The notes under the pieces are model-generated. The model saw nothing but the letters and a program-made list of their open reading frames with translations, did not search any database and had not been told where the DNA came from. 39,908 nt of DNA from Kofleriaceae bacterium (GTDB lineage Bacteria > Myxococcota_A > Polyangia > Haliangiales > Haliangiaceae): positions 1 to 39,908 of the forward strand of contig JALHPV010000028.1 of the NCBI GenBank assembly GCA_022842285.1. The letters run 5' to 3'. Below are positions 1 to 39,908 of the stretch, one piece after another. The translations under genes were made by a program, and so were the position numbers. How positions within the stretch are numbered: the stretch's first letter is position 1; the number at the start of each line of letters is the position of its first letter.

Positions 1-1160
1 GAGAGCTCAGCCGGCTGTCCGTAGACGACGTTGACCACGCGCTTGCCGATCATGATCGCGCCGGCGGTGACGAATGCGGGCTCGGGACAACCGAGCGTCT
101 TGTAGAGATACGCGCCGACCGTCGACGGTGCGTACGGCCCGCTGACGACGCCGGTGTCCGCCACGGAGGCCCCGGCCAGCGGCGACGGGACATCGAGTGG
201 GATGAGCAGGTGCTCGACGTTCGCGTGCCCGGGGAAGTTGCCGATCGCCTTCCAGCCGAACGCGAGGTTGTCGCGCACGTTGAAGACGATCGACGACTCG
301 AAGGTCGAAGCGGCGTAGCCGAGGAGGATCTCGACGATGCGATTGCGATCGGTGGCCGTCGCGAGCTCGCGCAACGCGGCGTCCGGCGAGATGGGCGTGA
401 TGCTCGGTGTGGCGACCGGAACCGGTGCCGCGAGCGGCGAGCTCGTTTCGACCACCGCCTGCGTGATCGGTGTCGTCGAGATGGGGGTGGCTTCGGCGGC
501 CGCGGTGTCATCGGCCTCGAGGGCGTCGATCAGATCCTCGGCCTCGAGCTCGAGCGCCTCGGAGTCATCGAACGCCTTGATCTTGGCGCTGCGCAGTCGC
601 GGGCGCGGTCCCGGCGCGGGGACGGGAGACGCTGGCACCGGCGGCAGGCCCGGCAGCGGCGGTGCGGGGAGCCCCGTGTCGACGGGGCCTTCGTCGCCGC
701 GCGGCATGTCGCCGAACTTCATGAACCGAGCGGGACGGGCCACGCCGTAGTAGCGCTCGATGTAGTAGTAGAGCCGCATCTCTGGCGCCACGCGCGGCAG
801 GACGCGATAGCCGGTGATCTGCGCGAGCGCTTCGAGGGTCGCGAAGTCGTGCGGATCTTCGATCGCCGCGATCAGCTGACGATCCTGTACGACGAGCGGC
901 ACGCACTTGTGACGGAACGACTGCGCGGGCTGCAGCAACCGGACAGCGGCGCGCTTCGCGCGTTCCAGCATCGCGCCGGTCGCGATGGGAATACCCAGCT
1001 CGAGACCGAGATAGACAGTCAGCGCCTCGAGGTCGATGTACCCGTGCTCGACGAGGACCGTCCCGAACCGGCCGCCATCGCGGGCCTGGAACTTGAGAGC
1101 GGAGTCGAGCTGCGCTTCGGTCAGGCGACCGTCGCGCATCAGCATCTCCCCCAGCTTCAT
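1..1160 (-). CDS. GspE N-terminal (MshEN-like) domain protein, partial
   Basis: The reading frame is open from the ATG at 1160 to the window edge, so the C-terminus is missing (about 386 codons visible). Residues 1 to about 140 have the layout of the N-terminal domain of GspE/PilB ATPases: a start like MKLGEMLMRDGRLTE, then a helix pair, then a second half with IEDPHDFATLEAL. A Pro/Ala-rich and acidic linker follows (about residues 150-250). A second globular region, with a segment like DNLAFGWKAIGNFPG, looks like the sensory GAF-like module found behind this domain in myxobacterial proteins. No Walker ATPase motif is visible, so this is not a complete GspE. The domain is known to bind c-di-GMP in some ATPases; whether this one does is unknown. 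The gene is divergent from the L,D-transpeptidase, with only 20 bp between the two starts. Confidence 0.72.
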   Translation of the reverse strand, partial: MKLGEMLMRDGRLTEAQLDSALKFQARDGGRFGTVLVEHGYIDLEALTVYLGLELGIPIATGAMLERAKRAAVRLLQPAQSFRHKCVPLVVQDRQLIAAIEDPHDFATLEALAQITGYRVLPRVAPEMRLYYYIERYYGVARPARFMKFGDMPRGDEGPVDTGLPAPPLPGLPPVPASPVPAPGPRPRLRSAKIKAFDDSEALELEAEDLIDALEADDTAAAEATPISTTPITQAVVETSSPLAAPVPVATPSITPISPDAALRELATATDRNRIVEILLGYAASTFESSIVFNVRDNLAFGWKAIGNFPGHANVEHLLIPLDVPSPLAGASVADTGVVSGPYAPSTVGAYLYKTLGCPEPAFVTAGAIMIGKRVVNVVYGQPAEL

Positions 1161-1180
1161 CTAAAGCGAAGGTATCACGG

Positions 1181-2692
1181 GTGTGCTACTGGGAAAGAAT
1201 GTGGCTCCGTGGGCCCGTCGCTGCTCTGCTCGTTTGCGCAGTCATCGGCTGCGGCGACAAGCAGACGGACGCGCGCGCGAAGCCGCCCACGGGTGAGCCC
1301 GTGCGCACGCCCACCGGTTCGGCGACGTCGGTCGCGCCCGTGACCCCCGAGCCGGTCGAGCCACCGCTCTATCCGCCGACCACGCGGTCGCTGGAGCTCT
1401 CCCGGACGACCAGTGTTTATTTAAGTGCGACCACCGAGTCGCGCCGCATTGGCTCCATTGCCATCGACACGCGGGTCGGCTGGCAGCGCGCCGAAGCCGG
1501 CAAGGGCTGCAAGCAGAAGTGGGTCGAGATCCGGCCGCGCGGCTGGGTTTGCGGCGAGTACCTGAAGGCCAGCACCAAGGCGCCCATGGGCCGCGAGGTC
1601 CCGATGCTGGATCGCGGCGAGCTCGTGCCCGGCGTCTACGGCAAGGTCACGGAGAAGACGGCGATCACGTACGTCGTCGAGAAGCCCAAGGTCGACAAGA
1701 AGTCCAAGGACAAGAAGAAGAAGGCGAAGTCCGGGCCGATCACCTCGCCGTCACAGGTCGCGGAGCTCAAGCTCGTCGAGGGCAAGCCGCTCGTCGGCTC
1801 CGTGACCGTGCGCCAGTACGACGAGATCAGCGTGGCCGGCAAGACCTACTGGCGCATCAGCCAGAAGGCGCAGGAATATCTCCTGAAGAAGTCGATCAGC
1901 CAGCACAAGCCGTCGACCTACGGGGGCGCGCGCTGCGGCGACGACACCGGCCGCGCGCTGCCGATCGCCTTCGTGTGGCCGCGCGTCGCGAGCTGGGGCA
2001 GCGCCACCGTCATGTGGAAGGCCACGGGCGGAACCGTCCGGCAGATCGCTCAGCGCACGCCCGTCTCGATCCTCGAGACGTCCACCACGAAGGATGGCAA
2101 GCCGCAGTCCTATCGCATCGGCCCCGAGGAGTGGATCAGTGCACGGGACGTCCGCGTGTTCGCACAGCTGCCGCCGCCCCCGACGCTGCTGCCGGGCGAA
2201 CGCTGGATCGACGTCGATCTCGACAACCAGATCCTCGTCGCCTTCGAGGGCGATATGCCGGTCTACGCGACGATGGTCTCCTCCGGAACCAAGGACCATC
2301 CGACGAAGACGGGCATCTACCGCATGTGGGTCAAGCAGAGCGAGACCGACATGAATGACCTCAAGGGCGAAGACCCGTACTCGGTCGCGACCGTCCCGTG
2401 GACGCAGTTCTTCGAGCCGCAAGCGGGCCTCGCGCTCCACACCGCCTACTGGCACGACGCCTTCGGCAAGCCCAAGTCGCACGGCTGCGTGAACCTGGCG
2501 CCGCGGGATGCGCGCTGGCTCTACTTCTGGAGCGACCCGCAGGTGCCCCCCGGCTGGACGATGGCCGCCGGCTTCCCCGAGGCCCCTGGATCCCTGATCC
2601 GCGTCCGCAGCAACGCCGACAAGGAGCCCGCGGTGCAGGGGTACGCGAAGAACGTCCTCGAAGCCCGCCAGCAGAACGCGCCGGTCCGGTAG
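1181..2692 (+). CDS. L,D-transpeptidase (YkuD family) lipoprotein with SH3-like domain
   Basis: The product probably cross-links peptidoglycan or attaches proteins to it from the outer face of the inner membrane or from the periplasm. The N-terminus is a lipoprotein signal ending in VIGC. An SH3b-like segment lies at about residues 75-130, followed by a lysine-rich stretch near 165-185. The YkuD catalytic domain is at the C-terminus: HTAYWHD is followed by SHGCVNLAP with catalytic Cys436, the family signature. I chose the GTG at 1181 because GAAGG lies at a suitable distance upstream; the ATG at 1199 (residue 7) would also keep the lipobox. The gene is first in a six-gene plus-strand run and ends 18 bp before the MBOAT gene, which suggests a joint cell-envelope role. 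Family assignment is firm; the exact substrate is not known. Confidence 0.9.
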   Translation: MCYWERMWLRGPVAALLVCAVIGCGDKQTDARAKPPTGEPVRTPTGSATSVAPVTPEPVEPPLYPPTTRSLELSRTTSVYLSATTESRRIGSIAIDTRVGWQRAEAGKGCKQKWVEIRPRGWVCGEYLKASTKAPMGREVPMLDRGELVPGVYGKVTEKTAITYVVEKPKVDKKSKDKKKKAKSGPITSPSQVAELKLVEGKPLVGSVTVRQYDEISVAGKTYWRISQKAQEYLLKKSISQHKPSTYGGARCGDDTGRALPIAFVWPRVASWGSATVMWKATGGTVRQIAQRTPVSILETSTTKDGKPQSYRIGPEEWISARDVRVFAQLPPPPTLLPGERWIDVDLDNQILVAFEGDMPVYATMVSSGTKDHPTKTGIYRMWVKQSETDMNDLKGEDPYSVATVPWTQFFEPQAGLALHTAYWHDAFGKPKSHGCVNLAPRDARWLYFWSDPQVPPGWTMAAGFPEAPGSLIRVRSNADKEPAVQGYAKNVLEARQQNAPVR

Positions 2693-2710
2693 CTTCAGCG
2701 CGGCCGGGCC

Positions 2711-4126
2711 GTGCAGTTCAACACGTACCTCTTCGCCGTGTTCTTCGCGGTGGTGATCGCGATCCATCGCGCACCGCTGCCGTGGGGCGTGAAGAAGTGG
2801 GCGCTGCTCGTCGAGAGCTACATCTTCTACGCGGCGTGGGATCCGGCGTTCGTGGTCTTGCTCTGGGCCTCGACGGTCATCGACTGGTACGTCGCGAAGG
2901 CGATGGCGCGCGCGGACGATCCGGCGCGGAGACGGCTCCTGCTCGGGGTCTCGCTGGTCTTCAACCTCGGGATGCTCGCCTACTTCAAGTACGCCGGCTT
3001 CCTGCAACAGACCCTCGCGAGCGCCCTCGACGTCGTCGGTGTGAGCTGGACCCCGACGCCGCTCTCGATCGCCCTGCCGATCGGCATCTCCTTCTACACG
3101 TTCATGACGATCAGCTACACGATCGACGTGTATCTCCGGCGCGCGGCGCCGGCCAGGTCCGCACTCGACTATGCGCTGTACGTGACGTTCTTCCCGCACC
3201 TCGTCTCGGGCCCGATCGTCCGCGCCGACGAGCTCGTCCCCCAGTTCGAGACGCCCCGCCAGGCGACGAGCGAGCAGTTCGGCTGGGGCCTCGCCCTCGT
3301 GGTGCTCGGCCTGTTCGAGAAGGTCGTGCTCGCCGACGGCTTCTTCGCGCCGGTCGTCGATCGCGTGTACGGCACGCAGCAGGTCGTCACTCTGCTTCCC
3401 GTCGGCACCGTCGACGCCTGGCTGGGGACGCTGGCCTTCGCCGGCCAGATCGTCAGCGACTTCGCCGGCTACTCCACGTGCGCGATCGGCGTCAGCCTCT
3501 GCCTCGGCTTCTACTTGCCCGAGAACTTCCGCTTCCCCTACGCCGCGATCGGCTTCTCCGACTTCTGGCGGCGCTGGCACATGTCGCTGTCGACCTGGCT
3601 CCGCGACTACGTCTACATCCCTCTCGGCGGCAACCGGCGCGGCCCGACGCGCACGCACGTGAACCTCATGGCCACCATGCTGATCGGCGGCCTCTGGCAC
3701 GGCGCCTCGTGGACGTTCGTGGTGTGGGGCGGCCTGCACGGGCTCTACCTCGTCGGTGAACGCGTCGTGAAGCGCCTGCTGCCAGAGCCTGGCGTCGCGC
3801 TGCACGTCCTGGGATGGGGGGTGACGTTCGCGCTCGTCTGTGTCGCGTGGGTGTTCTTTCGCGCGACGAGCTTCCCGCAGGCCTTCGCCATCGTGCGCGC
3901 GATGGTCGGTCTCGGCGCCCCGGCCAGTGCCCACGCGAATCTCGCCGTCGCGCTGGTCCCGCTCGTCGGTCTGATCGGCATGCACTTCGTCTTGCGCAAC
4001 CAGGGGCTCGAACGCGCCGTCGAGCGCACGCCCTGGCCCGTGGTCGCGACGCTCCTCGCCGCCATGACCCTCTCGCTGGCGCTCTTCCCGGGCGTCGATC
4101 GCGCCTTCATCTACTTCCAGTTCTGA
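2711..4126 (+). CDS. MBOAT family O-acyltransferase (AlgI/PatA-like)
   Basis: This is a multipass membrane acyltransferase of 471 residues, the usual length for AlgI/DltB-type proteins. Members move acetyl or other acyl groups across the membrane onto cell-surface polysaccharide. The signature block is clear: FWRRWHMSLSTWLRDYVYIPLGG, and then IGGLWHGASWTF with the conserved catalytic His330. Hydrophobic helices run from the first residues to the end. The start is GTG at 2711. The stop overlaps the start of the next gene (ATGA at 4126), so the SGNH-like protein is almost certainly its partner, as PatA/PatB or AlgI/AlgJ are. The upstream L,D-transpeptidase makes peptidoglycan or a wall polymer a reasonable but unproven acceptor. 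Confidence 0.92.
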   Translation: MQFNTYLFAVFFAVVIAIHRAPLPWGVKKWALLVESYIFYAAWDPAFVVLLWASTVIDWYVAKAMARADDPARRRLLLGVSLVFNLGMLAYFKYAGFLQQTLASALDVVGVSWTPTPLSIALPIGISFYTFMTISYTIDVYLRRAAPARSALDYALYVTFFPHLVSGPIVRADELVPQFETPRQATSEQFGWGLALVVLGLFEKVVLADGFFAPVVDRVYGTQQVVTLLPVGTVDAWLGTLAFAGQIVSDFAGYSTCAIGVSLCLGFYLPENFRFPYAAIGFSDFWRRWHMSLSTWLRDYVYIPLGGNRRGPTRTHVNLMATMLIGGLWHGASWTFVVWGGLHGLYLVGERVVKRLLPEPGVALHVLGWGVTFALVCVAWVFFRATSFPQAFAIVRAMVGLGAPASAHANLAVALVPLVGLIGMHFVLRNQGLERAVERTPWPVVATLLAAMTLSLALFPGVDRAFIYFQF

Positions 4127-5127
4127 TGACCGTCCCCACTCGCACCGCACCGAAGCAGCCGTGGACCCGCATCTGGGTCACGACGCTCGTGCTCGTGCTC
4201 GGATGCGGCGTGGCCCTCGAGCTCTTCGTGCGCGCGCGCGGGTACGAGCCCTCGCTCAAGGACGACGAGTGGTCGTGGGCCTGGCAGCGGAGCCGCGTCT
4301 CCGATGGCTCACCGAAGACCGTGGCCATCCTCGGCGGCTCACGCATCCTGCTCGCGTTCGACGCCGACGAGTTCCGCCGGGCGGCGCCTGGCTACGAGCC
4401 CGTCATGCTCGCGGTGAATGGCCGACACGCCCTGGCCGCCTTGCGGGACCTCGCGGCGGATCCCGACTTCCGGGGCATCGCGCTCGTCGACATGGCGGAG
4501 CGGAGCTTCCTCGCCGAGCACGCCGACTCCCAGCAGCCCGAAGTTGACGCCTATCACCGGCGCTGGCGCGCTCCGGGCGCGATGGCCGAACGCTGGTTGT
4601 CGACCAAGGTCCAGACGCACGTCGCGATCGTCTCGGCGGCCGGGGTGCGCGCCCTCGAAGGACTCGTGCGGAATGGCGACTGGCCGAAGCCGCGCTACGT
4701 GGTCACCCACGCCGATCGCACCCGCTACGCCGACTTCCGGCTGGCGAGCGTCGAGAAGATGCGGCGCGCGGAGATCGTCGGCCCGGTGGCGAAGACCTCC
4801 GACGCCGAGCTCGCGGCCCGGATGGAGGAAGCCCTCCGCGAGGAAGCGTCCGGCGATGCCATCCGGGAGCGCGGGGGGCGAGTCGTGTACTTGCGGATGC
4901 CGACGTGTGGTGCCCGCTGGCTCGTCGACGAGGACCAGTACCCGAAGGCGAAGTGGTGGGACGTGTTCTCGACCCGCACCCGCGCCACAGCGCTCCACTT
5001 CAAGGACTACCCGACGCTCTCGGACTACGAGTGCCCGGACCTCTCGCACCTCGACTCCAAGGATGCGGCCCGGTTCACCCGGTCACTCGTCGAGGTCCTG
5101 GTCGCACGCGGCGTCATCTCGCGCTGA
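4126..5127 (+). CDS. SGNH-hydrolase-like partner of the MBOAT acyltransferase
   Basis: A protein of 333 residues with one N-terminal membrane anchor (about residues 14-35) and the rest probably periplasmic. The block [13 protein letters not shown] resembles the serine block of SGNH/GDSL enzymes that accompany MBOAT proteins (GSSR in place of GDS). Near the C-terminus [12 protein letters not shown] supplies the expected Asp-x-x-His block. The middle has no feature I recognise. The start codon lies in the ATGA overlap with the MBOAT gene, which implies translational coupling. By analogy with PatB, AlgJ and AlgX it would complete transfer of the acyl group outside the membrane. Fold and catalysis are inferred from these two motifs and the context only. 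Confidence 0.68.
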
Positions 5128-5141
5128 TATGCTCGGGGTCG

Positions 5142-6248
5142 ATGAAGACCCGCGCTGCCGTTGCGTTCGAAGTTAACAAGCCGCTCGTCGTCGAAGAGGT
5201 GGACCTCGAGGGGCCGAAGGCCGGGGAAGTGCTCGTCGAGATCAAGGCCACCGGCATCTGCCACACCGACGAGTTCACTCGCTCGGGCGCGGATCCCGAG
5301 GGGCTGTTCCCGGTGATCTTCGGCCACGAGGGCGCGGGCATCGTCCAGGAGGTCGGTCCCGGCGTGACGTCGCTCAAGCCCGGCGACCACGTCATCCCGC
5401 TCTACACGCCGGAGTGCCGCGGCTGCAAATCGTGCCTGTCGCGCAAGACGAACCTCTGCACCGCGATCCGGGCCACGCAGGGCAAGGGCCTCATGCCCGA
5501 CGGCACGTCGCGCTTCTCGTACAAGGGCAAGCCGATCCACCACTACATGGGGTGCTCGACGTTCGCGAATCACACGGTGCTCCCCGAGATCGCGCTCGCG
5601 AAGGTTCGCCCCGACGCCCCGTTCGACAAGATCTGCTACATCGGCTGCGGCGTGACGACCGGCGTCGGCGCCGTCCTCTTCACGGCGAAGGTCGAAGCGG
5701 GCGCGACCTGCGTCGTGTTCGGCCTCGGAGGCATCGGCCTGAACGTCGTGCAGGCGTGCCGCATGGTCGGGGCCGACAAGATCGTCGGCGTCGACATCAA
5801 CCCGGCCCGCGAGGCGATGGCGCGCGAGCTCGGCATGACGCACTTCGTGAACCCGAAGGACGTGAAGGACCTCGTCGCGCACCTCGTCGAGCTCACGGGC
5901 GGTGGCGCCGACTACTCCTTCGAGTGCGTCGGCAACACGACCCTCATGCGGCAGGCCCTCGAGTGCTGCCACCGCGGGTGGGGCGTCAGCGTCGTGATCG
6001 GTGTCGCCGGGGCGGGCCAGGAGATCTCGACGCGACCGTTCCAGCTCGTCACGGGACGCGTGTGGAAGGGCTCGGCCTTCGGCGGCGCGCGCGGCCGCAC
6101 CGATGTGCCGCGGCTCGTCGACTGGTACATGGACCGCAAGATCGAGATCGACAAGATGATCACGCACAAGCTCTCGCTCGAGCGGATCAACGAGGGCTTC
6201 GATCTCATGCACGAAGGCAAGTCGATCCGCGCTGTCGTCGAGTTCTGA
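5142..6248 (+). CDS. frmA: S-(hydroxymethyl)glutathione dehydrogenase / class III alcohol dehydrogenase
   Basis: This zinc-dependent enzyme of 368 residues oxidises the glutathione adduct of formaldehyde with NAD and can also act on long-chain alcohols. The catalytic zinc ligands are present at Cys40 (GICHTDE) and His62 (GHEGAG). The structural zinc site is the canonical Cys92, Cys95, Cys98 and Cys106. The nucleotide-binding block is [16 protein letters not shown] chose the ATG at 5142 because it matches the conserved N-terminus; the upstream open frame is a shadow of the previous gene. No S-formylglutathione hydrolase gene is visible nearby. The stop codon overlaps the start of the ECF sigma gene, an unusual neighbour for this enzyme. 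Confidence 0.95.
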
Positions 6249-6853
6249 TGCCCGACGCCACGGAGATCACGCAGCTCTTGGTCCGCGCCCGCGACGGGGA
6301 CGCCAAGGCCATGGATCTCCTGTTCCCGGCGGTGTACCGGGACCTCGAGGCGATCGCGAAGGCGCAGGTTCGCTCCGGGGCGTCCCTCGAGCCGCGGGGG
6401 CTCGTGCACGAGCTGTTCTTGCGCCTGGCGGGGACCGCCGTTGACCCGGACCGCACCCTCGCCGGGCGCGACGCGGCGTCGATCAACGCGACGGACCGCA
6501 AGCACTTCTTCGCGATCGCGGCGCTCGCCATGCGCCAGATCCTCGTCGACCGCGCGCGCAAGAAGCAGTCGGCGAAGCGAGGCGGCAAGCATGCCGAGCG
6601 CGTGACGCTGTCGGGCCTCGCGACCGATCAGGGCTCGGTGGATCTGGTCGCCGTCGACGTGGCGCTCCGCAAGCTGGAAGCGCTGAGCGCGCGGCAGGCG
6701 CGGATCGTCGAGCTGCGCTGCCTCCTGGGGATGACCGTCGAGGAGACGGCCGAGACGATCGGTGTCTCCGAGCGCACCGTGCACGCCGAGTGGCGGCTGG
6801 CCCGGGCCTGGCTGACACGCGAGCTCTCCACGGGAGGTGGCGATGCCGGTTGA
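6248..6853 (+). CDS. ECF-type RNA polymerase sigma factor (Sigma70-ECF family)
   Basis: A sigma factor of 201 residues. Region 2 lies in the N-terminal half, with FPAVYRDLEAIAKAQ and LVHELFLRL and the block FFAIAALAMRQILVDRARKK. Region 4 is the C-terminal helix-turn-helix, ending in GMTVEETAETIGVSERTVHAEWRLARAWL. The layout matches the TIGR02999/PF07638 group, which in Planctomycetes and Myxococcota is commonly encoded beside a Ser/Thr kinase. The start lies in a TGATG overlap with the dehydrogenase gene, and the 3' end overlaps the kinase start by 11 bp. No anti-sigma factor is visible. By analogy with kinase-linked ECF groups, phosphorylation by the neighbouring kinase may control it; this is inference. 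Confidence 0.92.
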   Translation: MPDATEITQLLVRARDGDAKAMDLLFPAVYRDLEAIAKAQVRSGASLEPRGLVHELFLRLAGTAVDPDRTLAGRDAASINATDRKHFFAIAALAMRQILVDRARKKQSAKRGGKHAERVTLSGLATDQGSVDLVAVDVALRKLEALSARQARIVELRCLLGMTVEETAETIGVSERTVHAEWRLARAWLTRELSTGGGDAG

Positions 6854-7877
6854 TCACGCCCGCTTGACCGAGCTGTTCGCCGAGGCGATGGACCTCGGTC
6901 CCGACGAGCAACGTGCGTTGATCCAGCGGGTCCAGGCCGAGGACACGGCGCTCGCCGCCGAGCTCGCCGAGATGCTCGACGCGGACCTCGAGATCGTGAC
7001 CGCCCTGCGGACGGCCGGCCTCAAGCCCGACGACGTCGGCGAAGCGTTCCGGCGCAAGACGGCCATGCCGCCCGAACGCATCGACATCCCGGGGTACACC
7101 GTGCGGTTCACTCTCGGCGAGGGCGGCATGGGCGTCGTCTACGCGGCGCGCGATGCGTCCGGGGCCGACGTCGCGATCAAGGTCCTCCATGTCGCGGCGC
7201 GCGAAGCCATCCAGCGCTTCGAGGCCGAGGCCACGATCATGAAGCGGCTCGCCCACCCGGGCATCGCGCGCGTCCTCGACTCCGGCGCCGCCGGCGACCA
7301 GCTCTACCTCGTGATGGAGCTCATCGACGGTTTGACCCTCGACGTCTTCGTGCGCAAGCAGCAGCCCTCGCTCCGCCGGCGCCTCGAGCTCGTGATCGCC
7401 CTCTGCGAGGCGATGCAGCACGCGCATGGAGCTGGCGTGATCCACCGCGACCTGAAGCCGACCAACGTGATGGTGCGCGCGCAGGGCGGCGTCGCGGTCC
7501 TCGACTTCGGCGTGGCGCGCATCGGTCGCTCGTCGGGCATGACCCAGCAGGGCGACGTCCTCGGCACGCCGCTCTACATGTCTCCCGAGCAGGCCCTCGG
7601 CCGGGCCGGCCAGTCCGACGCCCGCGCCGACGTCTACTCGCTCGGCATCATTCTCTTCGAGCTCATCGCCGGCAAGCCGCCCTACGACATCAAGGGGCTG
7701 CCACTCCCCGCCGCCGTTCGCACCATCACCACCCAGCCGCCCAAGCCTCTCGGCTACGACGACACCCTCGATGCCATCGTCGTGCGCGCCCTCGCCAAGA
7801 CCCCCGACGGTCGCTTCGCCTCGGCCGGCGAGCTGGGCGCCGCGCTCACCGCATACCTCGGCACCAAGTGGCAATAG
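6843..7877 (+). CDS. Soluble Hanks-type serine/threonine protein kinase
   Basis: A kinase of 344 residues. An N-terminal helical segment (about 1-75) is typical of kinases linked to ECF sigma factors. The kinase domain follows: glycine loop LGEGGMGVVY (91-100), Lys113 in VAIKVLH, catalytic Asp203 in HRDLKPTN, Asp221 of DFG and the activation-segment end GTPLYMSPEQ. I see no transmembrane helix and no sensor domain after the kinase, so it should be cytoplasmic. I chose the ATG at 6843 because GGGAGG at 6832-6837 is a strong ribosome site with 5 bp spacing; a GTG at 6837 is the alternative. The overlap with the sigma gene suggests that the two proteins are made together. Confidence 0.95.
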   Translation: MPVDHARLTELFAEAMDLGPDEQRALIQRVQAEDTALAAELAEMLDADLEIVTALRTAGLKPDDVGEAFRRKTAMPPERIDIPGYTVRFTLGEGGMGVVYAARDASGADVAIKVLHVAAREAIQRFEAEATIMKRLAHPGIARVLDSGAAGDQLYLVMELIDGLTLDVFVRKQQPSLRRRLELVIALCEAMQHAHGAGVIHRDLKPTNVMVRAQGGVAVLDFGVARIGRSSGMTQQGDVLGTPLYMSPEQALGRAGQSDARADVYSLGIILFELIAGKPPYDIKGLPLPAAVRTITTQPPKPLGYDDTLDAIVVRALAKTPDGRFASAGELGAALTAYLGTKWQ

Positions 7878-7911
7878 CTCCCGGCTCGCCGGCCTGATCA
7901 GCGCGCTCGAA

Positions 7912-10662
7912 TCAGTCAGATCCAGCAGTGAGCTCCGCGCGCAGCTCGGGGCACGCCGTTGGCCCCAGTGCATCGAGCGCGGAGAGCCCACGTTCGCGCG
8001 CTGCTCTGGCAGCGGTGTGATCGCCGGTGGCGGCGAGGGCCTTCGCGGCGATCGACTGGGCCTCGCCCTGGTAGGCCTTCGCGATGACCTTGTTGGCGGA
8101 CTCCGCGGCTTCGCTATAGCGACGAGCCGCCAGGTGCACGTGCGCCTCGGCCAGGTTCAGGTCGTCGAGCAAGCGCGGCTGGTCACCGGCCATCGCGACG
8201 AAGCGCGGGCGCGCATCGGCAACCGCGCGCTCGGCCTCGGCTAGCTGGCCCTTCGCGAGGTGAAGCCGCGCGTAGCTGAGCTGGATGTAGGCGACATTCA
8301 TGCCCGCATCGACAGCGTTGGTGCTTCGCGCTCCCGCGAGCACGGTCTCGGCATCGGCGAGCGCGCCGGTGGCGATCAGCGCGTCGGCCAGCACGCGGCG
8401 CTCGTCCTCCGACGAGAACCGTGCGCCAAACCGCTCCTTCACTTCGATCGCGTGCCGGTTGCCAGCGATCGCCTTGGCATAGTCGCAGTACAAGGCATCC
8501 ACGGCCGCGAGCTGCCCCTCGAGCTCCACGGTGTTCATGTCATCGAGCCCCATCACCTCGACCATGATCTGATGAGCGGTCCGCATGTCCTCGGCGCAGG
8601 ATGCGACCTCGTCGTTCAGCAGGCGGTGGAGAGCGCGCATCCGCAACAGATTGGCGTAGCCTGGACTGCGCGGCCCGTGGAGCGCGGCCACGCCAGAGAG
8701 TGCGTCCTCGAAGACCTCGGCGGCCCCGGTCGGATCTCCCGAGAGGCTGCCGAGCATGGCGTTGAGGACAAGGAGCGACGACACATCGTAGGCCGTGTCC
8801 GATCGGCGACGCATGCTCGCGATCAGGCCCGGCAGCATCGCGCGCGCGGCCGCGTACTCACCTCGCAATATGTGCAGTTGCAGCTCTGACCTCGCGAGCT
8901 GATCGACGAGCCGCGGGGGATCTCCGACGCGGGCGATCGCGGCCCGAGCGACGGTAGCCGCGGCGGTGGCGCGGTCGAGTTGACCCTCATCGATGAAGGT
9001 CGCGACGCCTTGCGCCTGAAACGCGGCCACATGCTCGTCGAGCCCCAGCGACGTTGCGAGTGCGAGGGCTCGTCCGAGCTCGCGATCGCTGTCGCCGAAG
9101 CGCTGCGCGGTGTTGTACGCACTGGCGAGGGCCCCGGCCGTCTCCATGTGCAGAGGTGGATAGTCGACGGCCCGGGCTTCACGGTCTGTCGTCTCGAGGA
9201 TCGGAATGGCCTCGGCTATTCGCAGCACGGATGCGAGGGCCTTCCCGTGCTCGAGCCCTGCGCGAATCCGGGCGACCTCGCGCGAGATCGCAGGCGGAGG
9301 GGCACCAATCCGCGCACCCGCGCTCTGGCACCTGCGCAGGTCCGGCAGATCTCTTGCGGCCAGCATCAACGCGTCGCCCGCGGTCGTTCGATCGAGCGTC
9401 TCGAGAACGGCGGTTCGACTCACGAGGGCCTCGAGCCCACCTTCGAGGCACGCCCTCTGGAGCTCGCGCTGTTGCGAGTCGGCGACCTTGCAGGTGTCGT
9501 CCCAGGCCGTCCGCCATTCGGCGCCGTAGTTCTCGAACGCTTTCAAGGTGACATCGGCGGCGGCACCCGCGAATGGTGCGATCTCCACGATCGACGCGCG
9601 GATCGCGGCGCGGCGTTCAGCGCTCCAGTGAGGTGCGAGCTTCTCGGCGCTGCTCGTGCAAGTCGGAGCCGACGAGCGACTGGTGAGGCGCGCGACGCCA
9701 AACACGACGGCGAGCGCGGCCAACGCGGCGACCGCACTCGCGATCGCGATGCGGCGCGTGCGCGCGCGATCCCCATCGAGCGCGTTCACGAGCTCGGTCA
9801 TGCTCGGCCAGCGCCGTGCGGGATCCGCTGCCAGCCCGCGCTCGAGGACGCGCCGGACCCGCGCCGGCACCCCGCGCCCGTCCTCCGGCTCGATGATCGC
9901 GCCCCGCTCGATCGCCGCGATCAGCTCATCGAATGTCTCGCCCGTGAAGGGCCGTGCTCCGTACAGGAGCTCCCAGGCGAGCACGCAGAACGCGAACTGA
10001 TCGCTCGTCGTCGAGACATCTCCGCGCGCCTGCTCCGGCGCCATGTACGCCGGCGTTCCGACGATCGAGCCCTCGAACGTCAGTGCATTCGCGGAGGCGC
10101 CGAGGGGCGGGGACTTCATGGGGTCTGGCTCGTCATCGGCCGCGCGCGCGAGCCCGAAGTCGCCGACCTTGACCGCGCCGCTCGTCGACACGAACACGTT
10201 GTCGGGCTTCAGGTCACGATGGATCAGTCCGGCCGCATGGGCCGCGGCGACTCCGCGCCCGACGTCGACGAGCGCGCGGATGAGCGTCCGCACCGGCCGG
10301 CGCACGCTGCCCCACTCGCGCAGGTTCGCGCCCTCGACGAGCGCCATCGCCACGAAGCTCTGGTCCTCGTGGACCCCGACGTCGTAGACATCGACCACGT
10401 TCGGGTGGTCGAGCTTGGCGAGCGCCTTGGCCTCGCGCCGCAGCCGCGCCGCGGACGCCCCGCGATGCAAGAGCTTGATCGCGACCCGCCGATCGAGCGC
10501 CGGATCGCGGGCGACGTAGACGATGCCCATGCCCCCTGCGCCGAGGTGGCGCTCGATGACGTAGCGGTCGATCGACGCGCCAGCTGAGAGGAGATGCGTC
10601 GGCCGGTCCGAGACCGGCGGTGTGCCCTCTCCCACGATCGTCGATTCGACCGTCACCTTCAT
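7912..10662 (-). CDS. Membrane serine/threonine protein kinase with C-terminal TPR-like region
   Basis: A protein of 916 residues. The kinase domain spans about 34-295: LGAGGMGIVY, Lys63, catalytic Asp151 in HRDLKPDN, DFGLARA and GTPAYMAPEQ. One membrane helix follows at about 306-326. The remaining 590 residues are alanine-rich helical repeats of the TPR type common in myxobacterial kinases, for example the blocks around AGALASAYNTAQRFG and YIQLSYARLHLAKGQLAEAERA. The helical part would be periplasmic and could sense ligands or scaffold partners. The start ATG at 10662 has GGGGCGGG just upstream. The gene converges on the shorter kinase with a 34 bp gap, so two kinases lie tail to tail; they are not close paralogues in the C-terminal part. 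Confidence 0.93.
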   Translation of the reverse strand: MKVTVESTIVGEGTPPVSDRPTHLLSAGASIDRYVIERHLGAGGMGIVYVARDPALDRRVAIKLLHRGASAARLRREAKALAKLDHPNVVDVYDVGVHEDQSFVAMALVEGANLREWGSVRRPVRTLIRALVDVGRGVAAAHAAGLIHRDLKPDNVFVSTSGAVKVGDFGLARAADDEPDPMKSPPLGASANALTFEGSIVGTPAYMAPEQARGDVSTTSDQFAFCVLAWELLYGARPFTGETFDELIAAIERGAIIEPEDGRGVPARVRRVLERGLAADPARRWPSMTELVNALDGDRARTRRIAIASAVAALAALAVVFGVARLTSRSSAPTCTSSAEKLAPHWSAERRAAIRASIVEIAPFAGAAADVTLKAFENYGAEWRTAWDDTCKVADSQQRELQRACLEGGLEALVSRTAVLETLDRTTAGDALMLAARDLPDLRRCQSAGARIGAPPPAISREVARIRAGLEHGKALASVLRIAEAIPILETTDREARAVDYPPLHMETAGALASAYNTAQRFGDSDRELGRALALATSLGLDEHVAAFQAQGVATFIDEGQLDRATAAATVARAAIARVGDPPRLVDQLARSELQLHILRGEYAAARAMLPGLIASMRRRSDTAYDVSSLLVLNAMLGSLSGDPTGAAEVFEDALSGVAALHGPRSPGYANLLRMRALHRLLNDEVASCAEDMRTAHQIMVEVMGLDDMNTVELEGQLAAVDALYCDYAKAIAGNRHAIEVKERFGARFSSEDERRVLADALIATGALADAETVLAGARSTNAVDAGMNVAYIQLSYARLHLAKGQLAEAERAVADARPRFVAMAGDQPRLLDDLNLAEAHVHLAARRYSEAAESANKVIAKAYQGEAQSIAAKALAATGDHTAARAARERGLSALDALGPTACPELRAELTAGSD

Positions 10663-10771
10663 CCCGCCCCAACGTACCGTGATCAGCCCGTCCCATGCAG
10701 ACGTTGATCGTGGCTTCCGCGCTGGACTTCGTGATGCTTGCTGACGAGCTCCGAGCAGCCCGTTGACTCGC

Positions 10772-11683
10772 TCAGGCTTTCTTCTCGACGCCGAACTGGG
10801 TGCATGACGCCATCGTCGTCGCGAGGAAGTCGATGAAGAGGGCGAGGCGCGGCGGGAGATTCTGGCGAGCCGGGTAGACGGCGAAGAGCTCGTTGCCGCC
10901 GGAGGTCCAGTCGGGAAGGAGCGCGACGAGGGTGCCGGCGGTGAGGTCGTCGGCGACCATGAACGTCGGCACCAGCGCGATGCCGGCGCCGGCGAGGGCG
11001 GCCCCGCGGATCGCGCCGACGTTGTTGCTGGCGAAGCGGGCCGGGCGGCCGAAGTCGTACGTGCCCTCGGCGCGCGTGAGGGCCCACGATTGGATGCGTG
11101 CCGACGGGGTGAAGAGGACGCGGTCGTGCGCCTCGAGGTCGTCGACGGTGGCGGGCGTGCCGCGCGCGGCGAGGTAGGCCGGTGACGCGCAGAGGACGAA
11201 GTCGAGGGCGCAGAGGCGCTTCGCGATCAGCGTGGACTCGGAGAGCGGGCCGATGCGGAGGGCCACGTCGAAGCCGTCCTCGATCAGGTCGACGATGCGG
11301 TCGGTGGCATCGAGCTCGACGTTGACGTCGGGGTGCTTCGCGAGGAACTCGGCGCAGACCGGGCCGAGGATGCGGGTGGAGAGATCGACGGCGGCGGTGA
11401 CGCGGACCCGGCCGCGGGGGGTGGCCTGCATGTCGGTGACGAGCTGTTCGGCGGCGACGACGTCGGCCACGATGCGGGCGGCCCGCTCGTAGTAGGCCTG
11501 GCCGATGTCGGTCAGGGCGAGCTTGCGGGTGGTGCGCTGCACCAGGCGGACGCCCAGGCGCTCTTCGAGCTGAGCCAGCTTGCGGCTCACGGTGGACTTC
11601 GGGAGGCCGAGCTGCTCGGCGGCCCCCGTGAAGCTCTTCGTCTCGACGACTTTCGTGAAGACGACGATGTCGTTCAGGTCCAT
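10772..11683 (-). CDS. LysR family transcriptional regulator
   Basis: A regulator of 303 residues with the standard order: an N-terminal winged helix-turn-helix (about 1-60, with the core TGAAEQLGLPKSTVSRKLAQLEERLG) and a C-terminal periplasmic-binding-like effector domain (about 90-295). The block LVQRTTRKLALTDIGQAYYERA resembles the CrgA/DmlR-type subgroup. It starts 22 bp from the divergent YkgJ-type gene, so that gene and its own promoter are the natural targets, as is common for LysR proteins. The effector is unknown. The 109 bp between this gene and the kinase start at 10662 hold no gene. Confidence 0.94.
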   Translation of the reverse strand: MDLNDIVVFTKVVETKSFTGAAEQLGLPKSTVSRKLAQLEERLGVRLVQRTTRKLALTDIGQAYYERAARIVADVVAAEQLVTDMQATPRGRVRVTAAVDLSTRILGPVCAEFLAKHPDVNVELDATDRIVDLIEDGFDVALRIGPLSESTLIAKRLCALDFVLCASPAYLAARGTPATVDDLEAHDRVLFTPSARIQSWALTRAEGTYDFGRPARFASNNVGAIRGAALAGAGIALVPTFMVADDLTAGTLVALLPDWTSGGNELFAVYPARQNLPPRLALFIDFLATTMASCTQFGVEKKA

Positions 11684-11705
11684 GCCGACATGCTATCCGT
11701 CTGCG

Positions 11706-12281
11706 GTGTCGCGGCTAGGTGAGCTGACAGCGAAGATCGACGGGTTCTTTGCGCGCGTCGAGGCGCGCCATGGTGATGACATGCAGTGCCAGACGGGCTG
11801 CTCGGACTGCTGCCACGTGCGGCTCTCCGTGACGGGCGTCGAGGCCGACGCGATTCGTGCTCTGGCAGCAACGATGCCGGCCGAGGTGCGAGCCGCTTTC
11901 GGGACCGGACCGGAGGACCGCTGCGCGGCCCTCGACGGGGCGGGGCGCTGCATGATCTACGACGCGCGGCCGGTGATCTGTCGGAGCCACGGGGCGCCGA
12001 TTCGCATGCGGCGGGACAGCCTGCCCGTGATCGCCGGCGGGCGAACCGCCGAAGGGCGACGCGGTTCGATCGCCGGCGGGCGAACCGCCGGCAGCGGCGC
12101 CGAAGGACGCGGTTCGATCGAGGCCTGCTATCGGAATTTCACGCACACCGAGCCCGCGCCCGACTGCGTCCTGGACCAGACGACGTTGTCGGCACTCACG
12201 CTGGCGGTGGACCGGGATGCCGGGTACGACGGCGTGCGGCAGGACCTCGCGGAGTTGCTCACGATGCTCAGAGGGGCGTGA
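11706..12281 (+). CDS. YkgJ family cysteine-cluster protein with in-frame repeat insertion
   Basis: A protein of 191 residues from the GTG at 11706. The cysteine pattern fits the YkgJ (CxxxCxxCC) family, thought to bind zinc or iron: C28QTGCSDCC, then a later block with RCMIYDARPVICRSHGAPI and further cysteines at EACYRNF and APDC. Its function is not established. Between LPV and EACYRNF there is a low-complexity insertion of about 29 residues made of two copies of an IAGGRTA-type repeat; it is encoded by a duplicated palindromic DNA element (12029-12115). Without the insertion the family sequence would read on smoothly. The start is uncertain: an in-frame ATG at 11682 overlaps the divergent LysR start. 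Confidence 0.82.
   Translation: MSRLGELTAKIDGFFARVEARHGDDMQCQTGCSDCCHVRLSVTGVEADAIRALAATMPAEVRAAFGTGPEDRCAALDGAGRCMIYDARPVICRSHGAPIRMRRDSLPVIAGGRTAEGRRGSIAGGRTAGSGAEGRGSIEACYRNFTHTEPAPDCVLDQTTLSALTLAVDRDAGYDGVRQDLAELLTMLRGA
12029..12115. repeat. Tandem palindromic repeat inside the YkgJ gene
   Basis: Two imperfect direct copies lie back to back, 39 bp (12029-12067) and 48 bp (12068-12115). Both begin with gatcgccggcgggcgaaccg and end with acgcggttc, and a partial third start (gatcg) follows at 12116. Each copy contains a short hairpin: CGGCGG-GCGAA-CCGCCG in the first, extended to seven base pairs in the second. Both lengths are multiples of three, so the host frame is kept. The copies differ by a 9 bp insertion and by single bases, which indicates that duplication was followed by drift. 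Confidence 0.85.
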
Positions 12282-12295
12282 TAGGAAGGCGCTCG

Positions 12296-12967
12296 ATGAT
12301 CACGCTGCAGCAAGTCGAGCAGATCAAGACCGATGTCGCCGGGCCCGTGCTGGCGCTCGATCACCCGCGCTTCAAGCAGGTGTGGGAGTCGATCTTCACG
12401 CGCAAGCTGGTCGCGGATTGCATGACGCATGCGTGCACGATGGTCGACAAGACGCCGCACCAGCAGAAGAACGACGCGTGCTGCCAGTACGGTGTCGATG
12501 TCGATCTGACGGAGCGCGAGGCGATCCTGGCGCGGGCCGATCAGATCCGGCCGCTCTTGCGCGCCGAGGTCCAGCACCTACCGTGGTTCGATGACGAGAT
12601 CGAAGAGGATCCGGACTATCCGTCGGGCAAGGTGGTCCGCTCCGCAGTGTTCAACGACCGCTGCCTGTTCCTCGCGCACGATCAGCGGGGCTGCGCGATC
12701 CACCGCGCGGCGTTCGAGCAGGGCTGGGACTTCAATGGCGTGAAGCCCGGCATTTGCCGCCTGTTCCCGCTCAGCTACGAGGACGACACGATCGTGATCG
12801 CCGACGAGTACCCCGAGTATTCGTGCGCCCACACAGACGGTCCGTCGGTGTACCGCGCAGCGCGGGATGGCCTGCGCGATCTGTTCGGGCTCGAGCTCGT
12901 GGCCGCTCTCGATGCCGTCGAGGCGCGCGTGCTGGCGAGCCAGCCCCGCAAGCTCCCCGTCGTGTAG
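12296..12967 (+). CDS. DUF3109/YkgJ-superfamily cysteine-cluster protein
   Basis: A protein of 223 residues, probably cytoplasmic because no signal peptide is seen. The C-terminal half carries the family signature: DRCLFLAHDQRGCAIHRAAFE and then KPGICRLFPL, which fits a metal-binding cysteine cluster. Further cysteines lie in the N-terminal part (DCMTHAC, DACCQYG). The molecular role of DUF3109 proteins is not known. The ATG at 12296 has a strong ribosome site, AGGAAGG at 12283-12289, and begins 14 bp after the previous stop, so this gene and the YkgJ gene probably form an operon. The two proteins belong to related but different cysteine-cluster families and do not look like recent duplicates. 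Confidence 0.85.
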   Translation: MITLQQVEQIKTDVAGPVLALDHPRFKQVWESIFTRKLVADCMTHACTMVDKTPHQQKNDACCQYGVDVDLTEREAILARADQIRPLLRAEVQHLPWFDDEIEEDPDYPSGKVVRSAVFNDRCLFLAHDQRGCAIHRAAFEQGWDFNGVKPGICRLFPLSYEDDTIVIADEYPEYSCAHTDGPSVYRAARDGLRDLFGLELVAALDAVEARVLASQPRKLPVV

Positions 12968-12976
12968 CCGAAAAGC

Positions 12977-13006
12977 GAACAGCCGCCCGGGGTGGAGCGG
13001 CTGTTC
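12977..13006. terminator. Perfect hairpin, likely bidirectional terminator
   Basis: A perfect 10 bp inverted repeat, gaacagccgc and gcggctgttc, is separated by a 10-base loop. It sits in the 76 bp between two converging genes (stops at 12967 and 13044). There is an AAAA run just before the stem, which gives a U run when read on the minus strand, but no clear T run on the plus side. Confidence 0.75.
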
Positions 13007-13009
13007 CAG

Positions 13010-13027
13010 GCGCCGTGGGTACGGCGC
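13010..13027. terminator. Second adjacent hairpin between convergent genes
   Basis: A perfect 7 bp stem, gcgccgt and acggcgc, with the 4-base loop gggt. It lies 3 bp after the larger hairpin. It may act with it as a double terminator; no U run is present, so this is tentative. Confidence 0.5.
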
Positions 13028-13043
13028 GTTCGATCGGTGGTGG

Positions 13044-13808
13044 TTACTTCGTGTACGCGAGCTGCAGCGACCAGGCGGAGTCGGAGACGTTGCGCGGGTC
13101 GTCGGGGCCGCCCGCCAGCGACACCCAGATGCAGTCGCCCTGGACCACTTTCATCGTCACGACCTGGTTGTCACTCAGGAGCTTGTGCTCGGCGACGAAG
13201 CCCAGGCCCGAGGTCTTCCACTCCGAGTCGACGCTGAACGGCGTGCCGCGGAGGTCGAGGTTGCCCGACGCGCCCACGTTCGGGTGGCACGCCATCGCCG
13301 AGCCCACGATCATCGAGCGGAAGGTGATGCCGCCGATCGATACCTGACCGAGGTTGGTGGCGAACGTGGGGTCCGCGACGTCCACCTGGAGCGTCTGGGG
13401 ATCGATCCGGAGGTGCGTGAACCGGGTGCGGAGGATCGCAGGCACGCCGGCGGTGCTCATGCTCGCGAGCTCCGAGTAGTTCTCGTTGGAGGTCGTCCTC
13501 GCGAGGATCAGGTACTCCTCGTTGTCGCGGCAGCGAGCCTTGTACGGCTTCACCGGATCGTTGCCGACGTACAGCGTGTAGTTGCCGTCCGGGACGATCG
13601 CGCCGTTGTCGATGTCGTCGCATGACGACGGGAACTTCGCGACGGGGTCGGTCGGGTCGGTCGGGTCGGCCGGGTCGGCCGGATCGGCCGGGTCGGCAGG
13701 ATTGTCCGGCTCCGCGGGCTCGTTGCCAGTGTCGTCGGAGGCGACGCCGCCGCAGGCAGCCGTGACGGAGAGAGCGAGGAGGGTGGCGAGCTGCGCGATC
13801 TGCTTCAT
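13044..13808 (-). CDS. GON-domain lipoprotein with Asp-Pro repeat linker
   Basis: A secreted lipoprotein of 254 residues: the signal ends at Cys19 (TAAC). A linker of DPA/DPT triplets (about 31-56) leads to one folded domain starting at Cys63. That domain fits the GON domain, best known from ADAMTS9 and ADAMTS20: the opening SCDDID, then PDGNYTLYVGNDPVKPYKARC, EEYLILA, ENYSE, THLRIDPQTLQVDVADPTFA and a late GDCIWVSLAGG with spaced cysteines. Bacterial members are known but unstudied as far as I am aware. I chose the ATG at 13808; a TTG at 13835 only adds residues before a normal signal peptide. No protease domain is attached. It would be displayed outside the inner or outer membrane, and its ligand is unknown. 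Confidence 0.8.
   Translation of the reverse strand: MKQIAQLATLLALSVTAACGGVASDDTGNEPAEPDNPADPADPADPADPTDPTDPVAKFPSSCDDIDNGAIVPDGNYTLYVGNDPVKPYKARCRDNEEYLILARTTSNENYSELASMSTAGVPAILRTRFTHLRIDPQTLQVDVADPTFATNLGQVSIGGITFRSMIVGSAMACHPNVGASGNLDLRGTPFSVDSEWKTSGLGFVAEHKLLSDNQVVTMKVVQGDCIWVSLAGGPDDPRNVSDSAWSLQLAYTK
13644..13700. repeat. 9-bp tandem repeat coding the Asp-Pro linker
   Basis: About six copies of a 9-base unit (gac ccg gcc/acc on the minus strand) encode repeated Asp-Pro-Ala or Asp-Pro-Thr. The length is a multiple of three, so copy-number change would only alter linker length. Confidence 0.75.
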
Positions 13809-13882
13809 ACCCAGACACACGGAGGACCGAGACAAACCCTGCAGAAGATTTATTCGCCAGCAACCACGAACACTTGCGTGGC

Positions 13883-14737
13883 ATGGTCCCGCGCATGACG
13901 GAGACTCTCGACTTCGCGAAGCACGCCGCCAGCGTGTACCTCTTGCCGCTGGGACTGCGCATCGTCCTCGCGCTCGCCCTGTTCTGGATCGGGCGGTTGC
14001 TCGCGCGTGGCCTCATGCGCGGCCTCGATCGCGGCCTCGCGAAGAGCGCGCTGGACATCTCGCTGCGCAAGTTTCTCAAGGACGTCATCTACGCGGTGAT
14101 GCTCGTCGCGATCGTGATCGCGTCGCTCGATCTGGTCGGCGTGAAGACGACGGCCGTGGTGGCGGTGCTCGGCGCGGCTGGTCTGGCGATCGGCCTCGCG
14201 CTGCAGAGCTCGCTCTCGAACTTCGCAGCCGGCGTGATGCTGATCGTGCTGCGACCCTACAAGGTCACCGACGTCGTGATGCTCGGTGGCAAGTACCTGG
14301 GGCGCGTGGATGCCATCAAGGTCTTCCATACGATCCTGATCACCGACGACAACCGCGAGGTCACGATCCCCAACAATCAGATCATCACCGGCGCGATCGA
14401 GAACTACACGGTGCTCGGGCGACGTCGCGTCGACCTGGTGGTCACGGTCAGCACGGCGCCCGCCGTAGTGGCCACGCCCCCCGCGCCGATGAGGCCTCTC
14501 GACCTCGCATCACTGAAGACGCTGCTCCAGGAAGTCGTGCTCGCCGATGACCGCGTGCTCGCCGCGCCGCCGCCCGCGATCGCGATCGCCGAGGCTACCG
14601 CCGCGTCGGTGAAGCTGGTCGTGCGGCCGTGGACGACGCACGAGACTCACTCGGCCGTGGCCGCGTCGACGATCGAGCGGGCTCGCGATGCCCTCACCGC
14701 GCAGGGGCACGAGACGTTCACCATCGCGCTGGCGTGA
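13883..14737 (+). CDS. MscS-type small mechanosensitive channel
   Basis: A membrane protein of 284 residues (ATG at 13883; the ATG at 13895 is also possible and no ribosome site decides). Hydrophobic helices lie at about 18-40 and 70-90. The pore helix TM3 follows, rich in Gly and Ala (AAVVAVLGAAGLAIGLALQSSLSNFAAG split over about 95-120), the hallmark of MscS. The beta domain follows with RPYKVTDVVMLGGKYLGRVDAI and the IPNNQIITGAIENYT block. It should release solutes on hypo-osmotic shock. It is divergent from the GON-domain lipoprotein, with 74 bp between starts, and its stop abuts the DUF423 stop with no bases between. Confidence 0.93.
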   Translation: MVPRMTETLDFAKHAASVYLLPLGLRIVLALALFWIGRLLARGLMRGLDRGLAKSALDISLRKFLKDVIYAVMLVAIVIASLDLVGVKTTAVVAVLGAAGLAIGLALQSSLSNFAAGVMLIVLRPYKVTDVVMLGGKYLGRVDAIKVFHTILITDDNREVTIPNNQIITGAIENYTVLGRRRVDLVVTVSTAPAVVATPPAPMRPLDLASLKTLLQEVVLADDRVLAAPPPAIAIAEATAASVKLVVRPWTTHETHSAVAASTIERARDALTAQGHETFTIALA

Positions 14738-15094
14738 CTAGCCGCGCCAGGCCGACCACGCGAGCCAGATCCAGCCCGCGAGGAAGGCGAGCCCACCGAT
14801 CGGCGTGATCGCTCCGAGCCCCTTCGTCCCCGTCAATGCGAGGGCATAGAGCGACCCGCTGAACACCACGATGCCGGCCAGGAACAGCCAGCCTGCCGTC
14901 GATGCGCCGCGCACCACGAGGGCGCCCGCGAGCACCATCGCGACCGCGTGAATCAGGTGATAACGCGCGCCGGTCTCGAAGATCTCCAGCGCACGCTGGT
15001 CGAGCCGGGCCCGCAGCGCATGGGCACCGAAGGCACCGGCAGCGACGGCGAGCGCGCCGTTGAGCGCCCCGAGGGCGACGAGGGGATTGCGCAT
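14738..15094 (-). CDS. DUF423 (YgdD/YwdK) small membrane protein
   Basis: A protein of 118 residues with four predicted membrane helices. The start has the family pattern ALGALNGALAVAAGAFGAHAL, followed by FETGARYHLIHAVAM and, near the end, TKGLGAITPIGGLAFLAGW. Length and motifs match DUF423 throughout. Function is not known. It follows rtcA with only 9 bp between, so it is probably the last gene of the rtcB-rtcA operon. Confidence 0.93.
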   Translation of the reverse strand: MRNPLVALGALNGALAVAAGAFGAHALRARLDQRALEIFETGARYHLIHAVAMVLAGALVVRGASTAGWLFLAGIVVFSGSLYALALTGTKGLGAITPIGGLAFLAGWIWLAWSAWRG

Positions 15095-15103
15095 GGCGCG
15101 ACC

Positions 15104-16138
15104 TTAGCCGATCGAGACGGTCGTGGTGCCAGACACCTCGTCGCAGCGGATCGGTACGTCGAGGAACTGCTGGATCGTGTCGATGTTGGTCGTCGCGTGG
15201 AGCGACAGCGGACCGGTGCGGAAGCGGCCTCCACCGGCGACGGCCATCGGTAGCAGCAGCTGGTCGGCGAGGTGCTCGCCGACGGGAACCTCGAGGGCGA
15301 GGAATGCCGCGAGCTCGTCGCAGGCGCGCTTCGCCACGCGCTCCGCGGGCAGGCCCTTCTCGCCATGCACCGTCACCAGCTCGCGCGCCGCGCCGCGGTT
15401 CACCTCGAGCATCAGCACGTTGGCGATCGCGTTGCCGCGCACATCGCGCGCCAGCAGCTCGTCACGCTCCCAGCCGAGCTCGTGCATGACGACGGCGAGC
15501 TCGCGCTCGGCCACGTGGGACGGCAGGCGGCACGAGAGCGCCGTGGCGCGGCGATCGGTGACCGGCCGCGCATCGAGGATGTCGATGGGCCGCAACGCGC
15601 CAGACCCGATGACCATGGTCACCGAGCCCAGCGAGTCGCTGCGGCCCTCCCCCGGCGCGAAGCCGTAGCGGTTCAGCTCGAGCCGCACGTCGGCGCCCAT
15701 CGCCCGCAGGAGGGGCAGGAACACGCGATCGAGGAAGTCGAACGGCGGAGCCAGCGGGTTGTGGGTGCCGCCGCTGATGGTCGCGGTGAGCTGCTCGCCC
15801 ATCGCGATCGCCGGCACGAGGATCGTCTGCAGTACGAGCGAGATGGCACCGGGGCTGCCGATGTCGATGTCGAGCACGCGCGGTGCGCCGGTGCCCGTCG
15901 AGCGGCCGGGGCGAAACTCGAGATCGCGGGAGTTCACCTCGCCGCCCACCACCTGGGCATCGCAGAGGCGCGCGGCGGCCAGGACGCACGTCGCGTGCTG
16001 ACGGCGCAGGCCGGGCTTCGCGCGGTTCGCGCGGATGTTCCGGATGTGAAGCGGCTGGCCGGTGATGATCGACAGCGCCAGCGACGTGCGCAGGATCTGT
16101 CCACCGCCCTCACCGCGGGCCCCGTCGACCTCTACCAT
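15104..16138 (-). CDS. rtcA: RNA 3'-terminal phosphate cyclase
   Basis: RtcA uses ATP to turn RNA 3'-phosphate ends into 2',3'-cyclic phosphates by way of an adenylated histidine. The protein has 344 residues, near the usual 338. The N-terminal signature EGGGQILRTSLALSIITG is present, as are GSPGAISLVLQTILVPA, SGGTHNPLAPPFDFL and the late ADQLLLPMAVAGGG. His314 in LHATTNI aligns by position with the catalytic His309 of the E. coli enzyme. It starts 2 bp after the rtcB stop, so the two are translated from one message. Together they fit RNA repair or splicing-type ligation. Confidence 0.96.
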   Translation of the reverse strand: MVEVDGARGEGGGQILRTSLALSIITGQPLHIRNIRANRAKPGLRRQHATCVLAAARLCDAQVVGGEVNSRDLEFRPGRSTGTGAPRVLDIDIGSPGAISLVLQTILVPAIAMGEQLTATISGGTHNPLAPPFDFLDRVFLPLLRAMGADVRLELNRYGFAPGEGRSDSLGSVTMVIGSGALRPIDILDARPVTDRRATALSCRLPSHVAERELAVVMHELGWERDELLARDVRGNAIANVLMLEVNRGAARELVTVHGEKGLPAERVAKRACDELAAFLALEVPVGEHLADQLLLPMAVAGGGRFRTGPLSLHATTNIDTIQQFLDVPIRCDEVSGTTTVSIG

Positions 16139-16140
16139 GG

Positions 16141-17337
16141 CTAGCCCTTCACGCAGATGACCTGACGCAGCTCGTGCACGACCTCGACGAGGTCACTCTG
16201 CGCGGCCATCACGGCCTCGATCGGCTTGTACGCCATGGGCGTCTCGTCGATGACGTTGGCGTCCTTGCGGCACTCGATGCCCTCGGTCGCTCGCTTGTGA
16301 TCCTCGACGGTGAAGCGACGCTTCGCCTCGCCGCGCGACATGGTGCGCCCCGCGCCGTGGCTGCACGAGCAGAACGAGTCCTCGTTGCCCTTGCCGCGCA
16401 CGATGAAGCTGCGCGCGCCCATCGAGCCGGGGATGATGCCCAGGTCGCCGACGCGCGCCCGCACCGCGCCCTTGCGCGTCACGAGGAGCTCCTCGCCGTA
16501 GTGCGTCTCGCGCTCGACGTAGTTGTGGTGACAGTTCACCGCCATCTCTCCCAGCGTGAACGCCGGCAGCTTGGCGCGCTTGCTCTGCGCCGCCTCGACG
16601 ACCGCCTGCATCATGAGCGTGCGGTTCATCATGGCGTACTGCTGCGCCCAGCCCACGGCCTGCACGTAGTCCGTGAAGTGCTTCGAGCCCTCCATGAAGT
16701 ACGCGAGGTTCTGATCGGGGAGATCGATGCCGCGGCGACGCATGTCGTTCTTGGCGAGCTCGATGAAGTACGTCCCGATGCGGTTGCCCACGCCGCGCGA
16801 GCCGGAGTGCAGCATGAACCACACGCGATCGCGCTCGTCGAGGCACACCTCGACGAAGTGATTGCCTCCACCGAGCGTGCCGAGCTGGGACACCTCGTTG
16901 CCCTTGCCGAGGCGCGGGTGCTTGTCGAGCACCTCCTGGTACTCGGTACGCATCGCGCGCCAGGCGTGATCCTGCGGCTTCGGCGCCGTCTTGAACTCGG
17001 CGCGTCCGTGCGGCACGGCCGCCTCGATCTGCGCACGCAGGTTCTTGAGCGAGTCGGGCAGATCGGTCGCCGTCAGCGACGTCTCGACGGCATGCATCCC
17101 GCAGCCAATGTCGACGCCGACCGCCGCCGGAATCACCGCGCCGCGCGTGGGCACGACGCTGCCGACGGTGGCGCCGATGCCGAAATGCACGTCCGGCATC
17201 ACCGCGACGTGCGGATACACCACCGGTAGCTTGGCCAGGTTTCGCAGCTGCTGACGCGCGGCTTCCTCGACGGGGACGCCCTTCGTCCACGCCTTGATCT
17301 GTGCACCCTCGGATTCGATGAGCTCGAAGTTCGACAT
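16141..17337 (-). CDS. rtcB: RNA-splicing ligase RtcB
   Basis: RtcB joins 2',3'-cyclic phosphate or 3'-phosphate RNA ends to 5'-OH ends using GTP and manganese. The protein has 398 residues from the ATG at 17337 (MSNFELIESEGAQIKAW); the upstream extension to 17382 is not conserved in style. Metal and active-site motifs are complete: MPDVHFGIGATVGSV, GVDIGCGMHA, LGTLGGGNHFVE, LHSGSRGVGN and SHGAGRTMSR with the guanylated His327. It is the first gene of a minus-strand rtcB-rtcA-DUF423 operon. In E. coli the pair is controlled by the sigma54 activator RtcR; neither rtcR nor a convincing -24/-12 site is visible here, so control must differ or lie elsewhere. Confidence 0.97.
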   Translation of the reverse strand: MSNFELIESEGAQIKAWTKGVPVEEAARQQLRNLAKLPVVYPHVAVMPDVHFGIGATVGSVVPTRGAVIPAAVGVDIGCGMHAVETSLTATDLPDSLKNLRAQIEAAVPHGRAEFKTAPKPQDHAWRAMRTEYQEVLDKHPRLGKGNEVSQLGTLGGGNHFVEVCLDERDRVWFMLHSGSRGVGNRIGTYFIELAKNDMRRRGIDLPDQNLAYFMEGSKHFTDYVQAVGWAQQYAMMNRTLMMQAVVEAAQSKRAKLPAFTLGEMAVNCHHNYVERETHYGEELLVTRKGAVRARVGDLGIIPGSMGARSFIVRGKGNEDSFCSCSHGAGRTMSRGEAKRRFTVEDHKRATEGIECRKDANVIDETPMAYKPIEAVMAAQSDLVEVVHELRQVICVKG

Positions 17338-17460
17338 ACGTAGGTTCCGGGCCCCAAGGCATCCGGTTGACCGGCTCGCCACCCACCATGGGCTACGAGC
17401 GAGGCACCTACTTAATGCTTCGGCGGGCGTGACACAAGCAGAAACCGTTCGACCCTGCCG

Positions 17461-18723
17461 TCATGGAGCGATGCGCACGTCTCCGACCAGCGTGCACGTG
17501 GGCGGCACGGTGCAGTCACTGGAGCTCTCCTCCCACGTGGCCTGCATCGGGACGAGGATGGGCTTGTCGACGAGGTCGGACACGATCCAGGCGAAGAACT
17601 GCGTGTCGCTCGGTACGGTGTTGGCCAGCCCATCAAGTGACCACTGCAGGCCCTCGATACATGTGGTGGGACCCGAGCGGGGCGTCGGGGAGACCGAGAG
17701 CGTGGGGAAGCTCGCGGGAAAGGGGGCGAAGATCTCCGCGAACCTGTTCTGCGTGGGCGGCAACGGGAAATCCGCCGTCCCCGCGAACCCGGCGAACCTC
17801 AGGCAGAAGTCCTGACCGCCGGCACGCAACAGGGGCGCGGGACGGGACGAGGTCGTGCTCGGTTCGCAGGTCCTGAATTCGTTCTTCAGCGTGGTCGTCC
17901 CGATGAACTTGCATTCGATGCGCAGGTCGTCTTCGTTGCGGAAGCAGTCACCAAAGGTCTCGGGGTCGTTGCACTGGCAGACCTTGGGGCCGACGACGGG
18001 CCCCGTCTGGGAACACCCGAGGGATGGTCCAACCCCATCCACACATACGGTGCTGTCTTGCCCCAGGACACAGAAGTCACGAGGGGCCCCCTGCGAAGGG
18101 AGCGTGGCCTCGGCCGCGCACGCGGTGCCTTCGTCGCCCTGCGTGGCGAGGTACGTCAGCGGGTCGCATTCCAGCGCCGCATCGACGGCGTCGCAATCAG
18201 GATCTCCGGCCGTCACGATGAAGGTCGTCTGCCGGGCCGCGTTCGCCGCCCCGACGCACTGCTTCGCGGGCCAGAGGAGCGCGCCATTCGGTGGCTGCCT
18301 CGCCTCGTCGACGTCCCAGTCGGCGGCGGGGTCCGTCTCGAGGATGATGTGACGGCTGAGCGAGAGGTCGAGCGCGTCGACGATCGCGACCGCGATGGGC
18401 TTGTCCGGGGGCGCGTCGGGCGCGTCGCTCGTCGCGATCGCGATCATGCCGACCTCCGTCCCGGGGGAGGGGGCGACCTTGAACCAGGCACTGCCGTCGG
18501 GCTCGACCGGCGCGGTCAGAGGCTCGTTGGCGTCGCGGTAGAGCACGCGTGCGGGGACGGGCACATTCGAGCTCGCGGGCGTCAGGTTCAGGCAATCGGT
18601 ACATGGCTCGAGGCCAATGAACAGCTCGACCTGCGTCGCGCGCTCCTCGACGCGCACCTCGATGAACACGCCATCTTCACTACAGCCGGCGACGATGGCC
18701 ATCGCACCGAGTACAGCCCGCAT
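17461..18723 (-). CDS. Cysteine-rich lipoprotein of unknown function
   Basis: A protein of 420 residues from the ATG at 18723 (a GTG at 18729 is an alternative). The short signal ends in VAGC at Cys14. The mature protein starts with a segment like VFIEVRVEERATQVELFIG, which could be an Ig-like beta domain of about 100 residues. A long cysteine-rich region follows (about 160-290), with many spaced cysteines such as CVLGQDSTVC, CQCNDPETFGDC and CTLVGD near the end, so disulfides are likely. I recognise no named family. It ends 123 bp before the rtcB start on the same strand; those 123 bp contain no gene and no clear promoter. Confidence 0.75.
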   Translation of the reverse strand: MRAVLGAMAIVAGCSEDGVFIEVRVEERATQVELFIGLEPCTDCLNLTPASSNVPVPARVLYRDANEPLTAPVEPDGSAWFKVAPSPGTEVGMIAIATSDAPDAPPDKPIAVAIVDALDLSLSRHIILETDPAADWDVDEARQPPNGALLWPAKQCVGAANAARQTTFIVTAGDPDCDAVDAALECDPLTYLATQGDEGTACAAEATLPSQGAPRDFCVLGQDSTVCVDGVGPSLGCSQTGPVVGPKVCQCNDPETFGDCFRNEDDLRIECKFIGTTTLKNEFRTCEPSTTSSRPAPLLRAGGQDFCLRFAGFAGTADFPLPPTQNRFAEIFAPFPASFPTLSVSPTPRSGPTTCIEGLQWSLDGLANTVPSDTQFFAWIVSDLVDKPILVPMQATWEESSSDCTVPPTCTLVGDVRIAP

Positions 18724-18800
18724 CGGCACATGATACCGCTGGCGTCAGCTTCCCGTGCGACGAAACGCGCCCGTGACCGGTCCCGGGCGGACCGTTACGA

Positions 18801-20744
<1,944 letters not shown>

Positions 20745-20779
20745 GGGCGCCACTCTACTTGCAGTACGATGGTTCGGCC

Positions 20780-21727
20780 ATGGAACGGACCGAGAGCAAG
20801 GGCTTCTTCGAGATGCTGTGGGACTGCGACCACTGCGGATCGAAGGGGTTGCTCGCCAAGAGCCAGCGCCACTGCCCGGAATGCGGGGCCAAGCAGAACC
20901 CGGACAAGCGGTACTACCCGAAGGAAGGGGAGGAGCAGGCCATTGCCGGTCACGCCTACGAAGGCAGCGATCGCCACTGTCCCTCCTGCGAGGCGCCCAT
21001 GGGCGCCAAGGCCAAGTCGTGCACCAACTGTGGCTCGCCGCTGGACGGGGCCAAGCAGGTCAAGTCCGTCGCCTCCGCCACCCTCCCTCCGCCGAAGCGG
21101 CGCTGGCCCAAGATCCTCATCATCGTCGGGGCGATCGCGCTCTTCATCTTCCTCATCTGGTTCGTCTTCTTCCGCACGAAGGTCGCGACGATGAAGGTCA
21201 CCGGCCACGAGTGGACCCGCTCGATCGGCATCGACGAGTTCGCCGACCTTCCCAGCGAGGGCTGGCGCGACGCGATGCCCTCCGACGCCCGGCTCCCCCA
21301 GTGCGAGCGCAAGGAGCGCTCGACCAAGCAGGTCCCCGACGGCGAGACCTGCAAGGAGGAGAAGGTCGACAAGGCGGACGGCACCTTCGAGAAGGTGAAC
21401 AAGTGCAGGCCGAAGTACCGCGACGAGCCGGTCTACGACGACTACTGCCGCTACCGCGTGTCGCGCTGGCACCAGGTCGACGAGCGCAAGCTGAGCGGCA
21501 ATGGCCTCGCTCCGCAGTGGCCCACGCAGGACTTGCCGTCGGTGCAGGCGAACGACTTCTTCGGTGCCAAGCGCCAGGGCAAGCGAACCGAGACGTACAC
21601 CCTCGTCTTCGACGGCAAGCGTCGCTGCGAGGTCCCCGAGGCGAAGTGGCGCGGCTTCACCGACGGGCAGGCCGTGAAGGTGGAAGTGCGCGCGCGCTCC
21701 GGCGAGCTCGTCTGCGATTCGTTCTAG
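20780..21727 (+). CDS. Double zinc-ribbon single-pass membrane protein
   Basis: A protein of 315 residues. The N-terminus holds four CxxC knuckles, C16/C19, C32/C35, C67/C70 and C81/C84, which make two zinc ribbons. A single membrane helix lies at 111-131. The remaining 185 residues are charged, with several cysteines (DYCRYRVSRWHQVDE, KCRPKYRDEP), and are probably outside the membrane. I know no name for the C-terminal domain. The start is ATG at 20780. It is divergent from the ABC exporter with 35 bp between starts, so the two may be co-regulated. Its stop codon overlaps that of the convergent sigma54 regulator in the sequence CTAG. Confidence 0.85.
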   Translation: MERTESKGFFEMLWDCDHCGSKGLLAKSQRHCPECGAKQNPDKRYYPKEGEEQAIAGHAYEGSDRHCPSCEAPMGAKAKSCTNCGSPLDGAKQVKSVASATLPPPKRRWPKILIIVGAIALFIFLIWFVFFRTKVATMKVTGHEWTRSIGIDEFADLPSEGWRDAMPSDARLPQCERKERSTKQVPDGETCKEEKVDKADGTFEKVNKCRPKYRDEPVYDDYCRYRVSRWHQVDERKLSGNGLAPQWPTQDLPSVQANDFFGAKRQGKRTETYTLVFDGKRRCEVPEAKWRGFTDGQAVKVEVRARSGELVCDSF

Positions 21728-23583
21728 CTGTGCTTGCGCAGCATGCGGTACAGCGTGCTGCGTGCGATGCCGAGCTTCCGAGCGGCGGCGCTGAGGTTGC
21801 CGTTCGACTCGGCGAGTGCGTGACGGAGCGCGGTGGCTTCGACTTGTTCGAGCTCGCCCGTCGCGGAGGGCGTGGCGGTGAGCTCGGCTGGCAAGTGGGC
21901 GACGTCGAGACCGGTGTCGCCGTCGATGCGAAGCTGCGCGACGGAGAGGATCGTCTTCAGCTCGCGCACGTTGCCGGGCCAGGCGTAGCTCGCGAGCGCG
22001 GCCGCAGCGGCGGGCGTGAGCTCGACGGAGTGACCGAGGAGGTGCTCGGCGAGCGCGACGATGTCCGTGCGATCGCGTAGCGGCGGGATCGTGACCGTCG
22101 CGCCCTTGAGTCGGTAGTAGAGGTCCTGGCGGAAGTGGCCGGCGGCGACGAGGGCGGGGAGGTCGCGGCACGTCGCGCAGATGATCCGCACGTCGACCTT
22201 CTCGAGGCGCGTGTCCCCGACGCGACGTACGGCACCGGACTCGATCACGCGCAGGAGCGACGCCTGCATCGCGCCCGACATCTCGGCGACCTCGTCGAGG
22301 AAGAGCGTGCCTCCCGTCGCGGCCTGGAAGACCCCCGGGCGCCCGGCGCGGTCTGCGCCCGTGAACGCACCGGCGGCGTATCCGAACAGCTCGCTCTCGA
22401 GGAGCGATGGCGCGACGGCGCCGCAGTTGATCGCGACGAGGGGGCCCTCGCGGCGTGACGCCTCGTGGAGGGCGCGGGCGAAGAGCTCTTTGCCCGCGCC
22501 GGTCTCGGCGAGGAGCATCACGGGCACAGCGCTCGGAGCGAGGCGGCGACTCCACGTGATCGCGGCGGTGACGGCGGCGTCTTCGGCGAAGATCGCGGAG
22601 AAGGCATCCGCCGGCGCCGCCAGCGCCCGAACAGCCGGGGCGACGCGCCGTGGTTCGAGCACCGCGATCAAGGCCAGGACGTGCCCGCCCGGCGCCGTGA
22701 TCGGCTCCACGCGCAATCGGTACGAGCGGCGCGCGACCTCGACGTGGCGCCCTCCTGGCGACGGAGCGAGCGCCTCGGTCACGAGGTCTGTCCAGGCGAG
22801 GCCGAGCACCACCTGCGGATTCGCCGACGAGCGCGATGGGTCGAGGGCGGAGGCCGCCGCATTCATCCGTGCGATCCGGCCGGGGGACTCGATGACCAGG
22901 GCCGGTTCGCGAATGCGGTCGAGGGTCGTCCCGAGCACGCGCGTGATCGACACCCCTGCGGTGGCGTACGCCTGGAGCCGCAACAACTCTTCGAGCGCGA
23001 GCGCGGTGCGCGTGATGACGCGCCCGACGTGCTCGTCGGCGCTACCGAGGTGAGCGGTGGCATCCAGGACGGCGATGGGGGCCCCGTCGATGCCGCGGAT
23101 CGGAGCGGCGTAGCAAACGAGGTCGCGATACGGCGCGCCGAAATGGGCGTGGCCGTGGCACGCGACGGGTTGATTGGTCGCGGCGGCGGTCCCGATCGCA
23201 TTCGTCCCGCGGGCGCTCTCGCTCCACGACGCGCCCTCGATCAGCCGCAAGCGACGTGCGTCGGCCTCGAAGCCGCCGCCGCCGTGGGTGGAGATGACGA
23301 CGCCCTCGGGGTCGGCGAGGAGGAGCAGGAAGTCGCGGGCTGCCACCCGCGCCGTCGCGCGATCGAGGATCGCGTCGCCGAGGGCGACCACGAGCTCGAC
23401 GTGACTCGCGTGCAAGCGCAACGCATCGCCGCGCAGCAGCCGCTCTTCATCCCCCACCACCGTACGGGCGCCGAGGTCCTTCGCGCGCGACCAGCACGCG
23501 AGGAGGTCAGCATTCACCCGCGGGACCGCACCGTCCTGAAAGGACGCCCACGCCGCCTCGCCCACGTCTGGAAGTACCAGCAC
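21724..23583 (-). CDS. AcoR-like sigma54-dependent transcriptional activator
   Basis: A regulator of 619 residues. The N-terminal half is a GAF-containing sensor like that of AcoR, with the block SESARGTNAIGTAAATNQPV and HFGAPYRDLVCYAAPIRG. A PAS-like segment lies at about 215-300. The AAA+ domain follows: the Walker A is AETGAGKE with Lys365 (normally GESGTGKE), the sigma54 contact loop is GAFTGA in YAAGAFTGADR, and the Walker B is GGTLFLDEVAEM. The C-terminus is a Fis-type helix-turn-helix (NLSAAARKLGIARSTLYRML). The start is GTG at 23583. It is divergent from the aldehyde dehydrogenase, which it very likely activates, as AcoR-type proteins do for acetoin or aldehyde catabolism. Confidence 0.93.
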   Translation of the reverse strand: MLVLPDVGEAAWASFQDGAVPRVNADLLACWSRAKDLGARTVVGDEERLLRGDALRLHASHVELVVALGDAILDRATARVAARDFLLLLADPEGVVISTHGGGGFEADARRLRLIEGASWSESARGTNAIGTAAATNQPVACHGHAHFGAPYRDLVCYAAPIRGIDGAPIAVLDATAHLGSADEHVGRVITRTALALEELLRLQAYATAGVSITRVLGTTLDRIREPALVIESPGRIARMNAAASALDPSRSSANPQVVLGLAWTDLVTEALAPSPGGRHVEVARRSYRLRVEPITAPGGHVLALIAVLEPRRVAPAVRALAAPADAFSAIFAEDAAVTAAITWSRRLAPSAVPVMLLAETGAGKELFARALHEASRREGPLVAINCGAVAPSLLESELFGYAAGAFTGADRAGRPGVFQAATGGTLFLDEVAEMSGAMQASLLRVIESGAVRRVGDTRLEKVDVRIICATCRDLPALVAAGHFRQDLYYRLKGATVTIPPLRDRTDIVALAEHLLGHSVELTPAAAAALASYAWPGNVRELKTILSVAQLRIDGDTGLDVAHLPAELTATPSATGELEQVEATALRHALAESNGNLSAAARKLGIARSTLYRMLRKHS

Positions 23584-23717
23584 CTGACCAGCCTATCGGG
23601 GTCGCGGCGACGAGCAAGCCCAGACTGCCTCGGCGACACACCCTGTAGCGCAACAACCTGTCTCGTTTCGCTCCAGTTCAACGCAGCGCGGCGTCGGGAG
23701 CGCGCGGACTTCCAGCC

Positions 23718-23733
23718 TGGCCGCTCCAATGCA
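23718..23733 (+). promoter_or_regulatory. Candidate sigma54 (-24/-12) promoter of the aldehyde dehydrogenase gene
   Basis: The sequence tggccgctccaatgca has the invariant GG and GC dinucleotides exactly ten bases apart and matches the TGGC and TGCA ends of the sigma54 consensus, with deviations in between. It lies 25 bp before the ATG at 23759. A sigma54 activator is encoded divergently, which supports the call. The rest of 23584-23758 would hold activator sites; I could not define an inverted repeat with confidence. Confidence 0.6.
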
Positions 23734-23758
23734 CAGGGCAGGGGGCAGGAGGAGCATC

Positions 23759-25278
<1,520 letters not shown>

Positions 25279-25279
<1 letters not shown>

Positions 25280-25602
25280 TGGTGTCCGCCACCACCGCCG
25301 CCCTCGCGAAGATCGCCGACCTCGTCGAGCGCTTCGGCCCCCTGATGTTCCATCAGTCGGGTGGCTGCTGTGATGGCAGCGCCCCCATGTGCTACCAGCG
25401 CGGCGAGCTCAAGCTCGGCGCACGCGACGTCCATCTCGGTGACGTCGGCGGCCAGCCGTTCTACATCGGCGGCGATCAGTACGAGCTGTGGAAGCACACG
25501 CAGCTCACGCTCGACATCGTGAAAGGCCGTGGGGCCGGCTTCTCGCTCGAGGCGCCCGACGGTGTTCGCTTCTTGATCCGCTCCGACGTCTGCAGCACAT
25601 GA
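25279..25602 (+). CDS. DUF779 family protein
   Basis: A small protein of 107 residues. The motif FHQSGGCCDGSAPMCY with its three cysteines, and the later DVHLGDVGGQPFYIGGDQYELWKHTQL, are characteristic of DUF779. These proteins are regularly encoded after acetaldehyde-type dehydrogenases, which is the case here, with a 1-base overlap of stop and start. Function is unproven; a metal-binding or accessory role for the dehydrogenase is a reasonable guess from the cysteines and the coupling. The 89 bp after its stop contain no gene. Confidence 0.93.
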
Positions 25603-25691
25603 CTACGGCGGGCACGCGATCTGGCCGGCGACGCCAACGTCGACGGCAGGTGTGGTGACGGGGGCGAGAAGCGCGAGCACGGCGATCCGCG

Positions 25692-26107
25692 TCACGGCGG
25701 GCAGGAGGCCTGGCCCACGTCCCACATGCCGTTCGTGCACGTGGCGGGCTGGATGCAGCAATCACCGTAGGTGCAAACCTGGCCCTCGGTCGAGCACGCA
25801 CCGGATGGCACCTCCTCGGGGCAGCCGTCCGTGCGCTTGGGGTCGCATTGCCACACGGGCTGCGCGAGCTCGGCGAGCATCTCCTCCGTAGGTGCCACGC
25901 CGCCGCAATACGACTGCGACGCGCACCGGCAGGTGCCTTCGGGGAAGGCGCAATTGGTGCCGTCGGCGGTGCAGGGCGCGCCCACGGCGACCTCGTCGTA
26001 GCTCGCCCCGCACGCGGCCGGGGTGGACGAGGACTGTGCGGTGTTGCTGGTGGGGGCGGGCGGGGGGCTGGCCCCACAGGCCGCGAGGATCAGGAGAAGG
26101 GAGTATT

Positions 26108-26111
<4 letters not shown>
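25692..26111 (-). CDS. Small cysteine-rich lipoprotein
   Basis: A protein of 139 residues with a very short signal ending at Cys12 (LAAC), a Pro/Ser/Thr linker to about residue 32, and then 14 further cysteines in about 105 residues. The even number suggests up to seven disulfides. The spacing (CTADGTNC, CRCASQSYC, CTYGDCC) recalls small secreted disulfide-rich domains of myxobacterial lipoproteins, but I recognise no family. The start overlaps the ppk1 stop (ATGA at 26108-26111), so translation is coupled to polyphosphate kinase. The longer open frame upstream of 26111 is only a shadow of ppk1. Confidence 0.75.
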
Positions 26112-28381
<2,270 letters not shown>

Positions 28382-28390
28382 AACTGGCTA

Positions 28391-28396
28391 ATTATA
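28391..28396 (-). promoter_or_regulatory. Candidate -10 box for ppk1 (possible leaderless start)
   Basis: The minus strand reads a perfect TATAAT here, in a region otherwise very GC-rich, only nine bases before the ppk1 ATG at 28381. I see no ribosome site before ppk1 and no good -35. Transcription from this box would begin at or just before the ATG, giving a leaderless message. The box overlaps the stop codon of the upstream gene. Confidence 0.4.
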
Positions 28397-29027
28397 GTGG
28401 AACGCCCGTCGCGGCGGCATAGCTGCGCACCTGTCCAGCCTGCTGCACCCAAACGCGGTCGCCCTCCACTCCCGCCGCCTCCACGGGGGCGGCGCCGAGC
28501 TCCTGGCGCCAGAGCCCCTCGCCCGATCGCAGCTCGACCCCGACGAGCTGATGCCAGTCGGAGCCCGCCACGAACTCGTAGGCGCGCTCGTGATCCGTGA
28601 GCGTGATCGGCCCCGGTGCGGACGGATCGATCGGCCCATGGTTGGGAGCGAGGCGGAAGCCACCGAGCTTCGTGCCGTTGGCCATGTTGATCGCGAAGAC
28701 CTCGGCGCGGTCGCCGCGGAGGATTCGCACCGTCACCGCGACGTCGTTCCACGCGATGCCGGGAACGCCCTTGCGACCGGCGTACGTCGGCACGAGGGCC
28801 TGCCAGACGAGCGCACCGTTCTTGTGCAGCTCGATGAAGTTGCGATCGCTCTTCGTCTCCGCTCGCACGACGAGCTTCGAGCTCTCGCTGATCGAGATCT
28901 CGTCGATCACGGCGCCAGCTTCGGGCCGCACGCGCATCCAGTACCAGATGCCGAGCGCGGCGGCCGCCATGCCGACGAACACGATCGCCGGCCCGAGCCA
29001 GCCGAGGCGCGTCTGCTTGCTGGTCAC
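28392..29027 (-). CDS. Single-pass membrane protein of unknown function
   Basis: A protein of 211 residues from a GTG at 29027 that overlaps the previous stop (GTGA). One membrane helix lies at about 11-31 (LGPAIVFVGMAAAALGIWYW). The rest is probably outside the cytoplasm, and rich in beta-strand patterns such as VWQALVPTYAGRKG and RVWVQQAGQVRSYAAATG, which resemble blades of PQQ-type beta-propellers, but it is too short for a full propeller. No family name can be given. It lies 10 bp upstream of ppk1 and downstream of the zinc-finger/SH3-like gene, in the same direction. Confidence 0.72.
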   Translation of the reverse strand: MTSKQTRLGWLGPAIVFVGMAAAALGIWYWMRVRPEAGAVIDEISISESSKLVVRAETKSDRNFIELHKNGALVWQALVPTYAGRKGVPGIAWNDVAVTVRILRGDRAEVFAINMANGTKLGGFRLAPNHGPIDPSAPGPITLTDHERAYEFVAGSDWHQLVGVELRSGEGLWRQELGAAPVEAAGVEGDRVWVQQAGQVRSYAAATGVPL

Positions 29028-29527
29028 TGATTGGGGATCGGTTTGCTGCCCGCCGTGTTCGAGTGATCGAACGGCTTGGGGCGCGCGAGCTCGGCCTTGG
29101 GGGCAGCGGCTTCCTTCGCCTGCGCGAGGAGCCGGCGGCCGGATCCAAAAAACACGGTCACCTTGCCGGGCTCGGAGAGCTCGACGATGCCTTGTCCGAA
29201 GCTCGGGTGGTCGACGCGCTCGCCGACCTCGAACTTCTCGCTCGCACGGTACGGACGTGCAGGCTTGCTGAGATCGGCAGCGACGGCCGGCTTCTCGATG
29301 CGCTCGACGGGCGATTGCCGGACGGCGGCTTCGCGCGGCGCCCGACTCGTTGCCGGCAGCTTCTGATCCGCCGTCGCGCCGAGCGGTGACTTGTAGCGGT
29401 GATACCCGCTGCACTGCTTGCACTGAACCTTGGCGATCTTGTCGCCAACCTTCGCGACGACGACGTGCCAGACGTCACCGCACTTGGAGCATATCGATGC
29501 AACATCAGCTCCGACGCCTGCGCTCAT
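29024..29527 (-). CDS. Zinc-knuckle protein with UvrD-tail-like SH3 segment
   Basis: A protein of 167 residues. The N-terminus has paired knuckles C13/C16 and C36/C39, each near a histidine (CSKCGDVWH, CKQCSGYH), so it is probably a zinc ribbon. A charged linker follows. Residues 99-137 (FEVGERVDHPSFGQGIVEL and the FFGSGRRLL block) resemble the Tudor/SH3-like segment at the C-terminus of UvrD/PcrA helicases and of some RNA polymerase-binding proteins. This suggests contact with RNA polymerase or nucleic acid, as inference only. The start is ATG at 29527, and the stop overlaps the next start. A similar layout is seen in other myxobacterial proteins, in my recollection. Confidence 0.78.
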   Translation of the reverse strand: MSAGVGADVASICSKCGDVWHVVVAKVGDKIAKVQCKQCSGYHRYKSPLGATADQKLPATSRAPREAAVRQSPVERIEKPAVAADLSKPARPYRASEKFEVGERVDHPSFGQGIVELSEPGKVTVFFGSGRRLLAQAKEAAAPKAELARPKPFDHSNTAGSKPIPNQ

Positions 29528-29558
29528 TGCGGCGCGAGCATAGCGCAGCGACGAGCGA

Positions 29559-30803
29559 TCACGGCAAGTCGCGCGTGGCGATGTTGAGCGTCATCACGCC
29601 TGCCCGAAAGCCCTGTGGCGTTCTGTCCGGGAGAAAGTAGTTCTGAGGAACGTTCTGATCGTCAAAGCCGACGTAGAGCATCAACCGCCCGTTGCCGTTC
29701 GCCGCGACATCTGCTCCCGTCAGCAGCCCGAGCCGCTCGCCGGCGCGCGGGGCGCCCTCCGCCCACTGGAGGTCGCGCGCGCGGTTGTAGTTGACGCTCC
29801 ACGTGATGCCATCGGCAGACTCGGCGCGATACACGCCGACCATGTTGTTGAACTCGATCGGCTGATTGTCGTTTTCGCCCGGCAGGTCGCTCTGTAGCCA
29901 CAGCTCCCAGCGGCAGTGCACGGCGTCGTAGATCACCGACGGCTGGCCGCCGCCGCTCGTCGGGGTGATCTGCTCGCGCAGGAGCGAACGCACGGGCGCT
30001 TCCACCGTCGTCCAGTGGATGCCGTCGGACGAGGTCGAGTGGCCGATGCCATACGCCTGCACCGTCTCGCAGCTCGGCCCGCTGCACGCAAAGCTCGAGT
30101 AGAAGAGGTGATAGATGCCGTCGACGAGCACGACCTCCGGATCCGCGACGATGGCGCCGACCGACGCCGGATAGACAGCCCGGCCCGTCAGCACCAGCCC
30201 ATCCTCGTCGTAGTCGGTCTCGGTGTTCGCCACGCGCGTGAACGTGATGCCGTCGGCGGAGATGGCCGCACCGATCGCGTAGTTCTGAAACGTGTAGCCC
30301 GGGAACGGGAACACCTCGCGCGAGCCCGAGTAGTAGAGGATGTACTTGCGGTCCGCAGGGGCGTTCGGGTTGTAGACGATCGACGGCGTCTCGCTGTGCG
30401 TGTGGTCCCACGCATCGACATCAGGATTCGCCGTGAACACCGGATCGTCGACGTACGACCACGCGGTCTTGTCGGGACTCACCGCCATGCGGATGACCTG
30501 CACGATGTCGGGCGCATTGAACGTCGTGCCGTGCGCGGCCATCCAGTACGCCTCCCACCGCTGCTCGCCTTCGTCCCAGCGCACGTCGGGGTCAGACATC
30601 GAGGTGTCCTCCTTGCCGTCGCTGAACGTAGAGCCGGCGCGCAGCCGTGGATTGCCGTCGCGGGCGACGAACTGGCCGAAGGCGGGGATCGCGGAGCATT
30701 CGGACGGGGCATCGATGTCGCCGTCGACGCCCGGAGCATCCGGGGCGGAGCCAGCATCGTCGCCGCACGCCACGAGGAGGGACAAGATGAGGGCGCGACG
30801 CAT
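29559..30803 (-). CDS. Lipoprotein with five-bladed beta-propeller fold (GH43/GH32-like)
   Basis: A protein of 414 residues. The signal ends at Cys13 (LLVAC) and is followed by an Asp/Ala/Pro linker to about residue 38. The body shows repeated motifs of glycosidase-type propellers: MSDPDVRWDEGEQRWEAYW, PSIVYNP with YILYYSGS, ADPEVVLVDGIYHLFYSS, SSDGIHWT and PSVIYDAVHCRWELW. DP plus YxLFYS blocks are typical of GH43, GH32 and GH130 families. I cannot confirm the three catalytic acids, so activity is uncertain; it may be a binding protein. It is divergent from the glycosyltransferase gene with 45 bp between starts, and lies 31 bp upstream of the zinc-knuckle gene in the same direction. Confidence 0.72.
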   Translation of the reverse strand: MRRALILSLLVACGDDAGSAPDAPGVDGDIDAPSECSAIPAFGQFVARDGNPRLRAGSTFSDGKEDTSMSDPDVRWDEGEQRWEAYWMAAHGTTFNAPDIVQVIRMAVSPDKTAWSYVDDPVFTANPDVDAWDHTHSETPSIVYNPNAPADRKYILYYSGSREVFPFPGYTFQNYAIGAAISADGITFTRVANTETDYDEDGLVLTGRAVYPASVGAIVADPEVVLVDGIYHLFYSSFACSGPSCETVQAYGIGHSTSSDGIHWTTVEAPVRSLLREQITPTSGGGQPSVIYDAVHCRWELWLQSDLPGENDNQPIEFNNMVGVYRAESADGITWSVNYNRARDLQWAEGAPRAGERLGLLTGADVAANGNGRLMLYVGFDDQNVPQNYFLPDRTPQGFRAGVMTLNIATRDLP

Positions 30804-30848
30804 GCTCCCGCGAGTGTAGACCGCCCACGACAGTGCTACCTAGTCAGC

Positions 30849-32105
30849 GTGAAGTTGCTCGTGGCCACCGTGCCGCTGACGGGCCACGTCCAGCCGATGC
30901 GTCTGGTCGTCGCCGAGCTCGTCGCGCGCGGCCACGATGTCATCTGGTACGCGGCGACCAAGTTCGGACCACGCATCACCGCCACCGGGGCGCGCTTCGT
31001 CCCCATGAGCCCTGCGGTCGATTGGGACGATGCGGACGTCGAGACTGCGCTGCCGGCCCTCCGTGGCAAGCGTGGCCTCTCCCGCGTCAAGGCGCAGCTG
31101 CGCGCCATGTTCATCGAGCCGATGGTCCAGCAGCTCCGCGAGCTCGAGGCCATCGTCGACCGCGAGCAGCCCGTCGCCATCCTCGCCGACCAGGCCCACC
31201 TCGGCGCGGCCCTCCTCGCCGAGACTCGCCCCCTCAAGTGGTTCGGCCTGGGCATCAGCGCACTCGTCATCCCGAGCATCGACGTCGCGCCCTTCGGGTC
31301 CGCGCTCCCCTATCTCCCCGGCGATCCGGGCCGCAAGCGCAACAAGCTCCTCTACTGGATCATCCACCAGAAGCTCTTCGGCGGCATCACGCGCCTCTAC
31401 CGCGAGCAGCGCGTCGCCGCCGGTCTCCCCGAGGGCGAGGGCACCTACTTCGACGTCTTCGCGCGCGATCTCTACCTCCAACCCACCATCGAATCCTTCG
31501 AGTACCCGCGCACCGATCTGCCCGCCCACGTCCGCTTCATCGGTCCTCTCGTCCCCCCGCCATCCACGACCGATCTCCCCGCCTGGTGGGCCGACATCGC
31601 GTCGTCCGACCGTCCGATCGTCCTCGTCACCCAGGGCACCCTCGCCACCAACCCGCGCGAGCTGATCCTCCCAACCCTGACCGCGCTCGCCAACGAGCCC
31701 GTCCTCGTCATCGCCACGATCGACCCCGCCCTCGTCCCCGATCCGCCTGCCAACGCGCGCCTCGCCCCCTTCATCCCCTACGCCTCCCTCCTCCCCCACG
31801 TCGCGGCCATGATCACCAACGGCGGCTACGGTGGCGTCCAGATGGCCCTCGCCGCAGGCGTCCCCCTGATCGTGGCCGGCGGTAGCGAGGAGAAGCCCGA
31901 GATCGCCCGTCGGGTCGCATGGACGGGGGCCGGCCTCGATTTGCGCACGGGCCGCCCCCGCAAGGGCAAGCTCCGCAAGGCGGTCCGCAAGCTCCTCGCT
32001 GAACCCGGTTTTCGTGAGTCTGCACGAAGACTTGCGACCGAGATGGCCGCCCATGACGCCCCGCGGGAGGCAGCCGACGCGATCGAAATGGGCCTGGCCC
32101 ATTAA
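30849..32105 (+). CDS. UGT/MGT family glycosyltransferase
   Basis: A GT1-type glycosyltransferase of 418 residues with the GT-B fold. The N-terminus, LLVATVPLTGHVQPMRLVVAEL, has the acceptor-side signature. The C-terminal half has IVLVTQGTLATNPREL, then FIPYASLLPHVAAMITNGGYGGVQMALAAGVPLIVAGG, the sugar-nucleotide-binding block. Such enzymes glycosylate small lipophilic products such as macrolides, sterols or carotenoids. The start is GTG at 30849, without a clear ribosome site. The final codons and the stop lie inside the first copy of a palindromic repeat, so the last residues (MGLAH) are donated by repeat DNA. No biosynthetic cluster is nearby, so the acceptor is unknown. Confidence 0.92.
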   Translation: MKLLVATVPLTGHVQPMRLVVAELVARGHDVIWYAATKFGPRITATGARFVPMSPAVDWDDADVETALPALRGKRGLSRVKAQLRAMFIEPMVQQLRELEAIVDREQPVAILADQAHLGAALLAETRPLKWFGLGISALVIPSIDVAPFGSALPYLPGDPGRKRNKLLYWIIHQKLFGGITRLYREQRVAAGLPEGEGTYFDVFARDLYLQPTIESFEYPRTDLPAHVRFIGPLVPPPSTTDLPAWWADIASSDRPIVLVTQGTLATNPRELILPTLTALANEPVLVIATIDPALVPDPPANARLAPFIPYASLLPHVAAMITNGGYGGVQMALAAGVPLIVAGGSEEKPEIARRVAWTGAGLDLRTGRPRKGKLRKAVRKLLAEPGFRESARRLATEMAAHDAPREAADAIEMGLAH

Positions 32106-32213
32106 GCTGCGCCTTAAGCTGCGCCCCCGCGGGCGGGGGCCTGGCCCATTTAACCGGCGAGGGGGCCTGGCCCATTTCGCTGCGCCCCCCCCCGGAGGGG
32201 GCCTGGCCCATTT
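32087..32213. repeat. Array of G/C-rich palindromic repeats at the 3' end of the glycosyltransferase gene
   Basis: Three exact copies of gggggcctggcccattt start at 32135, 32161 and 32197. A fourth, variant copy at 32087-32103 is a perfect palindrome (aatgggcc-t-ggcccatt) that includes the stop codon of the preceding gene. Between copies lie ctgcgcc blocks and hairpins such as gcccccgc/gcgggggc (32123-32140) and gccccc/gggggc (32184-32202). Spacing is irregular (26 and 36 bp between exact copies). The array could act as a terminator cluster, a REP-like element or both. The remaining bases up to 32245 show nothing else. Confidence 0.85.
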
Positions 32214-32245
32214 AATTGATCGGGATTGCGGCCGATTCGGACACC

Positions 32246-33310
32246 GTGATCAGCTGGCTCCGTTCCTTGTTCCGGCGCTCGGCGGCGCCCCCGCCTCCCG
32301 AGGCCTATGTGCCGCGGGCGCGCAAGCGCAAGTCCGAGGTCGGGGCCAAGGGCACGCCCGCACCGCCGATGCGGATGGTGTCGAAGCTCGGGGCCGACCC
32401 GTCGATGACCGAGGTGCTGTCCGAGGTCATCGAGCAACTCGGGGGCCCGCAGGTCGAGCTGGACCGCGAGCAGTGGGCGGGCCTGGCCATGCGCATCGTC
32501 GGGCTGGCGGATACCGTGCCGCCGCCGTCGTTTCCGCGCATCGCGTCGGAGATCGTCGAGGTGGCGCGAGATCCCGATGTGGACGTGAACCAGCTGGTCG
32601 GGCTCGTGCAGCGGGATGCGGCCATCGCCGCGACGCTGCTCCGGGTCGCGAACTCGGTGGCGTTCTCGCCGGCGATCCCGATCACGAACTTGCGCAGCGC
32701 GATCCAGATGATGGGGATCCAGCTGGTGATCGAGGTGGCCCTCGGGGCGAGTGCGCGGGCGTACTACGAGGTGGCGAGCAAGGCCGAGCTCGCGCTGTTT
32801 CCGGGGCTGTGGCAGTCGATGTTCGAGGAGGCGATGGCGAACGCGTTCACGTGCGGACGCGTGGCGCTGGACGTGCCGACGGGTCGGCCCGAGCGGGCCC
32901 TCGTGGCGGGGTTGCTCGCGGATGTCGGGCGGCCAATCGCCCTGCGCATCATGGCGCGGCTCGTGCGGGAGGGGATGCCGATGCCGGCGATCGAGATCGT
33001 GCATGCGACGCTGGACGAGGTCGCGGCGCGGATCGGCGAAGAGGCGCTGCGCAAGATGGAGTTGCCGCCCGAGCTGCTCGAGGGGTGCATTCCGACGGGC
33101 GAGACGCCGACGGCGGACTCGATGATCGCGCGGCTGGTGTCGGCGGTGGCTGCGATCCAGCGCCGGAGCCCACGCATCTGGGGCAACGCGAGCGACGTCC
33201 GGGCCGCGGCCGAGCAGATGAAGCTGTCGCCGCACCTGGTTCGCACGCTGTTTGCGCAACGCGAGCAGTACATGATGCAAGCGAAGGGGATGTTCGGCAC
33301 GATGCGCTGA
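32246..33310 (+). CDS. HDOD domain protein
   Basis: A protein of 354 residues from the GTG at 32246 (MISWLRSLFRR). The frame is open further upstream to a TTG at 32216, but that would begin beside the repeat array. After a basic, Pro-rich N-terminus, an HDOD domain spans about 85-290: PSFPRIASEIVEVARDPDVDV, then LVQRDAAIAATLLRVANSVAF, LRSAIQMMGIQLVIEVAL and GLLADVGRPIALRIM. HDOD domains are degenerate relatives of HD hydrolases and usually act in signalling rather than catalysis. There is no EAL or GGDEF domain here. The next gene starts 1 bp after the stop. Confidence 0.87.
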   Translation: MISWLRSLFRRSAAPPPPEAYVPRARKRKSEVGAKGTPAPPMRMVSKLGADPSMTEVLSEVIEQLGGPQVELDREQWAGLAMRIVGLADTVPPPSFPRIASEIVEVARDPDVDVNQLVGLVQRDAAIAATLLRVANSVAFSPAIPITNLRSAIQMMGIQLVIEVALGASARAYYEVASKAELALFPGLWQSMFEEAMANAFTCGRVALDVPTGRPERALVAGLLADVGRPIALRIMARLVREGMPMPAIEIVHATLDEVAARIGEEALRKMELPPELLEGCIPTGETPTADSMIARLVSAVAAIQRRSPRIWGNASDVRAAAEQMKLSPHLVRTLFAQREQYMMQAKGMFGTMR

Positions 33311-33311
33311 C

Positions 33312-34157
33312 ATGAAGCGCGCGGCGGCTCTCGCCCTGATCGTGGCTGGTTGCGGTGGATTCATCGACAACCAGGCCGCCAAATCAACCCTCAAGATCCT
33401 GAAGGCGTCGTCGGCTTCAGCGCAGAAGCTGTCCGACGTGGACCTCGCGCGCGATGCGCTGGCTGGCGGCATCGTGCAACTCGATGCGTTTGCCATCGCG
33501 TATCCGGATCACCCGGAGTTCAAGCGGATGCACGCGGAGGCGCTGTGCCAGTACGGGATCGCCTTCGTGTTCGACGAGTGGGAGGACGCGGCGATGGGCG
33601 GCCGCCCTGATGAGGCCGCGCACCTGGCGGGACGACTCGGTCGGCTGCTGCCTGCCTGCGTCGATGCGAACCTGGCCTTGCTTCCGCCTCAGTGGCGCGC
33701 CGCGCGCGGGCAGGGCCCCGACGCGATCACGGCGATCCTGCCGACGGTGACGGCGGATCAAGTCCCGGCCTTGCTGCTCATCGCCACCGCCGACGCGGTC
33801 ACCGTGCCCGTCACGGCGAACCTCGACCTCTTGCCTTCCATCGACGTGATGTTGCGGTGGTGCGCCGAGCTCGCGCCTGGCTCGAGCGATGCGCTCGCGG
33901 AGACGATGCTCGGCACGCTGCACGCTGCGGCGAGCCCCTTCATCGGGGGGCCCAACGGAATGGCCGAGCTCGAGACGGCGAAGCGGCTCGCTCCGCCCGG
34001 CACGCTGCTCATTGACGTGACGATCGCGAACGCGAAGCGCGACAAGGCTGCTCTCGAGAAGCTCGTCGCGACGGACCTGCGCACGTGGCCGGATCGTCGG
34101 CTGTCGAACGAGCTCGCCCTGCGCAAGGCGCGCCGCTACCTGGCGGCGATGAAGTAG
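33312..34157 (+). CDS. TatT-like lipoprotein (TRAP transporter T-component family)
   Basis: A lipoprotein of 281 residues with lipobox VAGC at Cys14. The mature protein is helical, with features of the TatT family: an early ALAGGIVQLDAFAIAYPDHPEF block, then LCQYGIAFVFDEWEDA, and a late AKRLAPPGTLLIDVTIAN. TatT of Treponema is a trimeric helical-repeat lipoprotein that partners a TRAP substrate-binding protein. No TRAP transporter gene is visible in this window, so its partner is unknown or it is an orphan. It is almost contiguous with the HDOD gene and converges on the hybrid kinase gene with a single base between stops. Confidence 0.75.
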   Translation: MKRAAALALIVAGCGGFIDNQAAKSTLKILKASSASAQKLSDVDLARDALAGGIVQLDAFAIAYPDHPEFKRMHAEALCQYGIAFVFDEWEDAAMGGRPDEAAHLAGRLGRLLPACVDANLALLPPQWRAARGQGPDAITAILPTVTADQVPALLLIATADAVTVPVTANLDLLPSIDVMLRWCAELAPGSSDALAETMLGTLHAAASPFIGGPNGMAELETAKRLAPPGTLLIDVTIANAKRDKAALEKLVATDLRTWPDRRLSNELALRKARRYLAAMK

Positions 34158-34158
34158 C

Positions 34159-36099
34159 TCACGACGGAGAGCGGCGGCGCACCAGGCCAACAGCGAGCTC
34201 GAGGAGCAGCGAGGGCTCGACGGGCTTTGTCAGGTGCGCGTCGAACCCAGCGGCGAGGGCGCGCTGGCGGTCCTCGTCGCGCGCATAGGCCGTGAGCGCG
34301 AGCGCCGGCACGGCCGGCCTGTTCGGTAGCTCCCGCACCCGTGCGATCACCGAGTAGCCGTCCTCGCCGGGCAAGCCGATATCCGAGACCAGCAGATCGG
34401 GGGTGGCGGCCTCGAGGGCCGCGATCGCTTCGTCGCCCGTCCCCGCCAGCATCACGATGGCCCCCGCGCGGCTGAACAGCGTCTCGATGAGCTCGCGCGT
34501 ATCGGGTTCGTCCTCGAGGAGCAGGATCGTGAGGCCCCGCAGCTCGAGGGGCGGTTGCGGATCCAGCGCCTTCGCCGGCCGCGGCGGGGTGGCCTCGCGC
34601 GCGATCGCCACGGGAATGCGCACGGTGAACGTCGCGCCGCGGTCCTCTCCGTCGCTCGCCGCCGTCACCGTGCCGCCATGCATCTCGACGAGCTCGCGCA
34701 CGATCGAGAGTCCCAGCCCGAGCCCCTTCGCCCGCCGCGTCGTCGCGCGCTCCTCCTGACCGAAGCGATCGAAGACGCGCGGCAAGAACGCGGACGAGAT
34801 GCCCTTCCCGGTATCGGCGACGGAGAGCTCGACCATGTCGCTCACGACCCGCAAGCTCACCCGGACGCGTCCGCCCGCAGGCGTGAACTTCACCGCGTTC
34901 GTCAGCAGATTGATCACGATCTGCTGGAGGCGCGCGGCATCACCGATCACGCGGGTGCCACTCGCGAGCTCCGACTCGAGGCCGATCTCCTTCGCGAGCG
35001 CCGCGGGGCGTACGCTGTCGAGCGCCGCTTCCACGATGGGCCGCAGTACGACCCGGGCCATCTCCAGGTGAAGCTTGCCGGAGATGATGCGGGAGACATC
35101 GAGCAGGTCCTCGATGAGCTGCGCCTGCGCCCGGGCATTGCGCTCGATCGTCTCCAGCGCCTTCGCGTGCTTCTCGGCGGACAACGACTCCGAGCGGAGG
35201 AGCTGCACCCAGCCGAGCATCGCGGACAGGGGCGTTCGCAGCTCGTGAGACACCACGGCGAGGAAGTTGTCACGCGTGCGACTCGCGTCCTCGGCCTGCT
35301 GGCGGGCAATCTGCTCGTCGGCGAGCGCCTTCGCCACGGCCGCCGCGGCCGCCTTCTGCTCGGTGGTGTTCTGGAACACGAGCGCCACCAGCCGCTGACC
35401 GGGCTCGCCGATCCGGTGCGCGTGCACGTCGAACCACCGATTCATCGCCGGCTCGTAGTTCTCCACGCGGATCGCCTCTCCGGTCGCGGCCACCCGACCG
35501 TAGATGCGCGCCCAGTCACCTTCGAGGTTCGGGACCAGCTCGCGAATCGTCTTGCCGACGGGACTCACGAGGCCGGTCTGCTCCTCGAACGCGTGGTTCG
35601 CCTCGACGAAGCGATAGTCGACGTACTCGCCGGCCTCGTTCTGGATCATGTGGATGATGCAGAAGCTCTGATCGATCGCGCCGAGGACGTTGCGGTACCT
35701 CGTCTCCGCCTCGTCGCGCAGCTTCTTCTCGCGCATGTAGTCGGTGAGCTCGTGGCCCTGGTGCAGGATGCCGATCACCGCGCCGCTCTCGTCGCGGATC
35801 GGCTGCATGATGAAGTCGACGTACAGCTCGACCCCCACGCCATCGCGCAGCAACGTCACCGGCAGCCCACGCCCGCGAAACGGCTCGCCCGTCGCGGTCA
35901 CTTGATCGAGCAGGGTGACGAAGCCCTGATCGACGATCTCGGGCAGGGCCTCGGCGATGGGCTTGCCGATGATCTCGCGATGTCCGATGAGCTGGTAGAA
36001 CGCCGCGTTCGCCAGCTCGAAGACATGGTCCGTCCCGCGGGAATACGCGAAGAAGCCCGGCGCCTGCTGGAGCAGCTCGAAGGTGGAGAGCTTGTTCAT
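34159..36099 (-). CDS. Hybrid sensor: PAS-PAS-histidine kinase-receiver (second of pair)
   Basis: A cytoplasmic protein of 646 residues without membrane helices. Two PAS domains lie at about 5-130 and 140-260; the first begins ELLQQAPGFFAYSRG. The HisKA domain has phospho-accepting His285 in SHELRTPLSAM. The ATPase domain follows, with NLLTNAVKFTPAGG and DTGKGI. The receiver at about 525-640 has acidic residues in LLLEDEPDTRE and phosphorylated Asp573 in SDIGLPGEDG. The start overlaps the stop of its paralogue (ATGA at 36096-36099), so the two are translationally coupled. The signal and the output are unknown, as no DNA-binding domain is attached. Confidence 0.94.
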   Translation of the reverse strand: MNKLSTFELLQQAPGFFAYSRGTDHVFELANAAFYQLIGHREIIGKPIAEALPEIVDQGFVTLLDQVTATGEPFRGRGLPVTLLRDGVGVELYVDFIMQPIRDESGAVIGILHQGHELTDYMREKKLRDEAETRYRNVLGAIDQSFCIIHMIQNEAGEYVDYRFVEANHAFEEQTGLVSPVGKTIRELVPNLEGDWARIYGRVAATGEAIRVENYEPAMNRWFDVHAHRIGEPGQRLVALVFQNTTEQKAAAAAVAKALADEQIARQQAEDASRTRDNFLAVVSHELRTPLSAMLGWVQLLRSESLSAEKHAKALETIERNARAQAQLIEDLLDVSRIISGKLHLEMARVVLRPIVEAALDSVRPAALAKEIGLESELASGTRVIGDAARLQQIVINLLTNAVKFTPAGGRVRVSLRVVSDMVELSVADTGKGISSAFLPRVFDRFGQEERATTRRAKGLGLGLSIVRELVEMHGGTVTAASDGEDRGATFTVRIPVAIAREATPPRPAKALDPQPPLELRGLTILLLEDEPDTRELIETLFSRAGAIVMLAGTGDEAIAALEAATPDLLVSDIGLPGEDGYSVIARVRELPNRPAVPALALTAYARDEDRQRALAAGFDAHLTKPVEPSLLLELAVGLVRRRSPS

Positions 36100-38057
36100 C
36101 GGAGCTTGCGGCGGGCGAAGGACGCGGCCACCGCGAGGAGCTCGACGGGCTCCACGGGCTTCGTGAGGTGGTTGTCGAAGCCGGCGTGCAGCGCCCGCGC
36201 GCGATCCTCGACCCGCGCGTACGCCGTCAACGCCACCGCCGGGACGGCCCCGCCCGCATCACGGGGCAACGCCCGCACCTTCGAGATGAGCGAGAAGCCA
36301 TCCTCGCCGGGCATGCCGATGTCTGACAGCAGGAGGTCCGGGACGCGCTTCCTCACCGCCGCGAGCGCCTCGGCCGCCGAGCTGACGGCCGTGACGTTCG
36401 CCTTGCAGCGCTCGAACAGCTCGCCGAGCATCTCGCGCGTATCCGGATCGTCATCGACGACAAGCACGTGGAGGCCCTCGAGATCCGGTGGACAGGTGAG
36501 CTGCTGCTGGAAGGTGAGCAGCGCCGGCTCGACCGTCCGGGCTAGCCGCGACGGCGCAGGCTCCCGCGAGCGCGATGCCGAGATGGGAAGCCGAACCTTG
36601 AAGGTCGCACCGTGCCCGACGCCGTCACTCGCCACGCTCACCGTACCGCCGTGAATCCCGACGAGCTCGCGCACGATGGACAGCCCGAGGCCGAGCCCCC
36701 CGCTGCTGCGCGTCGTCGCGCCCTCGGCCTGGCGGAAGCGGTCGAACACATGAGGCAGGAAGTCGGGGGCGATGCCCTTGCCGCTGTCGGAGACGGCCAG
36801 CTCCACTGCGGATTCGTCGAGCCGCAGGACGACCTGTACGTGACCTCCGCGCGGCGTGAACTTCACCGCGTTCGACACGAGGTTCCACACGATCTGCTGC
36901 AGGCGCGCCGCGTCGCCCAAGACGATCGCGTCGGTAGCGAGCATCGGCTGGATCCGGACATCGCGCGCGAGCGCCGCCGGCTGCACGGTCTCGAGCGCGG
37001 CCTCGACGATGGGGCGCATCTCGACGGGCATCACCTCGATGCGAAGCTGGCCCGCGATCACGCGGCTGACGTCGAGGAGGTCCTCGATGAGCTGGGCCTG
37101 GGCGCGCGCGTTGCGCTCGATGGTCTCCAGGGCCTTCGCCTGCTTCTCGGGAGGCAGCGACTCGGTGCGCAGGAGCTGGACCCACCCGAGCATCGCCGTC
37201 AACGGAGTGCGGAGCTCGTGGCTCACGATCGCGAGAAACTCGTCGCGCGTCCGTCCCGCTTCTTCGGCGGCGCGGCGGGCGAGCTTCTCGTCGGCGAGCG
37301 CGCGGGCGGTCTCCGCCTCGGCCTGCTTGCGCAGCGTCACATCCTTGAAGACCAGGGCGACGAGCTTCTTCGCCGGCTCGCCGACGCGGTGCGCGTTCAC
37401 CTCGAACCAGCGCTGCATCGCCGGGGCGTGATTCTCGAAGCGCTTCGCGACGCCCGTGTCCGCGACCTCGCCGTAGATGCGGAACCACGACTCGTCGAGG
37501 TCGGGCACCATCTCGAGGGCCGTCTTGCCCACGGCGTTCACGAGCCCGGTGTGCTGTTCGAAGGCCACGTTGGCCTCGAGGAAGCGGTAGTCGATCGTCT
37601 GGCCACTCGCGTCGTGGAGCATCTGCATCACGCAGAAGCCATCGTCGATCGCCGAGAACAGCATGCGGTAGCGCGACTCGGCGCGGACCATGTTCGTCAC
37701 CTCGTGCCCCTGGACGAGGATGGCGAACGGCTTGCCGTCGGGATCGCGGATCGGCTGGTAGATGAAGTCGAGGATCGCCTCGTCGGGGGCAGCCCCCTGG
37801 GTGCGCTGGAGCGTGATCGGAACCGCCGTGCCGATGTAGGGCTCGCCCGTCGCGTAGACGCGGTCGAGCAGCTCGTAGAACCCCTGGCCCGCGATCTCGG
37901 GGAGCGCTTCGCGGATGGTCTTCCCGATCACGTCGCGATGCCCCACGAGGGTGCGATACGCCTGGTTGGCGACGGCAAACACGTGCTCCGGGCCGCGCAG
38001 GAGGGCGACGAAGCCCGGTGCCTGCTGCAGCGCCTCGAGCTCGAGGGTGGTGGTCAC
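36096..38057 (-). CDS. Hybrid sensor: PAS-PAS-histidine kinase-receiver (first of pair)
   Basis: A cytoplasmic protein of 653 residues that has the same order of domains as the following gene and is clearly its paralogue: the first PAS begins ALQQAPGFVALLRG, the second contains YRFLEANVAFEQHTGLV. Phospho-accepting His280 is in SHELRTPLTAM; the ATPase motifs are NLVSNAVKFTPRGG and DSGKGI. The receiver has Asp579 in SDIGMPGEDG. I chose the GTG at 38057, which overlaps the stop of the DUF3108 gene; the longer open frame up to 38861 is a shadow of that gene. Conserved motifs of both kinases are intact, so neither is a pseudogene. Confidence 0.93.
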   Translation of the reverse strand: MTTTLELEALQQAPGFVALLRGPEHVFAVANQAYRTLVGHRDVIGKTIREALPEIAGQGFYELLDRVYATGEPYIGTAVPITLQRTQGAAPDEAILDFIYQPIRDPDGKPFAILVQGHEVTNMVRAESRYRMLFSAIDDGFCVMQMLHDASGQTIDYRFLEANVAFEQHTGLVNAVGKTALEMVPDLDESWFRIYGEVADTGVAKRFENHAPAMQRWFEVNAHRVGEPAKKLVALVFKDVTLRKQAEAETARALADEKLARRAAEEAGRTRDEFLAIVSHELRTPLTAMLGWVQLLRTESLPPEKQAKALETIERNARAQAQLIEDLLDVSRVIAGQLRIEVMPVEMRPIVEAALETVQPAALARDVRIQPMLATDAIVLGDAARLQQIVWNLVSNAVKFTPRGGHVQVVLRLDESAVELAVSDSGKGIAPDFLPHVFDRFRQAEGATTRSSGGLGLGLSIVRELVGIHGGTVSVASDGVGHGATFKVRLPISASRSREPAPSRLARTVEPALLTFQQQLTCPPDLEGLHVLVVDDDPDTREMLGELFERCKANVTAVSSAAEALAAVRKRVPDLLLSDIGMPGEDGFSLISKVRALPRDAGGAVPAVALTAYARVEDRARALHAGFDNHLTKPVEPVELLAVAASFARRKLR

Positions 38058-38911
38058 GGGCGAAGTCGCTGTCCGGTGCCTGGTTGGTAGTCGACGATCT
38101 CGAGCTTCACGTCTCCGTAGTCGGTGACGGCGGTGACGAGCAGCGGCACGCGGCCCGCGTCGTCGGAGACGAAGATGGTGAACTCGCGATCGGGGTTGTT
38201 CGTGTCCTTCGTGCCGTTGCGCAGCAGGCGGTAGCTCTGGCACTCGAACTCGAGGGCCGGGAGCTCGCCGAGCTCCGTCACGACCTTCTCCGTACCGACG
38301 AGCTTCGCGTCGATGTGCCACATGTAGAGGCTGCGCATCGACTCGATCGAGATGCGGGCGCCCGTGGCCGGCTCCCACGCGCGCAGCGCGACGAGGAACG
38401 AATTGAAGTCCCAGACGTCGGTCTGCGATGTCGTCTGCGGATCGACCTTCGGCTCGCCGTCGCCGATCTGGAATGACACGGGGAAGGTCGCGCCGGTGCG
38501 CTTCGTGAAGTCGACGATCGTGTGCTCGGTGACCTCGTCCTTCGGATTCAGCTCGTCGACCTGGAAGCGCACGGAGCGGCCGGTCTGCACGTCGATCCAC
38601 GAGGAGAATTGATCGTCGACCTGGCTCACCATCGCGGCGAGCCCGCTCGTGGTGGCGCGCGATTGCACGATCACCGTCTGCTTGCCATCGACCTCGGAGA
38701 CATCGCCCACGCCGAACTGGAACACCGCCAGCTCGATGCCCTTCAGGGACAGGCGATAGGTCATCCTCTCGCCCGGCGTGACCAGGGGGGGACCGCCGAA
38801 CATGGCGGCGGCCTGGTCGACCGGTGCCTTCACCCCCTGTGGGGCCGCCGGACTGCTGCAACCCAATGATAAGACAAGGGCTCCCGCGATTCCGATCAAC
38901 GATCCGCGCAC
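38054..38911 (-). CDS. DUF3108 lipoprotein
   Basis: A protein of 285 residues with signal ending at Cys18 (LSLGC). The mature part fits DUF3108: early PGERMTYRLSLKGIELAVFQFGVG, then VDDQFSSWIDVQTGRSVRFQ, WDFNSFLVALRAW, and a C-terminal PLLVTAVTDYGDVKLEIVDY. The family has an outer-surface beta structure and no established function, though envelope roles have been suggested. The start is GTG at 38911. Its stop overlaps the start of the first hybrid kinase by four bases (38054-38057), so a lipoprotein heads a two-kinase operon. Confidence 0.88.
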   Translation of the reverse strand: MRGSLIGIAGALVLSLGCSSPAAPQGVKAPVDQAAAMFGGPPLVTPGERMTYRLSLKGIELAVFQFGVGDVSEVDGKQTVIVQSRATTSGLAAMVSQVDDQFSSWIDVQTGRSVRFQVDELNPKDEVTEHTIVDFTKRTGATFPVSFQIGDGEPKVDPQTTSQTDVWDFNSFLVALRAWEPATGARISIESMRSLYMWHIDAKLVGTEKVVTELGELPALEFECQSYRLLRNGTKDTNNPDREFTIFVSDDAGRVPLLVTAVTDYGDVKLEIVDYQPGTGQRLRP

Positions 38912-38961
38912 GTTCTGGAGACTAGCGTACGAACGGTGAGCCGGATATAGAGGGGCCCGAT

Positions 38962-39908
<947 letters not shown>

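Follow-up and report, generated by a model that had tools for sequence, protein, structure and literature searches.

Short two-hairpin elements lie in frame at TCGA sites of protein-coding genes in a Kofleriaceae genome and a related species

Introduction

Palindromic insertions that keep the reading frame of their host gene are regarded as a hallmark of Rickettsia. The Rickettsia palindromic elements (RPEs) are short palindromes, about 100-150 bp long and found in A+T-rich alphaproteobacteria, that lie in frame in many unrelated conserved genes and add a recurring peptide, and the orthologues outside the group are empty. To our knowledge, no mobilising enzyme has been identified for them. RPE-1 to RPE-3 and others (Ogata et al., 2000) have been reviewed repeatedly (PMC10969869; PMC3767692; PMC2229807), and their target-site duplication is marked '?' in PMC2229807. 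According to a 2024 review, in-frame fusion reaches an unusually high frequency in RPEs, and similar protein evolution in other prokaryotes is only 'conceivable' (PMC10969869).

Two other groups of small repeats are relevant here. REPs carrying a GTAG or CGTC tag, including intragenic ones (PMC3733652), are small hairpins that occur singly or in arrays in hosts with Y1 (RAYT) transposases; they are mostly intergenic, and some lie in ORFs. The MITEs with in-frame ORF fusions, namely ERIC/RU-1, YPAL/RU-2 and Correia/NEMIS (PMC2229807; PMC2759123), are non-autonomous elements of about 100-200 bp that duplicate their target, are mainly intergenic with occasional in-frame fusions, and often have TA ends and terminal inverted repeats.

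Here we analyse a 39,908-nucleotide stretch of a Kofleriaceae bacterium (contig JALHPV010000028.1, assembly GCA_022842285.1), referred to as the window, in which a reading made from the letters alone (the sequence-only reading) had noted two hairpin-forming units inside a single gene and likened them to RPEs. We find that a hairpin-forming mobile sequence of 51-57 bases is present in this genome in at least some hundred copies. Those copies that can be placed lie mostly inside working genes, essential ones included, and each adds about 17-19 amino acids and leaves the gene unbroken.

Results

A tandem array within a YkgJ-like gene

The host gene encodes a YkgJ-like protein (Pfam CxxCxxCC, E 2.8e-8). 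Its start is GTG 11706, with ATG 11682 also possible, and the product is 191 aa long including a 29-aa insertion. The features of the locus are as follows.

11706-12281, forward strand: gene for the YkgJ-like CxxCxxCC cysteine-cluster protein, the host gene (Pfam PF03692 and homologue alignments)
12030-12068, forward strand: element copy 1, 39 bp, encoding IAGGRTAEGRRGS; the 51-bp unit minus 12 bp in frame
12069-12116, forward strand: element copy 2, 48 bp, encoding IAGGRTAGSGAEGRGS; the 51-bp unit minus 3 bp in frame, in hairpin 2
12030-12035, forward strand: left junction ATCGCC, the left target copy with its last bases altered (ATCGAG in empty homologues)
12117-12122, forward strand: right junction ATCGAG, the right target copy
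12034-12051, forward strand: hairpin 1 of copy 1, core CGGCGG gcgaa CCGCCG
12073-12090, forward strand: hairpin 1 of copy 2
12091-12111, forward strand: hairpin 2 module of copy 2, 3 bp shorter, preceding the constant tail GGTTCGATCGA

The two direct units of 39 and 48 bp described in the sequence-only reading are indeed present in the registers given above. Both lengths are multiples of three, and the two copies together encode IAGGRTAEGRRGS followed by IAGGRTAGSGAEGRGS, the 29-residue in-frame insertion that had been proposed. At the insertion site the two nearest YkgJ-like homologues read LPV directly followed by IESC, and the nearest of them has ATCGAG there. When homologues from genus to class were aligned, none of the 19 carried the 29 residues, and the conservation that would speak against an insertion was not seen.

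The parent 51-bp unit is ATCGCCGGCGGGCGAACCGCC-GGCAGCGGCGCC-GAAGGGCGACGCGGTTCG, and an exact string test identified both window copies as exact deletion derivatives of it. In copy 1 the 12-bp deletion fuses both hairpins, and copy 2 is recognised within the window with a module score of 24.3 bits (E 1.5e-6).

Just downstream of the host gene, the stretch 12297-12967 codes for another cysteine-rich protein (CMTHACTMVDKTPHQQKNDACCQYG), and the two genes may be transcribed together. At a sister locus (L042), sequence resembling this region continues from the YkgJ-like domain without a break in the open frame.

Copies in the genome and in related species

The sequence-only reading had also asked whether the unit occurs elsewhere. 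It recurs at 45 other places in the window's genome (G000), with E values from 4e-16 to 1e-3, far more than expected by chance, and in one further species of its genus (G010), so that an RPE-like element inserting within coding genes is supported. Both element-bearing genomes consist of many contigs, and G010 is a named MAG; they appear to be drafts assembled from metagenomes, and our copy census is built from searches and retrieved sequence stretches. A 24-base core with up to three mismatches matched 39 times in the window's genome and its reversed control not at all. The 3' module GCCGAANGGCNNCGCGGTTCGATCGA, with up to two mismatches, was found 54 times in G000 and 37 times in G010, whereas the 33 further genomes searched within the order had none. 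When 84,980 species genomes, a set that may omit records of the window's own genome, were scanned for exact matches, the only assembly to be hit was JANXOM01, a Deltaproteobacteria MAG that is evidently G010.

A search with a less strict structural pattern, AGCNNNGCCGAAKGGCNNNGCGG with one mismatch allowed, gave 127 matches in G000, 63 in G010, 13 in the sister species G005 and 0-4 elsewhere among 54 other genomes, and the reversed controls gave 0-4. By this measure the only signal above background outside the two element-bearing species is in G005 and perhaps in a further sister species, G003. The consensus also has weak matches in other genera (E about 1e-6 to 1e-3), for which we make no claim; there the structural pattern is at background. 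Viral contigs contained no exact match to the element, and the limited library of literature searched contained no description of the family. The element thus apparently represents a separate, undescribed family.

Empty sites and the insertion target

For the host genes compared, homologues from up to five genomes lack the insert at the exact site. All four empty sites in Lpd contain TCGA (ATCGAC, GTCGAC, GTCGAT and ATCGAC), as do all four in HrpA (ATCGAG three times, CTCGAG once), with an 18-codon difference in both cases, and all three in GlmU (GTCGAC, GTCGAC and GTCGAG). TCGA was also present at the empty site in three of four GuaA homologues, two of three biotin carboxylases and most paralogues of the M3 peptidase; other hosts, for example PolA and an acyl-CoA synthetase-like protein, showed the gap without a clear TCGA. 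Inserts are flanked on both sides by TCGA or NCGA, of which empty orthologues have a single copy, and this amounts to a target-site duplication. The left target copy is often ACGA, GCGA or CCGA, not exactly TCGA, and the target may therefore be looser (NCGA), or the duplication may be of 3 bp rather than 4.

The hosts, named by Pfam, include the usually essential enzymes GuaA, GlmU, Lpd, a DnaE-like polymerase, PolA and biotin carboxylase. Insertions lie within Pfam domains such as Pyr_redox_2, LigD_Prim-Pol, Peptidase_M3 and DAO, and against the solved structures of Lpd, GuaA and GlmU the insert falls in a gap. Orthologues from the other element-bearing species, where aligned, were empty as well, and the inserts compared therefore most likely postdate the separation of the two species. 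This pattern of presence and absence between species points to a mobile element.

Frame and orientation within genes

We assigned coding frames with a simple codon model of the flanks, trained on the ORFs of the window, and counted sites rather than copies, because the copies of an array are not independent. This yielded 57 distinct confident coding sites in the two genomes (58 listed, one of them twice). At 48 of the 57 the element lies in the sense orientation and in one and the same frame (GSGAEGRRGSID); another eight are antisense, again in one frame, and a single site is sense in another frame. The consensus peptide of the sense frame, about I-D-G-G-x-x-A-G-S-G-A-E-G-R-R-G-S, is short and hydrophilic. 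When 768 nearby control positions were classified identically, the six frames were about equally represented. Confident coding placement was obtained for 62% of copies versus 80% of control positions, and genes are thus not much avoided.

The phase of the target is informative here. In the window's genes, TCGA falls in the phase NTC GA in 233 of 280 cases (83%), and this predominance predicts both of the frames seen. The 48:8 (6:1) excess of sense insertions goes beyond what the supply of targets would give: binomial p = 2e-8 for TCGA, p = 5e-4 for ATCGA versus TCGAT in the relevant phases and p = 8e-10 for a CGA target.

A strong preference for the sense strand would also be expected of self-splicing elements, and it might be asked whether the element is removed or bypassed at the RNA or protein level, as an intron or intein would be, so that the host proteins carry no peptide. 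This can hardly be the case: the eight antisense copies are also in frame, the lengths, including those of the deletion derivatives in the window, stay multiples of three, which would be needless if the element were spliced, and Rfam returned no match. A length of 51-57 bp is also far too short; we know of no self-splicing intron or intein of that size.

Single units make up 49 of the 58 listed sites, with arrays of two to five units elsewhere. Such arrays, like the two-unit array of the window, are what slippage or tandem-repeat expansion within single genes would produce with no mobile element involved. As an account of the family this is extremely unlikely, given the prevalence of single units, their location between residues that are adjacent in orthologues, and the presence of the unit in dozens of unrelated genes and on both strands. 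Slippage is thus refuted in general; local duplication still explains the window's second unit. The array in the window is best explained by an inserted element that later underwent tandem duplication and small in-frame deletions.

Anatomy and folding

The full unit reads TCGA-C-[hairpin 1]-GGCAGC-[hairpin 2, loop GAAG/GAAT]-GCGGTTCGA-TCGA. From the start of the left TCGA to the start of the right one the distance is most often 51 or 54 bp in G000, and 54 or 57 bp in G010. The few distances that are not multiples of three include a period-50 array on contig C189 of G000. This locus (L232, about 9218-9473) is a five-unit tandem array with no convincing coding frame across it.

The two adjacent hairpins are predicted to be closed by pairing of the TCGATCGA ends into a three-way junction. 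Consensus copies fold with z scores from -4.9 to -5.9, the 59-nt family consensus with z = -4.9 and the window's own array with z = -3.0. Compensatory changes maintain hairpin 2: among 106 unique modules, positions 9 and 20 form a Watson-Crick pair in 83% versus 50% after shuffling, and positions 8 and 21 in 54% versus 31%; none of 1000 shuffles attained the observed pairing at either pair, a test that related copies can inflate. Hairpin 1 occurs with about 90 distinct stems in 103 copies, and its inverted repeats are longer than those in the flanks (mean 5.1 versus 3.8 bp, p = 1e-18). The palindromic structure of the hairpins is accordingly maintained across copies despite the changes in stem sequence. 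In hairpin 1 the sequence turnover between copies is almost complete, far above that of hairpin 2 or the tail, with palindromy kept.

The diversity among copies is equal at the three codon positions (0.60, 0.61 and 0.67 bits at positions 1, 2 and 3), and many of the variable columns are paired stem columns. This equality suggests that it is the structure, rather than the peptide, that the element appears to conserve. It also bears on whether the insert could be a functional peptide that many proteins have recruited, such as a tag or a motif for cleavage or binding, with the fixed frame reflecting selection on the peptide. The dominance of one frame at 48 of 57 sites and the conserved appearance of GSGAEGRRGSID would fit such a role. 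We nevertheless consider it highly improbable: orthologues do without the insert, even in the other species that bears the element, the hosts share no pathway, and copies in the antisense frame encode unrelated peptides. Selection at the level of the peptide was rejected on the equal diversity at the three positions.

Related repeats and candidate mobilising enzymes

The sister species G005 contains a relative with the same two-hairpin design, GCAAGGCCCGGCttgCCGGGCC-GCGC-AGCACCGCCGAAGGGCGGTGCG-AAGGTAGATCG, whose 58-bp period is not a multiple of three. Almost all of the copies examined in G005 lack coding flanks, and G003 has a few similar ones. The repeats at L320 and L322-L330 (G005) and at L331-L332 (G003) are apparently non-coding, sometimes form arrays and have a GGTAGATCG-like tail. 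This apparently intergenic 58-bp repeat is a possible ancestor of the form that invades genes, if the direction of change is as we infer.

We found no mobilising enzyme among the Y1 and reverse transcriptase candidates in the genus; the TCGATCGA ends pair, and no autonomous parent transposon was found. An association with reverse transcriptase was rejected, with RVT_1 present once in G000 and absent from G010 (about 89% complete). Transposases of the Y1 (RAYT) type occur in 15 of 16 genus genomes, both hosts included. The element might be of the REP/RAYT type, with an HUH tyrosine transposase (Y1_Tnp) mobilising it in single-stranded form, an account that would name the mover without contradicting a mobile element. 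Its two-hairpin anatomy resembles that of a single-strand substrate, the related intergenic hairpin form of the sister species has GGTAG in its tail, and strand-specific insertion would predict the orientation bias. We nonetheless regard this account as rather unlikely, because Y1 genes are equally common in species without the element, no element copy lies beside a Y1_Tnp locus over the cut-off in G000 or G010, and the coding forms are without a GTAG or CGTC tag, none standing at the stem foot in the consensus of the 106 unique modules. Target duplication, moreover, is not typical of HUH transposition.

Discussion

The dispersal of the unit, its clean insertion relative to empty orthologues, the shared target, the bias in frame and orientation and the kept stem pairing are very probably the work of a selfish mobile DNA element, 51-57 bp long and non-autonomous, that enters protein-coding genes and leaves them unbroken; the origin proposed for the array in the window is part of this account. 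These results extend the sequence-only reading beyond its single gene by the TCGA rule, the orientation and frame bias, the covarying hairpins, the insertions in essential genes and the related intergenic form. We envisage that the element, as a single strand, would form two neighbouring hairpins, with pairing of the TCGATCGA ends closing the structure, and would be transposed by an enzyme acting in trans. Insertion would take place at a TCGA (or NCGA) tetranucleotide and leave TCGA on both sides. In this G+C-rich genome TCGA in genes is mostly read as the codons NTC and GAN, and this would set the frame. Together with a length that is a multiple of three and a stop-free reading, such a target would avoid a frameshift and give a short hydrophilic insertion. 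Survival would be left to those proteins able to tolerate it, and purifying selection would cause the remaining bias. The gene-invading forms would have arisen from the intergenic 58-bp repeat of the genus through changes to a gene-compatible length and frame.

It is also possible, if somewhat doubtful, that the element has become adapted to genes. The intergenic 58-bp repeat would then have produced stop-free subfamilies of 51, 54 and 57 bp in two species, and the TCGA rule and strand-biased insertion would make nearly every insertion in a gene in-frame and sense. Should this be true, the element would evade purging not by staying out of genes but through the place and manner of its insertion.

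This element adds a second example of in-frame palindromic gene insertion, from a G+C-rich lineage that is unrelated to Rickettsia and has a large genome of 8 Mb. It comes with a large number of young insertions, with orthologues that are empty and with a well-defined target. Two old questions thereby become testable: by what means these elements move, and whether target choice or selection preserves the frame. The element also provides essential enzymes, naturally and steadily, with insertions of 17-19 residues.

How does the element compare with the systems described previously? Like RPEs, it is dispersed across unrelated genes, its in-frame insert is absent from orthologues and its hairpins are maintained. 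At 51, 54 or 57 bp, however, it falls short of the about 100-150 bp of RPEs proper, and it occurs in a G+C-rich deltaproteobacterial genus. It further differs from RPEs in its two adjacent hairpins with changeable stems, its strong sense-strand, single-frame bias and its duplicated TCGA target. Host lineage and composition make a sequence relation to the RPE families unlikely, and with length, sequence, G+C content and hosts all differing, common descent is neither shown nor likely. With REPs the element shares small hairpins, single or arrayed, and a host with Y1 genes, but its placeable copies are mostly intragenic and untagged and none flanks a Y1 gene. The intergenic sister form has a GTAG in its tail. 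The MITEs resemble the element in being non-autonomous and in duplicating their target, whereas the element ends in TCGA(TCGA), and its placeable copies lie as a rule in the midst of conserved genes.

Follow-up and report, generated by a model that had tools for sequence, protein, structure and literature searches.

The repeat array and the end of the glycosyltransferase gene

The window, as the whole 39,908-nt stretch of DNA analysed here is called, constitutes the whole of contig C28 of the host genome (7.9 Mb, 550 contigs, 97% complete). An array of short palindromes (32086–32213) lies in it at the junction of a glycosyltransferase gene and an HDOD-domain gene, with the following features:

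30843–32105, plus strand: glycosyltransferase gene (EryCIII-like_C / UDPGT), whose last five codons and TAA are copy 1
32086–32104, plus strand: copy 1, the fullest palindrome (AAATGGGCCTGGCCCATTA), found by search, coding for MGLAH and overlapping the TAA; its DNA fold, taken alone, has z -3.2
32102–32125, plus strand: TTAAGCTGCGCC, two tandem copies between copies 1 and 2, found by repeat search
32123–32140, plus strand: G/C hairpin GCCCCCG-CGGG-CGGGGGC before copy 2, read off the sequence
32135–32151, plus strand: copy 2, exact 17-mer, from the window search
32161–32177, plus strand: copy 3, exact 17-mer, from the window search
32184–32202, plus strand: G/C hairpin GCCCCC-N7-GGGGGC before copy 4, read off the sequence
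32197–32213, plus strand: copy 4, exact 17-mer, from the window search; its DNA fold is at shuffle level (z about 0)
32216–33310, plus strand: HDOD-domain gene directly behind the array (HDOD 7e-29), starting at TTG 32216 or at the in-frame GTG 32246
32230–32242, plus strand: possible degenerate second palindrome GGCCG-AT-TCGGAC, a weak candidate (one relaxed match in the window)

The first-pass annotation had described three exact 17-base copies and one variant at this place, and all four were recovered: GGGGGCCTGGCCCATTT occurs exactly as copies 2, 3 and 4, and with three mismatches at 32088–32104, within copy 1. At up to three mismatches GGGGGCCTGGCCCATTT matches the window six times, against 0.04 expected from shuffles; two of the six are copy 1 read on the reverse strand and a lone three-mismatch match at 25704. 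The copies share one orientation (++++) and are spaced by 47, 26 and 36 nt; Tandem Repeats Finder rates the array as less regular than those on contigs C99, C12 and C24 described below. Among the copies, the palindrome is fullest in copy 1 (AAATGGGCC-T-GGCCCATTA). The G/C hairpins said to lie between the copies are present, two in number, and both extend into the following copy. The candidate at 32230–32242 is of a kind that is intact beside some other arrays. An Rfam search gave no family match in the array and one sub-threshold match outside it.

The glycosyltransferase reading frame is open from 29916, homology to relatives spans its last ~417 residues, and the gene start at 30843 is approximate. 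Pfam matches on the 29916–32105 frame are EryCIII-like_C (4.2e-21) and UDPGT (3.5e-12). In this frame copy 1 reads ATG GGC CTG GCC CAT TAA, giving a protein that ends in ...IE-MGLAH-stop, and the TAA (32103–32105) overlaps the right arm of the palindrome; the claim that the first copy overlaps the last codons and stop of the gene thus holds. Comparison of this 3' end with relatives, which the first-pass annotation had proposed, covered homologues at eight loci (seven distinct, L047 and L085 being seemingly one sequence). Homology reaches about the same point in all of them; past it each relative's tail differs, and MGLAH ends none of the eight. The L085/L047 gene carries GGGCCAGGCTC, one mismatch from the core and lacking the A/T flank, shortly before its stop, which was taken as a chance resemblance. 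The glycosyltransferase and HDOD genes sit apart in relatives, none of which has both together. Neither result named in the first-pass annotation as refuting (a motif unique to this site, or an identical sequence at this place in related genomes with no copy variation) occurred; for the latter, the window junction itself offered no syntenic relative.

Further along the window, on the minus strand (34159–38861), two neighbouring genes code for hybrid histidine kinases that have PAS and receiver domains.

A dispersed palindrome family at gene ends

The palindromes form a dispersed repeat family (family A), and the window array is one of about 17–20 sites. A genome-wide search, as suggested in the first-pass annotation, shows that the motif is not unique to the window: GGGCCTGGCCCATTT occurs in 34 exact copies on 10 contigs, for the most part in tandem arrays, against 0 matches of the reversed-pattern control. 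At up to one mismatch the 14-mer gives 81 matches (some palindromes being counted on both strands) versus 2 in the control, adding further arrays. The search covered 56 genomes: the host, 15 congeners, 14 further genomes from its family and 26 more distant ones. Besides the host, only G010 and G037 had the palindrome, one copy each; the 15 other genus members hold one copy in total.

The core, which varies little, is a perfect palindrome of odd length. The consensus, GGGCC-T-GGCCC-[A/T]TTT-C-[G/C], with no conservation left of GGG, was built from 69 of 86 copies found, the 17 without an ATT/TTT tail having been dropped beforehand; the loci were picked with patterns containing part of the tail, and its conservation is partly selected. 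Read on the minus strand, GAAA[T/A] precedes a GGGCC-A-GGCCC hairpin. This layout would correspond to a REP with a 5' guide in which GAAA replaces GTAG; GAAA[T/A], just 5' of the hairpin, could then be the guide of the C24 RAYT described below. In the consensus of the 69 copies no GT[AG]G head precedes the hairpin, GTAG standing beside isolated copies only.

Tandem Repeats Finder resolves the C99 array into 6.8 units of 24 bp, the C12 array into units of 23 bp (3.9 copies) and 15 bp (5.1 copies), and the C24 array into 5.2 units of 18 bp, although copy numbers of arrays may be misassembled. Since unit lengths are specific to the site, we infer that one or two copies were inserted and then duplicated locally. 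Mixed orientation occurs only in the C24:14.0-kb and C67 arrays; most arrays are head-to-tail.

The sites cluster at the 3' ends of genes, as called by a simple codon-score caller that was trained on seven window frames, with no annotation used. For 13 of 20 family A sites the nearest gene 3' end is no more than 30 nt away, as it is for 3.6% of random positions, and two single copies, kept in the denominator, lie inside genes. Palindromes abut the stop codon itself at C12, C24:23.1 kb, C119 and in the window; exceptions to the rule are C75, between divergent genes, and C67, which has no nearby gene end. Co-orientation with a gene ending within about 35 nt was seen at 11 of 14 sites in a hand count, to be read as weak. 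The same placement characterizes a second palindrome family of the host, family B (10/19 sites, background 4.7%), and the palindromes of two congeners described below, G005 (17/21, background 5.0%) and G010 (15/20, background 4.7%); for these three, only part of the listed sites was used, from 20 regions each, with the C87 locus added for family B, two of whose loci, at contig ends, yielded no site.

Two family A sites could be compared with relatives, at roughly 65–78% DNA identity. At the C99 junction the host has seven units, spanning 178 nt, between the two genes of a conserved pair. In nine of 11 relatives fetched both genes could be located, with gaps of -1, -1, 2, 5, 5, 5, 11, 37 and 149 nt and no palindrome in any; the junction is thus short (-1 to 37 nt) in eight, and in the ninth 149 nt are palindrome-free. 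At C24, a conserved gene adjoining the RAYT gene described below has nearly the same terminal residues in relatives; of nine examined, none of the eight with a readable stop has a palindrome behind it. The C99 and C24 palindromes were likely inserted in the host lineage, loss elsewhere being formally possible.

A RAYT transposase and its sisters

A profile search of the host genome gave three Y1_Tnp matches, at C24, C2 and C160. The first (C24:14293–14544; 22.3 bits, just below the family cut-off) is flanked by family A palindromes: an array at 13964–14152 upstream and a single copy at 14885 beyond, with the nearest palindromes inverted (14135–14149, minus; 14885–14898, plus). The encoded protein matches NCBIfam NF047646 with E 1e-10 and 41.7 bits, below the cut-off of 80, and scores 21.1 bits against a cut-off of 23 in the Pfam search. 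It contains an HUH motif (HIH, residues 60–62) and YIHANP beginning at Tyr 118; H60, H62, Y118, N122 and P123 are invariant in 17 homologues. Its structure model (pLDDT 87.4) has 4er8_A as the top Foldseek match (E 1e-7, TM 0.69 on target), a RAYT (REP transposase) solved bound to a REP; when sequences of solved structures were searched with the family profile, 4er8 alone matched (E 0.0087). The C24 gene encodes a divergent RAYT with a predicted TnpA-REP fold.

The C24 RAYT frame (L032:4258–6660) meets no stop after the 3' palindrome and continues for hundreds of codons on the strand opposite the conserved neighbour, as an open frame of 899 aa; the gene may be dead or damaged. The 216 aa that precede the palindrome gave no HTH match, and no RAYT relatives were found in viral contigs. 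Two sub-threshold Pfam matches of the RAYT were dismissed as chance. The Y1 genes at C2:13809 and C160:348 (L050, L051) share a ATTATTTGTCCAATAG-type stretch just upstream.

Short RAYT homologues of 206–225 aa are encoded by G010, G005, G003 and by a second host copy on C87. Together with the C24 RAYT these four make up one clade (support 98/95), the members of which have no C-terminal extension. Palindromes adjoin four of the five. Besides the C24 gene, the C87 RAYT adjoins an array of TGTCGCAGGGGTCGGACCCCTGCGACA, the G005 RAYT lies between GGGGTCCGACCCC palindromes, in direct orientation by the centre base, and the G010 RAYT adjoins GGGGCCAGGCCCC; the fifth, from G003, has imperfect inverted repeats. 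Counts over 16 genus members are uneven: GGGGTCGGACCCC occurs 100 times in the host, 64 in G005, 32 in G014, three in G007, twice in G010 and in none of the other eleven, and AAGGGGCCAGGCCCCT 28 times in G010, twice in G008 and in none of the other fourteen. Palindrome abundance goes along with the genome's own RAYT in the host, G005 and G010, but not in G014, which has 32 copies of a related core and in which the sole RAYT detected is a long-type fragment at a contig end, nor in G003, where the palindrome flanking the short RAYT was found once with a narrow search pattern. The idea that palindrome type tracks the RAYT tree was unsupported by tree comparison. In G005 (L123–L142) the GGGGTCGGACCCC palindromes form direct pairs at a near-fixed spacing of 38–40 nt; this unit of two palindromes differs from REPINs, in which the pairs are inverted.

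Long RAYT relatives (309–333 aa) carry inverted repeats of GGGGAC type. In G010 the inverted repeat of a long RAYT, TTGACAAAC[A/G]TGACAGCGTCCCC, occurs 84 times at up to two mismatches, and in no other genus member; these repeats, often in inverted clusters with 66-nt spacing, form an amplified MITE-like family. The idea that short RAYTs alone amplify their flanks is refuted by these 84 copies of a long RAYT's TIR.

Origin of the array and relation to known REP systems

In our view the window array quite probably consists of clustered REP-like elements that a RAYT dispersed and that were then multiplied in tandem. This reading follows from the dispersal of the palindromes, their near-absence from the rest of the genus, their clustering at stop codons, the RAYT gene flanked by the same palindrome, the palindrome-free C99 junction in relatives and the sister RAYTs beside genome-specific palindromes, and it upholds the suggestion in the first-pass annotation of a REP-like element that invaded or expanded at a gene end. 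The RAYT-family HUH tyrosine transposase encoded on C24, with the same palindrome on both sides, would most likely recognise the hairpin in single-stranded DNA and paste copies at new sites, mostly just behind stop codons; it is the putative mover of the palindromes. One copy would have landed on the last glycosyltransferase codons and now gives the final residues and the stop, and local tandem duplication, presumably by slippage, would have produced arrays with unit lengths varying by site. A palindrome on the stop codon may also alter translation of the upstream gene. REPs near stops reportedly affect translation termination, a finding attributed to Liang and co-workers (in 2015).

Part of the evidence would also suit spread by a different or lost transposase, with the C24 RAYT inserted into, or caught between, existing copies: this RAYT lacks a stop codon, G014 has many related-core copies and no short RAYT detected, and the host has other Y1 transposases (C2, C160, C87). 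This is nevertheless unlikely. Neither host palindrome core (family A or B) has a copy at the C2 or C160 locus, C87 stands beside its own, different palindrome, and inverted copies flanking the gene match the REPtron layout published in PMC2817692. Far less likely still is a role as intrinsic terminators, each a hairpin with a T tail, whose number would have risen because selection favoured tight termination. Here the first-pass annotation had offered a multiple terminator as its second option, and the sites behind stop codons, the CCC-WTTT tails and the 11 co-oriented sites in the hand count agree with it. The region 31900–32500, however, contains 0 terminator-like sites (0.2 in shuffles) when a G/C stem of at least 5 bp and a T run are required, copy 4 having a stem of 4 bp and the T tails being short; as RNA, the array (fold z -1.18) is not clearly more stable than shuffles. 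The C75 site between divergent genes, the inverted sites and the near-absence from 15 congeners also speak against termination.

A perfect odd palindrome with few variants is what a protein-binding site would look like, either an operator or a motif serving chromosome organisation; point mutations and local duplication would then have produced it, and no mobile element would have taken part. Such an origin is scarcely credible: the palindromes flank a RAYT, sister palindromes stand beside sister RAYTs, the C99 junction, filled in the host by a long repeat stretch, is short in relatives, and the placement is behind genes, not before them.

In the classic system (PMC2817692) a RAYT lies between two REPs that are inverted relative to each other and headed by GT(A/G)G; TnpA-REP groups 2 and 3 with their hairpins are treated in PMC8266576. 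The host palindromes resemble the REPs and REPtrons of these two sources in being short, GC-rich, intergenic, located at gene 3' ends, inverted around a RAYT and confined to one genome. They differ in having no GT[AG]G (GAAA[T/A] would lie on the same side), a shorter hairpin, a low copy number (34 exact) and mostly head-to-tail arrays. They are a REP variant, not a canonical one, lacking the GT[AG]G head and being mostly head-to-tail. Clusters of REPs at single sites, expanded in tandem, are likewise known as BIMEs and REPINs, but these alternate in orientation as a rule, and mixed orientation in the host is confined to the C24:14.0-kb and C67 arrays. PMC3733652 describes REPs near gene 3' ends as well as GTAG REPs from which flanking ORFs take a TAG stop; there too the REP end provides the gene's stop codon, but as TAG from the GTAG tag, whereas in the window a TAA comes from the T-rich palindrome tail, together with five residues.

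Among related transposases, TIRYTs and subclass 2.1 (PMC3733652, PMC6006769) are comparable to the longer genus homologues, which have inverted repeats of GGGGAC type, in one case amplified. The short clade with the C24 RAYT differs from them in the missing C-terminal extension and in the palindromes beside four of the five genes; TIRYTs are characterized by long TIRs and a C-terminal HTH, and the C24 RAYT has palindromes on both sides and no HTH match. For subclass 2.1, PMC6006769 reports no REPs found nearby. The same paper describes atypical non-GTAG structures for subclass 2.6 and class 3 Y1 transposases, which, compared with the present clade by description, are similar in their multi-copy non-GTAG hairpins beside a RAYT-like gene and, for 2.6, in a YIHxNP-type Tyr motif; 2.6 is mainly found in Bacteroidetes, and class 3 has a CnGA foot. 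A search of open-licence PMC papers gave no non-GTAG REP family beside the present RAYT clade and nothing relevant on myxobacterial REPs or palindromic repeats, and literal core sequences returned no title concerning bacterial repeats. A REP at a stop codon is thus already known.

It can be proposed, tentatively and at somewhat less than even confidence, that a short-RAYT clade without C-terminal extension, kin to long TIR-flanked RAYTs, became REP-makers, each amplifying its own non-GTAG palindrome at stop codons as head-to-tail arrays or fixed-distance direct pairs. If so, the short RAYTs would make up a REPtron subclass so far unrecognised and would make visible a stage linking TIRtrons, which are transposon-like, with REPtrons. 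The host itself shows REP-like elements lacking GT[AG]G next to RAYTs of a clade with long relatives similar to subclass 2.1, near which no REPs are reported. Private palindromes beside sister RAYTs offer a natural series for studying joint change of RAYT and hairpin, and the same series bears on stop-codon placement and on the turning of mobile palindromes into coding sequence.

Two minor observations concern the palindromes and RAYT genes at large. A second palindrome, TGTCCG-N-CGGACA, lies within 100 nt of 4/21, 4/21, 3/21 and 5/20 sites of four palindrome families, against an expectation of 0.004–0.035 per 225 nt, at loci including L031, L032, L042, L080 and L153; it is also found upstream of several RAYT genes. 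G042, a genome of the same class, encodes nine RAYT homologues, one of which has an in-frame stop.
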